Shown here: one piece after another, positions 1 through 64,000 of the stretch
Position numbering within the stretch: position 1 is the first letter of the stretch
How the letters are laid out: each line of letters opens with the position of its first letter
Origin: Thioalkalivibrio nitratireducens DSM 14787
GTDB lineage: Bacteria; Pseudomonadota; Gammaproteobacteria; Ectothiorhodospirales; Ectothiorhodospiraceae
Assembly (NCBI RefSeq): GCF_000321415.2
Contig: NC_019902.2
Coordinates: 806,001-870,000, forward strand
Length of the DNA: 64,000 bases
Direction of reading: 5' to 3'
Program-made: the position numbers and the translations under genes
The notes under the pieces: generated by a model
Told to the model about the DNA's origin: nothing
Database searches by the model: none
Seen by the model: the letters and a program-made list of their open reading frames with translations, nothing else

Positions 1-501
1 GGGCACATAGCGCAGCCGGTCGCCGGCCCGGTGTTCGATCTCCTGTCGGTAACTGAGCTCCGGCGCGGTACGCACGCTATGCACCAGAATCACCCGTTCG
101 AAATGCTCGAAGACCTGATCGCCCCGTATCAGGGAAATGAACGGTGCGATTCCAGTCCCGGTGGCCAGCAGGTAGAGGTTGCGGCCGGGCAGCACGTGAT
201 CGAGCGTCAGCGAGCCGGTGACCTTGCTGTTGATCCAGACACTGTCTCCGACCTCCAGCTCGGCGAGCTGGCTGGTCAGTTGGCCGTCCGGCACGTGGAT
301 GCTCAGGAACTCGAGGTCCGGCTCGCGCGGATCGGACACGATCGAGTAGGCACGCGGGATCAGCCTGCCTTCGCGCCGCAGGCCCAGCGTCACGAACTGG
401 CCGTTCTCGAAATGGAATCCCTCGGGGCGCGTGGTGGTGAAGCTGAAGGTCTTGGGCGACCAGCGCCGGACCGAGGTAATGCTCTGTTCGTTGTACGGCA
501 A
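1..501 (-). CDS. fpr: Ferredoxin-NADP reductase, N-terminal part (runs off the left edge)
   Basis: FAD-dependent reductase that moves electrons between NADPH and ferredoxin/flavodoxin in the cytoplasm. The minus-strand frame opens with LPYNEQSITSVRRW and contains the FAD-binding motif RAYSIVSDP, then GDSVWINSKVTG and the NADP-domain start LLATGTGIAPFIS, the Fpr family order. No ATG exists; I chose the TTG at 501 because a CGGAGG lies 7 bases before it; an in-frame GTG lies upstream. 167 codons are in the window; about 90 residues of C terminus are missing. It diverges from phoB across about 360 bases. Assignment rests on motifs read by eye. Confidence 0.88.
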   Translation of the reverse strand, partial: MPYNEQSITSVRRWSPKTFSFTTTRPEGFHFENGQFVTLGLRREGRLIPRAYSIVSDPREPDLEFLSIHVPDGQLTSQLAELEVGDSVWINSKVTGSLTLDHVLPGRNLYLLATGTGIAPFISLIRGDQVFEHFERVILVHSVRTAPELSYRQEIEHRAGDRLRYVP

Positions 502-797
502 TGCGATGCCTCCGGTTGCACACCCGGTCACGCTAGCAGCTTTGGTGCCACGACTGCATGAACGGCCGGCTGCGATACGGAATTGCCCAGCCGCGGCCCA
601 CATCGCTATTGGTGACCACGGGGCCGCGGCTGCCCGAGCGGCTTGCGTTCGCGCCTGTACTGGCTACCAGCCGATTGCGTCGGGAAGCCGCGGCGCGATC
701 CCCGGGAACACGATCAGCAGGCCCAGCGTGTCCGACGCGCAGATCGTGTCGCAGGCGATGGTGCGGCGATAGCCGCGCGCAGTCGGTCGGGTGCTCG

Positions 798-826
798 TTG
801 TAAAATTTGTGTAACGTACCTGTTAT
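798..826 (+). promoter_or_regulatory. Pho box (three PhoB half-sites) upstream of phoB
   Basis: Three 7-base units, TTGTAAA (798-804), GTGTAAC (809-815) and CTGTTAT (820-826), are spaced exactly 11 bases apart with 4-base AT-richer spacers. PhoB binds tandem CTGTCAT-like units with this period. The array ends 34 bases before the phoB ATG, so it fits autoactivation of phoBR under phosphate starvation. Bases 502-797 show no other gene or site. Confidence 0.7.
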
Positions 827-845
827 CTAATGCCGGTACGTTACA
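810..845. promoter_or_regulatory. Perfect 11-bp inverted repeat overlapping the phoB promoter
   Basis: TGTAACGTACC (810-820) and GGTACGTTACA (835-845) are exact reverse complements with a 14-base gap. The left arm overlaps the second PhoB half-site, and the right arm ends 15 bases before the phoB start codon. It could be an operator for a second regulator, or a 5'-leader hairpin if transcription starts upstream. No T-run follows, so it is not a terminator. Confidence 0.5.
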
Positions 846-860
846 GACCGGAAGACGATC

Positions 861-1550
861 ATGGCACTCGACATCCTCCTGGTGGAGGACGACGCGGCGG
901 TCAGGGAGGTACTCGCCGTCCCGCTGCAGAAGGCAGGATTCAACGTGATCGAGGCGGCCGACGTGCGCGAGGCGCGCGCGGCACTGCTGCAGCAGTTGCC
1001 GGATCTGATCCTGCTCGACTGGATGCTGCCCGATGTCAGCGGGGTCGAGTGGGCAAGGTCGCTCAAGAGTGCTCCGCACACCCGGAACATCCCGATCATC
1101 ATGCTCACCGCGCGCGGAGAGGAAGAGGATCGTGTCAAGGGTCTCGAAGTCGGTGCCGACGATTACGTGACCAAGCCGTTCTCCCCGCGGGAGCTGATCG
1201 CGCGCATACGGGCGGTACTCCGCCGAACCACCCCGACCAGCAGCGACGAGCCGGTGGAGGTCGACGGGCTGCGACTGGATCCCGTGAGCCACCGCGTGAC
1301 CGCCCATGGCGCGAACGTGGAAGTCGGCCCGACCGAGTACCGCCTGCTGCATTTTTTCATGACGCACCAGGATCGAGTGTTCACGCGCGGGCAATTGCTC
1401 GATAACGTATGGGGTACCAACGTCTACGTCGAGGAGCGCACGGTCGATGTACATATCCGTCGCCTGCGGATTGCATTGTCGGGTTCCGGTCATGATGCCC
1501 TGGTACAAACGATCCGCGGTGCCGGATATCGCTTTTCCAGGCAGCCCTGA
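861..1550 (+). CDS. phoB: Phosphate regulon response regulator PhoB
   Basis: Transcription factor that activates phosphate-starvation genes once phosphorylated by PhoR. 229 residues, the usual length. The receiver domain has the acidic pair ED (9-10), phospho-acceptor Asp53 in LLDWMLP, and the Lys of [10 protein letters not shown]. The C-terminal winged-helix (OmpR/PhoB) domain includes [11 protein letters not shown], a [20 protein letters not shown] recognition region and GAGYRF. GGAAG precedes the ATG. phoR follows after 79 bases in the same direction. The Pho box upstream suggests autoregulation. Confidence 0.96.
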
Positions 1551-1629
1551 ACCGCGTCCCGGCGCATTGCGCGGGCGTCGTTCCTGTGTGCTCGGGTAAT
1601 CGCCCGGTGCAACCGGCATTCGGCCAGCG

Positions 1630-2964
1630 ATGATCCCCCGAAATCCGTGGCCCCTGTGGCTGGCCCGCTCGGCGCTGGCACTGCTGGGTCTGCTTCTGAT
1701 CGGATGGTGGACCGCGCAATGGCTGCTGGTGTTTCTGCTCGGTGCGCTTGCGGCACTGGCCTGGAACTTCCATAACCTGCGGCGCCTGGAGCGCTGGCTG
1801 CGCCTGACCCGGAAGCTGGATCCGCCCCGGTCGCTGGGGCTGTGGGGGGAAATCTTCGACGGACTGTACCGAATGCGCCGCCGCAGCCGGGAGCGGGACA
1901 AGCGCCGGCGCAATCTGGTCCGCAACTATCGCGACTCGATCAGGGCGATGCCGGACGCGACCGTGGTGCTGCGAGGCGATTATGCCATCGAGTGGTGCAA
2001 CCAGGCCGCACTGGACCTGCTGGGGTTGCAATGGCCGCGCGACGAGGGGCGGCGGATCACCAACATCGTGCGCCACCCGGAGTTCGTGTCGTTTCTGGCG
2101 CAGCACGTGCACGAAGCGCACAGCCTCTCGCTGCCATCGCCAGCCGATGCACGGATCTGGCTGGAAATCCGGCTGATCCCCTACGCAAGGAAGCGCTATC
2201 TGCTGCTGGCGCGGGACACCACGGCGATGAAGAGGCTCGAAACCATGCGCAGCGACTTCGTCGCCAATGTTTCACATGAGCTGCGCACGCCGTTGTCGGT
2301 AGTCTACGGGGTGGCTGAGACGCTCGACGAGGAGGTCGGTGGCAACCCGGAGCTTGGCCGGTCGGTGCGCCTGTTGCAGGAGCAGGCCGAACGGATGAAG
2401 CACCTGGTCGACGATCTGCTCTTGCTGGCTCGGCTCGAAACCGGAGGCGCACCCCGCAACGGACGCTGGGTGGATGTTCCGGCGCTGTTGCCGGGCCTGA
2501 TCGACGAGGCGCGTGTACTCTCGGGCGCGCGCCAGCACCAGCTGGAACTGGAGGCCACGCCCGGGCTGCTGTTGTTGGGCAACGAAAAGGAACTCCGGAG
2601 CGCCTTCGCAAACCTGCTGTTCAACGCCGTCCATTACACGCCGGAGGGCGGTCGGATCTCGCTGCGCTGGTCATCCGATAATCAGGCCGGATACCTCGAG
2701 GTCGAGGACACCGGGATCGGCATCGAGCTGCGGCACATCGATCGTCTGACCGAGCGTTTCTATCGCGTCGACAACGGTCGCTCGAAAAGTCGCGGCGGCA
2801 CCGGTCTCGGACTCGCGATCGTGAAGCACGTATTGATGCGGCACGAGGCCCAGTTGCGCATCCGCAGCACGCCGGGCCAGGGCAGCCGGTTCACCTGCGT
2901 GTTCCCGGCGAAGTTGCTGCGCCAGTCCCTTGCCGAGCGTGAGCATGCCGGCGCCGGACCATGA
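1630..2964 (+). CDS. phoR: Phosphate regulon sensor histidine kinase PhoR
   Basis: Inner-membrane sensor kinase that phosphorylates PhoB in low phosphate, controlled through PstSCAB and PhoU. 444 residues: two short hydrophobic segments near the N terminus (about 12-45), a cytoplasmic PAS region (about 100-195), the H box NVSHELRTPLS with the phospho-acceptor near His216, an N box (AFANLLFNAVHYTP), and the G boxes DTGIGIE and GGTGLGLAIVKH. No large periplasmic loop, as usual for PhoR. Cotranscription with phoB is likely. Confidence 0.95.
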   Translation: MIPRNPWPLWLARSALALLGLLLIGWWTAQWLLVFLLGALAALAWNFHNLRRLERWLRLTRKLDPPRSLGLWGEIFDGLYRMRRRSRERDKRRRNLVRNYRDSIRAMPDATVVLRGDYAIEWCNQAALDLLGLQWPRDEGRRITNIVRHPEFVSFLAQHVHEAHSLSLPSPADARIWLEIRLIPYARKRYLLLARDTTAMKRLETMRSDFVANVSHELRTPLSVVYGVAETLDEEVGGNPELGRSVRLLQEQAERMKHLVDDLLLLARLETGGAPRNGRWVDVPALLPGLIDEARVLSGARQHQLELEATPGLLLLGNEKELRSAFANLLFNAVHYTPEGGRISLRWSSDNQAGYLEVEDTGIGIELRHIDRLTERFYRVDNGRSKSRGGTGLGLAIVKHVLMRHEAQLRIRSTPGQGSRFTCVFPAKLLRQSLAEREHAGAGP

Positions 2965-2989
2965 CCGGATGCCCATTGCACTCGCGCCC

Positions 2990-3100
2990 CGGGGTAGGGT
3001 GGAAGAGGCCGAAGGCCGTGATCCACCATCGGCAATACCGGGGCGGTGCCGACGCTGCGTGGTGGATGCCGCTGCGTTTTCGTGCCCTGCAGGTTCGTTT
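2990..3100. repeat. Dispersed palindromic repeat, copy 1
   Basis: GGTAGGGTGGAAGAGGCCG and a following AAGGCCGTGATCCACC arm face a partly complementary arm near 3060-3085 (GTGGTGGATGCCGCTGCG). The same family occurs at 11538-11643, 51466-51635, 52951-53030 and 60581-60690. This copy is the most diverged. It lies between phoR and the Sel1 gene. Confidence 0.6.
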
Positions 3101-3121
3101 TCTTGAATGGAAGAATGATCG

Positions 3122-3994
3122 ATGTGCCGTAACTTGATCGACTGGACCCGCCGGAGTATTCGGCGGCTTTTCTTGCCGGGGCTGATCGCCGCTCTCGGCG
3201 TTGGGGCGCTGCATTCTGCGGCATCGGCTGCCGAACCGGACGCTGCCGAGACGCGGGCCCATGCCTACCTTGCGCTCGATCCGCCGGACTGGGATGCGGC
3301 GCGCGAGGCTTTAACCGAAGCGGCCGAGGCCGGTTCTCCCACCGCGATGAGCACCCTCGGCTGGATGCACGAGGAGGGCAAGGGGGTGCCGCAGGACGGC
3401 GAACGCGCCGCGGAATGGTACGCTCGCGCCGCAAAGGCCGGGGCGCTGGAGTTCGCGGTGAAGCTCGGCTGGATGTACCTCGGCGGCCAGGGTGTGGACC
3501 GCGACCGCGTCCAGGCCGAGAGGTGGTTTCGGAGCGCGATCGACGCCGGCTACGCCCCGGCACAGATTGCCTGGGCCTCGGTGCTGATCGCCGATGCGCA
3601 GGGTGGTCGCGCACCCGAGCGGGTGTTCGAGGCACGGGAACTGCTCGAAGATGCGCTGCGGCAGGGTCAGGTGCTCGCCGCGTATTTTCTGGCCCGGCTT
3701 TATATCGAGGGAATCGGCGACCACCCGGTCGAGGATGAAGCGGCGGCTCGATACACCCGGATTGGCGCCGAGCAGGGGCACCCCAGGATGCAGGCCTGGC
3801 TCGCGCTGATGTACACCGAGGGGCGGGGCGTCGAGGCCGACCCCGTCAGCGCAACCAAGTGGGCCAGTCTGTCCGCGGCGGACGGCGACGACCTCGGCAA
3901 CCGGATCCGTCTCGTGCTCGAGGAACAGCTCACCCCTGAAGCGCTGCGCGAGGCGCGGCAGCGCGCAGTCGACTGGGCGGTCGCAAGGCGGTGA
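3122..3994 (+). CDS. Secreted Sel1-repeat (tetratricopeptide-like) protein
   Basis: 290 residues. A basic N terminus and hydrophobic stretch ending ASAAEPDA (about residue 37) look like a signal peptide, so the protein is likely periplasmic. The rest is a series of Sel1-like helical repeats with the typical signature of A-x-x-x-L-G-W-M-Y/H-x-x-G-x-G-V (STLGWMHEEGKGVPQD, KLGWMYLGGQGVDRD, LALMYTEGRGVEADP). Sel1 proteins are scaffolds; the partner is unknown. The FKBP gene begins 4 bases after its stop, so the two are probably one operon. Confidence 0.85.
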   Translation: MCRNLIDWTRRSIRRLFLPGLIAALGVGALHSAASAAEPDAAETRAHAYLALDPPDWDAAREALTEAAEAGSPTAMSTLGWMHEEGKGVPQDGERAAEWYARAAKAGALEFAVKLGWMYLGGQGVDRDRVQAERWFRSAIDAGYAPAQIAWASVLIADAQGGRAPERVFEARELLEDALRQGQVLAAYFLARLYIEGIGDHPVEDEAAARYTRIGAEQGHPRMQAWLALMYTEGRGVEADPVSATKWASLSAADGDDLGNRIRLVLEEQLTPEALREARQRAVDWAVARR

Positions 3995-3998
3995 TCCG

Positions 3999-4550
3999 AT
4001 GCTCAAGGTCATCCTGATCAGCCTGCTGGCACTGGTGTTCGTGTTTCTGGGTGCCCGCTCCTGCGGGCTGACCCCGGAACAGATCGAAGAGCGCATCCTG
4101 CTTGCGGAAATGAACGCCGAGGAGGGATTGGCCTACCGCTCCGAGAACGTGCGGCGGCCTGGAGTGGTCGTCTGGGACAACGGGCTTCAGGTCGAGGTAC
4201 TGCGGGAAGGGCAGGGTGCGGTGCCGGACGAGGACGACTGGGTGCGGGTGCATTACCGTGGCTGGCACCTGGATGGCCGCGAGTTCGAGAACTCGTGGCG
4301 CCGCAACGAGCCGGCCACTGTGCCGATCGAGCGCACCATTGCCGGTTGGCGCGAAGCGCTGGTGTCGATCCCGGTGGGGACACGGCTGCGGCTGGTGGTG
4401 CCGCCGGAACTCGCCTACGGGCGCGCCGGGGGTGGCCGGATCGGCCCGGAGGAAACGCTGGTCTTCGAGCTGGAGCTGCTCGCCATCGTGATGCCCGATC
4501 CACCGCGTGAGCTCGAGGAATGGGAACGCCCGGTTCCCGGCCTGCGCTGA
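3999..4550 (+). CDS. FKBP-type peptidyl-prolyl cis-trans isomerase, membrane-anchored
   Basis: 183 residues. An N-terminal hydrophobic segment (about 3-20) ends in ARSCG, a signal anchor or an imperfect lipobox. The FKBP domain starts near residue 60: VRVHYRGWHLDGREFENS, the IAGWREALVSIPVG segment and the VPPELAYGRAG hallmark, ending VFELELLAI. Likely role is catalysis of prolyl isomerisation of exported proteins. It overlaps or abuts the next gene and follows the Sel1 gene closely. Confidence 0.9.
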   Translation: MLKVILISLLALVFVFLGARSCGLTPEQIEERILLAEMNAEEGLAYRSENVRRPGVVVWDNGLQVEVLREGQGAVPDEDDWVRVHYRGWHLDGREFENSWRRNEPATVPIERTIAGWREALVSIPVGTRLRLVVPPELAYGRAGGGRIGPEETLVFELELLAIVMPDPPRELEEWERPVPGLR

Positions 4551-4572
4551 CGCGGAACCAGTCGGCGGGCTC

Positions 4573-5439
4573 GTGACCGGTTTCGCAAGCGCTCTGTGGA
4601 TGGTTGTGCCGTGGCTGCTTGGGTTGGCCGTCGGCGTCGTGTTGGCGTTGACGCTGCTCTGGTTGCGCGCACGGCGAATTCGCTTGCAGGTCGAGGCGGA
4701 CTATCTGTCGGCGGTGGCGGACTTCGCGCAGGAACAGGTGCGCCACGGCATGCAGGCCCGGTTCGGAGATGTTCGTGGAGAACTGCCCCGCCGGTTGGTC
4801 ACCGCGCTGGTGGGTCGGGGTGTTGGGCTCGGCCCCTTGGTGATACATGCGTCCGGGCGCCTGCGCTACGACAGCGACGATCGCGACCGGCCGGTGTCGG
4901 CCGAGAGCTTCCTTCTTCCCTGCGGCGGCTGGGCGCAGATCCGGCGGGTCGGCCTGCGACGGTTCGGCTGGATCGTCGAGATCCATCGGGTCGACGGTAG
5001 AGGAATCTCCAGCAGCTACTGGTGGCTGGGGCTGTTCCGGATCGAGTGCCCCGGGTGCGGTCCGTCCCCGCTTGCGCTTCGGGCACAGGCGCTTGGCGAA
5101 CGTGCGCTTGCGCCCTGGTGCTGGTTCGTCGACCGCGGCGTGCAGTGGCAGGTCATCGAGGAGGGCTCGGCATGGGAGGGGGTGTTGCCCGAAACGGGAA
5201 GCCGCGTGACGCTGGACTTCGACTCGATGCAACGCCCGCGGGCCATCGGACTCCACGATCCGGAAACGGGTGCAACCGTGTGTGTCGAGCTCGGCGATTG
5301 GCGCTGGATCGAAAGAGCGCTGACCCCGGCCCGTATCAGCGTCATCGAGGGTGCCGGAAGCGCGAACGAATTCCGGCGCCTGGATCTGCAGATCCATGAT
5401 GTGCAGCGTGCGCCCGAATTCCCCCTGGCCGCCCGATAG
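4573..5439 (+). CDS. Membrane-anchored protein of unknown function
   Basis: I do not recognise the family. I start at GTG 4573, just after the FKBP stop at 4550; an ATG at 4507 would overlap that gene by 44 bases. From this start (288 residues) the protein opens with a hydrophobic segment (FASALWMVVPWLLGLAVG...) followed by RARRIR, so a single membrane anchor with the rest in the cytoplasm is likely. The body has many Trp and Arg, with no catalytic motif that I can name. It is the last gene before the Pho box of pstS. Confidence 0.65.
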   Translation: MTGFASALWMVVPWLLGLAVGVVLALTLLWLRARRIRLQVEADYLSAVADFAQEQVRHGMQARFGDVRGELPRRLVTALVGRGVGLGPLVIHASGRLRYDSDDRDRPVSAESFLLPCGGWAQIRRVGLRRFGWIVEIHRVDGRGISSSYWWLGLFRIECPGCGPSPLALRAQALGERALAPWCWFVDRGVQWQVIEEGSAWEGVLPETGSRVTLDFDSMQRPRAIGLHDPETGATVCVELGDWRWIERALTPARISVIEGAGSANEFRRLDLQIHDVQRAPEFPLAAR

Positions 5440-5458
5440 CAGCGTCACCGGTCCGGCG

Positions 5459-5498
5459 TCGTCACAAAGTTGTCATCTCGCATTCATATAGTTGTGAC
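5459..5498 (+). promoter_or_regulatory. Pho box (four PhoB half-sites) upstream of pstS
   Basis: TCGTCAC (5459-5465), TTGTCAT (5470-5476), CATTCAT (5481-5487) and TTGTGAC (5492-5498) recur every 11 bases. The second and fourth match the CTGTCAT consensus best. This is the layout expected for strong PhoB activation of the high-affinity phosphate transporter. A plausible -10 is CATACT at 5509-5514; the pstS start is at 5592. Confidence 0.8.
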
Positions 5499-5591
5499 CG
5501 AGCGCTTTCATACTGCCGGCCGCGAATGGAAGGCACCGGCCTCTCAGCCAGCCCAGTTCGTGACGACCATTCCAACTGAGGAATCCTGATC

Positions 5592-6548
5592 ATGACGATG
5601 AAGAAATCCCTGGTCCTGGGCGTTGTCGCTGCCCTGGGCGTTTCCGTTTCCGTGGCGACCGCCGACGTCGACGAGAACCTGCCGAGCTACGAGCGCGTGT
5701 CCGGCATTTCCGGAAACCTGAGCTCGGTCGGTTCCGATACGCTGAACAACCTGATGACCCTGTGGGCCGAAGAATTCGCGAACCATTACCCGAACGTGAA
5801 CATTCAGATCCAGGGTGCCGGTACCTCGACCGCCCCGCCGGCGCTGACCGAGGGGACCTCGAACTTCGGTCCGATGAGCCGCCCGATGCGGGATTCCGAA
5901 ATGCGTGCGTTCGAAGACCGCCACGGCTACCCGCCGACGCTGGTTCCGGTCGCGGTGGACATGATTGCGGTGTACGTGAACAAGGACAACCCGGTCGAGA
6001 ACCTTTCGGTCGAACAGGTCGACGCGATCTTCTCGGCGACCCGTGCCTGTGGTCACGACAGTGACATCAGCACCTGGGGCGACGTCGGTCTGACCGGTGG
6101 CTGGACCAACCGCGACATCACCATCTTCGGCCGTAACGCGGTCTCCGGCACCTACGGCTTCTTCCGCGAGAACGCGCTGTGCGGTGGCGACTTCAAGGCA
6201 ACCGTGAACGAGCAGCCGGGTTCCTCCGCGGTGGTGCGCGGCGTCGAGCAGACGCTGGGTGGCATCGGCTATTCCGGTATCGGCTACCGTACCGCCGGCG
6301 TGCGCGTGGTGCCGCTGAACGGCTTCGAGGCCAGCGGCGACAATGCCGCCAGCGGCGACTACCCGCTGGCGAGGTTCCTGTACATCGCGGCCAACCAGAA
6401 CCCGGAGAGCGGCTGGAATCCGCTCGAGCGCGAGTTCTTCCGCCTCGTGCTGTCGAAGGAAGGCCAGGGCGTCGTGCACCGTGACGGCTACGTGACGCTG
6501 TCGGCCAATGCCGCGGAACGGTTCCGGACGGAATTCAACCTCGATTGA
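5592..6548 (+). CDS. pstS: Periplasmic phosphate-binding protein PstS
   Basis: Captures phosphate in the periplasm and delivers it to PstCA. 318 residues with a signal peptide ending near VATADVD (about 25). The phosphate-binding signature is present: VGSDTLNNLM, QGAGTSTAPPAL and the RNAVSGTYGFF loop, with the SGTY Ser/Thr contacts. It is the PstS subtype with a central acidic insertion, ending TEFNLD. It is separated from pstC by a long hairpin at 6567-6603. A near-family alternative is the SphX/PstS2 type. Confidence 0.94.
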   Translation: MTMKKSLVLGVVAALGVSVSVATADVDENLPSYERVSGISGNLSSVGSDTLNNLMTLWAEEFANHYPNVNIQIQGAGTSTAPPALTEGTSNFGPMSRPMRDSEMRAFEDRHGYPPTLVPVAVDMIAVYVNKDNPVENLSVEQVDAIFSATRACGHDSDISTWGDVGLTGGWTNRDITIFGRNAVSGTYGFFRENALCGGDFKATVNEQPGSSAVVRGVEQTLGGIGYSGIGYRTAGVRVVPLNGFEASGDNAASGDYPLARFLYIAANQNPESGWNPLEREFFRLVLSKEGQGVVHRDGYVTLSANAAERFRTEFNLD

Positions 6549-6566
6549 GGACAGTCCGGTAACCCG

Positions 6567-6603
6567 CAATGGGCCTTGGTACCCCTGGTGCCAGGGCCCA
6601 TTG
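6567..6603 (+). terminator. Strong hairpin between pstS and pstC
   Basis: CAATGGGCC (6567-6575) pairs with GGCCCATTG (6595-6603), and inside it TGGTACC pairs with GGTGCCA with one G-U, around a CCT loop. No T-run follows, so it probably stabilises the 3' end of the pstS message or partly attenuates read-through, giving more PstS than PstCAB. Confidence 0.65.
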
Positions 6604-6640
6604 CTATCTCCGAGTATCAGTAAATCACCAGAGGTTGATC

Positions 6641-8938
6641 ATGTCTGCTGTGACCAACGACTCCGCTCTTCCGGAAGGTTCTCTGCTTCCGGATGCGGAA
6701 CGCCGACAGAAGCTGCGCAAGATTCGGGCGTTTCGGGATGGATTCTCGCGCTACGGAGTCGGCGCCGGCGGACTCGGCGTCATCTTCGCGCTGGCACTGA
6801 TCTTCATCTATCTGTTCTACGAGACGTTCCCATTGCTCAAGCCCGTGAGCGTGGGAGTCGAAACCGAATACACGGTGCCGGGCGACGAGGTCCCAGCACC
6901 CACATTGCACCTGACGCTCGACCGCTACGAGCAGATCGGTGCGCGCTTTTCGAAGTCGGGGACGATTACCTTCTTCGACGCCAATACCGGCGGAGTGCTC
7001 GAGCGCCTCGAAGTGCCCACCCCCGAGGGCGAACGGATCACCGCGTTCGATCGCGCCGAAAGCCGCCGCAGCCTGTTCGTGTTCGGTTATTCGGACGGCG
7101 GCGTTCTGCCGGTGAAGGTCGACTATCCACAGACCTTCGTGGGCGGCGTTCGGCATATCCATCCGGAGCTGTCGTATCCACTCGGTGACGAACCGATCCG
7201 CATCGGTGCGGGCCTGGTCGAGGACTACTCGGCGCTCGCTGTGGTCGAAGGACGCGGCGGCTACATCGTCGCCGGCGGCACCGAGGAAGGCGAGATCGCG
7301 ATGGCGCTGTTTTCGACGCGCCGCAACATGATGACCGGCGAGGTCGAGATCCGCCGATCGGACTACGACCTCCCTTCGCTCGGCCGCCCGGTCCGGCAGA
7401 TCCTGCTGCCGGAAACGTTGCGCAACGTGTTCGTGATCGACGATCGGGGACACCTGTTCAATTTCAATATCGTCGATCGGAACAATCCGGTCCTGATCGA
7501 GGAAATCGAACTGGTAGGCGACGGCGCCCGGGTCACCGCTTCCGAGTTTCTGGTCGGCTCGCGGTCGCTGATCGTTGGCGGCTCGGACGGCAGCGTGCGC
7601 CAGTGGTTCCTGGTCCGGGACGAAGAGTCCGGCCAGTCGCACATGACGTTCATCCGCAGCTTCCGGGGTCACGATGCCCCAGTCACCTTCATCGAGCCCG
7701 AGTCCATCCGCAAGGGATTCCTGACCGGGGCCGAGGATGGCAGCGTTGGCCTGCATTTCGCCACCTCCAGCGTCACGCTGGCGATGAAGTCGGTGTCGGA
7801 TGTTCCGGTCGCGCGTCTCGCGATGGGGCCCAACAACCGGCGGGCATTGGTGAAAACCGAAGACTCCGACGTGCTGCGGGTGCTGGCGATCGACAATCCG
7901 CATCCGCAGACGACGCTGAGCGCGCTCTGGGGCCGGGTCTGGTACGAGGGCCGTGGCGAGCCCGAGTTCATCTGGCAGTCGTCGTCGGCCGACGACGCGT
8001 TTGAACCCAAGCTGAGCATCGTGCCGTTGTCCGTCGGCACGCTGAAGGCGGCGCTGTTCGCGATGCTGCTGGCGACGCCGCTCGCGATCATGGGCGCGAT
8101 CTACACTGCCTACTTCATGGCCCCGGCGATCCGGCGTGTGGTGAAACCGTCGATCGAACTGATGGAGGCATTGCCGACGGTCATCCTCGGCTTCCTGGCC
8201 GGAATCTGGCTCGCTCCCTATATCGAAAACAATCTGCCGATCCTGATCACGGGAGTGATCCTGTTCCCTCTGGCCGTTCTGATCGCCGGATTCGTGTGGT
8301 CGCGGTTGCCCCAGGGGGTCAAGAGTCTGGTTCCGTCGGGCTGGGAGGCGGCGCTGCTGGTGCCCGTGGTGATCCTGACCGGCTGGATCGTGGTCACCAG
8401 CAGCCCCTGGATCGAGGTCGCGTTTTTCGACGGCTCGATGCGCCAGTGGTTCACCGACGTGGGGATCCCGTACGACCAGCGCAACGCGTTGATCGTCGGC
8501 ATGGCGATGGGCTTCGCGGTGATCCCGACGATCTTCTCGATCGCCGAGGACGCGGTCTTCAACGTGCCCAGGCACCTGACCAACGGCTCTCTGGCGCTGG
8601 GTGCGACCCCGTGGCAGACGGTCACCGGCGTGGTACTGCTGACCGCGAGCCCGGGGATCTTCTCCGCGGTGATGATCGGGTTCGGCCGCGCGGTCGGCGA
8701 GACGATGATCGTGTTGATGGCCTCGGGCAACAGCCCGGTGGTCAACTTCAACCTGTTCGAAGGCATGCGGACACTCGCGGCCAACATCGCGGTCGAGTTG
8801 CCCGAGACCGCGGTGGGCAGCACGCATTTCCGGGTGCTGTTCCTGTCCGCGCTGGTGCTGCTGGTCTTCACCTTCCTGCTGAACACCGCGGCCGAAATCG
8901 TTCGCCAGCGGCTGCGCAAGCGCTATGCGTCGCTCTAA
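6641..8938 (+). CDS. pstC: Phosphate ABC transporter permease PstC, with large extracytoplasmic domain
   Basis: One of the two channel subunits of the PstSCAB importer. Start at ATG 6641 (AGAGG upstream); earlier in-frame codons run through the hairpin. 765 residues against roughly 320 for enterobacterial PstC. A first membrane helix (about 40-60) is followed by a domain of about 400 residues carrying WD40-like blades (GGSDGSVRQW, GAEDGSVGL), and then the permease core of six helices with the EAA-type loop ([30 protein letters not shown]). Enlarged PstC proteins are known in gammaproteobacteria. pstA starts 27 bases downstream. Confidence 0.93.
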   Translation: MSAVTNDSALPEGSLLPDAERRQKLRKIRAFRDGFSRYGVGAGGLGVIFALALIFIYLFYETFPLLKPVSVGVETEYTVPGDEVPAPTLHLTLDRYEQIGARFSKSGTITFFDANTGGVLERLEVPTPEGERITAFDRAESRRSLFVFGYSDGGVLPVKVDYPQTFVGGVRHIHPELSYPLGDEPIRIGAGLVEDYSALAVVEGRGGYIVAGGTEEGEIAMALFSTRRNMMTGEVEIRRSDYDLPSLGRPVRQILLPETLRNVFVIDDRGHLFNFNIVDRNNPVLIEEIELVGDGARVTASEFLVGSRSLIVGGSDGSVRQWFLVRDEESGQSHMTFIRSFRGHDAPVTFIEPESIRKGFLTGAEDGSVGLHFATSSVTLAMKSVSDVPVARLAMGPNNRRALVKTEDSDVLRVLAIDNPHPQTTLSALWGRVWYEGRGEPEFIWQSSSADDAFEPKLSIVPLSVGTLKAALFAMLLATPLAIMGAIYTAYFMAPAIRRVVKPSIELMEALPTVILGFLAGIWLAPYIENNLPILITGVILFPLAVLIAGFVWSRLPQGVKSLVPSGWEAALLVPVVILTGWIVVTSSPWIEVAFFDGSMRQWFTDVGIPYDQRNALIVGMAMGFAVIPTIFSIAEDAVFNVPRHLTNGSLALGATPWQTVTGVVLLTASPGIFSAVMIGFGRAVGETMIVLMASGNSPVVNFNLFEGMRTLAANIAVELPETAVGSTHFRVLFLSALVLLVFTFLLNTAAEIVRQRLRKRYASL

Positions 8939-8965
8939 AGCCAGATCCGGATCGAGGATGACGAA

Positions 8966-10618
8966 ATGAGACAGTGGTGGAAAAGCGGCTCCCCTTGGAT
9001 CTGGCTGAACGGTGGCGCGGTCACGATCAGCATGGTGATGGTGTTCGGGCTGATCGCGCTGATCCTGGTGCGTGGCTTCGGCGCGTTCTGGCCGCATCCG
9101 GTCGTCGAGACCACCTATGAGCTGCCGGGGACCGATCCGGTCGTGGTGGTCGGCGAGCTGCGCCGTTCCGAGACGCTGACCGGTGCGGCGATGCGCGATG
9201 CTGGCGTGCCGATCCCCGAGGACCAGCTGGTTGTCACCCGGCATTTGCTGAAGCTGGGCAATCGCGACGTGACCGGCCGCGACTTCGCCTATTTCGTCGA
9301 CGACTTCATGGGCGAATGGCGCTACCCGAAGAACATGGCGGTTCTGGAACGGCGCGAATGGGGTGACTTCTACGGCGTGCCCCTGCGCCTGCTCGAGCGC
9401 GGCAGCACCGTCGCGGTCGGCGACGCACTCTGGGACGAATTCCAGGAGCGGGTCGGCCGGGTCAGCGACCTCTGGGGCGAGATTCGAAGCATCGAGCGCG
9501 GCGCGATCGGCCGCATCAACTTCCAGATCGAGCGGGTGCGACTCGACCAGCGGCGCGCGGAACTTCGCGGCACGCTGACCGACGAATACCAGGCCGAACT
9601 CGATCTGCGCCGGCAGGATTTGCAGGTGCAGTATGCGGAACTCGAAAAACGGTTGAACCAGCTCTACGACGAAGCCGCGCGAGACAGCATCGTGATGCGG
9701 GCGGCGGACGGTAGCGAAGTCACCCTCCGCGTCGCCGACGTCGTCAAGGCCTGGCAGCCGAACAACATGTCGGTCCCGGCGAAGGTCTGGTTCTACGTCC
9801 AGGACTTCTTCGACTTCATCTTTGGCTATCCGCGCGAGGCGAACACCGAAGGCGGCATCTTCCCGGCGATTTTCGGCACCGTGGTGATGGTGCTGGTGAT
9901 GTCGATCATCGTGACGCCGTTCGGAATTCTCGCCGCGATCTACCTGCGCGAGTACGCGAAGCAGGGTCCGCTGCTGAAGACCGTGCGCATATCGGTGTAC
10001 AACCTGGCCGGTGTGCCGTCGATCGTGTTCGGGGTGTTCGGCCTCGGCTTCTTCGTGTATTTCATGGGCGGGGCGATCGACCGAACGTTCTATCCGGAGG
10101 CGTTGCCGTCGCCGACCTTCGGCACGCCAGGCCTGTTCTGGGCGTCGCTGACGCTTGCGCTGCTGACCTTGCCCGTGGTGATCGTGTCGACCGAGGAAGG
10201 GCTTGCGCGCATCCCGTCGACGATCCGCGAAGGCTCGCTGGCGCTGGGCGCGACCAAGGGTGAAACGCTTTGGAAAGTCGTGGTACCGCTCGCGACTCCG
10301 GCGATGATGACCGGGCTGATCCTGGCCATTGCGCGAGCCGCAGGCGAGGTCGCGCCGCTGATGCTGGTCGGCGTGGTGAAACTCGCGCCGACGCTGCCGA
10401 TCGACGGGAACTTCCCGTTCATCCACCTGGAGCGCAAGATCATGCACCTCGGCTTCCACATCTACGATGTCGGCTTCCAGAGCCCGCACGCCGAAGCCGC
10501 CGAGCAGCTTGTGTATGCGACCGCGCTGATCCTGGTACTGCTGATCCTGGTTCTGAACCTGACGGCGATCACGATTCGAAACCACCTGCGCGAGAAATAC
10601 CGCGCGGAAAGCGACTGA
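8966..10618 (+). CDS. pstA: Phosphate ABC transporter permease PstA, with large insertion
   Basis: Second channel subunit. 550 residues, nearly twice the usual 280-300. The N-terminal helix (about 15-40) is followed by about 240 residues of mainly charged sequence with a probable coiled coil ([22 protein letters not shown]), then the permease core ([32 protein letters not shown]..., [36 protein letters not shown]). It likely pairs with the equally enlarged PstC. pstB begins 53 bases downstream. Confidence 0.93.
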
Positions 10619-10671
10619 AGGTCGGGTTTTCCGCTCCCGCAAGAGATATCGTTATGTTGATGGAGAATCAA

Positions 10672-11511
10672 ATGAGCCAGAGAAGCCCCGCCGCGACCAG
10701 CATGGCCTCCGGCCTGTTCGAAGGTACGACCCGCAAGGTTCGTTCGCTGGCCGACGAGGAAATCGCGGTCACGGTTGAAAACCTGGACCTGTATTACGGC
10801 GACAGCCAGGCGCTGAAACAGATCACGATGCAGATCCCGGCGAAACGGGTCACCGCGTTCATCGGACCCTCGGGTTGCGGCAAGTCGACCTTGCTGCGCT
10901 GTTTCAATCGCATGAACGATCTGGTCGATAGCTGCCGAATCGAGGGCGCAATCAACCTGCACGGCGAGAACATCTACCGCCGGGGCGCGGACGTCGCGGA
11001 GCTGCGCCGACGCGTCGGCATGGTGTTCCAGAAGCCAAACCCGTTCCCGAAAACGATCTACGAAAACGTCGCCTACGGTCTGCGTCTGCAGGGTGTGAAG
11101 AACAAGCGGGTGCTGGACGAAGTCGTCGAGCGCTCGATCAAGGCCGTGGGCCTTTGGGACGAGGTGAAGGACCGGCTGCAGGGCAACGCGTTCGGCCTGT
11201 CCGGTGGCCAGCAGCAGCGACTGGTGATTGCGCGGGCGATCGCGATCGAGCCCGAGGTGATCCTGCTCGACGAGCCGACCTCGGCGTTGGACCCGATCTC
11301 GACCGCCAAGATCGAGGAACTGGTCGAGGAACTGAAGCAGCAGTACACGATCATGATCGTGACCCACAACATGCAGCAGGCGGCGCGCGTCTCCGACTAC
11401 ACCGCCTACATGTACCTGGGCGAACTGATCGAGTACGCGGACACCATGCATCTGTTCACGAACCCGAGCCAGAAGGCGACCGAGGACTACATCACCGGTC
11501 GCTACGGCTGA
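10672..11511 (+). CDS. pstB: Phosphate ABC transporter ATPase PstB
   Basis: ATPase that powers phosphate import. Walker [11 protein letters not shown]-loop FQKPNPFP, signature LSGGQQQR, Walker [13 protein letters not shown] and switch His in VTHNMQQA are all visible. 279 residues from ATG 10672, which has GGAG 6 bases upstream; an in-frame ATG at 10654 would add 6 residues. The N terminus is about 20 residues longer than the enterobacterial protein. It ends in the family's DYITGRYG. Confidence 0.96.
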
Positions 11512-11537
11512 CCGGCGACCGGGGGCGCTGCGCAGGG

Positions 11538-11643
11538 GCGTAGGGTGGAAGAGGCCGAAGGCCGTCATCCGCATCCGGCGCCGCTGGCGCCTGGGCACTG
11601 CGAACGCCGTGTGGCGGATGACGCTGCGTGCTTCCGCCCTACG
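11538..11643. repeat. Dispersed palindromic repeat, copy 2
   Basis: An arm with GTAGGGTGGAAGAGGCCG and GGCCGTCATCCGC faces GGCGGATGACGCTGCG and TTCCGCCCTAC at the other end, forming one large imperfect palindrome of about 106 bases in the pstB-phoU gap. Same family as 2990, 51466, 52951 and 60581. Confidence 0.75.
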
Positions 11644-11712
11644 GGTCTACCGGTCGCTCGGGCCGCGGGCGTACGTTTTTGGCGTTTATACTGACGACAA
11701 CGGGAGGTGGGG

Positions 11713-12441
11713 ATGGACAACAAGCGCATCGGCGGTCATTACTCGCATCGGTACGACGCCGAACTCGAGGAGGTCGTGAACCGCGTGCTCGCGATGGGCG
11801 GACTGGTCGAAACCCAGCTCGGCAACGCGCTGCAAGCCTTCATCGATGGCGACACCCAGGTCGCGCAGGAGGTTGCCGAGAACGACTCGCGGGTCAACAG
11901 CTTCGAAGTCAGCATCGACGAGCGCTGCGTCGAAATCCTCGCCCGGCGCCAGCCGGCGGCAATGGATCTTCGGCTGGTGGTCGCGGTGATCAAGACCATC
12001 ACCGACCTCGAGCGCATCGGCGATCTGGCCGAGGCGATCGCGCGTATGGCGATCCGGCAGGCCGACAGCGACCGGCCGCGCAAGCAGCTTTTCCGGGATA
12101 TCGACACGATGGGGAAGCGCGTGGTGACGATGCTGCACGACGCGCTCGATGCCTTCGCGCGGATGGATGCGAGCGCGGCGCTGGAAGTGGTGCGCCAGGA
12201 CTTCGCGATCGATCATGACCACGAGGCGATTTTGCGCCAGAACGCGACCTACATGATGGAAGATCCGCGCAACATCACGCGGATCCTGGATCTGACCTAC
12301 GCGTCGCGTGCGCTCGAGCGTGCCGGCGACCATGCCCGGAATATGTGCGAATACACGATCTACTTCGTGAAAGGCCGCGACGTGCGCCACATCGAGCTGA
12401 GCGAGATGGAGGCGGTCGTCAAGGGCGCAGAGAAGGCGTAG
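11713..12441 (+). CDS. phoU: Phosphate signalling protein PhoU
   Basis: Negative regulator linking PstB activity to PhoR and limiting phosphate uptake. 242 residues of helical bundle with the two PhoU repeats and their metal-site motifs (RVNSFEVSIDERCVEILARRQP; then TYASRALERAGDHARNMCEYTIYFVKGRDVRH). I start at ATG 11713 because GGGAGG lies 5 bases upstream; a GTG at 11707 would disrupt that site. TATACT at 11687-11692 may give it its own promoter, since the palindromic repeat separates it from pstB. Confidence 0.94.
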   Translation: MDNKRIGGHYSHRYDAELEEVVNRVLAMGGLVETQLGNALQAFIDGDTQVAQEVAENDSRVNSFEVSIDERCVEILARRQPAAMDLRLVVAVIKTITDLERIGDLAEAIARMAIRQADSDRPRKQLFRDIDTMGKRVVTMLHDALDAFARMDASAALEVVRQDFAIDHDHEAILRQNATYMMEDPRNITRILDLTYASRALERAGDHARNMCEYTIYFVKGRDVRHIELSEMEAVVKGAEKA

Positions 12442-12480
12442 CGGATCGGCCGCGTCGCGCGAAGGGCCCGGGGCAGCGGG

Positions 12481-12882
12481 CTCACCTGGGCCTGCGACCC
12501 AGACGAGAACCCAATCCGTTCGACGGGCGCCTGGCCCCAGGTTGCCGGAATGACCGTTCGTTACTGCAATGCGAGCGTCGCGGACATCCAGCCCGACCCG
12601 CCGGTCCTGCCGCCTGCGCCCTGCCCCGATGCGCTTCGTACGGGTGGGGTGGTCACGTCCGTCGATGTGGCCGGTACTCTGCTGTCGCTCGGCGAAACGT
12701 ACCGGATCGTGACCAACGACCTCCTGGCCCGCGGCGGTGATTTCTACGAGTCCTTTGCCGAAGCCTGCGCGCGGGCCGGCAACTTCTGCGAGGACACCCT
12801 GATGCTCGACGCCCCGATGGACGAGTTCGAGAATGCGTCCCCGGTGACCCGGTCTGTCGAAGGCCGCTTGGTAGCGCAATAG
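12481..12882 (+). pseudogene. C-terminal remnant of a 5'-nucleotidase (UshA type)
   Basis: Translation gives a fragment resembling the 5'-nucleotidase C-terminal domain (PF02872): GAWPQVAGMTVRYC, then YRIVTNDLLARGGDFYESF and a terminal PVTRSVEGRL. These correspond to the family's substrate-pocket and closing segments. No N-terminal metallophosphatase domain is found upstream, and the frame is open upstream of the best start, so it is a truncated gene. A phosphate-scavenging nucleotidase would fit beside a pho locus. Confidence 0.6.
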
Positions 12883-12989
12883 CAGGCGTGCGCGGAACGA
12901 TGTACGCGGTGCCGGGCGGAGCCCAGGCGCGCAGCCCGGCCACCGCGAGCTCATCAGCAGCCCGGCCAACCGTACACAGAGGAGCGCCG

Positions 12990-13667
12990 ATGCAATCCAG
13001 CGACCAGGTGAGCCGAGCCTACCGGGCATTCGCGCCCCTCTATGATGCGTTCTACGGAAAGGTCCTGGAGCCGGGGCGACGAGCGGCGATCCGGGGCATG
13101 GGCCTGAATCCGGGCCACCGGGTGCTGGAAGTCGGCATTGGTACGGGCCTGTCACTCTCCGCGTATCCACGGGGGGTGGAGGTGGTCGGGATCGACATCG
13201 CACCCCAAATGCTCGACAAGGCGCGGCGTCGGGCGGCTCGGAGCCTTCTCGAGCCCCGACCGGAACTGCGCGTGATGGACGCGCGGAAGCTGGAACTTGC
13301 GGATGCCAGCTTCGATTCGGTTGTCGCGATGTACGTTGTGTCGGTGACGCCGGAACCGGAACGGGTCGTCGCGGAGATGGTCAGGGTCTGCCGTCCGGGC
13401 GGAGCTGTCGTGATTGTGAATCACTTCCGAACGGAATCGAGGTTGATCCGCTGGGCCGAGGTGGCGCTGCGGCCGCTGCACCGGCTGGTGAATTACAGCG
13501 CCGAACTGGACCGGGAAGACTTTCTGCGCCGGACCGGCCTGCAGGTCGTCTGGTCCGCGCGCGCCAATGTTCTGGGGTACTCCACCGTTCTGTACTGTCG
13601 CCGGGAGCCGGTCTCGGAGCCCGCGTCTGAAGTCGATCCGACCCGCGTGACCGCAGCCACGGATTAG
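12990..13667 (+). CDS. SAM-dependent methyltransferase, PmtA-like
   Basis: 225 residues; ATG at 12990 with AGAGGAG upstream. Class I methyltransferase: motif I LEVGIGTGLSL, motif II GIDIAPQML, motif III-like SFDSVVAMYVVSVTPEP and GGAVVIVNHF. The N terminus (RAYRAFAPLYDAFYGKVLEPGRR) is typical of phosphatidylethanolamine N-methyltransferases of the Rhodobacter PmtA type; related UbiE-like enzymes share the fold, so substrate is inferred. It stands between two decayed genes. Confidence 0.75.
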   Translation: MQSSDQVSRAYRAFAPLYDAFYGKVLEPGRRAAIRGMGLNPGHRVLEVGIGTGLSLSAYPRGVEVVGIDIAPQMLDKARRRAARSLLEPRPELRVMDARKLELADASFDSVVAMYVVSVTPEPERVVAEMVRVCRPGGAVVIVNHFRTESRLIRWAEVALRPLHRLVNYSAELDREDFLRRTGLQVVWSARANVLGYSTVLYCRREPVSEPASEVDPTRVTAATD

Positions 13668-13750
13668 CCGAACGGCGGCCGCGAGCCCCATGGCCGCCAA
13701 GGCGCACCGCCCGGATACCGCGGCAGAGCCCTTATCCCGAGGACCGCATG

Positions 13751-14192
13751 ATGAACGCCACGCAGTTCCCGGCGATCCGCAAGGTGTTCCTGCCGAACCA
13801 CGACATGCGCCTCGGGCACCCCTGACCTCGTGAATCGATGTCTCGCTGCCCCCCCCCCCCCCCCGCCTCGCCTGCTGGAGGCATCGGGTACCAGCGGCAT
13901 GAAGGCGGCCCTGAACGGTGTGCCGAATCTCAGCGTGCTCGACGGCTGGTGGACGGAGGGTTGTATCGAGGGCGTGACCGGCTGGGCAGTGAGTTCGCGG
14001 ACCTCTGTAGAGGCGAACCACGACGACGGACAGACCCTGTACGACGCATTGCGCGATGACGTGCTGCCGCAGTTCCATGGCGACAGGCAGGGATGGATTC
14101 GCGTGATGCAGGGGGCCATCGCGAAGAATGCCTATGACTTCAACAGTCACCGGATGATGCGCCGTTACGCGACCGCAGCCTACATCCGCTGA
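13751..14192 (+). pseudogene. glgP: 3' remnant of alpha-glucan (glycogen) phosphorylase
   Basis: Two pieces in order: FPAIRKVFLPNHDMRLG, matching the family's VFLENYDMxLA, then after a break LLEASGTSGMKAALNGVPNL and DGWWTEG...GWAV, the highly conserved pyridoxal-phosphate region, continuing to a natural end AAYIR. About 20 residues that normally join them are replaced by a stop and a run of 16 C. The N-terminal three quarters of the gene are missing. Non-functional. Confidence 0.8.
13849..13864. repeat. Homopolymer of 16 C
   Basis: An uninterrupted run of 16 C lies exactly at the deletion joint in the phosphorylase remnant. Such a tract is prone to slippage, and its true length may also be uncertain in the assembly. 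Confidence 0.9.
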
Positions 14193-14350
14193 TGCCGCTG
14201 TTACGGCGTTGCATCACCCCTCGGCCAACGCATACCCGCGCAGCCACGGATCGAGATGGGCGACGTCGAACGTTCCGGACTGGAGCATCGGCATCATCTC
14301 CGCGTAGATCTGCATGGGCGGTGAAAGTCGCGCCCATGCCCGCGCCCCCT
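14193..14350. other. Non-coding stretch with a possible gene fragment
   Basis: The minus strand of 14217-14312 encodes MQIYAEMMPMLQSGTFDV and continues to AHLDPWLRGYALAEG before a stop. It reads like a real protein C terminus, but I cannot name the family. Nothing else is recognised. Confidence 0.3.
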
Positions 14351-14552
14351 GTGGGAGCGTGCCTTGCACGCGAACGCGCCGCAGGCGCGCCGTGCGCTGG
14401 CGACCCACCCAACGCCATTTCGCGAGCGAGGCTCGCTCCCACGCGGTCGATTCCAGCGTGGCGGCTTACCCAAACGCCGATGCGCCCCGGAGACCAAGCC
14501 TCGGGTCGATGGCCTTTCATGGTCAGGGGTGGCCCGAGGCCATGAGCGTTAA
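14351..14552. repeat. Dispersed repeat with GTGGGAGCGTGCC start, long form
   Basis: Starts GTGGGAGCGTGCCTTGCACG and ends in TTTCATGGTCAGGGGTGGCC plus AGCGTTAAC. The same ends occur at 60887-60975, but there the central part (about 14381-14486, bounded by GCGCC on both sides) is missing. The central part contains the palindrome GAGCGAGGCTCGCTC. Confidence 0.7.
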
Positions 14553-14621
14553 CATGACGCGGGATTGGCCGCTCACAGGGTCACCACCTGGAACCCGACA
14601 CCCTCGGCGGAACGGCACTGT

Positions 14622-14737
14622 TGCGCATTCCGGCGAAGGTGACCGCCGATTCCGTTGATCCTGACCGGCGTGCACATCGGTAACCCGCTGGAGCGGGTTT
14701 TTTGCTTGGAGCGGTCGCGGTCCGTCAACGGGGCCGA
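14622..14737 (-). mobile_element. Solo right end of the IS21-family element
   Basis: About 116 bases match, in inverted orientation and with few changes, the right end of the IS21-family element at about 25849-25964, including the terminal TGCGCATTCCGG, the GGTGACCGCCGATTCCG repeats, the terminator and the last codons of istB (LTDRDRSK). It is what remains after deletion or recombination of another copy. Confidence 0.85.
14682..14703 (+). terminator. Rho-independent terminator carried in the IS end
   Basis: AACCCGCTGGAGCGGGTTTTTT: a 7-8 bp GC-rich stem with a T6 tail. Same structure as at 25883-25904 in the full element. Here it stops rightward transcription before the convergent gene at 14767. 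Confidence 0.85.
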
Positions 14738-14766
14738 GCGTGCGGCCGTGATGGGGTTCCAGCCGG

Positions 14767-15318
14767 TTACAGGCCGGGATTTCCGTCGGCCAGCGTGAAG
14801 CTTTCCAGTACGGCCTCGACCTGGGGCAGGATCTCGGCGGCCGCCGCTTGCGGAATGCTGTAGTCGGCGGCGACGAGGTGCGTCCCGGTGGTGGTGAGGT
14901 ACAGCGCGCCCTCCCGCGCGACTGTGATCGGCCGGGTGGACATACCCTGGAACTGAATCAGCGTCATCGTCTGCCCCGCGAGGGTGGCCGTCTTGGGGCC
15001 GGTGCGTTCCACATCGCGATACGTCGTCAACATGCCTTCCAGCATCAGTTCGATCAGTGTGTCGGGATCGTGCGTTGGCAAGCCCTCAAGCGGGTGGACA
15101 ATGAATCGCATGGAGGAGGCGATCCGGTCTCCGTAAAGCTCCACCTCTCCCGGGCTGCCGGCGACCTTCCAATCGTCGGGATGGGCAAGGGTGAAGTGCC
15201 CGGCCGGATCGGCGTAGGTGGCCTCGCCGCCTTGCGCGGTGGTGCCAGCGAACAGAAGCACCACAGCAGCGAGGATGTTCAGGACGCGGGAAGTGCTCGG
15301 GAGCAGGGGAATGGCCAT
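14767..15318 (-). CDS. Secreted protein of unknown function
   Basis: I start at the second of two adjacent ATG codons (15318); GGAG lies 5 bases upstream. 183 residues with a signal peptide (hydrophobic VLNILAAVVLLFAG, cleavage near AQGGEA). The mature part (YADPAGHFTLAHPDDWKV..., then ELYGDRIASSMRF) resembles small PsbP/DcrB-like (DUF1795) lipoproteins and exported proteins in its opening FxxxHPxxWxV motif, but the match is weak. It diverges from the membrane protein gene downstream. Confidence 0.6.
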   Translation of the reverse strand: MAIPLLPSTSRVLNILAAVVLLFAGTTAQGGEATYADPAGHFTLAHPDDWKVAGSPGEVELYGDRIASSMRFIVHPLEGLPTHDPDTLIELMLEGMLTTYRDVERTGPKTATLAGQTMTLIQFQGMSTRPITVAREGALYLTTTGTHLVAADYSIPQAAAAEILPQVEAVLESFTLADGNPGL

Positions 15319-15506
15319 CATGACTCCTTCGGAAACCGCGGGATCCGCGACCAAGCGTGTGGTACCGGAGGCCGCCTGGGCACGAAATTGACCGTGACTG
15401 TAGCGGGAGCCGAGCGAGCTGTCACGGTGGTCCGGCCCGTTCGGTCGTTCACCGCCTTCCCGTGGCTCGTCGACCGGGCTATGGTCTCGCTGCGTGCGCG
15501 AACGGG

Positions 15507-17024
15507 ATGGGCAGCGTGAAGGCGATGAATCCAGATTCTGCCAGGCTCCGGGGCAGCCACGGTTCGACCTGGCTCTATCCGATTGTTCTCATCCTCGTGT
15601 TTGCGACGCTTGCGGCCCTGGTGCCATCAGCCATCCTGCGCGAGGGTCTGCTGGCGGTGTTTCTGGGTGTGATCGGTCTTGCCGCGGCCACCAACCTCGT
15701 TTTCGCCCGAGTGCCGCTCGCCACCTTGGATCGATCCTTCGGCGATCTCGTGGCAGTTGCGCTGGTAGCGGTGTTCCTGAGCGTCGTGTACTGGTTCCGC
15801 GCCGCGATTGGTGTCTCCGGTTGGGACAGTATCGGCTTTGGGATCATCATCAGTCTGGGATGGTGGCTGCCGGCTGTGGCCTTTGCCGTGCTCTACCGGC
15901 ACCCGGGTGAACACTGGCTGGCACAGGGGCGCGGACGCTTCCTTGCTCGAGTTGCGGTGGCGGCCCTCGCCAGCCTTGCCGGTCTGCCCATCCAGGGCGT
16001 ATTGCAGGAACAACGCGCGTTGCAGGCCGAGCGCGCCGGACTTCCCCAAGCGGTCGAGGAACTCGCGAGCCGCACGCTGCCCGATGGCGCGAGCATGCAT
16101 TTCGAGCACGACGGCAGCGTGCTCTCCCTGTTCGTTGCCTGGCCCGAGCACGGGTCGGGTGGCAACCACCGCGAGCTCGCGCCGCTTCGCGCTCTGGCCG
16201 GGGACGCTGGGCGTATGCAGCCGGGAGGTGCCGATCGCCTGGTCGAGCGCGTCAACGTCGACCGCGTATACCTGGAGGTCCATCGGGATGACCAGATCCT
16301 GGCATCCATGGACTGGCCGCAGGCCGGTGCGGAACGTGGCGCGCAGGCACTGAAGATCGACTACGATGCCGCCGGGCTGAGCCCGCTTCCCGACCAGATG
16401 GACCTGGACGGCCTCCTGCACAGTCTGCCGCCGCACATCCGAACCGGGGAGCTGTGCGGCCGGACGCTGGGCGATCGGATCTGGATCGGGCGCTGTGTCG
16501 AGAGTCCGAGCCCGGTCACCGCCGCGGAGGTTCGTTCCACGGAACGTGACTGGAACGGGGCCAACATCCTGATACGGGAACTCGGCCGGGTCTTCCCGGC
16601 GATCAGTGAGTTTCGGCTGGAGCTGGCGGGTCACGAGCTGGACGTGCCGCAGGCTGCCGTGACCGCGTGGTTCGACGCGCGTGAACGGCTCCCTGTGCCC
16701 GATGGAACGGTGCGCCTGTGGGTTTCGGACGACCTGGACCGGCACCCGCCGGAACCGGAGCCGGTGGCGGCGCCCGTGGAGATTCTCTGGCGGGACGGGC
16801 AGTGGGGGCCCCGACGTAACCGCGTCGCACTGTGGCCTTGGCAGGTCGGGGAGTTGTCGGCGGCCGGGCTGAGGATCTACCTGCTTGAACTCTCGCCGGA
16901 AGGCAGCGTGCGCCTGTTCCTCGAGCCTGTCGACGCCGGGTCTGTCGCCCTTGCGCCGGTCACGTTGATGCCGGGTGACGCGATCGACTGGGAAGGCATC
17001 CACCTGCGCCATCTCGGGTGGTGA
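15507..17024 (+). CDS. Membrane protein of unknown function
   Basis: 505 residues from ATG 15507; ATG 15525 is an equally possible start, and neither has a strong ribosome site. Four hydrophobic helices lie in the first 150 residues (YPIVLILVFATLAALVP..., LLAVFLGVIGLAAATNLVF, LVAVALVAVFLSVVYWF, GFGIIISLGWWLPAVAFAVLY), followed by a soluble domain of about 340 residues with no motif that I recognise. No partner is evident; the nearest genes face away or lie 280 bases downstream. Bases 17025-17301 hold nothing recognisable. Confidence 0.6.
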   Translation: MGSVKAMNPDSARLRGSHGSTWLYPIVLILVFATLAALVPSAILREGLLAVFLGVIGLAAATNLVFARVPLATLDRSFGDLVAVALVAVFLSVVYWFRAAIGVSGWDSIGFGIIISLGWWLPAVAFAVLYRHPGEHWLAQGRGRFLARVAVAALASLAGLPIQGVLQEQRALQAERAGLPQAVEELASRTLPDGASMHFEHDGSVLSLFVAWPEHGSGGNHRELAPLRALAGDAGRMQPGGADRLVERVNVDRVYLEVHRDDQILASMDWPQAGAERGAQALKIDYDAAGLSPLPDQMDLDGLLHSLPPHIRTGELCGRTLGDRIWIGRCVESPSPVTAAEVRSTERDWNGANILIRELGRVFPAISEFRLELAGHELDVPQAAVTAWFDARERLPVPDGTVRLWVSDDLDRHPPEPEPVAAPVEILWRDGQWGPRRNRVALWPWQVGELSAAGLRIYLLELSPEGSVRLFLEPVDAGSVALAPVTLMPGDAIDWEGIHLRHLGW

Positions 17025-17301
17025 ACCGACCCGGAGTTCTCGGCAGGGGGCGGCCCACCGGGCAAGGTGCCGGGCCGACTACGGATGGCAACTCGGTCAC
17101 CGTGAACGACCCGGACGGGCGGCTTCCCCGCGACCCGTCCAGTTGGGCGCACTGATGACCTTCCAGGTTGACGGTTCCAACCCGCAATGAACCACAGAGA
17201 GTTGCAGGAGGCTGCGGAGGGATTCACTCCAGGTGGCTCGGCTATGATCACAGGGCAGGCAGGAGTGCCAACACGCAGGGGCAGCAAGCCCCTCCACCAC
17301 C

Positions 17302-18234
17302 ATGGAGGCCGACATGACGATGCGCGACACGGATCGGCAGGGCGAGCACGGCCGCGAATCGGCACGTGGCGAAGAGGCAGTGGAGATGCTGCTGCAAGCA
17401 CGTGAAAAGGATCTGGGCGGATTCTCGGTGCGCAGGCTGCTGCCTACCGCGAAACGCACGATGGTCGGCCCCTGGATCTTTTTCGATCACATGGGGCCGG
17501 CCGACTTCCCGCCAGGACAGGGCATCACGGTACGCCCTCACCCGCACATCAACCTCGCCACGGTGACCTACCTGTTCGAAGGCGAGATTCTGCACCGCGA
17601 TTCGCTCGGCAGCGTGCAGCCGATCGTACCTGGCGACATCAACCTCATGGTCGCCGGGCGCGGTATCGTGCATTCCGAGCGCGAACGGCCGGAGGTCACC
17701 GGCACCGCGCACCGGCTGCACGGCCTGCAGCTGTGGCTCGCGTTGCCCGAGGCAGACGAGGAGATCGAGCCAGCCTTCCACCACTACCCGAGTTCCGACA
17801 TTCCCATGTGCACGGTTGATGGCGTGCCGCTCCGCGTGATGATGGGCTCCGCCTACGGCGTGATCTCGCCGGTAAGAACCTTTGCCGACACCCTCTACGT
17901 GGAAGCACGCCTGAAGGCGGGCCAGTGCCTGACCCTGCCCAAGACCTCCGAGCGCGCGCTGTATGTGGTCAGCGGTGCACTGCGCCTCGGTCGCAGGATC
18001 CTTCCCGAGCACTCGATGGCGGTCCTGTACCCAGCCTGGAGCGTTGTCGTCGAAGCCGATACCGACGCGCGCATTGCCCTGATCGGCGGCGAATCAGTGG
18101 GAGAACGGTTCATCGACTGGAACTTCGTCTCGAGCCGGAAGGAACGCATCGAGCAGGCGAGAGCCGATTGGCGCGCAGGACGCTATCCCTTGGTGCCGGG
18201 TGACGAGGAGGAATTCATTCCGCTACCAGACTGA
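17302..18234 (+). CDS. Pirin family protein
   Basis: 310 residues. Pirin N-terminal cupin with metal-binding residues in FDHMGP, RPHPHINLATVTYLFEGE and HSERE; this fits the family's three His and one Glu. A C-terminal pirin cupin follows (LYVEARLKAGQ ... ALYVVSGALRLG). Bacterial pirins may act as quercetin dioxygenases or regulators; the role here is not shown. Start ATG 17302 or 17314. Confidence 0.85.
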   Translation: MEADMTMRDTDRQGEHGRESARGEEAVEMLLQAREKDLGGFSVRRLLPTAKRTMVGPWIFFDHMGPADFPPGQGITVRPHPHINLATVTYLFEGEILHRDSLGSVQPIVPGDINLMVAGRGIVHSERERPEVTGTAHRLHGLQLWLALPEADEEIEPAFHHYPSSDIPMCTVDGVPLRVMMGSAYGVISPVRTFADTLYVEARLKAGQCLTLPKTSERALYVVSGALRLGRRILPEHSMAVLYPAWSVVVEADTDARIALIGGESVGERFIDWNFVSSRKERIEQARADWRAGRYPLVPGDEEEFIPLPD

Positions 18235-18279
18235 CTGGAGTCGACCCGGAGCAGTCTCACAGGCGCCCGTCGTGAGCGG

Positions 18280-18309
18280 CTGGAGTGGCCACGCGAGCGG
18301 CCGCTCCAG
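18280..18309. terminator. Hairpin downstream of the pirin gene
   Basis: CTGGAGTGGCC (18280-18290) pairs with GGCCGCTCCAG (18299-18309), one G-U pair and an 8-base loop. No T-run, so termination would be weak or Rho-dependent. Confidence 0.4.
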
Positions 18310-18458
18310 CACGGCCTGGTTCACGATGGCTTGCCTCCGGAAAACGCTAGATGGTTGCCTGATTGATTCCCGCGTTCGTTCGTGGCGCTTCACATGCATC
18401 GGCAGCAGTGAGGCCGCGCTCAGGAACCAGGGTAGGAGCGGGCGGCCCCTTGCACGAT

Positions 18459-18475
18459 GTATAGCATTGCTATAC
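18459..18475. promoter_or_regulatory. Palindromic operator upstream of higBA
   Basis: GTATAGCATTGCTATAC is a perfect palindrome (7-3-7) ending 10 bases before the higB start. It overlaps a -10-like TATAGC/TATACG. HigA-type antitoxins autorepress by binding such sites. Confidence 0.7.
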
Positions 18476-18485
18476 GATCATCGGG

Positions 18486-18764
18486 GTGATCAAGAGCTTT
18501 CGGCACAAGGGTCTTCAGCGATTCTTCGAGACCGGCTCCAAGGCCGGCATCCAGAATGGGCATGCTGCAAAGCTGTCGCGCCAACTAGCTGTCCTGAACC
18601 GGGCCAGCGGCCCGCCGGACATGAATCTGCCAGGCTGGTCTTTGCACCCGCTGAAGGGCAGCTTGTCGCAGCATTGGTCCGTTTCGGTCAGCGGTAACTG
18701 GCGGCTGACCTTCAAGTTCGAAAACGGTGATGCGATCCTGGTCGATTATCAGGATTATCACTGA
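18486..18764 (+). CDS. higB: HigB/RelE-type mRNA-cleaving toxin
   Basis: 92 residues from GTG 18486. Typical HigB opening IKSFRHKGLQRFFETGSKAG followed by a strand-rich core LHPLKGSLSQHWSVSVSGNWRLTFKF and ending DYQDYH. Family members cleave ribosome-bound mRNA. No clear Shine-Dalgarno, so translation may be leaderless or weak, which would favour excess antitoxin. higA follows after 11 bases. Confidence 0.9.
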   Translation: MIKSFRHKGLQRFFETGSKAGIQNGHAAKLSRQLAVLNRASGPPDMNLPGWSLHPLKGSLSQHWSVSVSGNWRLTFKFENGDAILVDYQDYH

Positions 18765-18775
18765 GGAGAGTCACG

Positions 18776-19048
18776 ATGACGATGCACAATCCGCCGCATC
18801 CCGGAGAGATCCTGCGCGATGACGTATTGCCGACGCTGAACCTGTCGGTGACGGCTGCGGCCCGGGAATTGGGTGTCACGCGGGCGGCGCTGTCCCGTGT
18901 GCTGCACGGTCACGCGGGCATTTCGCCCGAGATGGCCTTGCGCATCGAACGCTGGCTGGGTGTGGAACGTGGCGGACGCGCCGAAGTCTGGGCGGGAATG
19001 CAGCTCGACTACGATCTCTGGCGTGCGCGCCACGGCAAGGCCGCCTAG
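18776..19048 (+). CDS. higA: HigA-type antitoxin (XRE helix-turn-helix)
   Basis: 90 residues; GAGGAG upstream. HPGEILRDDVLPTLNLSVTAAA then RELGVTRAALSRVLHGHAGIS is the HigA-type helix-turn-helix. Expected to neutralise HigB and repress the operon through the palindrome at 18459-18475. Confidence 0.92.
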   Translation: MTMHNPPHPGEILRDDVLPTLNLSVTAAARELGVTRAALSRVLHGHAGISPEMALRIERWLGVERGGRAEVWAGMQLDYDLWRARHGKAA

Positions 19049-19403
19049 CGGCAAACGGGTGCAGGGGCGTCGCCCTGCATCAGTCAGCTGATCTCACCCG
19101 ACGACATCCGCGCGAACGAGGCCGGGATCCTCGACTGGATCAGGCAGGTGGTTGCCCAAGCACGGGCGGCACCCTTTCTTGGGCCGGCAAATTCGATCAG
19201 TCACACCGCCTTCAGCCCTGAGCCGCAGCCACGAGGTGCCCGTCAGGTAACGAAACAGCATCGTGTTGCCGCCGACGGGTTGTCTCATCCCGACCCTTTC
19301 CAGACAGTCGCCGGCAACAGATCAGTACCCCCTTTGGAGTGTGAAGCCGACGCTGCCCATCCGTCGTCGTGGTCGACAGTGCCCCGCGCATTTTTCTGAA
19401 TGC
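19049..19403. other. Stretch without a recognisable gene
   Basis: Short frames such as ISPDDIRANEAGILDWIRQV (plus strand, about 19090-19150) look like a gene end but are not assignable. It borders the IS91-type remnant. Confidence 0.3.
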
Positions 19404-19871
19404 GATCGAGTACCACACGGCGGCGGGTTCTCGCTGGACGCGAGCGTGTGCATCGAGGCTGACGATCGACACGGCTTGGAACGTCTGCCGCGCTACTGCT
19501 CCCGTCCTCCTCTCGCCGCTGGAAATGATCAGTCGGGGTTCCACCGCCCCGGCAGCATCGCCATCGGTACTACGGCGTACTCGCCCCAAACTCACCGCTT
19601 CGCCCCGCCGTCACCTCTTTCGCGCCCGCGGCCATGGCGCCCGTGCTGGCACCCCACCGGGCGGTGAAAACCGCAGCGAAGGATCCGCCCGAGACGATCC
19701 GGCGGTCTCCCGCCCGCTACCTTTGGGCGATGCTGCTGGCGCGCATCTACGAGGCGTTCCCGCTGACCTGCCCGCGGTGCGGGGCCGAGATCCGGATTAT
19801 CGGCTTCGTCACCGAGGCGGTGGACGTTCGGGCCATCCTGGAGCACATCGGCGAACCCGCCACCCCGCCCC
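19404..19871 (+). pseudogene. IS91-family transposase, decayed fragment upstream of the IS21 insertion
   Basis: GGGFSLDASVCIEADDRHGL and ERLPRYCSRPPLA match the rolling-circle (Y2/HUH) IS91-type transposase, then an internal deletion shifts to VPPPRQHRHRYYGVLAPNSP, and the zinc-finger part LTCPRCGAEIRIIGFVTEAVDV follows. The gene continues in frame at 25970 if the IS21 element is removed. Non-functional: N terminus missing, internal deletion, interruption. Confidence 0.8.
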
Positions 19872-20103
19872 TGCGTATTCCGGACCAACGTGACCGCTCA
19901 TTCCGCCGGAACGTGACCGGCCATTCCGGGGCAACGTGACCAGTGATTCCGTTGGAACGTGACCGATTCCGGGCTTTTGCCCGGAATTCGCGGTCACGTT
20001 CCCGGAACGGCGGTCACGTTCCCCCGGAATCTCATTCAACTCGCTGGAATTCTTTCACTTTTCCCGGCATAACCGCGTCCTTTTCTGAACCAGGGGGTGA
20101 GCG

Positions 20104-21642
20104 GTGCCGGCAGCGAGGATTCCAATGAAGAAAATCACCGAGGTATTGCGTCTGAAACACGCCGGCGGGCTCAGCCACGCCCAGATCGGCCAGGCCTGCG
20201 GGATCTCCAAGGGTGCGGTCAGCAAGTACGTGAGTTTGGCCGCCGCCCACGGGCTGACCTGGCCCCTGCCCGCCGACCTGGACGAGGCCCGGCTGGAGGG
20301 GCTGCTGTTCCCGCCCGTGGCCAAGCCCGCGGCCTTCGCCGAGCCCGACCACTTCGGCCTCCATCAGGCGCTCAAGCGCAAGGGCGTCACCTTGCAGTTG
20401 CTGTGGAGCGAGTATGCCGCCGTGCACGGCGAGCGGGCCTACCGCTACAGCCAGTTCTGCCATCGTTACCACCAGTGGCGAGCGGCGCAGAAGCGCAGCA
20501 TGCGCCAGCATCACCGGGCGGGCGAGAAGCTGTTCATCGATTACGCCGGGCCCACGGTCGAGGTGATCGACCGCGCCACCGGCGAGATACGCCAGGCACA
20601 GGTCTTCGTCGCAGTGCTCGGGGCTTCGAGCTACACCTACGCCGAGGCCACCTGGAGCCAGTCGCTGCCGGACTGGATCGCCGCACACCAGCGCGCGCTG
20701 CGCTTCTTCGGCGGGGTGCCGCAACTGCTCGTCCCGGATAACCTGCGTGCCGCGGTCACCCAGGCCTGCCGCTACGAGCCCGGGATCAACGCCACCTACG
20801 CGGAGATGGCCGCGCACTACGGCACCGCGGTGCTGTCGGCACGGCCGTACAAGCCCAAGGACAAGGCGAAGGCCGAGGTCGGCGTGCAGGTGGTCGAGCG
20901 CTGGATCCTGGCGCGTCTGCGCCATCACACCTTCTTCGCGCTGGCCGAGGTGAACCGTGCGATCGCCGCGTTGCTGCCGGCACTCAACGAGCGTCCCTTC
21001 CAGCGGCGCAGCGAGAGCCGCAAGGACCTGTTCGAGCAGCTCGATCGTCCCGCCCTCAAGCCCTTGCCGACCACCGAGTACGTGTACGCCGAGTGGCGCA
21101 AGGCCAAGCCCGGGATCGACTACCATGTCGAGGTCGATCGGCGCTTCTACAGCGTGCCCCACGCCCTGGTGGGTCAGGTGCTGGAGCTGCGCCTGACCGC
21201 CACCACGGTCGAGGTCCTGCACAAGGGCCAGCGGGTCGCCACGCACCCCCGTACCGGCCAGGGCCGCTTCTCCACCTGCCTCGAGCACATGCCCAAGTCG
21301 CACCAGGCGCACCGCGACTGGTCACCCGGCCGGTTCCTGCGCTGGGCCCAGGACATCGGCCCGTGCACGGCCGAGGTCATCACCCGCCAGCTGGAAGGCC
21401 GGCCGCATCCCGAACACGGCTACCGCGCCTGCCTGGGGTTGCTGAACCTCGGTCGCCGGTACAGCCGTCAGCGCCTCGAGAAGGCCTGCCAGCGGGCGCT
21501 CGCGGTGCGCACCGTGAGCTACCAGAGCATCGCCTCGATCCTCAAGAACGGTCTCGACCAGCAGCCGCTCGACACGGACCGCGATGGGCAACGTGAACTG
21601 CCGTTGCACGCCAACGTCCGCGGCGCCGGTTACTACCACTGA
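20104..21642 (+). CDS. istA: IS21-family transposase IstA
   Basis: 512 residues from GTG 20104 (the family opening [20 protein letters not shown]); ATG 20125 is an alternative. Helix-turn-helix [21 protein letters not shown] at the N terminus, then the integrase core with acidic residues in [16 protein letters not shown] and [12 protein letters not shown]. The gene appears intact. Needs IstB for transposition, and that gene is broken here, so the copy cannot move without help. Confidence 0.93.
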
Positions 21643-21653
21643 GGAGACTCGCC

Positions 21654-22154
21654 ATGCTCGCACAACAGACCCTCGACCAACTGCGCCAGCTCAACCTCAC
21701 CGGCATGATCGACGCCCTGCGCCAGCAACGGGAACAGCCAGTCACCCAGGAGCTGGCCTTCGAAGAACGCCTCGCCCTGCTCTTGGAGCGGGAGATCCTG
21801 CACCGGGAGAACCGCCGCCTGGACCGCCTGCTCAAGGCGGCCCGGCTGCGGGTCCACGCCTGCATCGAGGACATCGACTATCGCCACCCGCGCGGGCTGG
21901 AGAAACCGCGGGTCGCGGCACTGGCGCAACTCGATTGGGTGCGTCAGGCCCACAACCTCTGCCTGACCGGTCCCACCGGCTGCGGCAAGACCTGGCTCGC
22001 CTGCGCCTTCGGCAATCAGGCCTGCCGGCAGGGGCTCTCGGTGCGCTACCTGCGCCTGCCGGCGCTGTTCGAGCAACTGCGCATCGCCCACGGCGACGGT
22101 TCCTACCCGCGCGTGATGCAGCAACTGCTCAAGACCGAGCTGCTGATCCTCGAC
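21654..22154 (+). pseudogene. istB: istB, 5' part (interrupted by RIT element)
   Basis: IS21 helper ATPase. The N-terminal region and Walker A GPTGCGKTW are present; the frame is cut right after LLILD, inside Walker B. The remaining 84 codons continue in frame at 25630-25884 (DWGMQKMTASQRQDL...), giving 251 residues when joined. Confidence 0.92.
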
Positions 22155-22182
22155 TTATGTGCAGCGGCCAGTTATGTGGAGT
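22149..22182. repeat. RIT left inverted repeat
   Basis: 34 bases matching the complement of 25570-25603 at about 30 positions; the shared core is CTCGACTTATGTGCAGCGG. Confidence 0.85.
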
Positions 22183-22290
22183 AGCCAGTACACGCCGCGA
22201 GTGGCAACGTATCGCCGTATCGGCACTCAACATTAATTCGGTGACCGAGGCGTACCGTGGTCTTCCACCCCAATGAACGTGGAGGCCACC

Positions 22291-23514
22291 ATGCTTACCT
22301 CACTCTTCCCCAAGTATCACCGGCGCTATCTCGAATCGCCAGTCGCCGACTGGCTCGCAGGCTTTGCCGAATGGCTGGTGTCCACCGGCTACGCGCACGA
22401 TCCGGCGCATGACCATGTCCGCAGGTTGAAGCAGGTCCTCGAAGGCCGCGGATCGGTCACGCCCGATGCCGTGTTCTCGATCGCCGAACTCACCACGATG
22501 TTTGCGGCGAGCCGCCAGCAACCCCTGTTTTCCGGAACTCGGCGCGCATTCGAACGCTTCCTCGCTGCCCGTGGCCGGCTGATCGTCGAGCCCGATTGCA
22601 ACCGGTTTGCGCCCCTTCTTGATGCGTACCGGCATCATCTGCTGGAGACGCGCGGGTTAGCTGCCAGCACGGCCAGTCAGCACTTGGCGAGCGCTGCAAC
22701 CTTTCTTGCCGAGGCCGTGCCGGCCGACGCTTCACTCCAAGAACTGTCCGCGCAGACGGTCCAACAGTTTGTCGCCGCCGCCGGGCAGCGGGTCAAGCGT
22801 CAGTCTCTCCAGCACACGATCGCCCGGTTGCGTGCCTTCCTCCGGTTCTGTCATGACCGGGGCGAACTGCGCGCGCGCCTCGACATCATCGATACGCCGC
22901 GTTGCTATCGAGACGAGTTGCCGCCGCGCGCGTTGGCTTGGCATCTCGTTCGGAAGTTGCTGCACTCGATTGACCGCTCCGATCCGCTCGGCTGCCGCGA
23001 CCACGCGATGCTCTATTTGATGGCGTATTACGGGCTACGCCCGTCCGAGGTCGTGGCCTTGACGCTGACCGCGATCGATTGGGCGAACAAAACGCTGCAC
23101 GTCGAGCAGTGCAAGACCCACGCGGTGCTTGTGCTGCCACTGTCCGACCAAGCGCTTCGCGTCCTGAAGCGCTATCTCCGGTGTGGACGACCGGGCAGCG
23201 CTCTCCCGCAACTCTTCCTGCGTGGACGCTCGCCCGCCGGTCCGATCAAGCACACGGCGTTGTGCGACGTCTATGAAAAGCGCGCGAGGCAGAGCGGATT
23301 GCCCCTACAGGGCAGTTCGTCCTACAGCCTGCGTCATGCCTTTGCGATGCGATTGCTCGAACATGGTGTCGGCATCAAGGCGATTGGTGACCTGCTCGGC
23401 CACCATACCCTGGAGAGCACCTGCGTCTATCTGAGGCTACAGACCAAGGCGCTGCGCGAGGTGGGGCTGCCGCTACCATCACTGGCGACCGCTAGGATCA
23501 GGAGCCGGGCATGA
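22291..23514 (+). CDS. Tyrosine recombinase RitA
   Basis: 407 residues. I start at ATG 22291, 7 bases after GGAGG; an ATG at 22273 is in frame. SAM-like N-terminal DNA-binding region and catalytic core: Arg in YYGLRPSEVVAL, SYSLRHAFAMRLL, and the closing GHHTLESTCVYLR with the likely nucleophile Tyr. First gene of the RIT trio; its stop overlaps the ritB start (ATGA). Confidence 0.88.
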   Translation: MLTSLFPKYHRRYLESPVADWLAGFAEWLVSTGYAHDPAHDHVRRLKQVLEGRGSVTPDAVFSIAELTTMFAASRQQPLFSGTRRAFERFLAARGRLIVEPDCNRFAPLLDAYRHHLLETRGLAASTASQHLASAATFLAEAVPADASLQELSAQTVQQFVAAAGQRVKRQSLQHTIARLRAFLRFCHDRGELRARLDIIDTPRCYRDELPPRALAWHLVRKLLHSIDRSDPLGCRDHAMLYLMAYYGLRPSEVVALTLTAIDWANKTLHVEQCKTHAVLVLPLSDQALRVLKRYLRCGRPGSALPQLFLRGRSPAGPIKHTALCDVYEKRARQSGLPLQGSSSYSLRHAFAMRLLEHGVGIKAIGDLLGHHTLESTCVYLRLQTKALREVGLPLPSLATARIRSRA

Positions 23515-24491
23515 ATGCACCCCCGCGTCCCGGCACCCCCCTCGACCCCATCGTCGACCGCTATTTGCAGTGGAAGCGCGCGCTCGGGCGTAGCTATCTC
23601 GGTGTAGAGCGAGTGCTCGTATCGCTGCTCCAGTTGATGCACGACCGCGGGGCCGCGGATATTGATCAGAACTTGTTCAACGCGTGGTGCAAGTCGTTCG
23701 CTGGGCTGACCGCTAACGTCCGGCGGAACCGCCAGCGTGAGGTGCGCAATTTCTGCCTCTATCGGCAACGCACCGAGCCGAACTGCTTCGTACCGGACAT
23801 CCATCTCTTCCCGCCGCCGTGCCCGCACTGCGCACCGGTGATCTTTGGCCCGGATGCCGTGGCCGAGATGCTCGCCATTGCTGAGCACCAACAGCCGACG
23901 CCGGGCTCGCCGCTTCTACCTGCGGTCTTGCGGCTGGCTGTCGTTCTGCTCTATAGCGCTGGCTTACGCCGGGGAGAGTTGCTGCGCCTGACCGTGGCCG
24001 ATGCCGATCCGAAAGCGGGCGTACTGCGGATTCGCGAGTCGAAATTCCACAAGTCCCGCTTCGTGCCGCTGTCGCCCGACGCTTGGCGCGAGCTTCGCGT
24101 TTATCTGCGCCAGCGGCTGGTGCCACCGTTAAGTACGTCGCCCGATTCGCCGCTGCTCTGCAACTGCAAAGGTGGCCTGCGCCCCTATACCGGCACCGGC
24201 CTGAGCCGCGGCCTGCACCTGTTGATCCGGTCCGCCAATGTCCAGAGTCCGGACGGGCGTCAGCCACGGGTTCACGACTTTCGCCACAGCTTCGCCGTGG
24301 GCGCGCTGCTGCGCTGGTATCGGCAGGGCGCCGACGTGCAGTCCAACTTGCCGAAGCTCGCGATATACATGGGGCATGTGTCGATTGTCTCGACAGCCTA
24401 CTACCTGAAGTGGATGCCGGATATCGCCGCGGCCGCCAGCGATCGCTTCGAGGCTCACTTCGGTCATCTGATCAGCGGAGGGACATCATGA
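23511..24491 (+). CDS. Tyrosine recombinase RitB
   Basis: 326 residues. Core residues: Arg in YSAGLRRGELLRL, HDFRHSFAVGALL, and GHVSIVSTAYYLKW with the nucleophile Tyr. It overlaps ritA and ritC by 4 bases each, so the trio is translationally coupled. A CxxC-containing stretch (PPPCPHCAP) precedes the catalytic domain. Confidence 0.88.
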   Translation: MNAPPRPGTPLDPIVDRYLQWKRALGRSYLGVERVLVSLLQLMHDRGAADIDQNLFNAWCKSFAGLTANVRRNRQREVRNFCLYRQRTEPNCFVPDIHLFPPPCPHCAPVIFGPDAVAEMLAIAEHQQPTPGSPLLPAVLRLAVVLLYSAGLRRGELLRLTVADADPKAGVLRIRESKFHKSRFVPLSPDAWRELRVYLRQRLVPPLSTSPDSPLLCNCKGGLRPYTGTGLSRGLHLLIRSANVQSPDGRQPRVHDFRHSFAVGALLRWYRQGADVQSNLPKLAIYMGHVSIVSTAYYLKWMPDIAAAASDRFEAHFGHLISGGTS

Positions 24492-25510
24492 AGCGCATCC
24501 GCCCCAACCAGCTCGGCTTATGCGTCGAGAAGTTCTTCCGCGAGTATCTGCCAACGCTGCGTGGCATGAGTGTGCACACCCTTCGCAGCTATCGCGACGC
24601 CTTAATCCTGTTTCTGCGGTTCGTGTCCGCGCACTGTGGCCGTCACCTTGAGGATCTCGATCTCGATGTCTTCACTGCTGAACACGTGGCGCAGTTCCTG
24701 ATGAGCCTCGAGATCGAACGCCACAACAGCATCGCCACGCGCAATACCCGGCTGGCCGCGCTGCACACTTTTGCTCGCTTCCTCGCGACCGAGTCGCCCG
24801 AGCATCTCGCTGAGATGCAGCGCGTGCTGGGGCTACCGTTTAAACGAGGCGCCAGGAACGCGCCGATCGAGTATCTGGAATCGGCGGAGACTGAAGCGGT
24901 CCTTGCGCAAATTGACCGTTCTACCGAGACGGGGCAGCGCGACTACGCACTGTTCGCACTGATGCTCAATACCGGAGCCCGCGTCCAGGAGGTGCTCGAC
25001 ATCAAGCTGAGCGATGTTCGAACTGAGCCACCATACCAAGTCCGACTGCACGGCAAAGGCGGCAAGGTGCGCATCTGCCCCATCTGGGCCTCTACAGCGA
25101 CTCTGATGCAAGCGCTGGCGCAGCACCCAGCGAGAGGTGAAACGACTGATGGACCGCTGTTCACGAACCGGCGCGGTGGCAAGCTCACACGTTTCGGCGT
25201 CCGCTATCTGCTCAACAAGTACGTCGCGGCCAGTACGGCCACCGCAAACACCTTGAAGGAAAAGCGGATCCACCCGCACTCGCTCCGCCATACCACGGCG
25301 ATTTACTTGCTCAAGGCGGGCGTCGACTTCGCGACGATCAGCCAATGGCTTGGACATTCCACACTCAACACAACGATGAAGTACGCACGCGCCGATCTGG
25401 ACTTGAAGCGCCACGCGCTTGCCCAGGTCTTTCCGGAAGCGTTGGCTCCTCCCGCCGCAAGCGGGGCTCGGACCCAAGTCGACCTGATCGGATGGCTGAG
25501 GAGGTTGTGA
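24488..25510 (+). CDS. Tyrosine recombinase RitC
   Basis: 340 residues. N-terminal core-binding domain (HTLRSYRDALILFLRF), then catalytic Arg in NTGARVQEVLDI, HPHSLRHTTAIYLLKAG and GHSTLNTTMKYARAD. Looks intact. The three recombinases are thought to act together on the element's ends; the mechanism is not established. Confidence 0.9.
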   Translation: MKRIRPNQLGLCVEKFFREYLPTLRGMSVHTLRSYRDALILFLRFVSAHCGRHLEDLDLDVFTAEHVAQFLMSLEIERHNSIATRNTRLAALHTFARFLATESPEHLAEMQRVLGLPFKRGARNAPIEYLESAETEAVLAQIDRSTETGQRDYALFALMLNTGARVQEVLDIKLSDVRTEPPYQVRLHGKGGKVRICPIWASTATLMQALAQHPARGETTDGPLFTNRRGGKLTRFGVRYLLNKYVAASTATANTLKEKRIHPHSLRHTTAIYLLKAGVDFATISQWLGHSTLNTTMKYARADLDLKRHALAQVFPEALAPPAASGARTQVDLIGWLRRL

Positions 25511-25569
25511 CGATCTTATGTGGAGTCGCCGAGGCTAAAGCCCGCGTCACACCAGAGACTGGCTGCGGG

Positions 25570-25629
25570 ACTCCACATTACTAACCGCTGCACATAAGTC
25601 GAGTAATGTTTAGCTCCACATTACTCGAC
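25570..25629. repeat. RIT right end: inverted repeat plus palindrome
   Basis: 25570-25603 is the inverted copy of the left end. 25598-25629 is GTCGAGTAATGT-8-ACATTACTCGAC, a perfect 12-bp palindrome that has no counterpart at the left end. Confidence 0.85.
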
Positions 25630-25884
25630 GACTGGGGCATGCAGAAAATGACCGCCTCGCAGCGCCAGGATCTGATGGAGGTGATCGAAGACCGCCACGG
25701 CCGCCGGGCGACCCTGATCGCCAGTCAACTGCCCACCGAGCACTGGCACGAGTACATCGGCGAAGCGACCCTCGCCGACGCCATCCTCGACCGGCTCCTG
25801 CACGGTGCGCACCGCATCGCCCTCACCGGGGAATCCATGCGCAAGCGCACCGCCCCGTTGACGGATCGTGACCGCTCCAAGTAA
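25630..25884 (+). pseudogene. istB: istB, 3' part
   Basis: 84 codons in frame with 21654-22154, starting DWGMQKMTASQRQDLMEVIE and ending LTDRDRSK. Includes the typical STLIASQ-like (ATLIASQLPTEHWHEY) and GAHRIALTGESMRK blocks. Confidence 0.92.
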
Positions 25885-25904
25885 AAAACCCGCTCCAGCG
25901 GGTT
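25883..25904 (-). terminator. Terminator at the IS21 right end, facing inward
   Basis: Read on the minus strand it is AACCCGCTGGAGCGGGTTTTTT. It would stop transcripts entering the element from its right side just before they run antisense through istB. A second copy lies in the solo end at 14682. Confidence 0.8.
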
Positions 25905-25969
25905 ACCGATGGGCAAGCCGGTCACGATCAGCGGAATCGGCGGTCACCTTCGCCGGAATGCGCAGCCCC

Positions 25970-26109
25970 TTACCGTCGGGGCGCGGGCACCGCCGGAGTG
26001 GTACGAGGACGCTACGGAGCATGCCATCGTTGCCGAGGCAGGTTCCGCTGGCGATCCCTACGCCCAGCCCGTGCCGGAGTACGAGCACGACCAGCGGGTG
26101 TCCTGGTAA
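25970..26109 (+). pseudogene. IS91-family transposase, 3' end after the IS21 insertion
   Basis: Reads TVGARAPPEWYEDATEHAI through to DPYAQPVPEYEHDQRVSW and a stop, the usual IS91-type C terminus. Joining base 19871 to 25970 restores a single frame (GEPATPPLTVGARAPPEW). Confidence 0.82.
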
Positions 26110-26258
26110 AGCAGCCCCCCTGGGCTGCCGGCCCCGCCGTTGCCAGCTTTCTACAACCCAACCCATCGCCCACCGGAAAAACCGTCTCGCCACCCCTTGG
26201 TGGGCCGATTTCGGCTGCATAGGCTGCCGACGCGGCTCCGACGGGGCTTCGTTGCGAC

Positions 26259-26534
26259 TTGACATGCCCCGGGGCGAAGGGATCTTGCGGCGAAGGCGGT
26301 TGGATTTCCTATCCTTCGCCAGATCGCTTTGCAAGCCATAACGCGAACCTCGTGGTGAACGACGATGCCGAACTGGTGGTGTGGTGCGACTACCGCAAAG
26401 CCGGCGACCAGTCGCTCGGCAAAATCGCTGGCGAGGGCGCCATCGACGTGCCGCATGTCCGCGAGGCTATAAAGCGGATCATGGAAGGCGGTGAACGAGC
26501 GTTCCAGCTACGAAAGGAAAAGTACGGATTTTAG
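26259..26534 (+). CDS. Hypothetical protein, probably a truncated gene end
   Basis: The protein-like part is NLVVNDDAELVVWCDYRKAG and then IDVPHVREAIKRIMEGGERA to KEKYGF. No family recognised. It abuts the end of the IS91 element, so the 5' end may have been lost. No good ribosome site. Confidence 0.35.
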   Translation: MTCPGAKGSCGEGGWISYPSPDRFASHNANLVVNDDAELVVWCDYRKAGDQSLGKIAGEGAIDVPHVREAIKRIMEGGERAFQLRKEKYGF

Positions 26535-26549
26535 TCGCGATGCCGCAGC

Positions 26550-28024
26550 TCAGGTGCTTCCGCAAACCAGAAGCGGATGATCTGTCACCGTCTGAATGAA
26601 GCTGTTGGTCGCGCCTATGATCGCAAGATGTTCGGCTGGAGCGACGCGGCGGGACAGGCCCGGCTGAACAATGCCCACCCTGAAGGTAACGAACTTGCGC
26701 CGCGCGCCCTTGCGCAAGGTGACCAGCTCACCTGCCGTGCCGCGTATGAACCGGGTCGGCCTGCCTCGCCGGTGCTCCGTCTCTCTTTTGACCAGGTGCT
26801 TAACGAGCGTGTTGAGGTTCCATGTCCACTTCACGGACTTCTGCGCCTGACCGCACACTTCGTAAAGGTCGCCGGCGCGCCGGCCCACGTCGGCGCCTCC
26901 CGCGTACTTGCAGTGCCAGAGATAAACCCTGATCGTGTCGGCAGTTTCTTCAATTGCCACGATGTCCGCACTCTCGCCGGTGTCGTCATCATCGATGATG
27001 AAGGTGGCGAGACCCGCTTCCAGGTGCTCTATAAAACGCTGCTGGATGGAATTGCCGCGAAGCTGGCCGTCCTTCCATCGGCTTTCTGCTGTAAGGTCGA
27101 TCCCATCCCAACCGAGTGTTTGGATCAGGTCGCGGTCATAGGTGTCCGCCAAATCCTCCCGCGGTTTGAGCAGGATGTTGCCCGCAAGCTGTGATCCGTC
27201 CGACAGCCTCACGAGCGGCGGATTCGCATTGAAGAAGGCCGCAACGTCCCAGCGCTGGCCGGCTGCCTGAACTTCCACGGCAGTCCCGCCAATGCGATTG
27301 ACGACATACGTGCTCTCGCCTTCCGCTGGAACTTGAATGGCCAATTCGAGAACGCTCTCCACGTCCTCTCCGGCTCGCAGCGCAAACCTGAATCTGTTTC
27401 CCGCATCCCACTCAAGCAGGTCGAGCTGGCAATCGTGAAAATCGTGCGAACCGCCGCCCTGCGTCGCAACCTCGAACCGGAAATTTGATGACTCGAATAG
27501 CTGGTCCGGCCAGTCCACCAATAGGGCGGGGACATCCGGCAGCTCGTTCACCGCCGAGGGTACGAGGGTGTATTTGAGAAAGTCGTTCGGCTGCGCGTCG
27601 GCGTTCGTCAGCTTGACGCGGATTTCATCACACCAGCTCCGCCAGTGCGCGAGCGAACCGGACGACATCGACCAGATTTTTCCCTTGCGTGAGCACCCGA
27701 CCGTCCGCCGCCTGCCCTCCTCGTAGCCGACGCCGGTGACATTTGACTTCATTTTGTCCTGTTGGAGGACGGGGTCGATCGCATTGCGCACGTCGAGGCC
27801 TGCGAACATCTGGTAACGGACGTTCTTGCTCCGGCTCGACAATCCGACGCTGTGAAGGATTAGGCGTTTGAGTCCACCAAAGGACTTGAACACCTCTTCG
27901 CCGTGAATCAGGATAGGCTCATGCGAAATGGCCTTTGCGAGTCCTTCGGTTGCGTTACCCTTGCGCGAAGAGTGGATGTAAAGTAGTTTCTGCTTGGGAT
28001 CGAAATAGGCGATGTACAAGTCCC
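26550..28024 (-). pseudogene. Helicase-nuclease, 3' part (after the IS66 insertion)
   Basis: About 488 codons that continue the helicase at 30435-32264. Ahead of the stop it has TFIIDDDDTGESADIVAIEE, then RVYLWHCKYA and DLYEVCGQAQKSVKW. The D...HCK pattern resembles a PD-(D/E)XK-type nuclease core, which is an inference. If the IS66 element is removed the frames join as DSWDL-YIAYFDPKQ. A few hundred residues upstream (26-410) are not assignable. Confidence 0.7.
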
Positions 28025-28081
28025 GTATGACTTTAGCTGCCTGAAACGGTTGGCGCCGGATGCGCCGAGGGGTGGGGTGTC

Positions 28082-29464
28082 TCAGGCGGCCTGGGCGGCC
28101 GGTGCGGGCCGGACGAGTTCGAGGGGTTTCCCAGCGATGGCAGCCTCGGTCAGACGGCGCACGAAGGCAAGCGGCTCGTGTCCTTGCAGTTCGCCGGTGC
28201 GGAACAGGGACAGCAGCAGGGCGTGCGTTTCGGCACCCGCTTCGGAGCGGTTCTGCTGGCAGACCTTGCGGGTCAGCACGGGCTTGCGCATCTCTTGCTC
28301 GCCGCGGTTGTTGGTGGGCGGCAGGTCATCATGATCCAGGAAGGTCAGCAGTTCGCCGCGGAAGTTGCCCAGGCGTTTGACCAAGCGCATGGCATCTTTA
28401 TCCTGGAACGAGGTGGCGATCAGTTCGTCGAGGCGTTGGTGCAGGCGTCGTTTGCGGCGTTGGTAGACGCTCGGTTCCAGTTCGGGGCGGCGCAGCTTCA
28501 GCCGGATCGCATCCTGGAACAGGCGTTGGATGCGGCGCCGGGTGTCGCGCCAGGGAATCGAGGTATTGCGTTGATCGACCCGGCGCAGTTCGGCGAACAA
28601 GTGGAACAGGCAGCGTTGTTTGGCCCAGGTCTCGACCGCGTTGTAGGCAGCGTAGAAGTCGCACACGAGCAGGCCGTCGAAGATTTCGCCCAGAACGGCA
28701 TACACCACCTCGGCATTACGCCGGCGTTCGATCCGGAAGTAGGCCAGGTCTTCGGTGCAGAAGGCCCAGAGCCAGTGGGTGGTGCCGTTGACCCGCCAGC
28801 CGGTTTCGTCGGCGTGCAGAACACCGGCCTGGCGGATCGCCTGTTCCAGCTGCACCCCATAAGGCGCCAGTGTCTGGCCGAGCCGGATCCAGGACTGGGT
28901 GAGTCCGCCGGCACTGACGCGCAGCCCGAACAGCTGCTGGAGAATGGTGACCAAGTTGCCCACGCTGATGCCGAGACGGTAATGCAGCCAGGCGCTGTAG
29001 ATGACGAGGTTCAGGCCGAGCGTCGCGCGCGGCAGCGCGGCGGTGACCGTGGGCGTGACGATCTTGCGGCAATGGCCGCACCAGTGGCCGTGGGCGGTGT
29101 GCGCACAGGTCTTGACGGTTCCCGGTTCCAGATCCTCGATGAGGCGGGTGTGGGAGCGGACGGCGGGCCCGACCGGGTGTCCGCAGTCAGGACAGGTCTC
29201 GAGCTGGTGTTCCACCTGCGCATCGATGGTCTCCGATACCGGCCGGCAAGCCCCGGGATGACCCGCCTTGCGCCCGGGCTTGCGTCGGCGCCGTGGCGCC
29301 GCCGGCTTCTGGAACGAGGCGATCGTCGCCGAGGGTTGCAGCGGGTCTGCGTCGGGGGCCGACTGCCGGTCCCACTGCTCGGCCTTGTGCGCGAGTTCGA
29401 GGATCTTGGCCACGGCCACCTCGCGCGGCCCGTCGAGCAGCGCACAGGCCTCCTCGCGGGTCAT
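28082..29464 (-). CDS. IS66-family transposase (TnpC type)
   Basis: 460 residues from ATG 29464, which overlaps the upstream gene's stop. Coiled N terminus, zinc-finger with CPDCGHP and CGHCRK, then the DDE core: Asp in LHADETGW, Asp in VCDFYAAYN, Glu in NNRGEQEMRKP. The usual IS66 partners TnpA and TnpB are absent; the DUF4338 gene takes their place. Confidence 0.93.
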   Translation of the reverse strand: MTREEACALLDGPREVAVAKILELAHKAEQWDRQSAPDADPLQPSATIASFQKPAAPRRRRKPGRKAGHPGACRPVSETIDAQVEHQLETCPDCGHPVGPAVRSHTRLIEDLEPGTVKTCAHTAHGHWCGHCRKIVTPTVTAALPRATLGLNLVIYSAWLHYRLGISVGNLVTILQQLFGLRVSAGGLTQSWIRLGQTLAPYGVQLEQAIRQAGVLHADETGWRVNGTTHWLWAFCTEDLAYFRIERRRNAEVVYAVLGEIFDGLLVCDFYAAYNAVETWAKQRCLFHLFAELRRVDQRNTSIPWRDTRRRIQRLFQDAIRLKLRRPELEPSVYQRRKRRLHQRLDELIATSFQDKDAMRLVKRLGNFRGELLTFLDHDDLPPTNNRGEQEMRKPVLTRKVCQQNRSEAGAETHALLLSLFRTGELQGHEPLAFVRRLTEAAIAGKPLELVRPAPAAQAA

Positions 29465-30357
29465 GGTTCCAGCAGCGCCGGCCGCCAGCGGCGCGTCAGC
29501 GGCCGCACCCAGACGTCCTTGGACACGGCATGTGCCCGGTAGGCATTGCCGCGCTTGGCATGGCCCCGGGTCTGGCCCAGGCACTGCCAGTTGGCCGCCC
29601 GATAGCAGGTGCCGGCAAAGCGCGCCGGATCGACGAAGGTCTCCGCCAGCACGATGCGTTGCCCCACCCGGGCCTGCCACGCGGCGGCAAGCCCGCGCAG
29701 CGACTGCCCCAGCACCTTCGAGGCCAGATGCTCTACACGCACCCACGGCAGGATCAGAAAGCGGACGTTGTTCACCACCCCGACCAGACGCTGGCGCCGC
29801 AGCTCGGGCGTCCAGCCGATCCAGCGGTCCCGACAATCGACCTTCCAGGCGGCACTGGCCCAACCCAGGCAGGCCACCACCTGCCCGTCGAGCCACACCA
29901 ATTGCTTGAGGTACGCGCCCACTAGCTTGGGACGCCCCAGGTAATGGTGGTGATGGACCAGATAATCCCAGAGGTAGCGCTCGGGCCCCTCGGCCGCGCG
30001 GATCTCGAGCGCCCCATAGGTATCCACCCGCCCGGCCAGCGGCCGCTCCTCGAACAGCGGCCGTTGCCGATAATCCGGGACCGCGTGATTGTTCTTCTCC
30101 CGCAATCGCGGCGGCAACTGAATGTGCCCGGCCTCTTCCAGGCGCAGCAGCAGATCCCGCGCGGCGTACTCCTTGAGCGCCCCGTTCGCCTGCCGCCAGT
30201 CCCACCCCTCACACAGTCGTCGGGCGATCGCGCTGCGACCGCGGGCCGCTCCCTGTGCCGTGGCCGCCTGCGCGATCTGCGCGCGAATCGTCGCGAGATC
30301 CTCGGCACGCACATCGCGGCCTCGGTAACGCAGCAGCACCCTGTCGCTCTGTCCCAT
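29461..30357 (-). CDS. DUF4338 (DruA-like) protein
   Basis: 298 residues from ATG 30357. Family hallmarks: YLWDYLVHHHHYLGRPKLVG, WASAAWKVDCRDRWIGW, VVNNVRFLILPWVRVEHLAS, ETFVDPARFAGTCYRAANW, LGQTRGHAKR. DUF4338 is the domain of DruA in the Druantia phage-defence system. Here it is a transposon gene, translationally coupled to the transposase, so an accessory role in transposition is as likely as defence. Confidence 0.85.
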   Translation of the reverse strand: MGQSDRVLLRYRGRDVRAEDLATIRAQIAQAATAQGAARGRSAIARRLCEGWDWRQANGALKEYAARDLLLRLEEAGHIQLPPRLREKNNHAVPDYRQRPLFEERPLAGRVDTYGALEIRAAEGPERYLWDYLVHHHHYLGRPKLVGAYLKQLVWLDGQVVACLGWASAAWKVDCRDRWIGWTPELRRQRLVGVVNNVRFLILPWVRVEHLASKVLGQSLRGLAAAWQARVGQRIVLAETFVDPARFAGTCYRAANWQCLGQTRGHAKRGNAYRAHAVSKDVWVRPLTRRWRPALLEP

Positions 30358-30434
30358 GGGCACCACACGCTACCAGCAGATGCGCCGTGACGCCAGCCCC
30401 CTGTGCCACTTTTTTCAGGCAGCTAAAGTGATAC

Positions 30435-32264
30435 CAAGTCCCAGCTATCGGTCTCGATGTCGCGGGAATCGGTCCAGTCGATGCTTTCGCGCTGGTTCAC
30501 GACGAGAACGAGCATGTTGTCGCGGCGGCTGATCTGCGGCTGGTAGATACGCTGCTTCGCTCGAAAGGCCTGTTCGTAGCGCTCGGGATGGAACTCTGTC
30601 GTCCGGTAGACCTGCGCGCTGATCTTCGGCCTCAGCGCCAGCGTCGAAATTTCCAATAGCTCTTGTCCCGCGCCGACGATTTCCAGGTTGGCCACCAACT
30701 CGGAAAGTTTTGCCTGCGGATCGATTGCGTCGTAGCTAAGATCGGCTAGTAGCTGGTTCCAGTCCGCGTCTTCGTGAAAGAGATTTTCCAACGCTTCGGG
30801 CACACCGTCTTCGGCGGTATTGGCAATGAATGTCGCGGGGCCGATGCGCAACGACGTGCGCGCAAACCGGCCGACGAACTGAAGTGTGATTCCGAGACTC
30901 TTGTGAATGCTGTGGAGGGCGGCGATCTTGAGGTTCGGAAGGTCAAATCCCTCGCCAAACATGTCCACGCAGACAATGATCCTGTGCTGGCCACCGCGAA
31001 TAGCGTCGAGAATGGCGCGTTTGCCGCGCGATCTGCTGTGAAGGAGAACGGGGTTCAGGTCGACGTGGTGGCGCGCATAGATCGTGCGGTAGATAGTTTC
31101 CGCATCTTCGATCTTTCCGGCCCGCGCCATGAGAATGTGATCGTATCCGGCGGCCAGGTCTTCACGCAGACGCGCAACCGCCGCTTCGGCGATCTTCAAA
31201 TCCGACTGCCGCTCATCCGGCTCGAACACCTCAACAAAGCGGATTGGATTAAAATAATCCTGATCCTGCGCAGCGCTCAGGGGGAAATTGTAAATGATCT
31301 TCCCTTCAATCGGTTTGCCGTCTTCACGGAAAGGCGTTGCCGTAAAGAGCAGGGTGTGCGCCGCAGTGCAGTGGTTCCGGAAGCGCTTCCACGTGGCCGC
31401 CTCGATGTGATGCGCCTCATCGAAGAAGATGTGGCTAAACAGGCTCGCGAACTCCCGCTGCGTGTCCGGGTCCGCAAGGCCGATCGAACTCATCGTGGTA
31501 ACCAAGACGTTGCAGGCCCTGATCGCATCAAAATGCGCCCGGTCCGGCCGCGACGACAGCGCTGCCACAACCGGCAATGGGATATCATCGATCACGCCGA
31601 TCTTCTTGAGCAGTCCGTATGAGAGGAATTTGTCGGCGGTTTGCTGCCGCAGGGCGTCAGTCGGAACGACGATGAGAACGCGCTCGCTCTGCGCGGCGAG
31701 CGGCGCAGCGATCATCACTTCGGTCTTGCCCGTACCCGTGGGCATGACCAGCACCGCAGGATCGGCACCGAGCGTCCAATGCGAAGCGATGGCGTGCAGC
31801 GCCCCGATCTGGGGAAGTCTCAGGCCGTCCTGTGCCGGCTGTCCGTCGAGGGCGGGCAGTGCGCGCTTGTACCGGATACCTGAGAGCCAGCCACGGTAAA
31901 CTTCATCCCGGATATGTGCGAAATCCGCGAGTAGGGAAGGCGGCTGGCGAAAGCGCGCCGATTCCAGAACGAGCTTCGTGCCGTCGGTTGCGCCGCTCTG
32001 CGCCCGAACGCTGCCGGTAATCAGAAGATCGTAGGTATCGCGAAAAGCGGCAAATTCGATGACGTGTTGGCTCCCGTCCTCGCCAGTCGCAAGAACACGG
32101 CGGCAGTTTGCGCCGCGCGACCGGAAGGGCGCGACTGTTGCGTCGATCACCTTCTCCGGGTGAGCCAGATGCCGAACGTGAAGCCCATTGATCTTGAAAT
32201 CGATATCGTACCGGGCCGGCAAGGACACATGCGTGATGGCCGGAAGGATTGCCGCGTCCAGCAT
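30435..32264 (-). pseudogene. Superfamily 2 helicase, 5' part (interrupted by IS66)
   Basis: About 604 codons before the insertion. Start at ATG 32264 (MLDAAILPAITHVSLPARYD). Motif I VMPTGTGKTEV, motif II FFDEAHH, motif III LFTATPF, motif VI QFVGRFARTS. It lies next to a restriction-enzyme remnant, so a defence role is plausible. Full-length protein would be about 1,100 residues with the nuclease-like part at 26550-28016. Broken in this strain. Confidence 0.85.
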
Positions 32265-32346
32265 GGTCAGCCCCCGATATTCGGCGGGGTACGTACCGCA
32301 AGAGGAACGCACCGCCGGCGGTTGGCGAAACAGGCAAGGTCTACAG

Positions 32347-32590
32347 TCATGACCGCGCCGCCTCCGCCGCAATGTGCCCGGCCAGCTCCGTCACGAAGGT
32401 GCGCAGCCCGGTCATGCCATTTAGCTCGACGTACGCGCCATCAGCGGAAGCCGTACGGGCTGACGCAATGATCGAGGCTGCGGAGTAGAGCTGCTCCTGC
32501 ATCAGCCGCTGGCAGAGAATGTTGTAGCGCTCCGGATAGGAGGCGCCCTGAAACTCGGAGAACACCGGAAAACGCGGCGAACGGTCTAGA
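32347..32590 (-). pseudogene. C-terminal remnant of a PaeR7I/XhoI-type restriction endonuclease
   Basis: About 80 codons: [40 protein letters not shown] and [20 protein letters not shown], which follow the C terminus of PaeR7I-family enzymes as I recall it. The catalytic part is missing. It joins abruptly to a YceI fragment at about 32590. Confidence 0.55.
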
Positions 32591-32687
32591 ACAGCGCGGA
32601 CTTGGCGTTGTTCAGGGTCCAGTCTGCGGACGCCGCGCTGGCGGCCAGTATTGACACGAGTGCAACGGCGGGTTTCTTGCTCAACAT
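32586..32687 (-). pseudogene. N-terminal fragment of a YceI-like periplasmic protein
   Basis: 33 codons from ATG 32687 with GGAGG upstream: a signal peptide ([20 protein letters not shown]) and [13 protein letters not shown], the typical YceI mature start, then a stop created at the junction with the restriction-enzyme remnant. Confidence 0.65.
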
Positions 32688-32690
32688 CGG

Positions 32691-33190
32691 GTTCCTCCAT
32701 TCCTATATTATTTTGTTTTGATTCCGGGTACACACGCCCATAAGGCGGGCCGGTGATCGGTTTGCGAAGACTCAAGCGCCCAAGTGTGCACGGACAACTC
32801 CTGATCCGGATCGGCAGTTGAGCCTCTTTGTCAACCATCCGGTCCGTATGGCTAAGGTACGAGGCGGGAAGAACTTGCGTCAACCGAAAGCGAAGTGAAC
32901 GCGATGTCAACGGAAGCGGTGGAGCCGCTGACGGCCGGCTCAGGGGGGGGCACCAAGGCGGGTAGCACGGGTAACGGACCTCGTGGGTGAAGCTGCGGAA
33001 AGCGGGTGCGGCTGGGGCCAGACCGTTCGCGACCCTGAACGGTCACTCCAACCAGGTCTGCAAGCGTCGGGAAGTCCTCTGAAAGCCGCCGTTGGACCAA
33101 CGTCTTTCTGGACCCATGTGCCAAAGAGGCGCTGTATTACCGTTGCAATCTGGAACACCGTGCTCGCGCTCTGCTTGCCGCAGATCAGAT
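32691..33190. other. Stretch without a recognisable gene
   Basis: No protein with family-like composition on either strand. 32690-32730 is AT-rich and is probably the old yceI promoter. Confidence 0.4.
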
Positions 33191-34348
33191 TCATGTAGCC
33201 GAATGCAAATGCGCGGGGCTCCGCAGAATGGCAGTGACCAGGGCGACCTGAGAATCGAACCCCGTTTTTCGGAAGACCGACTTGAGACGATCTCTTGCGG
33301 TAGAAATCTGGATCCTAAGCTCCGCGGCGGCTTGGGCCAGAGATCCGGTTCGTGTCAAAGCCTCGGCCAACCGTGCCTCGCCAAGGCTCAGACTGAATAG
33401 GCTTTGAATCATGGGTACAGAAAAAGACCCCGGTGGTCGGAGCGGTGTCAGGATGCCCGCCGTCACTGCTTCCGTGAAACTATGTGCCAAGGCCACGTCG
33501 CCCCGCCATGGAAGCAGAGCCAACGCAAGATCTTCACGTTGATCGGGATTTGTGAAACGTGCAGAAGAGCCCTCCCAAGCATGCGGCCGGTCTTTGCGGT
33601 TTCTTACAATGAGGGCTGTATCCAGCCAACTCTGTAGCTGCCGGTTTCTCGTGCTTAATCGCTGATTGCGCATAACGAGTTGTTCCTGGCGTGACAGCAG
33701 GCCTTGTGCCGCGGGGTTCTGGAAAACCACACGCCCATCGGCGTCGAACAGGAGCAAGCCTGGCGCCGCCTCTCCCAACAGGGTCTCATTGATTGTTGCA
33801 TGCAACTGCTCTCGGCGGAGGCGATCCGCGAGCTTGAGAGCCCTCACCCAGTGGGGCACCAGTGCCTGCGCGCGCTGTTGCTCGCGGAGCGTGAAGGCCG
33901 GGGCGTCGTGAGCCCGCTGGAAGCCGATCATTACGCTGGAGTCCCCCACACGAAGCAAAGGACCACCGAGGACATGACGTTTGTCCTGGGACTTCATGTA
34001 CTCTTGGTAGAAGCGTGTCCGTTGCAACTGCGAGAACGGAAGCTCCTGATCGAGAATGACCATTTTCCCTGGCGGAAGCGCCTCCAGGACCGGGACGATG
34101 GGATCTTCATGAATGAAATCCAGGCGATAGGCTTCCTGAAAGGCGGGATCGAATCCTGTGCTCATCGACTGAAGAACCGACCCCCAATGCTTCCCGTAGA
34201 CCCGCAGCAACGCTGAGTCCGCATGGACGTACGCACGCACGGGCTCGATTGCCTTTGGCCAAAGAGATGAATCGAGGACGCCATCGTAGATGGCCTCGAT
34301 AACGTCACTGAGCCGCTTCGGCTCGCTGGATGGCCGTGTGATTCCCAT
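33191..34348 (-). CDS. LuxR-type transcriptional regulator (copy 1)
   Basis: 385 residues. An N-terminal sensor region of about 300 residues with a PAS-like piece (APGLLLFDADGRVVFQNPAAQ), then a C-terminal helix-turn-helix (LSLGEARLAEALTRTGSLAQ, STARDRLKSVFRKTGFDSQ). No autoinducer-domain motifs, so ligand unknown. Same architecture as 38889-40094. Divergent from the hydrolase gene; GCTAG-6-CTAGC lies in the shared 75-base gap. Confidence 0.82.
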   Translation of the reverse strand: MGITRPSSEPKRLSDVIEAIYDGVLDSSLWPKAIEPVRAYVHADSALLRVYGKHWGSVLQSMSTGFDPAFQEAYRLDFIHEDPIVPVLEALPPGKMVILDQELPFSQLQRTRFYQEYMKSQDKRHVLGGPLLRVGDSSVMIGFQRAHDAPAFTLREQQRAQALVPHWVRALKLADRLRREQLHATINETLLGEAAPGLLLFDADGRVVFQNPAAQGLLSRQEQLVMRNQRLSTRNRQLQSWLDTALIVRNRKDRPHAWEGSSARFTNPDQREDLALALLPWRGDVALAHSFTEAVTAGILTPLRPPGSFSVPMIQSLFSLSLGEARLAEALTRTGSLAQAAAELRIQISTARDRLKSVFRKTGFDSQVALVTAILRSPAHLHSAT

Positions 34349-34423
34349 CGGAATGCGCCAGGTGGGTGCTAGTATCTTCTAGCGCAACTCCGAGACCCTG
34401 TCGATAGAAAAGGGCATTCGTGC

Positions 34424-35279
34424 ATGCAGACGTGTTCACTAGTTACCATGCCGGATGGACGAAATGTTCGTGTGCGGCAGTTGGGCCCTGATCAAGGCTC
34501 GCCAGTGGTGCATCTCCACGGGATTCCGAGCGCGTGCGTCGAGTTCGCGCATCACGAAGCCTTGTTGACCCATCTCAACGTTCGGCTCATCTCCATCGAG
34601 CGCCCCGGGTATGGGGCGTCGGATCCCAAGAACTTCGAATCGGTGGCCGCTTGGGTAGAGGATCTCGAACACGCTGCGAAAGCGCTTGGATCGGTTCAGC
34701 CTCCTTGGGTTTTCTGGGGGTGGAGTCTTCGCACTCGCCGGAGCTGCCGCGCTACCGACTCATGTAGACAGGGTTGTGGTGGTCGGATGTCCGGCTCCGT
34801 TCACGGGGCCGGAATTTCTCGACGGCATGGCCGTGCAAAACCAGGAAATTTGGATGCTCGGGCGTGCAGGGTATGAGGTCTTGGCCGAAGCGCTTGCGCC
34901 AATAGCCGCGGACCCGAGCGCGCTCGCTGAACAACTCCTCGAGAGCTTGCCGACCGCGGATGTGGCCGTCTTCGCTGATCCAGCAGCCCGCACAGATTTC
35001 TCCAGCGCGCTCATTGAAGGATTGTGCCAGGGCGTTGGGGGCACCGCTCGAGACCTCGCCCTCATCGCCGCGCCTTGGGGATTCGACTTGTCTCAAGTTA
35101 CGCAGCCAGTGGACATCTGGCACGGAGATGCAGATCGCAACGTCCCCGTGAACCACGGTGTGCGGCTGTCCGAAGCGTTGCCGAGAGCTCGAGCCCACGT
35201 TTGGTCGGGGCGAGGCCATTACGAGGTTTATGCGTCCACATCCTTCGAGCAAGTCTTTGGCTCGCTCAACACGATTTGA
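34424..35279 (+). pseudogene. Alpha/beta hydrolase with one frameshift
   Basis: First frame (34424 to about 34680): HLHGIPSACVEF (oxyanion HG) and IERPGYGASDP. Second frame (about 34683 to 35279): LLGFSGGGVFALAGA (nucleophile Ser in GFSGG), DIWHGDADRNVP (acid) and SGRGHYEVY (His). All three catalytic parts exist, so a single indel near 34680 breaks the gene, or it is a sequencing error. Confidence 0.8.
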
Positions 35280-35387
35280 CCCCGCTTCGGGTTGAAGCGA
35301 TGCGATCACGTCTTGCGCGTGGTGGTTGATCTGTTTCGGGAAAGGATGCTGCTCCGCCCCAGTTTTTTCCGATTGCTGAATTCAGAT

Positions 35388-35432
35388 ACCCCCGTTTGGG
35401 GGTTTCGCCCATTTTGGACCTCGCTTTACATA
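35388..35432 (+). promoter_or_regulatory. Palindrome plus TACATA box (element A)
   Basis: ACCCCCGTTTGGGGGT (35388-35403) and TACATA (35427-35432). The palindrome centre is about 43 bases before the expected start site, the position of class II LuxR-type activator sites. The stretch in between (TTTCGCCC.TTTTGG..CTCG) is shared with element C at 40398. Confidence 0.6.
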
Positions 35433-35479
35433 GAGTCATCGCAGCGACTCAATCCGGTCACAACGATACCGGGGTTCTG

Positions 35480-35548
35480 ATGTGGCAGGGCTATCCTGGG
35501 ATCTCTCAGTGGGTAGCAGTACGGATACGTGCATTCGGATTTGATTAA
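35480..35548 (+). CDS. Possible 22-residue leader peptide
   Basis: ATG 35480 opens MWQGYPGISQWVAVRIRAFG followed by FD and a stop, in the long leader downstream of element A, with GGGG 5 bases before it. Short and without homologues that I know; may be chance. Confidence 0.25.
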   Translation: MWQGYPGISQWVAVRIRAFGFD

Positions 35549-35636
35549 CCTGAATATGAAGACGCCACAATAGGGCAGTTGAGGTCCTGTTGCTGGGCCA
35601 ACCGATTGAAAAAATCGAAATGAGGTCAGTGGAAAT

Positions 35637-35843
35637 ATGATAAATAAGACGACCCGACGACGAGTCCCTGCCGCAACCGCGTTAGCGGGTCTATTGCTGA
35701 TGACAGCAGTCGCTGCTGCTGAACACCAACCCGTCGGTGCCCTAGAGTTCGAGGAACGCGTTCTGGGTGGCGATGCCACCGCCCACTGGCAGCAAGCCGC
35801 AGACTTGCGTCTCGCTAATCCAACGTGTTTGAGGGGCTACTAA
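35637..35843 (+). CDS. Small exported protein of unknown function
   Basis: 68 residues. Signal peptide: basic TTRRRVP, hydrophobic AATALAGLLLMTAVAAAEH. The remaining 40 residues match nothing that I know; the protein may be the stump of a longer gene. It lies about 200 bases downstream of element A. Bases 35844-36096 hold nothing clear. Confidence 0.5.
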   Translation: MINKTTRRRVPAATALAGLLLMTAVAAAEHQPVGALEFEERVLGGDATAHWQQAADLRLANPTCLRGY

Positions 35844-36096
35844 ACCGGCTATTGGTAAACCCACTTTGCAATGCCTTTCGCCTACGTATCTGAGAGCGGG
35901 GAGTGGCAGTTCCGACAGCCGAATAAGTAGCGCCACCGATCTATGGACTCAACCGCGCTGGGGCTCTCCGAAGAAGTAAACAGTACTAAGGCGGCTTTCG
36001 AAAGTCACTACGTTCCCTACGCCACCGCATCCCGCTGTTAGTGGAACGCCATTTAGCTTAGCAACTGTCGCGTTACGAGGAGGCCAGAGAAGAAAA

Positions 36097-36468
36097 ATGA
36101 GACAGAGAACGAATAGAACCAGAGGACTTGGACTCCTGGGAATTGGCGTTGCGTTTTTCATCACTTTGATGTCTAGATCCGCGGCCGCCGGCGGTGTTTT
36201 CATCTGGTGCGAGTCCGGCAGCGCGACTCAGTCGGTGGTCTATTTTACCGGAGTGTACGAAGGTCGTAGTCTTATCGATGTTCCCAATATACCGACAAGC
36301 TTTGAGCAGTGGCTCTTAGAGGTATACGGATTCGAACGACCGGTCTTGAGTTATTGTTCGTGGGAGTCGACACGTTTTGATGCGGAAATGCAACTCAACG
36401 CGCGGTCTAGAGAACAGCGTCAACGAGGACTAAGGGTGGATTTGACGAACTGGGCACCAAGACGTTGA
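36097..36468 (+). CDS. Small exported protein of unknown function
   Basis: 123 residues. N-terminal signal (RGLGLLGIGVAFFITLMSRS, AAAGG). Two Cys in the mature part (FIWCES and YCSWES) could form a disulfide. C-terminal end is basic (RSREQRQRGLRVD). A GAGGAGG lies 14 bases upstream of the start. GC is lower than in flanking regions, a sign of transfer. Confidence 0.55.
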   Translation: MRQRTNRTRGLGLLGIGVAFFITLMSRSAAAGGVFIWCESGSATQSVVYFTGVYEGRSLIDVPNIPTSFEQWLLEVYGFERPVLSYCSWESTRFDAEMQLNARSREQRQRGLRVDLTNWAPRR

Positions 36469-36499
36469 CGGCGGGTGTTTTTGGTGGTGCATGGAATTG

Positions 36500-36820
36500 A
36501 GGGAAGAGTGTGTGGTAAAGCCGAGCGCGGATATCTGCGGTGTGCGCTGGGCTTCCGGCGCAGCGTGATCGAGGCACTTATCGCGCGCAGGAAGGTAGAC
36601 GGACTGATGGGCCGCAACCGGGTAAAGGGCACGGCAGGGGACGCGATGCATGGGATTCTGTGCGCGGCCGGTCAGAACCTGCGCCTGCTGCTGCGAGCGA
36701 TCGCAGCTTTTTTGCGCCTCGATATACCGACGCCCCTTCCGTGGTTCCGATCGCTCTATTGGTCCCTTCTAAACCTGCGGCCCGGCGGAAGCCCTGAGCG
36801 ATTACGGCATGCAATCTGAA
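36500..36820 (+). pseudogene. Transposase C-terminal remnant (IS5-like)
   Basis: DGLMGRNRVKGTAGDAMHGI and LCAAGQNLRLLLRAIAAFL follow the conserved C-terminal block of IS5/IS1182-type transposases (RN.LKG..GDA.HA.L.AAG.N). Only about 90 codons remain. Confidence 0.7.
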
Positions 36821-36884
36821 CTGCTTTCTTCTCAGGAGACGATATCCGTCAAGACCGACCACTTCACCTGCCGCGTGTGTTGGA

Positions 36885-36924
36885 CAAGGTGAGCACGGAC
36901 CGTTCACGAACCGTGCTCACCTTG
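36885..36924. terminator. Perfect 14-bp hairpin
   Basis: CAAGGTGAGCACGG (36885-36898) and CCGTGCTCACCTTG (36911-36924) are exact complements with a 12-base loop. On the plus strand it is followed by TTGGGGGTTTT. A bidirectional terminator for the convergent genes on both sides is the simplest reading. Confidence 0.65.
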
Positions 36925-36976
36925 TTGGGGGTTTTGCTCCTAGATTTTCGCGAATGTATACATAGTTATTTCACAC

Positions 36977-37288
36977 CTATTGTATCGCTTGACCTCTGCC
37001 GCGGCTCGCACTGCCGCTTCCGCTACCTGTTGCCCTGTTGATTCCATCGCCAAGCGCCTCCAATCCGCAGTTAACACAGTCTCGAACTGTCCGGCCGACC
37101 TCACCGGCACGGCCGTATGGACTGCTACCAGTCCAGACATCCCTCGCTCCTTGGTTGACGCGATTTTGGATCTGATAACCAGCGTTATCCACGGTGCATC
37201 CCATAGTTCCCGCAGGACACCTTTGTTGTGCAAGAGCAGGGGCTGCAGTTAGTGACAGCATCGCAACAACAGTTAATGATCGAATCAT
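36977..37288 (-). CDS. Small exported Cys-containing protein
   Basis: 103 residues; AAGGAG upstream of the ATG. Signal peptide MIRSLTVVAMLSLTAAPALA then QQRCPAGTMGC. Four Cys in two pairs (RCPAGTMGCT; RDCVNCG) suggest disulfides. Gly/Ser-rich C terminus. No family recognised. Element B lies 168 bases upstream. Confidence 0.6.
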   Translation of the reverse strand: MIRSLTVVAMLSLTAAPALAQQRCPAGTMGCTVDNAGYQIQNRVNQGARDVWTGSSPYGRAGEVGRTVRDCVNCGLEALGDGINRATGSGSGSASRGRGQAIQ

Positions 37289-37455
37289 GTGGCGCTCTCC
37301 TTTACAACACCGGGTTCACAAATAGCCCCAGCACAATTCAAGAATGAAGAACGGTCTGTTTCTTCCAACTTGCCTGTGTGGGAGGCTCGGCGCAGCAGCG
37401 CAACAAGTCACGTGCCGCCCTGATCATGTTTTGGCACTGTTCTCGGGCTGGTACA

Positions 37456-37471
37456 ACCCCCAAACGGGGGC
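37456..37471 (-). promoter_or_regulatory. Palindrome element B
   Basis: On the minus strand: GCCCCCGTTTGGGGGT, matching elements A and C in 15 of 16 positions. The TACATA box is less clear here (AACATG at about the expected distance). It precedes the exported protein gene at 36977-37288. Confidence 0.45.
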
Positions 37472-37596
37472 TCCTTCGACCAGCCCATGACCATTGGGGC
37501 ACAAGTGGCTCTCGGCCCTCGTGGAAAAAAGAGATGGTCGGGTTGGGCTGGACAACCGATCGGGAAAGATAAGTGAGGGTCATCGGTCATCGGATA

Positions 37597-38441
37597 TCAG
37601 GCTGCTTCCCTCAGCCCATTGGTCTGGAAGTAAACCTCATCCGGGGTCCTGCGGTCGAGTCCCTGATGGGTCCGGCGTTGGTTGTAGAAGTGGAAGTACC
37701 GGTCCAGCCCCTGCCGGGCCTCAGCCGGGTTGGCGTAGGCATGCAGGTATACCTCCTCATACTTGACCGAGCGCCACAGCCGCTCATTGAAGACGTTGTC
37801 CATCCAGCGGCCTTTTCCGTCCATGCTGATGGTTACGCCCGCGTCCCGGAGCATGCCGGTGAAGGCTTCACTGGTGAACTGGCTGCCCTGATCGGTGTTG
37901 AAGATCTCGGGGGTGCCGTGACGCCACAGGGCCTCCTCCAGGGCCTCGAACAGAAGTCCGCGGTCAAGGTGTTCGACAGGCGCCAGGCCAGCACCTTGCG
38001 CGAATGCCAGTCCATGATCGCTACCAGGTACAGGAAGCCCCGGGCCATCGGCAAATAGGTCACGTCGGCGGCCCAGACCTGGTGGGACCGGTCGATGCGA
38101 AGGCCTCGCAGCCGGTACGGGTAGATCCGGTGACTCTGGTCCGGGATCGTGGTTCTGGGGCGGCGGTACAGCGCATGCAGCCCCATGCGCCGCATCAGCC
38201 GGCGTACCCGATCCCGGCCCACGGAATGCCCGTCCCGCTGCAACTGGTCGCACAGGCTGCGCGAGCCCATCCAGGGATGCTCGAGGTGCAGCTCATCGAG
38301 CCGGCGCATCAGCGCGAGGTCCTCCGCCGGTGCCGGCACCGGCCGATAGTAGACGCTCGACCGCGACAGCCCCAGCAGCGCGCACTGGCGCGTGATGCTG
38401 AGCCGGTGTTCCGGCTCGATCATCGCCTTGCGCCCGGCCAC
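37597..38441 (-). pseudogene. IS3 transposase OrfB, frameshifted
   Basis: DDE core is spread over two frames: AADVTYLPMARGFLYLVAIM and ending LSNTLTADF in the first, then LEEALWRHGTPEIFNTDQGS, FNERLWRSVKYEEVYLHAY and a normal C terminus in the second. The frame break is near 37945. Inactive unless rescued. Confidence 0.88.
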
Positions 38442-38722
38442 CGAGCCTTGCCGGACGCCCGCTCCAAAAAATCCACTTCCAGGGTCAACTGCCCGATCTT
38501 CGCGTGGAGCTCCTTGAGGGTCTTTTCGGCTGCGGCATCACCGGCCCCGCGGTCGAAGGCCGCAGCCATGTTCTCCGTCGCCTGCTGGCGCCACTGGGTG
38601 ATCTGGTTGGGGTGCACGTCGAACTGCTCGGCGAGCTCGGTCAGGGTCTTGTCACCACGCAGGGCGGCCAAGGGGACCTTGGCCTTGAACTGCGGGGAAT
38701 GGTTGCATCGGGGTCGTCTCAT
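38420..38722 (-). CDS. IS3 transposase OrfA
   Basis: 100 residues. Helix-turn-helix FKAKVPLAALRGDKTLTELA and EQFDVHPNQITQWRQQ, then a leucine-rich coiled coil. Overlaps OrfB as is usual for IS3, where OrfAB forms by programmed frameshifting. Confidence 0.88.
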   Translation of the reverse strand: MRRPRCNHSPQFKAKVPLAALRGDKTLTELAEQFDVHPNQITQWRQQATENMAAAFDRGAGDAAAEKTLKELHAKIGQLTLEVDFLERASGKARWPGARR

Positions 38723-38888
38723 GGTCTTCTCCAGGCGCGGCTGCGCCAAAGATACCGACGGCCCCATCACTTATCGACCTGTCCAAAAAACCCAGACCGG
38801 CTCTCCTGCCTCTGGTTAGGTGCGCTACAACCGGGGGCCGAACCTGCCGGAGGAGACCGCCCCAACCGATCTTCCTGGGACGCCTCAA

Positions 38889-40094
38889 TCACACCCTCTG
38901 TGGCGAACCACCATCCTTCTCTTGCGAGCGGCCACCACCCGTAAACGCACCGATGCCGAGCGAACCCAACAGCCCAACAAGTTCGGCCTGCCGCCGCGTG
39001 CTGGTCTTGTGCAGCACACGCTTGAGATAGCCGCGAGCTGTCTCGTTGGTGATACCCAGAGCCTGAGCAGCCTCGGCGACGGTGCGTCCGTGGGTGATCT
39101 GCAAGGCTAGGTCCGCCTCGCGGGCCGTGAGCCCGAACAGTTCGTGCAGCATCGCCGAATCAACAGTCACGTCGCGCTGGGCGGGCTGAAGAGTGATGGC
39201 GAGTCGCGGTGCACGAAGATCCGGAAACAGGGTTGCGGGAGAGGGCAGGGGGTGCACCGTGGCTCGGCATGACGGTCTCGTCGCGATGGCACCCGGCGTG
39301 TCTGTTTCTGGGCGGCGCAGCGCGAAATGTGGCTGGATATTCGCGAAAGGATCTTCGGCAGCACGTGCCGCCTGAGCGAGCCAGTTGCGCCAAGAAGCCA
39401 ACTGTTGGCGAACCCTTGGCTGTAGGCAGCCGTCGTTCTCCATGAGTGGAACCTCCCGTGTGTTCAGGCACTTCGCGGCCGCCCGGTTGCGCCAAACGAT
39501 CCGCCCGTCCGGAGCACACAGGAAGACCGGATCCGACTTCGTCTCCAATAGGCCCAGTGCTGTGGTGGCGACCCCATGTTGCTGCAACACGGCGCGGTAC
39601 AGCATCAGGCCGCGACGCATGTGTGGCAGTAGAAGCTTGGCCGCCCGAAGCTGTTCCGGTGACGCCGGACCATCACTCGGGTGCCGCTGAATGCTGCAAT
39701 GGCAGGTTAAGTCGACCTCGTCCAGCAGTTGCAGGCTCAGGTAGTAGCGGAAGCGGTAACCCGCCAACCACTCGAAATACTCGCTTTTCCAAAGGCGCCG
39801 TTCGGTCATGTGCTGCGCGTCGTGGTTGATGTGCATCTCAGGATGTTTGATCGCATACACCACGCGGGGATCACGACGGATAAACTCCGCATCGTATTCA
39901 CGCAGCATTGGCTCGGGGATGTCGAGGACTTCGCAAAAAGCAATCTCCCTCGACGGCTTGTGGATCCCCAGATAGGCGCCCGCCGAGCTGCCGGTCAACT
40001 CCAGCACGGGTCGCAAGACACGCTGCCAGTCGCCGACGACGGAGGCCTGATAGATGTCGTCGATCACCGTGTTGAGAGCGTTCTGGCGCAACAC
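38889..40094 (-). CDS. LuxR-type transcriptional regulator (copy 2)
   Basis: 401 residues from GTG 40094, which has GGAGG 9 bases upstream. N-terminal sensor region with a PAS-like piece (SDPVFLCAPDGRIVWRNRAA), C-terminal LuxR helix-turn-helix: FGLTAREADLALQITHGRTV and AEAAQALGITNETARGYLKR. Paralogue of 33191-34348 in layout. It faces away from element C and the ankyrin-protease gene 500 bases upstream. Either regulator may bind elements A-C. Confidence 0.87.
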   Translation of the reverse strand: MLRQNALNTVIDDIYQASVVGDWQRVLRPVLELTGSSAGAYLGIHKPSREIAFCEVLDIPEPMLREYDAEFIRRDPRVVYAIKHPEMHINHDAQHMTERRLWKSEYFEWLAGYRFRYYLSLQLLDEVDLTCHCSIQRHPSDGPASPEQLRAAKLLLPHMRRGLMLYRAVLQQHGVATTALGLLETKSDPVFLCAPDGRIVWRNRAAAKCLNTREVPLMENDGCLQPRVRQQLASWRNWLAQAARAAEDPFANIQPHFALRRPETDTPGAIATRPSCRATVHPLPSPATLFPDLRAPRLAITLQPAQRDVTVDSAMLHELFGLTAREADLALQITHGRTVAEAAQALGITNETARGYLKRVLHKTSTRRQAELVGLLGSLGIGAFTGGGRSQEKDGGSPQRV

Positions 40095-40397
40095 GAGTCT
40101 TCCTCCCGTCGTGCATGTCACCACCAAAAAAGCCATGCCGATTGCTGGGTAGCGCGACTCGCAGATCGCTGAAGATCCTTTCGGTCGTGTGCCCCGCTGT
40201 TGGCTTAAATATAGCAGAAGTTCCCCACCGGCGATACCGGCGAAGTGGTGTGCAACGCGGCGTCCCGCATCGGACGCGCATGCCTATGCCTTTCGAAGGG
40301 ACAGCGAAAAGGATTTCGCCCGTGTGCCCACTGGTCCGAAGGACGCCCTGGGCCTGGGCGCCAGTGCGACGAGCGTCCTCGCCCTCTGGATCCCGAT

Positions 40398-40442
40398 ACC
40401 CCCATTTGGGGGTTTCGCCCTTTTTGGCTCTCGTTCTACATA
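40398..40442 (+). promoter_or_regulatory. Palindrome plus TACATA box (element C)
   Basis: ACCCCCATTTGGGGGT (40398-40413) and TACATA (40437-40442). The start-to-start distance is 39 bases, identical to element A, and the intervening sequence is similar. It precedes the ankyrin-protease gene (start 40593). Confidence 0.6.
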
Positions 40443-40592
40443 AAGGCTTGGAGCCACGTAAACGGATTACCGCGAATCTTGGACGAGGATGGGTTACGGC
40501 GGCCCCGCGTACGATGAGAAGTGTTCCTAGTGAAAAGGTCGGGAATTGGTGCTATGGAAGATGCATTCATCTTTTGTGGCGGGAGGGGGGCG

Positions 40593-43500
40593 ATGCAGAA
40601 CACGACAGGTGTAGAGGGAAACAAGAACGACCGTCCTGAGCCAATGCGGGTGCGATCTCGCTGCAACCATCTAACGCCGCCTAGGCCTGTGCTGTTACAC
40701 AGATTGGCTACGGTCGTTCTGGCGTTTTTGGTGGGGTCATACTCTTTCGGATGCGCGCAGCTAATGGTGGCCTCCGGCTTTTCTGAAGATACCCTTCGGT
40801 TATCCCTAGCAAGTGGGTTGGATCCGAACTCTAACACGTCGTCGGGCAATTCTCTTCTCAACGTAGGGATTGAACGGCAAAGCGTAGCGGTAGTCCGACT
40901 GCTCTTGGACAAAGGGGCCGACCCTAACCTCCGAGATCAAAGTGGTGCGCTCCCGCTGTACAATGCGAGCGCCACACTAAATCCCGACATATTAGAGGTC
41001 TTGTTCGAACACGGCGCTCGACTCGATGCGTTCGAGGAAGAAGAATTCCACACATTCTTATGCAGGGTCTTTGGGGAGCCAAACGAAGTTCGCTGGGATA
41101 TCAGTGACTTTCAAGACATGTATCTGCCGCTCGACCTAGAATGCAGTGGACTACCCCTGATCTTGGCGGCAGTCGTCAGCAACAATGATCCGCAGGTCTT
41201 AATTCAGTCTGGATTCGACGTAAACCGCTCGGCTGCCAATGGCAGGACTCCCCTAGAGGTTTCTGTAGTTAACCACCTAGATGCGGAGGATACCCTTTTA
41301 GTTCTGGGGGCAGATCCAAGAAAGGTATCAAGCACTGGCGTCCCGATTGCTAAACTCGCGTTGAACGAAGGGACTTCGGAGTCTGTTAGAGCCCTGCGAG
41401 CGAGTATTGCTGGTCAAGGGATTAATTCAAAAGACTACGTTGAAGCATTTTGTCATCGCCTCGTGACGGGCGTTCCCAACGGTGAACTTCTTTCCGAGTT
41501 CGCCAAAGCCGCCAAAAATCTCCCTCGGAACTGCCCAGGTACGACGAACACGATTCTGGAGGTCGCAGCTAAGGCGCGCTCAGCAGAGGCATTGAACATC
41601 GTCCAGCAATATCGGCCGAACGATAAACTGGAACGTTGGGACGCGATTGAATGGCTGGCGGAAAGCGAAGACCCGACCGCACACGCACTGCTGGGTCGCA
41701 CCTTGACTCCTCGTGCGCAACGGTTGATGCTCTGCGAGGCATCCAGTCTTTCTTCTAGAGCCGTTGCTTGGTTGGCACTGCGGACCGGTTCTAGGCCGCC
41801 ACTATCATGCGAGGATGGACGATCGGTGCTGTCACTTCTGGTTCATGACGAAGAGAGCGTGGCCGATGTTCTGCGACGCGGCGCCAACCCCAATGGCTCG
41901 GCACGTGATCCGGTATCTCCATTGGAAAACGCTGTAGCGAATTCCAACGGGGCAGTCGTAGTCCTTCTCTTAGACAACGGTGCGAAAGGCCCTGTCTCCC
42001 GCAAGACGTTGGAAAGCGCCACCCGAATGGATTCTTCGGTTCAACGCAGGCTATGGAGCATTTCACCCGAAGCCGAGCAGCTTGCCGTTCTCTGCAAACG
42101 GGTAGGCGAGCCATTCTCAGAGAGCCACCAAGCCATGTACGCCAATCCGTCTATCTTCTCTCGGCCATGCGCCGATGGGAAGACCCCCTTGGAATTGGCG
42201 ATTCATAACTCTCATCCTTTGGACCGACTGGCAGCCCGGGAACCACAGCAATGGCCCACCGATATGTTTCAGCGCAACGAGGAATTGGGCCAGCGCTTGA
42301 TTCTCACGGCAGCTCGAAAGGGAAACTTGGATTTGGTCGCCGAATTAGCGGCAATGGGGGCTCGCCTAACGAGGCTAAACTATGACGAGTTTGCGACCGC
42401 GTTTCCGAAGAAGTTGACAGACGACCAGTATTCAATGCTACGGAAAGCAGGGTTGAGTGAATCTATCCCATACATACATAAGGTGTCGTCGGAATGTAAC
42501 GAACGCGATGAAAAATCCCTTACGCTTCTCTGGAATGACTTCCAGCGTGATACCGATGTTCGCGACCTAGTTAATGCGAAGCTTGCGGCCTATGATCACT
42601 GCGTTCAATCGTTATACACTAGGGCGGTTGCGAGCCCACATTACCCCTATTCGCGCAGCACGTCGCGCCCCTATTTGTCCAAGGAATCCCTTCTGCCTGC
42701 GAAGTATCTTACTGTGCGCGCGATGACGAAGCTGGCTCCTGCGTCGGTTTTGGATCAAGATATTTCGGGTGCTGTGTCTCTCATTCAACAGGCGAGCAAG
42801 TCGATTGAGGAAAGTGTGGCGCAGTACCAGAAAGCCGACCGAGCGTGGATTAGTGAGCAGATTGCGAAGGCGGAAGAGGAACGCAGGAGAGCGGAGAGAT
42901 CTGCGTTAATCGGAACTGTACTGATGGGAGCCGTGGCGGCATACGGGGTGCGGGAAGTCAATCGATTTGACCCCGTGCAGGGGCGGCAGTTATTCACCCA
43001 ATGGTCGTCAGAAATCTTAACTTCGCATATTAGTCGAATTGATGATGTGCAGAAAGAGCATTCGTCCCAAGTTGCGAGGCTGAACTCGCTTACTCAAGGG
43101 AAGAAGGGTGTGGACGGAAGATTTGACGACGACGGCGTCAGGATTATCGTGCCGCGCATCGGATCATGGCATCCTTTTGGTTCGTTGGAGTCGCAAAATT
43201 CCTTGCAGCATTTTAGTCATTTATTTCGAATTACTTCTCAGTATAAGGATGGTACAGAAGGGTTTTGCACGGCCGCTGCAATTCGCGACGGACGGATTCT
43301 CACCGCACAACACTGTCTTCATGACCGAGAGAAAGGTTGGGCTCAGTCGATTCGGCTGTCGTGGGAATACCTCGGTATCGAGGGAATTGTTTCGCCCGAC
43401 GGAAGGTCTTATACGGCTGTCTATGGGCGTGAATCGGAAATCATAACAGGATCCTTTGAGGTTGAGACCGCTCAGAACATGTGGACAGCGGATTGGGGAA

Positions 43501-43925
43501 ATGACTGGGCGATCTTGACGTATAAAGGTAGCGATATCCCGTGGAGAATCAAATACGGGCTGACCTTCGCTTCGGAAGGCGCCCTTCGGGATCTGGGACG
43601 TGCAGACGGTAGTGTGAGGGTAGTGCGGGCTGGCTATGCCGCCCATGTGAATGAAGGCAGTTTTATTACAATGGATTGGGGATGCCGTGGGACCGTCACC
43701 GGATCAATTGTGTACACAAGGTGTCGGGGTTGGAAGGGTGATTCGGGATCTCCGGTGGTAATTGCTAGTGGTCCAGAGAAAGGCAACATCGCCGGTGTCC
43801 ATGCGTTCGGTAGGGGCGAGGCCGGGGCAAGATTTACCAACGAGGGCGGCGGACCGTCGGCAAGACACATTCAGCGAGAACTTGACTCCGGGAAGACTCG
43901 TAAATTTAGCATAGCCTCGCGGTAG
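40593..43925 (+). CDS. Ankyrin-repeat lipoprotein with C-terminal trypsin-like protease
   Basis: About 1,110 residues. I start at ATG 40593 because GGGAGG lies just before it; ATGs at 40554 and 40644 are possible. A hydrophobic stretch ends in a lipobox (VGSYSFGC), so an outer-membrane or surface lipoprotein is likely. The first 600 residues hold ankyrin-like repeats (VVRLLLDKGADPNLRDQSGA, VLFEHGARLDAF). A coiled segment (about 780-830) precedes the S1 protease domain with the triad His in ILTAQHC, Asp in NDWAIL and Ser in GDSGSPV. Lower GC than the surroundings. I know of no standard family with this fusion. Confidence 0.85.
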   Translation: MQNTTGVEGNKNDRPEPMRVRSRCNHLTPPRPVLLHRLATVVLAFLVGSYSFGCAQLMVASGFSEDTLRLSLASGLDPNSNTSSGNSLLNVGIERQSVAVVRLLLDKGADPNLRDQSGALPLYNASATLNPDILEVLFEHGARLDAFEEEEFHTFLCRVFGEPNEVRWDISDFQDMYLPLDLECSGLPLILAAVVSNNDPQVLIQSGFDVNRSAANGRTPLEVSVVNHLDAEDTLLVLGADPRKVSSTGVPIAKLALNEGTSESVRALRASIAGQGINSKDYVEAFCHRLVTGVPNGELLSEFAKAAKNLPRNCPGTTNTILEVAAKARSAEALNIVQQYRPNDKLERWDAIEWLAESEDPTAHALLGRTLTPRAQRLMLCEASSLSSRAVAWLALRTGSRPPLSCEDGRSVLSLLVHDEESVADVLRRGANPNGSARDPVSPLENAVANSNGAVVVLLLDNGAKGPVSRKTLESATRMDSSVQRRLWSISPEAEQLAVLCKRVGEPFSESHQAMYANPSIFSRPCADGKTPLELAIHNSHPLDRLAAREPQQWPTDMFQRNEELGQRLILTAARKGNLDLVAELAAMGARLTRLNYDEFATAFPKKLTDDQYSMLRKAGLSESIPYIHKVSSECNERDEKSLTLLWNDFQRDTDVRDLVNAKLAAYDHCVQSLYTRAVASPHYPYSRSTSRPYLSKESLLPAKYLTVRAMTKLAPASVLDQDISGAVSLIQQASKSIEESVAQYQKADRAWISEQIAKAEEERRRAERSALIGTVLMGAVAAYGVREVNRFDPVQGRQLFTQWSSEILTSHISRIDDVQKEHSSQVARLNSLTQGKKGVDGRFDDDGVRIIVPRIGSWHPFGSLESQNSLQHFSHLFRITSQYKDGTEGFCTAAAIRDGRILTAQHCLHDREKGWAQSIRLSWEYLGIEGIVSPDGRSYTAVYGRESEIITGSFEVETAQNMWTADWGNDWAILTYKGSDIPWRIKYGLTFASEGALRDLGRADGSVRVVRAGYAAHVNEGSFITMDWGCRGTVTGSIVYTRCRGWKGDSGSPVVIASGPEKGNIAGVHAFGRGEAGARFTNEGGGPSARHIQRELDSGKTRKFSIASR

Positions 43926-44217
43926 GGGCGATTTACGCAATAGGGCGTGATCCAGGAACGTTGGCTTGGGGAGTAAGATTGTGTGTCTGTTGACCGGGTC
44001 GCGAAGGGGCCGGATCAGGGCGAAAGAGCGGGGCGTCCGGGGTAGTATGTGGGCGTATACTGGCGGCGGACAGGGATGGCGGAACGGTTGTGTCTTTTGT
44101 GAAGTTCGGCGTTCTGGCGCCTTAGGGGGTACAGGATTCCGGTTCCGCGGCGCGTAGTGGAAGCATCGCACGTTGCAGGAGGATTAAGGGTGCATGATTG
44201 TTTTAGATCGGGAGCAG

Positions 44218-45137
44218 GTGTGGATGTCCTGTCGGATCGCACGCTACTGAGTGTGGGGAAAGTGATTTGGTGCTGAGGCATTGAGCGCCACGAGGCGCTT
44301 TCTGACCGTGCGACGGTGCGAGACCGTCGCGACTCGGCTGTCGCAACAGCCGAGGACAAGCTGAGGGCAGCCCGAACTGGGGAACGCCAGTAAGGGTGGC
44401 AAGCAGCCCTGACAAAGCCGGGACGCGGCAGCATCGTCAGATGCCGTGGGTCCGGCGAGCAAACGAGGAAGGTGTAACGAAAGTGAACCCGTGGCGTAAA
44501 ACCTCTCAAGAGAGAACCAACAGCTCCAACCTGACGGATATGGGCTGGGTTGCAGCGCGCAGCCACGACTGTGTCGTGGTGAACTCCCTCGTCGGTCAAG
44601 ATGTCGCCGGCCGGGAGGCTGCCGTGAAAGCCTGCGGCGTAGCGGCAGCGAAGCTGCGGGGGTATAGCGGGGCACCTCACCTTGTGAACGGCGGAAAGTG
44701 AACGTGGGAACCCTACAGGCAGTCCAGACCGTCGTCCGCGACGAAGGGGAAGCGCGTTGCCCGCTGACGCTGTCTGTAGGGGGCGGAGGGGCCGTAGTAG
44801 TCCGAGCGCGGGAAAGCCGCGTACATGGCGAAGGGCTCCAGTGTGTTCGCAGCGATTTGACATCGCAAGGAGACCGCTGGTGAATACCGGCGCACCAGAC
44901 CTTGAGTGGGAAACCGCACGGGAACGGGTACTTGCGATGCAGACCAAGCTGCACCGATGGGCAACGGCCGACCCTGGCCGCTGCGTACCGCGGGGCCAGG
45001 ATACTTACACCCTGGGCGCTGTCGGCATGAACACATGGAGAGCCGGATGCGGTGAGAGTCGCAGGTCCGGTTCGGAAGGCGGGCCGCGGAAACCCAGCCG
45101 GCGAAAGCCGGCCAGGGCGTTGCGGCCCGAGCCTTAC
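44218..45137 (+). ncRNA. Group II intron with deleted maturase domain
   Basis: 5' end GTGTGGATGTCC fits GUGYG. Domain III-type block CCGTAGTAGTCCGAG and GTACATGGCGAAGGG at 44790-44835. Domain V is an exactly 34-base hairpin at 45040-45073 with AGCC/GGTT base and GAGA loop. A GC-rich stem (45079-45133) fits domain VI. The ends are estimates. Between domains III and V only the first 40 codons of the reverse transcriptase remain. Confidence 0.82.
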
Positions 45138-45146
45138 ACCCGGTGA
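44880..45146 (+). pseudogene. Intron-encoded reverse transcriptase/maturase, N-terminal stump
   Basis: GTG start with AAGGAG upstream. NTGAPDLEWETARERVLAMQ and TKLHRWATADPGR match the first 40 residues of intron maturases, then the frame runs into the ribozyme's 3' domains. The reverse transcriptase, maturase and endonuclease domains are all missing. Confidence 0.8.
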
Positions 45147-45602
45147 ATCGCGAACGGAGGGTACGGGGTGTTCTGAATGACCTCAATTATATTGGAACCG
45201 GTCGTTCGCGCCGAAACGGTCTGGTGACGGGTTAGGGCCGACTACTGCCACTACCGGCCATGGAGATCCCAAGCCGACCAGAAGCGGGCGGTCACTGGGG
45301 ACGGGCGAGGCACTACCGTCGGGACACGCTGGACCGTCCGGCTTCGCTCGACGTCCAGCGCCTTCCGTACGCCGGCATTCCGGGGATCTGCCGCTCTCTC
45401 GAGTTCGAGTGTCCGATCCGGGAACTCGAAGGGTCGTTGCGGCGTATTCTGCGCGCAACTGCATCGGATCCGTTGGCGGCTGGACACGGGGCGGGGGAGC
45501 TGGGCTCCCTGTCTGGTGGGTCCGCGGTTGGCAACTGCAGGCAGGGGTGACAGGGCCAACCACCCGTGATGTCATTCCCGATTCGCGGGGGTAATGTTCA
45601 CT
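45138..45602. other. Stretch without a recognisable gene
   Basis: No family-like frame on either strand. Contains the inverted pair CGCTGGAC / GTCCAGCG at about 45329-45361. 43926-44217, left of the intron, is likewise empty. Confidence 0.4.
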
Positions 45603-46190
45603 AGATCTTCGGAACGAGTCCATCGGCCAACGCCGTGCGGTACGCCCGAAGGGCCGGGATCAGGCTCACTGCGAAGGCCGCGGCCAGGAACCAGCGACAG
45701 CAGCAGAGTTTCGTGGGTGCCCGGTGGGGCGATCGCTAGGTGAATGCCGTAGTGCGCCTGCACGATCGGCTGCGCCACGTACAGCGAGAGGTACAGCAGC
45801 GCCATCCCCATGGCGATCCCGGCGACCGCCAGGAATAGGGTTTCGCATGCGAGCAGCAGGGAGATCTGGCGCGGGCGGGCCCCCACGGAGCGCAGGATCG
45901 CCATTTCCCGCCGCCGCTCGTTCAGGCCGGCGAGCATCACCGCCAGCATGCCGATCAGGCCCACGATGACCACGAATGTGGAGACCAGCAGCAGCGCATG
46001 CTCGGCAACACCCATCAGGGACCAGAGTTCGTGCAGTGCGACGCCAGGCAGGATGGGCAGCAGCGGTTCCGCCCGGAAGTTGTTGACGTAGCTCTGCACC
46101 TGGAAGGTGGCTGCACGGGAATCGAGCCTGACCAGCACGGCGGTGATCGAATCCGGGGTCAGGCCCATAGGCAGGAATGTACATAGTAGT
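45603..46190 (-). pseudogene. ABC transporter permease (FtsX/MacB fold), C-terminal remnant
   Basis: The minus-strand frame has LTPDSITAVLVRLDSRAATF, LPGVALHELWSLMGVAEHAL, NERRREMAILRSVGARPRQI and membrane helices of the FtsX domain; after a frameshift near 45690 it ends RAYRTALADGLVPKI. The N-terminal half is missing. Usually such permeases pair with a LolD-like ATPase, which is not found here. Confidence 0.78.
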
Positions 46191-46408
46191 GTGCATTGCA
46201 GCGCTTCGGGCAGCTGCACATTGACGTCCAGAGTCCGTTGATGTTCTTGCCATGGGCTTCATGGATGAGATCGCCACTCAGGAAGAAGCAATCTCGGCAG
46301 GGCCCGCTTCGAGGAGACGCCACGCAACGGTTCGAGCGTCTGCGAACCCCGGCTTGTGCGGCACGGTCATGGGTAGTAACGTAGTGACATTAAAACCGGG
46401 GGTTGCGG

Positions 46409-46663
46409 ATGATCGTCACGACATTCTCCAGCCGCGAGTTCAATCAGCGCGCGAGCGAGGCCAAGCGGGCTGCCAGCCAGGGTCCAGTGTTCATCACCGA
46501 CCGCGGCCGTCCCGCGCATGTCCTGCTGACCATTGAAGAATACCGGCGTTTGACGGCCGGACAGCGCAAGATTGCCGACCTGCTGGCCATGCCGGGTGCC
46601 GATGAGGTGGATCTGGAACTACGCGAGGCGCGCGATGTGGCACGAGCCGCCGATCTGTCCTGA
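46409..46663 (+). CDS. Phd/YefM-type antitoxin
   Basis: 84 residues. MIVTTFSSREFNQRASEAKR, PVFITDRGRPAHVLLTIEEY: the Phd fold's DNA-binding domain; the acidic tail (ADEVDLELREARD) should bind the toxin. Overlaps the PIN gene by one base. Confidence 0.9.
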   Translation: MIVTTFSSREFNQRASEAKRAASQGPVFITDRGRPAHVLLTIEEYRRLTAGQRKIADLLAMPGADEVDLELREARDVARAADLS

Positions 46664-47091
46664 TGTTCCTCCTCGACACCAACGTTGTCTCGGAGCTGCG
46701 CAAGGTTCGTGCGGGAAAGGCCGATTCCTGCGTCGCTGCATGGGCCGACAACGTGGACGCTGCCGACCTGTATCTGTCCGCGATCACGATTCAGGAGATC
46801 GAGGTTGGCATCCTGCTTGCCGAACGTCGGGACGCGGCGCAAGGTGCTGTGCTGCGCGCCTGGTTCAGCGGACACGTACTGCCAGCATTCGACGGCCGGG
46901 TTCTCCCGGTCGATATCACGGTGGCTTTGCGCAGCGCCGGCCTTCATGTGCCGGACCCACACCCGATACGCGATGGCCTGATCGCTGCGACCGCGCTCGT
47001 GCACGGCATGCAGGTGGTGACCCGCAACACGGCTGACTTCGAGCCGATGGGTGTCCGCATGCTGAACCCATGGCACTGGCGAGGGCCTTGA
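46663..47091 (+). CDS. PIN-domain ribonuclease toxin (VapC/FitB type)
   Basis: 142 residues. Acidic PIN residues in FLLDTNVVSELRK, SAITIQEIEVGI, IRDGLIAATALVHG and TRNTADFEPMGV. Likely a tRNA- or rRNA-cleaving toxin held in check by the Phd-type partner. Confidence 0.92.
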   Translation: MFLLDTNVVSELRKVRAGKADSCVAAWADNVDAADLYLSAITIQEIEVGILLAERRDAAQGAVLRAWFSGHVLPAFDGRVLPVDITVALRSAGLHVPDPHPIRDGLIAATALVHGMQVVTRNTADFEPMGVRMLNPWHWRGP

Positions 47092-47294
47092 GAACGGCTC
47101 CAACGTGCCGCGTCCGACTTCGGATCGAGGTTCCGATGCGGAAGCAGCAGGGGTGCTCATGTTGGACGGGCACTTCTCGGTGAACGCGGCGAACGGCTCG
47201 ACGGGGACCGGAACCCCCGGTGGGCAACACGATCGGCTCAAGCCTCCGTCGCTTTGCAGAACAGTAGGGGATGCCGCGAAACAGTTCCAGCATT

Positions 47295-47400
47295 CGCGTG
47301 CAGGGTTCTTACCATCCGCATTGCCGTTGCCCTGTGCCGCGCCAGCCTCGATGTACCCGACCGACGTCCGGTACGCGATGGCCTGGTTGCTGCCACCCGT
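47295..47400 (+). pseudogene. Decayed fragment of a second PIN toxin
   Basis: LTIRIAVALCRASLDVPDRR followed by PVRDGLVAATRRAE lines up with DITVALRSAGLHVPDPHPIR... of the intact gene. Only about 35 codons are left. Confidence 0.6.
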
Positions 47401-47409
47401 CGTGCGGAA

Positions 47410-48489
47410 TCACTCCGGAGCACCACGGCCCAATCGCAATGCCACCCGGGGCGCACCCGCCACCAGTTCGCCGATCACCGCCGCGTCGGTGAATCCCTCT
47501 TCACGGAAAATCGACAGGACCCGGGCGGTGTCCTCGGGAGCACAGGCCACGAGTAGGCCACCGCTGGTCTGGGGGTCGCAGGCGATCCGCCCGGCCCAGT
47601 CGGGCAGTGCCGGGTCGAGATTGACCTCGTGTCCGTAGCTTTGCCAGTTGCGCCCGATCGCACCGGGGCCCACGCCCTGCTGGAGCAGCGTCACGGCGTC
47701 GTGCAGTAATGGCAGGCGGAGGAAGTCGACGCGCGCGCCCAAGCCGGAACCCCGGCACATTTCCAGCAGATGGCCCAGCAGGCCGAAGCCGGTGACGTCG
47801 GTCAGCGCGTGCACGCCGGGCATGCCGGCGAAGGCGACCCCCGGGCGGTTGAGACGGGTGGTCGTCTCGATCAGGGCTTCGTAGCCGTCGGCGTCGAGCT
47901 TGCCCTCCTTGACCCCGCTGCCGAGCACACCTACCCCGAGGGCCTTGCCCAGCACGAGCCGGTCGCCGGGCTGGCCGCGGTCGTTGCGCTTCAGCCTATC
48001 CGGATGTACCAGCCCGACTGCGGCCAGGCCGTAGATGGGTTCGACCGAGTCGATCGAGTGGCCGCCGGCAAGCGGAATTTCGGCCTCGCGACAGGCGTCT
48101 GCACCGCCTTCCATGACCCGGCGAATCATGGCGAGCGGAAGCTTGTCCACGGGCATGCCGACGATCGCCAGCGCCAGTGTGGGCGTCGCGCCCATCGCGT
48201 AGATGTCGGACAGGGCGTTGGTCGCGGCGATGCGTCCGAAGTCGTACGGATCATCGACGATCGGCATGAAGAAGTCAGTGGTTGCGACCAGCGCCTGTTC
48301 GTCGTTGATTCGGAATACGGCGGCGTCGTCCGCGCTGGCACTGCCCTGGATCAGGTCTGCGTGCGGGAACCCCATCACGATGCCAGACAGTGCTTCCTGC
48401 AGCAAATTCGGTGCGATCTTGCAGCCGCAGCCGCCTCCGTGGGAAAGGGAGGTCAGCCGGGTGGAATGGGTGATCTCGTCAGTCGTCAT
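47410..48489 (-). CDS. selD: Selenophosphate synthetase SelD
   Basis: Makes selenophosphate from selenide and ATP for tRNA-Sec. 359 residues. The active-site motif is HGGGCGCK, so Cys replaces the Sec found in some SelD. ATP-binding residues: ASADDAAVF, ATTDFFMPIVDDPYDFG, GGHSID. C-terminal DPQTSGGLLVA is canonical. Last gene of the selA-selB-selC-transporter-selD row. Confidence 0.96.
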   Translation of the reverse strand: MTTDEITHSTRLTSLSHGGGCGCKIAPNLLQEALSGIVMGFPHADLIQGSASADDAAVFRINDEQALVATTDFFMPIVDDPYDFGRIAATNALSDIYAMGATPTLALAIVGMPVDKLPLAMIRRVMEGGADACREAEIPLAGGHSIDSVEPIYGLAAVGLVHPDRLKRNDRGQPGDRLVLGKALGVGVLGSGVKEGKLDADGYEALIETTTRLNRPGVAFAGMPGVHALTDVTGFGLLGHLLEMCRGSGLGARVDFLRLPLLHDAVTLLQQGVGPGAIGRNWQSYGHEVNLDPALPDWAGRIACDPQTSGGLLVACAPEDTARVLSIFREEGFTDAAVIGELVAGAPRVALRLGRGAPE

Positions 48490-48562
48490 GCATCGATACC
48501 TCGTACATTTTCAGAGCTTCTCTTGCGAGTGGGAGAGGGGAGAAAGTCCGCAGGGGCGTCGC

Positions 48563-50483
48563 TCACCGGTTCACCCGCGAGAGCTGCAGCCAGCGGGAGA
48601 TCCGGTCGATCAGGATGGTCAGCGCGATGATCATCAGCAGGTAGGTGCTGGCCTTCTCGAAGCGGAACCATTCGAAGTTGAAACTGAAGTAGAAGCCCAG
48701 CCCGCCGACGCCGACGAGCCCGAGCACGACCGCGGTGCGCACGTTGCTCTCGAACTGGAAGAAGCTGTAGGTCATCCACTCGCGCCAGGCAAGTCGGGGC
48801 GGCGACCATGCCGAAGCAGGTGACGCGTGAACCCGCGAAGCCCTGCTCGAAGCGGCGGTAGGGGATGTTGTCGACGCTCTCGCTGAACACGCGCACCAGC
48901 ACGCCCATCGTGTGGATCGCGATCGCGATCGTCCCGGCGACCAGCCCGGGGCCGAAGAAGGCGATGAACAGGAAGGCCCACATCACTTCGGGCACGCCGC
49001 GGGAGATCAGCCCCGTGGCGCGAGCGAGCACGAGCTGGACGAAGCGGATCGCACGCACCAGCGGGTGCGTGGTCTCCCCGGTGAACTGCGCGGGTTCGAG
49101 CTGGAAGGCGAGCGTGTGAGGGTAGGTCAGCGCGATCGCGCCCAGCACGCCGAGCAGCGTGCCGACGATCGCGATCGCAAGCGGCACGGTCGACGACTTG
49201 ATCACCCGCCAGACGAACCACTGGTCGAGCTGCTGTTCCCATGCAACCCAGGCGGCGGGCCGGTAGAACTGCCAGGGCGGGTACTCGCTGAACAGCGACA
49301 CCGTCTGTCCGGCGGCTTCCCTGGCCTCGACCTTGACCGGGTCGCCGAGGCCCAGCGCCGGCAGGTCGAGGTCCGGGCGCAGCAGGCGCTCGAAGAACGA
49401 GAGCTTGCTCCAGGCTTCGCCGGACAGGATCTCGCCGGCGGGCTCCAGGAAGTTCTTCGCGGTGCCGTTCGGGCCCGCGGTGTTGCCCCAGCCCATGAAC
49501 CAGACCGACCACACCACGATCAGCGCGGCGAAGCCGGTGCCGATCCAGGCCCGCGAGAGATCGGCGAACACCGAGCGCGCCTTGATCGCGCGCGGGTGGT
49601 TCGGGTCGCTGCGCAGCTGCCGGCGGATGTAGTTGCTCGCGAGGTCGGCGGTCAGCGTCAGCGCCAGCGTGAACAGGATCAGGGTGCTGACCTTGTCCCA
49701 GGCGCCGAAGCGGATCTGGTACCAGATCTCCGCACCGAGCCCGCCGCCGCCGACGGCGCCGATCACCGCGGCGTTGCGGATCGCGCATTCGGCGCGCATC
49801 AGCGTGAAGCTCTGCACCGCCCGCGAGGCCAGCGGCTGGATGCCGTAGAAGAACACCTTGATGCGACCGGCGCCGCTGGCGCGCACCTGCTCGTACTGGC
49901 GTTCGTCGACACTGTCCCAGAGCTCGCTGTAGACCTTGGCGAGGATGCCTGAGATGTTCAGCGCGAGTGCCAGCGCCCCGGTCAGCGGGCCGAGCCCGAT
50001 CAGCGCGACCAGGATGATCGCCCAGACGAAGTCCGGAACCGCGCGCAGCACGTCCTGCACCAGGCGGGCGAGCGAACACAATGCCGCCGACGGGCTGCGC
50101 AGCGCGAAGTTCCGGCGCCATCCGGTCGCACGTTCCTCGCCCACCGCGACCGCCCGCGACGACGCCATCGCGAGCAGGAAGCCGAAGACCACTGCGAGCG
50201 CGGTGCCGAGCACCGCCGCGGACAGCGTTTCCAGCGTGAGTCCCCAGCTGCGTGCGAGGAACTCGTGGCTGAAGTCCGGCGAGCCGAACGCGGCGAGCCA
50301 CGCGCCCATCCGCCCGAGCGCCCGGGCCCGTTCCTCCGGGTCGATCAGCGCGGTGAAATCCCATTCGGCCGCGGTGAACGAGGCCAGTACCAGCAGTGCG
50401 ATCACCACCAGGCCGACGAAGTGGCCCCAGGGCCGGCGCCGGGCGTAACGTCCTGCACCCGGCAACTCGAGCACGCTGCTCAT
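48563..50483 (-). pseudogene. phnE: PhnE-type ABC permease (two-domain), one frameshift
   Basis: Permease for an oxyanion ABC importer. ATG 50483 overlaps the phnC stop. About 640 residues with two complete permease domains, each with an EAA loop (ECAIRNAAVIGAVGGGGLGA; SNVRTAVVLGLVGVGGLGF), so it is a fused PhnE. A frame break near 48795 separates FGMVAAP from RLAWREWMTYSFFQ. Everything else is intact, so a sequencing error or very recent mutation is possible. 73 bases upstream of selD. Confidence 0.85.
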
Positions 50484-51349
50484 CCGGGCGGCTCCCCCGA
50501 CTGCACGGGAACGGGTCGGTCGTGCACGACCTGGTCCAGGCTCAGCGCCCGGTATTCGGCCCCGTAGAGCTCGCGCAGCAGGTCGCGGCTGATCGCATCG
50601 GGCGTTCCTTGCCAGAACAGGCGTCCGTCGCGCAGGGCGATCACCCGGTCGAAATGCTCGTGCAGCAGCTCCAGCGTGTGCAGGTTCACCAGCAGGGTCG
50701 CGCCGAGTTCGCTGGCAACGCCGGCGAGCAGGCCGATGATCTCGCGTCCGAGGCGGATGTCGAGCTGGCTGACCGGCTCGTCGGCCAGCATCACCCGCGG
50801 CCGCTGCACGATCAACCGCGCGATCGCCACGCGCTGCTGCTGGCCACCCGATAGCTCGCCGGGCATCGACCAGAGCTTGCCGGGAAGCTCCACCGCCTGC
50901 AGCGCCGCACGCGCGGCGGGCAGCTGCTGCGGCCAGAACAGCGACAGCAGCGTCCGGGCCAGCCCCCAGTGCCCGATTCGCCCCATCAGCACGTTGTGTA
51001 CCACGCGCAGGTGCGGGATCAGGTTGTCGTTCTGATAGAGCACACCGATGTCCCGGCGCAGGCGGCGCAGCGCGCGCCCGCGCAGCCGACGCGTGTCGTG
51101 TCCCAGCGCGAGCACCCGGCCCGTGCTGGGCTTCAGCACCGCCGAAAGCAGGCGGAACAGCGTGGTCTTGCCGGCCCCGGATGGGCCGATGATCGCGACC
51201 CGCTCGCCCTGCGCGATCCGCAGGTCGATGTCCGCGAGTACCGGCTGGCCGCCGAAGGTGCGCGCGACCCCGTCGAGCCGGAAGACGTCGATTCGGCCGA
51301 CCGGTTCGGGCGCGGTGCGGTTTTCGGAAAGGCTGTCCACGTTCTGCAT
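50480..51349 (-). CDS. phnC: PhnC-type ABC transporter ATPase
   Basis: 289 residues from ATG 51349, weak ribosome site. Walker A GPSGAGKTT, signature LSGGQQQRV, Walker B VMLADEP, switch region NLHTLELL. PhnC architecture. It energises import by the PhnD-like and PhnE-like partners. The operon is interrupted from phnD by a palindromic repeat of about 170 bases. Confidence 0.9.
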   Translation of the reverse strand: MQNVDSLSENRTAPEPVGRIDVFRLDGVARTFGGQPVLADIDLRIAQGERVAIIGPSGAGKTTLFRLLSAVLKPSTGRVLALGHDTRRLRGRALRRLRRDIGVLYQNDNLIPHLRVVHNVLMGRIGHWGLARTLLSLFWPQQLPAARAALQAVELPGKLWSMPGELSGGQQQRVAIARLIVQRPRVMLADEPVSQLDIRLGREIIGLLAGVASELGATLLVNLHTLELLHEHFDRVIALRDGRLFWQGTPDAISRDLLRELYGAEYRALSLDQVVHDRPVPVQSGEPPG

Positions 51350-51465
51350 CGCCTGTACCTGTCGGACCGGCCACCGCAGCTTCCGGTGCCGGTGCCGCCG
51401 GGCGGCCTCGTGCCCCGGAATGCCGCTACTGTGCAAAGACTGCACTGTTCGCGTCCCTGTGACTC

Positions 51466-51635
51466 GTAGGGCGGAATAGCGCAGCGTCATCCGCCGTTCG
51501 GCGCTCGCGCTACCTCGGCGCCCATCGCAACCTGGGCGTGTGAGCGGCGGATGACGGCCTTCGGCCTTTTCCGCCCTACGACTTTGGCCCTGTAGGGCGG
51601 AAGAGCGCAGCGTCATCCGCCGTTCGGCGTTGGTT
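51466..51635. repeat. Dispersed palindromic repeat, copy 3 (one and a half units)
   Basis: GTAGGGCGGAATAGCGCAGC...ATCCGCCG, then GGCGGATGACGGCC and TTTTCCGCCCTAC, followed by a second GTAGGGCGGAAGAGCGCAGC half. Sits between phnD and phnC. Confidence 0.8.
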
Positions 51636-52534
51636 CAGCCGCCGACGCCGATTCCGGATTCCAGCAGGTCGCGGTAGTCAAACCACTCGGACAGGTCGGC
51701 ATCGATGAACTCGCCCGCCTTCAGGTAGCCGAGGATCTGGCGTCCCTCCGGCGTGCTGTCGGTGTCGAGCAGGGCGGCGCGCAGTTGGCTGATCAGTTCC
51801 GGTCCGAGATCAGCGCGGGCGACCAGCGCGTAGTTCGTGAATTCGGGCGTTTCGTAGACCACCGGCGCCTGCTGCTGCAGGTTCTCGCTGGCTTTGTCCC
51901 AGGACGCGTAGTTCATCGCGCCGAGCGTGTAGGTGCCGTTGGCGACCATCTGCATCACCACATCGTGGCTGCCGCTGTACGCCACGGTGCGGAACACGCG
52001 CTCGGGCGGCAGGCCCGCCTGCTCGATGAAGAACTTGCGCGGCATCAGGTGGCTCGAGGTGCTGCTGCGGCTGCCGAACGTGAAGGTCCAGTTCCGGCCC
52101 TGCGCGGCACTCGCCAGTTCGCCGAGATTCGCCACCGGTTCGATGCCGGAGCCGTGATGCGCGACGAAGTAGGTGACGAAGCCCTTGTCGATGTCGCGGG
52201 TGCCGAGAACGACGAGGTTGTCCTCGCCCATCTGCATCATCGCCTGCGCGGTGGTCACCGCCCCGAGCCAGGCGACGTGGGCGCGTCCGGTCGCGAGCGC
52301 GGTCACGCTGGCCGCGTAGTTCTCGACGTGCATGTACTCGGTGGGGATGCCGACTGCGTTGCCCAGGTGGGCGGCGAGCGCGCCGAAGTTCTCGCGCATG
52401 CGGTCGGCGTCGCCGTCGTCGGGAATCGCGGTGATGATCAGGCGTTGCGGATGCTGGGTATCGGCGTTGGCGTTTCCAAAGCCGGCGGCGAGCAGGGCGG
52501 CGGCAGTCAGCAGGACGGTCAGGAATCGTTGCAT
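51635..52534 (-). CDS. phnD: PhnD-like substrate-binding protein, probably for a selenium oxyanion
   Basis: 299 residues. Signal peptide MQRFLTVLLTAAALLAAGFG with cleavage near ANADT. PhnD fold: IPDDGDADRMRENFGALAAH, ARVAWLG-like AHVAWLGAVTTAQAM, TFGSRSSTSSHLMPRKFF. PhnD-like proteins with selenium-metabolism neighbours form a recognised group annotated as putative selenate ABC transporter binding proteins; the location here (between tRNA-Sec and selD) fits that. Confidence 0.85.
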   Translation of the reverse strand: MQRFLTVLLTAAALLAAGFGNANADTQHPQRLIITAIPDDGDADRMRENFGALAAHLGNAVGIPTEYMHVENYAASVTALATGRAHVAWLGAVTTAQAMMQMGEDNLVVLGTRDIDKGFVTYFVAHHGSGIEPVANLGELASAAQGRNWTFTFGSRSSTSSHLMPRKFFIEQAGLPPERVFRTVAYSGSHDVVMQMVANGTYTLGAMNYASWDKASENLQQQAPVVYETPEFTNYALVARADLGPELISQLRAALLDTDSTPEGRQILGYLKAGEFIDADLSEWFDYRDLLESGIGVGG

Positions 52535-52714
52535 GGGTCGCTCCTCGGTGGTGGTTCACTCGGGAATCGAAAGGCGCGGGAATTCCTTGCAGACAAGGTC
52601 GCGATCCACGGACCGAATCGGGTTTCCCGGGCTGCTGTTCGATCAAGCACTCGCGCCGGACCGGCGACGACCTGACCGATGTCCGCCCGGACATCCCAGG
52701 TCGGGAGAATCGGT

Positions 52715-52810
52715 TGGCGGAAGGGCGCGGGAGTCGAACCCACCCGGGACCGCCTGACGGCCCCAACCGGTTTTGAAGACCGGCCGCACCACCGGGCACG
52801 AAGCCCTTCC
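52715..52810 (-). tRNA. selC: tRNA-Sec (anticodon UCA)
   Basis: Minus strand, 96 bases including the CCA. Eight-base acceptor stem GGAAGGGC/GCCCTTCC, long variable arm, anticodon loop CTTCAAA with TCA, T loop GGTTCGACTCC and encoded GCCA. The extended acceptor and variable arm are specific to selenocysteine tRNA. Between phnD and selB. Confidence 0.96.
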
Positions 52811-52950
52811 TTCACCGACCACGTCTTGCGCCACACGGGCGACTGAGCCGACGCCTGCCGGGGGCAGCATCGGCCCGAAAATCCGCGCGGTGGCGGGGTT
52901 GCCCCAGGTCCGCGCGTACATCTGCGCCGGAGAAGCCCCGGCGCCCTTCG

Positions 52951-53030
52951 GCGGATGACGGCCTTCGGCGTTTTCCGCCCTACGACTTTGGCCCTGTAGG
53001 GCGGAATAGCGCAGCGTCATCCGCCGTGTT
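52951..53030. repeat. Dispersed palindromic repeat, copy 4
   Basis: GGCGGATGACGGCCTTCGGC and TTTTCCGCCCTAC, then GTAGGGCGGAATAGCGCAGC and GTCATCCGCC. Near-identical to copy 3. Directly downstream of selB. Confidence 0.8.
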
Positions 53031-53043
53031 GCACGGCGATCAC

Positions 53044-54960
53044 TTACCGCAGCCTCAGCAGCGAGTCCGGAAAGATCCGGTGCTCGTCGCCGACCCGGCG
53101 AGAGTAGCCGATGCGGTCGAAAAACTCGAGGATCTGGATCGCCACCTTGCGGCCGGTGCCGATGCGGTCCCGGAACGGGGCCGCGAGCGCCTTGCCCTCG
53201 AGCTCGGACAGCTCGCGGGCGATCGCGGCCAGGTCGGCGACCGCGGCGCGCGTGTAGTAGTGGTCGTGCGCGACCTTGTAGACCTCGCCCATCCCCGCGA
53301 GCTGGCGCATCAGCCGGCGCACGCGGTCCTCTTCGAGCCGCAGCGCCCGGGCGATGTCACGGACCCGGGGCGGGTTGAACGGCGTGACGCCGAGCAACGG
53401 CCGGATGTCCTCGAGCCAGATGCGCTCGTCGGTGGGTGCGAGCATCACCCGGTGTCCGGGGAGATGGATCCACGGGGCATTCAGCACGACCTCGCCCGCG
53501 GCGGTCATCTCGTCCAGCAGCGTCCCGAACACCGGCCTTTCGAGCAGCGGTGCCGCGAGGCGGCGCAGCCTTTCGCGGTCCGGGCCCAGGCGGTCCGGGT
53601 GCCGCTGGTGCTCCTCCGCGAGCATCGCCAGCGTGCGCAGGCGATGCGCGTCCCAGTGTTCAGGGGCGAACGCGACCGGGCCGGCGGGCGTTTCCACCGC
53701 GCGCAGCCCTGTGCCGGCTGCCTGTGCCGCGGCCCAGGCGTCCTCCAGGTTCCACATGCGCGCAAAATCGCGCAGATTCAGGCCGCGCTCGGCATGCGGC
53801 AGCATTGCCGCCAGTGCCTCGGCCGGGTCGTCCAACGCGAGTGCGCGCAGCAGCGCGATGCGGGCGGGGCGCCGGCGGCCGCGGGCAGGCGGCCGGTCGT
53901 CAAGCACGACCCCGCCCGCGAGGTTGTGCCGCGCCGACGGGTCGCGCAGCACGAAGCGGTCGCCGCGCAGCGCGTGGGTCTGGCCTTCGAGCACCAGCTG
54001 CGCGAAGCCCTCGCTGCCCGGCTCGACGGCATCGCCCTCGAGTACCGCGACGCGGGCCATCAGGCGTGCGGATCCCAGGTGCAGGTGTACCGGGCTCCAG
54101 TGCCGCAGTGCCTTGGGTGCGTCGGCGAGCGCGCGCACCCGCGCGTCGATCCGGGCCGTGGGCCGGTGCAGTTCCGGATGCAAGACCCAGTCGCCACGCG
54201 CGATCGCGTCCTTCTCCAGCCCCGGCCCGGTCAGGTTCAGCGCGCAGCGCTGCCCGGCGGCGCCGGTTTCCGCTGGACGGTTCTGCGCATGGATGCCGCG
54301 CACGCGCACCGGCTGGCCCGACGGCGATAGCACGAACTCGTCGCCGACCCGCACCCGGCCCGCGTGCGCGGTGCCGGTGACCACGGTGCCCGAACCACTC
54401 AGCGTAAAGCGCCGGTCGATGGCGAGGCGGAAGCGGCCGGCGGCCGGTCGCGGGGGAATCGCCGCTGCCTTCGCGTGCAGGTGGGTGCGCAGCGCGTCGA
54501 CACCGGTCCCCGTCAGCGCCGAAACCGGGAACACCGGCGCCCCGGCCAGCCCGGTCGGTGCCAGCAAAGCCTGGATCTCGCCCTGCAGGGCGTCGAGCCG
54601 TGCCTCATCGGCGAGATCGGTCTTCGTCAGAGCGACCGCGCCGCGATTCAGGCCCAGCAGTTCGAGGATCTGCAGGTGCTCGCGGGTCTGCGGCATCGGG
54701 CCGTCGTCGGCGGCGATCACCAGCAGCACGAAGTCGATGCCGGTTGCGCCGGCCAGCATGTTGTGCACGAGCTTCTCGTGGCCCGGCACGTCGACGAAGC
54801 CGAGCACCTCGCCCGATGCCAGCGGCTGGTAGGCGTACCCGAGGTCCAGCGTGATCCCGCGTGCCTGTTCCTCGGCCAGCCGGTCGGCTTCGACCCCGGT
54901 CAGGGCCTTGACCAGCGCCGTCTTGCCGTGATCGATGTGACCTGCGGTTCCGACGATCAT
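53044..54960 (-). CDS. selB: Selenocysteine-specific elongation factor SelB
   Basis: GTPase that brings Sec-tRNA-Sec to UGA codons marked by a SECIS hairpin. 638 residues from ATG 54960. G1 [14 protein letters not shown]3 DVPGHEK, G4 TKTD; C-terminal winged-helix repeats ([20 protein letters not shown] and [20 protein letters not shown]) bind SECIS. ATG overlaps the selA stop by 4 bases. Confidence 0.96.
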
Positions 54961-56402
54961 GGCCGGGGGGCCTCCGCGCCGGCGAGCTGGGCCGCAAAGC
55001 CCGTTTCGTCCTCGAGGCAGCGCAGGTCCAGCCACAGCGCGCCATCGTGGACGCGGCCGATCACGGGGGAGGGCAGGTCGCGCAGTTCCCGCTCGAGCCG
55101 CTTCAGCGCGGTTCCCGATCCGCGTCCGGATCGGTGCGGGCGCAGGACCAGCGCGGCGCTCGGCAGCCGGTCCACCGGTAGCGCGCCGCTGCCGATCTGG
55201 CTCGCGCAGGCCTGCAGCGTCACCGTAAACCGTTCCCCGAACGCGGTCGCGAGCAACGGCTGCAGGCGCTTCGCGAGGACCTGGATTTCAGCCTGTGGCC
55301 GGGTCAGCAGGCGGAGCGTCGTGAGCCGCTGGGTCAGCCGGTCGGGATCGCGGTAAATCCGCAGCACGGCTTCGAGTGCTGCGAGCGTCATCTTGTCGAC
55401 GCGCAGCGCCCGTTTGAGGGGGTTCTTCTTGATACGGGCGATCAGATCGGCGCGGCCGACGATCAGCCCGGCCTGCGGACCCCCGAGCAGCTTGTCGCCA
55501 CTGAAGGTCACCACGTCCGCGCCGTTGCGCAGGGCTTCCTGCACGGTGGGTTCGTGGGGCAGTCCCCATTGCGCCAGGTCGACGAAGGTGCCACTGCCAA
55601 GGTCGATCATGAACGGAAGGCCGTGGTCGTGGGCGATCCGTGCCAACGTGTTCTCGGCAACCGCGGCGGTGAACCCCTCGATTGCGTAGTTGCTGGTATG
55701 CGCCTTCATGAACAGGCGCGTACGCGGGCCGATTGCCGCCTCGAAGTCGCGCGCGTGGGTACGGTTGGTCGCGCCGACCTCGACCAGCCGGCAGCCGGCG
55801 CGACTCATCACCTCGGGAATGCGGAACGCGCCTCCGATCTCCACGAGTTCGCCGCGCGAGATCACGACCTCCTTGCGCAGCGCGAGCGTGTTCAGTGCCA
55901 GCAGCACCGCGGCCGCGTTGTTGTTGACCACCGTGGCGGCCTCGGCTCCGGTGAGCTCCCGGATCAGGTCGTTGATCAGGTCGTCGCGGTCGCCGCGCCG
56001 CCCCCGGCCCAGGTCGAACTCCAGGTTGCAGGAGCCGGCCGCAGCCAGCGCTGCCGCATTCACCGCCTCGGCAGGCAGCGGCGCACGGCCCAGGTTGGTG
56101 TGCAGCACCGTGCCGGTCAGGTTGAAGACCCGCTGGAGGCGCGGCGCAGCGTCGCGCTCGAGCCGGGAGCGAACCCCGGCGAGCAGACGCGGCGGCTCGA
56201 AGTCGGAAGGATCCCGTGTGTCGCGGGCCCGGAGTTCGTCGAGGCGGGCGCGAAGCGCGAGGAGCACGGGCTGCCGGCCATGCCGCTGCTGCAGGTCGAT
56301 TGCATCGGGGTGTGCCAGCAGCCGGTCGACCGAGGGCGGGCGTGGCCGGGTGGCGGTATTCGCGTCGTCGACGGGTTCTCGGGGTGGGGCAGGCGGATTC
56401 AT
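54957..56402 (-). CDS. selA: L-seryl-tRNA(Sec) selenium transferase SelA
   Basis: Pyridoxal-phosphate enzyme converting Ser-tRNA-Sec to Sec-tRNA-Sec. 481 residues from ATG 56402, with GAGGAG upstream. Motifs: [55 protein letters not shown], and the PLP Lys in [13 protein letters not shown]. Start of the selenium operon. Confidence 0.96.
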
Positions 56403-56668
56403 CGGTTCTCCTCGGCCGTCACGCGGCACGTATCGGAGGCTGACGCGGAGTTGATTCAGAGAACGCTACACGACGCTCGCCGGTCGTGCCAGTCGCCCGG
56501 GAGTTTGCCCGAGGACGGCCCGTTGCTGGGAACCGGGTTCGGGGGCGGCCCACTCGGCTTCTCGTACTGAACCCGGCCGACGGAAAATGCGATCGTGGCG
56601 CTCACCCGTGAGGGAATGACCCAGCATCCCCGGCGCTTGCCCGAACTGGATGACGCGCGTCGGCTCAA

Positions 56669-56876
56669 GGGGCGTCCTGATTATCACGAAACCTCCTCAG
56701 CCAGTGCGATACCTCTCCGCGTCGGTCGTCATTGCGAGCGAAGCGCGGCAATCCAGGCGGCGCGGGGGGACCATCGCCCTCTGGATCGCCACGTCGCTTC
56801 GCTCCTCGCGATGACGCTGGTTTCGAAGATGGCCCAGTCCAGCTTGCGGAGCTTCCGTGATAATCAGGAGGGGCGT
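56669..56876. repeat. Foldback (MITE-like) element
   Basis: Outer arms share TCCTGATTATCACG and its complement (56674 onward; 56855-56868). Inner arms are CGTCATTGCGAGCGAAGCGC...AATCCAG (56727-56756) and CTGGAT...GATGACG (56781-56816). The whole 208 bases form a long imperfect hairpin. No coding. Confidence 0.7.
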
Positions 56877-56973
56877 TGTGCTACCGGACACGCCACGCGG
56901 AGTGCCGCATTGCGCCCACCGCGGCGCCGGGAAACGTCTGGAGCCGCCGGGTTGATCCGAGCCGTGGGGTCCG

Positions 56974-57939
56974 CTACTCGGCTTCCAGGAAGAGGTAGGT
57001 GCGGTTCACGTTGGTCCGGTGCCAGTTGTCGTAGTGCAGCAGGTGTTGGAACTCCGGAAGGTCGGCGAGGCGATCGACGGTCTCGTCGAGCGTCTCCCAG
57101 TTCTCGAGTCCGGTACGCACTTCGCGGATGATGACCTCGAGATAGTCGCCTGCGTCGCGCCGGGCCGTGGCCAGGTCAGTGGCTGCCCCGTGTCCCGGAA
57201 CGACGATTGCGGGGTTCAGTTCCTCGAGCTTGCGGAAGTTCTCGAGCTTGCCGACCGGGTCGCTGTTCGGCTGGATGCCCATTATGCGCTCGGTGTAGAC
57301 GAAATCGCCCGTGAACACCACGTCCTCGTCGGGCAGGTGCACCATGATGTCGCCGGGGAAGTGCGCGTTCGCAACGAAGAGCAGGTCGAATGTCACGCCA
57401 CCGACCTCCAGGCGGTGCTCGTCGGCATCGACCGGTTCGGCTGCCGACACCGGTTCGGTGCCGGCCATCGCTTCCTCGCCAAGCGTCCGGATCAAGCGCT
57501 GCAGGTGGGACTGTCCGAACTCCGGCTGGGTCTGTACGGTCCGGTGCAGTGCCACGATCTCCGCACCCTGATCACGGAACCAGCCATTGCCGAGCCAGCG
57601 GTGATCCTGGCTGCCGAGGTTGATCACGTGCGTGATCGGTTGTTCCGTGACACCGGCGACCGCCTGCGCGATCCGCTCGGCGACCTTTGCGCTGGGTCCG
57701 CTGTCCAGCATGACGACCCCGGTGTCCGTGACCACGAAGCCGACGTTGTTGTTCATACCCTGATTGAGTGGCGAGCGTCCTTCGATGGAGCCGTAGAAGT
57801 AGTAGACCCGGTCGGTCAACTGGAGCGGCTTCAGGATCTCGTCGATCGACCGATCGGTGTCCGCCTGAACGGTCGCGGTGGAAAACGCAAGTAGCGCCAG
57901 CGCGCTGCTGAAGAACAGGGTGAACAGTGAGCGGTGCAT
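56974..57939 (-). CDS. Periplasmic metallo-beta-lactamase-fold protein
   Basis: 321 residues. Signal peptide ending near VQADTD. Metallo-beta-lactamase fold: VVMLDSGPSAKVAERI, then INLGSQDHRWLGNGWF in place of the usual HxHxDH, then NAHFPGDIMVHLPDEDVVFT, GDFV and PGHGA. The first two metal His are missing, so zinc binding may be altered, as in some SoxH-like relatives. Role unknown. Confidence 0.78.
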   Translation of the reverse strand: MHRSLFTLFFSSALALLAFSTATVQADTDRSIDEILKPLQLTDRVYYFYGSIEGRSPLNQGMNNNVGFVVTDTGVVMLDSGPSAKVAERIAQAVAGVTEQPITHVINLGSQDHRWLGNGWFRDQGAEIVALHRTVQTQPEFGQSHLQRLIRTLGEEAMAGTEPVSAAEPVDADEHRLEVGGVTFDLLFVANAHFPGDIMVHLPDEDVVFTGDFVYTERIMGIQPNSDPVGKLENFRKLEELNPAIVVPGHGAATDLATARRDAGDYLEVIIREVRTGLENWETLDETVDRLADLPEFQHLLHYDNWHRTNVNRTYLFLEAE

Positions 57940-58029
57940 GGATCCTTCCCTTTGTCGTGGCGTCCGACGAGGGACGCGACACCGGGCGGCGGTATTCCCG
58001 TGGTCGTTTGCGCGGCATCCCCGACCGTG

Positions 58030-58145
58030 CCGAAGTGATTGCGGGACGATTGTATGATCTTCCGCAGGGATCGATCGATTCGTTCCAGAGCCTGCTGAAT
58101 AGGTTGCAGGTAATCTCGCAGGGTCAGCGCGTCGCGCCGGGTCAC
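58030..58145 (-). pseudogene. HEPN-domain toxin, N-terminal stump
   Basis: GTG 58145: TRRDALTLRDYLQPIQQALE and RIDRS match the first 25 residues of HEPN (DUF86) partners of MNT antitoxins, and then the frame leaves the family. The catalytic R-x4-6-H is absent. Confidence 0.65.
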
Positions 58146-58381
58146 AGCGAGCGTGCCCGGGTCAGGACGTCGTCTCGCCACCGGTCCGGGAGAACTCCTG
58201 GTGTCAGCACGTCCACCTCGACACCGAGCAGGTCGCTCAGCTCGGCGCGGATCGCACCGATGTCGAACAGCGAGGTTTCCTCAGTGGGGTCGACGAGGAT
58301 GTCCAGATCGCTTCCCTTGATGTCTTCCCCGAGTAGCACCGAGCCGAACATCCGGGGATTGCGGGCATGGTGACGGGCCAC
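58142..58381 (-). CDS. MNT-type nucleotidyltransferase antitoxin
   Basis: 79 residues. FGSVLLGEDIKGSDLDILVD has the GSxxxGxxxxxSDxD motif of minimal nucleotidyltransferases. The open frame extends upstream to about 58414 with family-like sequence, so the annotated start may be a shortened version. The paired HEPN toxin is truncated. Confidence 0.8.
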   Translation of the reverse strand: MARHHARNPRMFGSVLLGEDIKGSDLDILVDPTEETSLFDIGAIRAELSDLLGVEVDVLTPGVLPDRWRDDVLTRARSL

Positions 58382-58482
58382 GATCTGCTGGATCGTCTCT
58401 CGGTGTTCCTGCTAATGCGATGGAAGGCTTCATGCTACCGCTCCCCAATCAGGTGCTCCACGTTGACTGTACTTCGGTGTGG

Positions 58483-58959
58483 TCAGGTTGACGGCACGGC
58501 CACCCGGCCGGAGTGCAGTTCCTCGGTGGTTGCAGGTCTCAGGTCGAGAACCTCAAGCTCGACCCGCAGGGTTTTCCCCGCCAGCGGATGGTTGCCGTCG
58601 AGCAGAGCGCCGCGTTGGGTCAGTCTGACGACGCGAAGCTGGAAGGCCGGGCGGTCGCCGGTGCCGCTGTACAGCGGTGTCCCCGGTTCCAGCTTGGTAC
58701 CGGGGGGCAGGTTCTCGCGCACGGTTTCGAACACGAGTTCGGGGCGGTGGGCGCCGAACGCCTGGTCCGGGCTCAGCGTCAGTGAGCTGGCAAAGCCCTT
58801 CCGCTGGCCAGCGAGTGCCGCTTCGATTGCGGGCAGCACGCTCGCGCGGCCGTGCAGGTAGACCATCGGGCCGCTGCGTTCGCTGTCGTCCACCGTCTCG
58901 CCGTTCTCGTCGCTGAAGCGGTAGCGGACCGTGACGACGCTGTCCGTGACGATGTGCAT
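58483..58959 (-). CDS. FKBP-type peptidyl-prolyl isomerase, SlyD-like
   Basis: 158 residues. VVTVRYRFSDENGETVDDSE, YLHGRASVLPAIEAALAGQR, and the insert-in-flap NHPLAGKTLRVELEVLDLRP are SlyD features. It lacks the His/Cys-rich metal tail of E. coli SlyD. Likely chaperone for the molybdoenzyme operon downstream. Confidence 0.88.
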   Translation of the reverse strand: MHIVTDSVVTVRYRFSDENGETVDDSERSGPMVYLHGRASVLPAIEAALAGQRKGFASSLTLSPDQAFGAHRPELVFETVRENLPPGTKLEPGTPLYSGTGDRPAFQLRVVRLTQRGALLDGNHPLAGKTLRVELEVLDLRPATTEELHSGRVAVPST

Positions 58960-58981
58960 CAGGTGGGCTCCTGTGGGGATC

Positions 58982-59527
58982 TCAACGGGATTCGGGGCGG
59001 CGGCGCTTATGCCATTGCCACCATACCACCAAGGGCACCAGCAGGATCGCGATCAGGATCAGGGGCTCCACCACCCTGCGGTAGATGGGCGCCGGATACG
59101 TCCGCGCGAGATGCGCGGCGATCACCGCGCGGTCGCCGGGTTCCAGGTGCGCACCATTGAACCGCTGCATGCGTAGTGCCACGAGCTCCCATCCGAGGCG
59201 CGTCCGTGGGCGCTCCAGCAGGTCGTCCATGCGGTGGCAGCCCAGGCAGCGTGCCTCGGTCAGGCGCACGGGGTAGGGGCGTGCTGCGAGCTCCGCTTCC
59301 CGTTGTCGGCGGGCCTCGGCCTCCTGCCGCGCCTGCTCCTCGGCGCGTCGCCGTGCCTCTTCGATCTGTCGCTGCACGGCCTCCTGGCGGCGTTCGCGCT
59401 CCTCGTCGGTCAGGTCCGGCTCGACCGGAGGCAGGTACGGGTCGATATCCAGGCCGGCCGACACGTGGCCTGCAATGAGCAGCAGGATCACGGCGGGTGC
59501 CAGCGTGGCGGGTCTCCGACGGGACAA
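58982..59527 (-). CDS. Membrane-anchored monohaem c-type cytochrome
   Basis: 181 residues. Signal peptide (ATLAPAVILLLIAGHVSAG), a highly charged coiled coil (RRQEAVQRQIEEARRRAEEQ...), one haem motif CLGCH and a C-terminal membrane helix (PLILIAILLVPLVVWWQW). Likely electron carrier for the adjacent molybdoenzyme. Confidence 0.82.
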   Translation of the reverse strand: MSRRRPATLAPAVILLLIAGHVSAGLDIDPYLPPVEPDLTDEERERRQEAVQRQIEEARRRAEEQARQEAEARRQREAELAARPYPVRLTEARCLGCHRMDDLLERPRTRLGWELVALRMQRFNGAHLEPGDRAVIAAHLARTYPAPIYRRVVEPLILIAILLVPLVVWWQWHKRRRPESR

Positions 59528-59531
59528 GGCG

Positions 59532-60515
59532 TTATCGCTTCGGCGACGGTGGTGTAAGGGAGCGCATTCCCATCGTGTCCGCTCGGCAATCCGGGCATAC
59601 CGACAGGTGTTCGGTCGCGAGGCCCTGGGCCTCGAGGCGGGCGATCATGCCGGTCAGGGCCGCCCCGGCGACGAACGTGCTCCCGCAGATGCGGCAGTCG
59701 AGGCGGGCGTCGGGATTGCTGTCCGCCGCAGCATCGGGTTCCTGTTCCTGTTCCTGTTCCGATTCGGGATCGGCAGTCGATTCCCAAGGCGGGGGGGCGG
59801 GCGGCCGTTCCGACAGAAATGCCAGATCCCGCTTTAGCACGTCGGCAACGAAGCGTGTCAGTTCGGCATACGTGGGGCCCAGGCCATGTGAGTCGAGTGC
59901 CGGCAGGATCTTGCCGGCCAGTGCGTTGACCCCGGGAAGGGTGAAGCGTGCGATCAGGTTGCGGGCGTCCTGCAGCGCCTGCAGCGCGGCAGCGTCGTCG
60001 TTGCCAGCGAATTCCGCGGCACTGGCGAGCACCCAGGCCAGAAACTGGAGGTTCAGCGCCAGGTGGTCCGGCAGGTCGCGGAAATTCGGGTCGCGTTCGA
60101 GCCCGTGACGCTGGTAGTACGCCTCCATCTGCCGGGTCGATCCGCCCATGATGCCGCCATCCAGGTAGAACCCGAGGTTCAGCATGGCCGGGGCGGGTGG
60201 CGTCAGGAACAGGCGGCTGTATTCTCGGAGCAGCGACTCATCGTCCGGGATTTCGGCCAGTGCGGTACGCAGTTTCTCGATCCGGGCCGGTGTCGCCGCG
60301 GAGGCTGGCAGCTCGGCATGGAGTCCTGTCAGGTCTTCCAGCAGATCCTGGCGCAAGGCCTCGAGCATGCCCGGTGTCGACGGTGGCAAGAATGCGCGGG
60401 CCAGGCACAGGTAGGTCTCGGCCCTTGGAAGCAGCTTGTCTGGGTCCCCAGCGGTCAGGTCGCCCAGGTCAGAGCTGGGTTGGATTTCGATAGCTGCGTT
60501 AAGGCTCATGTGCAT
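59532..60515 (-). CDS. TorD-family chaperone with a zinc-finger tail
   Basis: 327 residues. TorD/DmsD-like domain: RAETYLCLARAFLPPSTP, LLREYSRLFLTPPAPA, YYQRHGLERDPNFRDLPDHL. After an acidic linker (SEQEQEQEPDAA) a C-terminal zinc-finger-like pair CRICG...CPDCR is added. Helps mature the molybdoenzyme encoded downstream. Confidence 0.85.
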   Translation of the reverse strand: MHMSLNAAIEIQPSSDLGDLTAGDPDKLLPRAETYLCLARAFLPPSTPGMLEALRQDLLEDLTGLHAELPASAATPARIEKLRTALAEIPDDESLLREYSRLFLTPPAPAMLNLGFYLDGGIMGGSTRQMEAYYQRHGLERDPNFRDLPDHLALNLQFLAWVLASAAEFAGNDDAAALQALQDARNLIARFTLPGVNALAGKILPALDSHGLGPTYAELTRFVADVLKRDLAFLSERPPAPPPWESTADPESEQEQEQEPDAAADSNPDARLDCRICGSTFVAGAALTGMIARLEAQGLATEHLSVCPDCRADTMGMRSLTPPSPKR

Positions 60516-60580
60516 TCCTTCGGATAGCTGTCAGGTCGTCTGGTTGAGGTGAGAGATCCGTGCTCCCGATTCCGCCCACC

Positions 60581-60690
60581 CGTAGGGCGGAAGAGGCCGA
60601 AGGCCGTCATCTGCCGTTCGGACCCCGGTGCTGCCCCGAGCCTCTGTGCATCCCCTCCCCCGCGGCGGATGACGATGCGGTCTGCCGCCT
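60581..60690. repeat. Dispersed palindromic repeat, copy 5
   Basis: CGTAGGGCGGAAGAGGCCGA and GGCCGTCATC, then GCGGCGGATGACGATGCGG. Between the NrfD gene and the TorD gene. Confidence 0.7.
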
Positions 60691-60750
60691 TATGCTTCTT
60701 TCATGGTCTGGGTGGCCTGCGCCATGACAGCTAGCGTTAACGTCGCGACC

Positions 60751-60890
60751 ATGCCCCATGCCCCATGCCCCATGCCCCATGCCCCATGCCCCATGCCCCA
60801 TGCCCCATGCCCCATGCCCCGTGCCCGTGCCCCGTGCCCGTGCCCCGTGCCCGTGCCCCGTGCCCGTGCCCCGTGCCCCGTGCCCCGTGG
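60751..60890. repeat. Tandem repeats ATGCCCC and GTGCCC(C)
   Basis: Ten ATGCCCC units (60751-60820), then alternating GTGCCC and GTGCCCC units, four of a 13-base pair plus two more, to 60887. It lies 83 bases from the end of the NrfD gene. Confidence 0.95.
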
Positions 60891-60975
60891 GAGCGTGCCT
60901 TGCACGCGAACGCGCCCCGGAGACCAGCCCTCGGGTCGATTGCCTTTCATGGTCAGGGGTGGCCCCATGAGCATT
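60887..60975. repeat. Dispersed repeat GTGGGAGCGTGCC, short form
   Basis: Same ends as 14351-14552 but lacking the central 106 bases. A partial related copy (TTTCATGGTCTGGGTGGCC...AGCGTTAAC) is at 60695-60745. Confidence 0.7.
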
Positions 60976-62143
60976 AGCGGGCGTCCGCCGGCGCGTCGTC
61001 CAGGCGGAACATCCAGGTACCGACCGCGTAGATCAGCAGCCCGACCCCGACTCCGAAGATCACGATGCCCCACTCGGTCAGCGACGGGGTGTAGGCGATC
61101 AGATCCGGGTACCAGGTCCCCTTCCAGAGCGGAATCAGCTGGCCGCCGACGATGTACTCGTAGCGCCCGATGAATACACCGAGCAGGACGAGCACGGAGG
61201 CGAGGACCTGGATCAGAGGTTGCACCCGCAGCTTCGGCATCAGCAGCAGGATGAAGGGCAGGACCATGCCCAGCCACAACTGCACGTGGAACCACGGTGA
61301 ATCGACGAAGTGCCGGGTCACCAGGCTGATTTCGGGCTGGTTGCTCCAAAGGCCGGTGATCACCCGGGCGACAGCCAGCACCAGTACCGTGCCCAGCAGC
61401 GCCGCGAAGATCTTCGGCATCAGGTCTGTCATCAGGTGCTTCATACGTGCGGACATCGACGTTGTCCCGAGGCGATGGGCGAAGAAGGCGAACAGGGTGG
61501 CGAACGCCACGCCGCTCAACGCCGCAGTCACCAGGAAATACACCGGCACGAAGCTGCCGTACCAGTAGGGCCGCATGGCCATCATCCCGAACACCAGTGC
61601 CAACGTGACGGCAGCGAGGCTCTCGGACACGAAGGTGGCGATGCCGACGGTCCGGCTGCGGGATGTGCTCCACTCGTCCCGGTGCAGGAGTGCCAGCTTC
61701 ACGATCATGAAGATCAGCGCGATCAGGTACCAGACGCCCATCCAGAACAGGGGTGACTGAATCTGCAGATTCAGCGGGATCGCCCACAGCATGCGGAAGG
61801 GATGCCCCAGTTCGAGCGCCAGGGAGATGAAACCGGCGATCAGTACCGTGACCGCGAGCCACAAGCAGCGTTTGGCGATCGGGTAGAAGTCCTTCCACCC
61901 GAACACCATTGCCAGAGAGGACACCATCGCCAGCCCGGTCGAGGACAGGGCCAGGAACACATACGCGACCACTGGCAGACCCCAGACAACGTTGCTGCTG
62001 GTGTTGAAAGCGGCATGGCCCTCGCTGAACAGCGGCAGCGAGGTATAGACACCCAGACCGATGGCGATCAGCGCAATCAGGAGGGTCAGGATCGGCATCC
62101 CGCCACCCCGGGGAGCGTCCTGCAGTACGGCTTCGTTACTCAT
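60974..62143 (-). CDS. NrfD/PsrC-type membrane subunit of a molybdoenzyme
   Basis: 389 residues with about ten membrane helices (from ILTLLIALIAIGLGVYTSLP). NrfD family; quinone-interacting helix pair with charged ELGHPFRMLW and PLWKGTWYPDL. Exchanges electrons with the quinone pool for the 4Fe-4S and molybdopterin subunits. Confidence 0.9.
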   Translation of the reverse strand: MSNEAVLQDAPRGGGMPILTLLIALIAIGLGVYTSLPLFSEGHAAFNTSSNVVWGLPVVAYVFLALSSTGLAMVSSLAMVFGWKDFYPIAKRCLWLAVTVLIAGFISLALELGHPFRMLWAIPLNLQIQSPLFWMGVWYLIALIFMIVKLALLHRDEWSTSRSRTVGIATFVSESLAAVTLALVFGMMAMRPYWYGSFVPVYFLVTAALSGVAFATLFAFFAHRLGTTSMSARMKHLMTDLMPKIFAALLGTVLVLAVARVITGLWSNQPEISLVTRHFVDSPWFHVQLWLGMVLPFILLLMPKLRVQPLIQVLASVLVLLGVFIGRYEYIVGGQLIPLWKGTWYPDLIAYTPSLTEWGIVIFGVGVGLLIYAVGTWMFRLDDAPADAR

Positions 62144-62155
62144 TTCTCATCTCCC

Positions 62156-62908
62156 TCAGCTCTTGGTCTTGGGGGTGAAGGCCGGGATGCCGGCGCCGGC
62201 GCCCAGGTAATAGACCTGCGGGCGGTTGCCGGTGTGATCGAGCAGGCGTACCCCGTGCTTGTCGCCGATCAGCCGGTTCACCTGGCTGGACGGGTTGTCC
62301 AGGTCGCCGAAGAAGCGCGCCTTCGGCGGGCAGGTGCGCACGCAGGCCGGCACGTACTCCTTCAGCATCGGATCGTCCTCGTCCAGATCAGGAGTGCCTG
62401 GAGGCGCCTTGCTGACCCGGTGGTAGCAGAAGGTGCATTTGGATACCACGCCGTGAGGCTGAACCCCGATGCCGCGGCGCCAGTCCTCCTCCGGGTTCTG
62501 GTACGGCGGGCTCCAGAGCTGGCCACCCTCGCCGGGGAAGATCGCGCGCAGGTCGGGCTCGAGCAGCGGTTTCTCGTCGGCATAGAAACGGACGCCGTAC
62601 GGGCACGCGATCATGCAGTACTTGCAGCCGATGCACTTGTTCCAGTCCACGAACACGATGCCGCCGGCGTCCATGTCCTTGTAGGTCGCCCGGGTCGGGC
62701 ACACGTGCACGCAGGACGGGTTCTCGCACTGCATGCAGGGGCGCGGCAGCCACTTCATCTGGCCGCTCGGGTACTGCCCCTCGTGGTAATACAGAACGTC
62801 CTGCCAGTTCTCGCCCGGCAGGGTGTTGTTCTCCATCGAACATGCGGTGGTACAGGCCTGGCAGCCCGTGCACTTGTCCAGGTCGATGACCATTCCCCAC
62901 TTCGCCAT
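62156..62908 (-). CDS. 4Fe-4S ferredoxin-like subunit (PsrB/TtrB/ArxB type)
   Basis: 250 residues with four [4Fe-4S] cysteine groups: CTGCQACTTAC, CMQCENPSCVHVCP, CIGCKYCMIACP, and CTFC with CVRTCP. Gene spacing of 12 bases from the NrfD gene. Passes electrons between the catalytic and membrane subunits. Confidence 0.93.
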   Translation of the reverse strand: MAKWGMVIDLDKCTGCQACTTACSMENNTLPGENWQDVLYYHEGQYPSGQMKWLPRPCMQCENPSCVHVCPTRATYKDMDAGGIVFVDWNKCIGCKYCMIACPYGVRFYADEKPLLEPDLRAIFPGEGGQLWSPPYQNPEEDWRRGIGVQPHGVVSKCTFCYHRVSKAPPGTPDLDEDDPMLKEYVPACVRTCPPKARFFGDLDNPSSQVNRLIGDKHGVRLLDHTGNRPQVYYLGAGAGIPAFTPKTKS

Positions 62909-62936
62909 GATTCAGCTCCTCTCGATTCGTGCAGGG

Positions 62937-64000
62937 TCAGGCCCGTTCCACCGTGACCATGCCGGCGTAGTAGCTGGCAAGGCCGGAGATCGGGTCGGAG
63001 ACGTTCTCGGTGATTTCGCCGGAGTGGCCGGGCAGGCGCCCGCGGGCCCAGCGGCCCTGCGCCCAGTGGCCGTGTTCCATCGGCATCACCAGCGTGTCGG
63101 GCCGGTTCGAGGCCACGTAACGGCAGTACGCCTCGACGAATCCGAGGTTGGAGCGGATACGCACCCTGTCGCCGTTGCGGATGCCGCGGGCGCGGGCGGT
63201 CTCGGGGTGGATTTCCAGGTAGACGGTCGTCCGGCCGCCGGCGACCGGCTGCATCAGCGCGATCGCGTGCGGGATGTTGCCGCTGCGGCCCTCGGCATGC
63301 ATCGGCGTCTTCGGGGTGACGAAGTACAGATCGCCCTCGCCGGAGGAAGTGGGTTCCACCCACTGGGGCAGCCCGACGCGGCGCGCCGGAACGCCCAGCT
63401 CACGCTGGATGTAATCGGCATGGGCCTCCAGGAAGCCTGACTTGAATTCGAACTTTCCGGAAGGAGTCTTGATCAGCTTTTCCTTGACCTCCTCCGGCGT
63501 CATCTGCCGGTTGTAGCCTTCTCCGTCCCATTCGTAGAACTCGCCGCGGAACTGGCGCCAGTGGTAGGGCTTCTTGTACCAGACCCCCTTTGCCTTCCAG
63601 CTCTCGAAGTCCCGTACACCATTGTCGCCCGGGTCGTTCTCGAAGCCCTTCGCGCGGTGGCGGAGCACATTTTCCACGTTGTCGAGCGCCTTGTAGAAAT
63701 CGCCGGTCGGCCCCTTGATCCGCTTGCCGATCTCGATCAGCGTGTCGCCGAAATGCTTGGTGTCGTAGATCGGGTCGACGGCTGGGACGCGCAGCGCGGC
63801 CATCGGCCAGCCCTCGAACGGGTAGGTGGGTGAATCCTGCAGCCGTTCCAGGTAGGTGGGTTCCGGCACGATGATGTCCGCGTACATCGCCGTCTCGCCG
63901 GGAAACGGGGAGGTGTCGATGATGAACACGTCCTTCAGGGCCTCCTCCCATACCTTCGGGTCCGGCGCCGTCCAGATCGGGTTGGTGTAGAAGAACATCG
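62937..64000 (-). CDS. Molybdopterin oxidoreductase, catalytic subunit, C-terminal part
   Basis: Runs off the right edge. Motifs: FIIDTSPFPGETAMYADIIV, VPEPTYLERLQDSPTYPFEG, TPKTPMHAEGRSGNIPHAIA, HPETARARGIRNGDRVRIRS. Belongs to the Psr/Phs/Ttr/Arr-Arx branch of molybdenum-bis-MGD enzymes; the substrate cannot be set from this part. The A-B-C-chaperone gene order resembles arxABCD and psrABC. Confidence 0.9.
   Translation of the reverse strand, partial: MFFYTNPIWTAPDPKVWEEALKDVFIIDTSPFPGETAMYADIIVPEPTYLERLQDSPTYPFEGWPMAALRVPAVDPIYDTKHFGDTLIEIGKRIKGPTGDFYKALDNVENVLRHRAKGFENDPGDNGVRDFESWKAKGVWYKKPYHWRQFRGEFYEWDGEGYNRQMTPEEVKEKLIKTPSGKFEFKSGFLEAHADYIQRELGVPARRVGLPQWVEPTSSGEGDLYFVTPKTPMHAEGRSGNIPHAIALMQPVAGGRTTVYLEIHPETARARGIRNGDRVRIRSNLGFVEAYCRYVASNRPDTLVMPMEHGHWAQGRWARGRLPGHSGEITENVSDPISGLASYYAGMVTVERA

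What the first reader, a model, noticed from the sequence alone, without database searches (positions are those of the whole stretch)
35388..40442. Possible LuxR-controlled regulon of exported proteins
ACCCCC-4-GGGGGT occurs three times (35388, 37456 minus, 40398). In A and C it starts exactly 39 bases before TACATA, with similar sequence in between, which puts its centre near -43, the class II activator position. Each copy precedes an exported protein gene, and two LuxR-type regulators lie within this 7-kb block. I know of no described system of this kind.
Basis: partly seen in the sequence, partly recalled or inferred. Interest (0 to 1): 0.75.

Follow-up and report, generated by a model that had tools for sequence, protein, structure and literature searches.

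The report
Conserved activator box before exported-protein genes

Summary
In detail: A (35388) and C (40398) are exact, B (37456, minus) has one mismatch. CCCCCRTTTGGGGGT occurs 3 times in the 4.0-Mb genome, all here. A and C lie in a 60-bp block, 50/60 identical, with no further copy. Comparison supports the interpretation. Regulator R2 has the recognition helix ETARGYLK; four other genomes with a like helix (G036, G050, G377, Cupriavidus sp. P-10) carry the box 55-294 nt behind the regulator gene, ahead of exported or membrane protein genes. Box beside the regulator: 5 of 5 with the helix, 4 of 59 without, though helix class and box rule were fixed after all five were seen. G036 and G377 have further boxes before exported proteins on other contigs. 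A -10-like hexamer starts 38/39 nt from the box start, putting the box centre near -42.5, the lux-box position. B shares the gene order if an IS3 insertion is left out, but lacks the hexamer. Closest known: PAS-LuxR regulators PimM/CfaR. R1's role is unsupported; there are no binding or expression data.

The parts
38889..40136 (-). R2, LuxR-type regulator, 415 aa, recognition helix GITNETARGYLKRVLHKT; proposed activator
   Evidence: GerE 21.0 bits, under the cut-off 23.5; relatives with this helix carry the box, 5 of 5
33191..34348 (-). R1, second regulator of the same family, 385 aa; role unproven
   Evidence: 27% identical to R2; different helix
34424..35279 (+). alpha/beta hydrolase divergent from R1, split between two reading frames
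   Evidence: both parts match the hydrolase beside the regulators of G166
35376..35435 (+). promoter block A (60-bp repeat): box 35388-35403, TACATA 35427-35432
35637..35843 (+). small exported protein behind A, 68 aa
   Evidence: signal peptide by eye, hydropathy
36097..36468 (+). second exported protein behind A, 123 aa
   Evidence: no Pfam family
37456..37471 (-). box B; about 180 nt behind the R2 stop codon if the IS3 element is left out, the order seen in G050, G377, G036 and Cupriavidus
   Evidence: no -10-like hexamer at 38/39
36977..37288 (-). exported protein behind B, 103 aa
   Evidence: signal peptide by eye, hydropathy
37549..38785 (-). IS3-family insertion sequence between R2 and B (ends approximate, read by eye; no target duplication recognised)
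   Evidence: part of its transposase, 37833-38441: NF033516 transpos_IS3 E=7e-43, 147 bits, cut-off 160; sequence
40386..40445 (+). promoter block C (60-bp repeat): box 40398-40413, TACATA 40437-40442; divergent from R2
40593..43925 (+). ankyrin-repeat and trypsin-domain protein behind C, probably exported; start codon uncertain
   Evidence: Ank_2 7e-19, Trypsin 1e-6; hydrophobic N-terminal segment

Best explanation
The palindrome ACCCCC-RTTT-GGGGGT is the operator of R2, a LuxR-type one-component regulator without a recognisable autoinducer domain. A dimer is inferred to bind it at about -42.5, where it makes up for a missing -35 element and recruits RNA polymerase to weak promoters (class II activation) of the exported-protein genes behind A and C, and probably B. 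Shown here: the sites, their rarity, their pairing with this regulator type, their spacing to a -10-like hexamer and the exported genes behind them. Inferred: binding by R2, activation rather than repression, and the signal, presumably sensed by the N-terminal part.
For: Genome-wide restriction of the exact core to this block. 60-bp A/C block ending at the -10 region. CCCCC-N4-GGGGG with at most one mismatch within 800 nt: 4 of 4 regulators of the helix class, 3 of 44 others. G036 was examined because of its helix, and the box was found then. In 15 held-out plasmid homologues, searched blind to the helix with a palindrome rule written down beforehand, one of the two hits is Cupriavidus sp. P-10, whose helix is TARGYLK. 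One uniform box rule over 64 regulators: 5 of 5 against 4 of 59, Fisher p=1.7e-5. Extra boxes on other contigs of G036 (lipoprotein) and G377 (protein with a weak PEP-CTERM match). In seven sites the mean -10 score peaks at offset 38 of 81 offsets; 0 of 2000 shuffles reach it at 38, 1 of 2000 anywhere. 8 of 12 examined sites of the four carrier genomes have a -10 score >=1.5 at 38/39, against 1 of 16 in other genomes; that one is in G166, beside its own regulators and before an exported protein. B sits in the same regulator-box-exported-gene order.
Against: No binding or expression data. The helix class (TAR[GW]YLK or TTRSCLK) and the box rule were written after all five pairs had been seen, so that p-value is descriptive; under my earlier label ET[AT]R the held-out L177 (YETARNQLK, Microvirga) would be a member without a box and Cupriavidus (GTARGYLK) would not be a member. 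R2 is only 24-26% identical to the G050/G036/G377 regulators, which are 47% identical to each other; over its whole length R2 scores higher with those of G067 and G216, which have no such box beside them. B lacks the hexamer; its best one lies at 43. C scores -1.0 at 38 (its TACATA is at 39), and Cupriavidus's TACTAT is at 37. -10 scores are modest, rest on weights from memory, and the threshold 1.5 was set after GACACT (1.8) had been seen. Two of the seven sites (G377b, G036b) were accepted partly because of what follows them; B and the G036 duplicate were left out of that test, while the duplicate is among the 8 of 12.
Confidence: 0.7

Rival explanations
1. The box belongs to another DNA-binding protein (R1 or an unlinked regulator) and the pairing with R2 is incidental.
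For: R1 lies beside A; G166, whose two regulators have other helices, also has a box-like site with TATCCT at 38 before an exported protein; 4 of 59 regulators without the helix have a box nearby; R2 is not specially close to the other carriers over its whole length.
Against: 5 of 5 against 4 of 59, with the reservation on how the class was set; the carriers include a betaproteobacterial plasmid; R1's helix (RIQISTARDRLKSVFRK) is found in none of the other 47.
Confidence: 0.19
2. The hairpins are transcription terminators or RNA elements.
For: G+C-rich inverted repeats; A lies about 110 bp behind the hydrolase stop codon; a related pattern ending in TTTCGC is found in 48 viral stretches, which were not examined.
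Against: The terminator scan does not list A, B or C; the only Rfam match at 32000-46000 lies elsewhere; only three T follow directly in A and C; C lies between divergent genes; G050, G377 and G036 have no T run behind the box.
Confidence: 0.04
3. A and C are merely a duplicated or mobile DNA segment (for example att-like repeats around 5 kb) without a regulatory role.
For: 60-bp direct repeat, 83% identical, around a segment with an IS3 element.
Against: The box recurs in other genomes with other flanks and other genes, with nearly the same spacing to a -10-like hexamer.
Confidence: 0.07

Closest known systems
PAS-LuxR regulators PimM and CfaR of Streptomyces (PMC4380410, passages seen)
   Same: LuxR-type C-terminal helix-turn-helix; 16-bp palindrome with a four-base A/T-rich centre between runs of G and C; site immediately upstream of the -35 box (CfaR) or typically overlapping it (PimM); activation (PimM)
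   Different: Their consensus CTVGGGAWWTCCCBAG has the G and C runs the other way round; CfaR controls phytotoxin and PimM polyene antibiotic genes, not exported proteins; a PAS domain in the present family is only weakly detected, in one of the proteins tested
LuxR and the lux box (PMC3376562, passages seen)
   Same: LuxR-type DNA-binding domain; inverted repeat centred at -42.5
   Different: The lux box is 20 bp and of another sequence (the sequence recalled); no autoinducer-binding domain was found in R1 or R2
NarL DNA-binding domain (PDB 8u3b)
   Same: Only PDB match of the three-row family profile at E<=0.01, DNA-binding part only, E=0.0075
   Different: NarL is a response regulator (in the molecule name; phosphorylation recalled); no receiver domain was found in R1 or R2

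Membership tests
LuxR superfamily (GerE DNA-binding domain) | C-terminal GerE helix-turn-helix above the curated cut-off 23.5 | tested here: inconclusive
   R2 21.0 bits, R1 no hit; G050, G377 and G036 no GerE hit at E<=0.05, G166 16.0; Cupriavidus L179 28.3 and L104 27.9 are above it
AHL-responsive LuxR receptors | N-terminal autoinducer-binding domain | tested here: not met
   no such Pfam hit at E<=0.01 in R1 or R2, nor at E<=0.05 in six homologues
PAS-LuxR (PimM/CfaR) | PAS domain in front of the LuxR domain | tested here: inconclusive
   G036 homologue PAS_8 21.2 bits, cut-off 21.8; none in R1 and R2 or in the five other homologues
PAS-LuxR (PimM/CfaR) | operator CTVGGGAWWTCCCBAG | tested here: not met
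   boxes are of the type CCC-RWTT-GGG, opposite polarity; consensus from PMC4380410
Class II activator-dependent promoter | operator centred near -42 with a -10 element | tested here: inconclusive
   by sequence met at offset 38/39 in A, C, G050, G377 (two sites) and G036 (two sites), at 37 in Cupriavidus, not in B; start sites not mapped
Class II activator-dependent promoter | activator contact with RNA polymerase and activation in vivo | not testable with these tools
   needs experiment

The most novel reading that the evidence does not exclude
R2 stands for a widespread, unstudied family of LuxR-type one-component regulators, many of which sit beside an operator palindrome with a conserved four-base RWTT-like centre, arms that vary with the recognition helix, and an adjacent surface or exported protein gene: a modular code in which regulator, box and envelope gene travel together.
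Probability: 0.35. Interest if true: 0.7.

Novelty: new variant of a known kind. Interest (0 to 1): 0.55.

Why it matters
It gives an apparently uncharacterised regulator family a probable operator, a helix-to-box correspondence and a list of target genes, so that a gel shift and a reporter assay could settle the matter. It also suggests a small sensory switch for envelope proteins that recurs, with different cargo, in distantly related proteobacteria.

Tried and rejected
Terminator or RNA element: not listed by the scans. Phage or viral origin of R2: no match in phages at E<=1e-5; a search of viral contigs with the G377 regulator found no relative. The A block in plasmids: no match. The box with its 3' flank in genome contigs: one match of a 19-base pattern in a Bdellovibrionaceae MAG, not pursued; the window's own genome may be left out of that collection. 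The 48 viral stretches were not examined. More orthologues in the orders of G377 (11 genomes) and G050 (1 genome): only the queries themselves. Structure prediction of R2 with only R1 beside it: mean pLDDT 34, only the helix-turn-helix region at 60-74; no fold search made.

A family-wide rule for the -10 distance was tested with a fixed criterion and did not stand out: at the predicted offset 4 of 16 site-strands score, tied with four other offsets, mean 1.7. RWTT-centred palindromes beside the regulators are enriched (8, among them those of R2 and G050, against 0.6 expected, shuffle maximum 3), but the spacer class was chosen after seeing some of them. In the 15 held-out regulators there were 2 against 0.18 expected; only one (L174) has the hexamer at the exact offset, the other (Cupriavidus, TACTAT) is one base off. 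The sites (L104, L109, L118, L119, L124, L127, L133, L135) were picked by eye; on the better strand five of the eight have a score of at least 2 at offset 38 (L104, L109, L118, L127, L133), L119, L124 and L135 do not.

Perfect palindromes of any kind behind the regulators: 14 of 48 loci against 6.5 expected from shuffles; not pursued. A comparison of the proteins behind A, B and C with those behind the other boxes found no similarity at E<=1e-3, but the A and C proteins were translated there from wrong start positions, so for these two it shows nothing.

Papers: no paper of the library holds the five box strings sought or 'Thioalkalivibrio nitratireducens' with 'LuxR'; two searches found none; one search found four and one search listed 10 of 95, seen as listings apart from PMC4380410.

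Full report
Observation. The 16-mer is exact at 35388 and 40398 and has one mismatch at 37456 on the minus strand. The core CCCCCRTTTGGGGGT occurs three times in the whole 4,002,350-base genome, all in this block; with one mismatch allowed in CCCCCRTTTGGGGG two more sites appear, both under ORFs of over 300 aa and without a hexamer at the right place (C itself and several other boxes also lie under shorter or longer ORFs, so that is weak evidence by itself). In 57 other genomes the exact core is found in three, once each, and in none of the 29 of the same genus. A and C lie in a 60-bp direct repeat, 50 of 60 identical, that ends just behind TACATA; the genome holds no other copy. This is far from chance, although the loose 16-mer with two mismatches is not.

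Genes. R2 (38889-40136, minus) and R1 (33191-34348, minus) belong to one family, 27% identical; in their own genome the search with R2 (E<=0.001) finds only these two. Behind A come two small proteins with signal peptides, behind B one, behind C an ankyrin-trypsin protein with a hydrophobic N-terminal segment. An IS3 element lies between R2 and B.

Relatives. Homologues of R2 are sparse: 5 of 369 genomes of the class, the own one included, at E<=1e-16 with R2, 34 of 369 at E<=1e-20 with a three-row profile. Scans of neighbourhoods found ACCCCCAATTGGGGGGT behind the G050 regulator and ACCCCCCGTTTGAGGGGT behind the G377 regulator, each ahead of exported protein genes. Their recognition helices (VTYETARGYLK, VTYETTRSCLK) resemble that of R2 (ITNETARGYLK), while most other homologues differ. 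G036 shares the helix (LTYETARWYLK) and was looked at for that reason; the box CCCCCATTTGGGAGG lies 291 nt behind its regulator, with GACACT at offset 38 and a membrane protein and a lipoprotein gene behind it. G036, G050 and G377 share a divergent transporter gene of the BASS type, named by eye.

Counts. CCCCC-N4-GGGGG with at most one mismatch within 800 nt: 4 of 4 regulators of the helix class, 3 of 44 others; 24 such sites in the 351 kb scanned. A held-out set of 15 plasmid homologues was then searched with a palindrome rule written down beforehand and blind to the helix; two had a palindrome of the kind. One of them, Cupriavidus sp. P-10, has CTCCCAAATGGGAG 294 nt behind the regulator's stop codon, TACTAT at offset 37 and then an exported protein, and its helix is TARGYLK. 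The held-out L177 has YETARNQLK and no box. With one uniform box rule over all 64 regulators within 500 nt: 5 of 5 against 4 of 59, Fisher p=1.7e-5; both the helix class and the rule were written after all five had been seen. The 15 were chosen from the rows listed; ten other plasmid loci, among them those, had been fetched before and are among the 59; the remaining hits were not fetched.

Regulon beyond the neighbourhood. The one-mismatch core was sought in 16 genomes. G036 has a site before a lipoprotein on another contig (L157) and a second copy of its main site on a third (L143); behind that copy lies a gene 45% identical over 116 residues to the second gene behind the G050 box. G377 has a second site on another contig before an exported protein with a weak PEP-CTERM match (18.5 bits, cut-off 20.7), with GACAAT at offset 38. 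Of the sites that were fetched, 8 of 12 in the four carrier genomes and 1 of 16 in the others have a -10 score of at least 1.5 at 38 or 39 (2 of 14 and 3 of 19 sites were not fetched; the threshold was set after the first scores were known). The one exception lies in G166, beside two regulators and a hydrolase related to the hydrolase beside R1, before an exported protein, and may be a further relative of the system.

Position. In seven sites (A, C, G050, two in G377, two in G036; B and the G036 duplicate left out) the mean -10 score is highest at offset 38 among 81 offsets; no shuffle of 2000 reaches it there and 1 of 2000 anywhere. If the hexamer starts at -12, the box centre is at -42.5 for offset 38 and -43.5 for 39. 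The lux box is centred at -42.5 (PMC3376562, passage). The sigma-70 scan lists nothing at A, B or C.

B. B is the odd one by its promoter but fits by its place: leaving out the IS3 element, it lies about 180 nt behind the R2 stop codon on the same strand, ahead of an exported gene, which is the order found in G050 (75 nt), G377 (55 nt), G036 (291 nt) and Cupriavidus (294 nt). The IS ends were read by eye and no target duplication was recognised.

Mechanism. I take R2 to be a one-component activator: an unknown signal acts on the N-terminal two thirds, which may contain a PAS fold (PAS_8 at 21.2 bits in G036, just under the cut-off, in none of the others tested), a dimer binds the box and recruits RNA polymerase as class II activators do. 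Shown: sites, rarity, pairing, spacing, kind of target. Inferred: binding, sign of regulation, signal. R1 may bind other sites or act with R2; nothing here shows it.

Known systems. The nearest in working are PimM and CfaR, PAS-LuxR regulators; the PimM consensus is CTVGGGAWWTCCCBAG, and the sites lie next to or over the -35 box (PMC4380410, passages). The present boxes have the same size and an A/T-rich four-base centre but the opposite order of C and G runs, the proteins are about twice as long (PimM's length is recalled), and the targets are exported proteins. Membership is therefore not claimed. AHL receptors are excluded by the missing domain.

Wider reading. Other homologues also have palindromes with an RWTT-like centre and other arms, but a fixed test of the hexamer distance for the whole family did not stand out, so this stays a hypothesis.

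Noticed in passing
window 34424-35279: The alpha/beta hydrolase gene divergent from R1 is split between two reading frames; a related gene in one frame lies beside two R1/R2-type regulators in genome G166 (34% and 37% identity of the two parts).
   Followed up: partly
window 45038-45137: Rfam match to the group II catalytic intron family (51.8 bits, gathering 40).
   Followed up: no
window 36884-36925: Strong inverted repeat, 20-nt arms 90% complementary, 2-nt loop, behind the exported gene of box B.
   Followed up: no
window 52715-52810: Selenocysteine tRNA gene (minus strand).
   Followed up: no
L115 and L127 (genomes G350, G246): Two regulators of about 600 aa with the shared helix ITKHTARTQLKNIFQK have CCTC-AAAT-GGGG and ATACCTC-AAAT-GAGGTAT close by, which suggests a second helix-and-box pair in the family.
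   Followed up: partly
L104 (genome G214) 2799-2820: ACACCTCCC-ACTT-GGGAGGTGT behind a regulator with helix TAQWYCK, TAAACT at offset 38, then an exported protein; the right half, GGGAGGTGT, is that of the G036 box.
   Followed up: partly
L135 (Mesorhizobium ciceri plasmid): Two R2-type regulators in tandem near YadA-like and autotransporter genes, again regulators near surface proteins.
   Followed up: no
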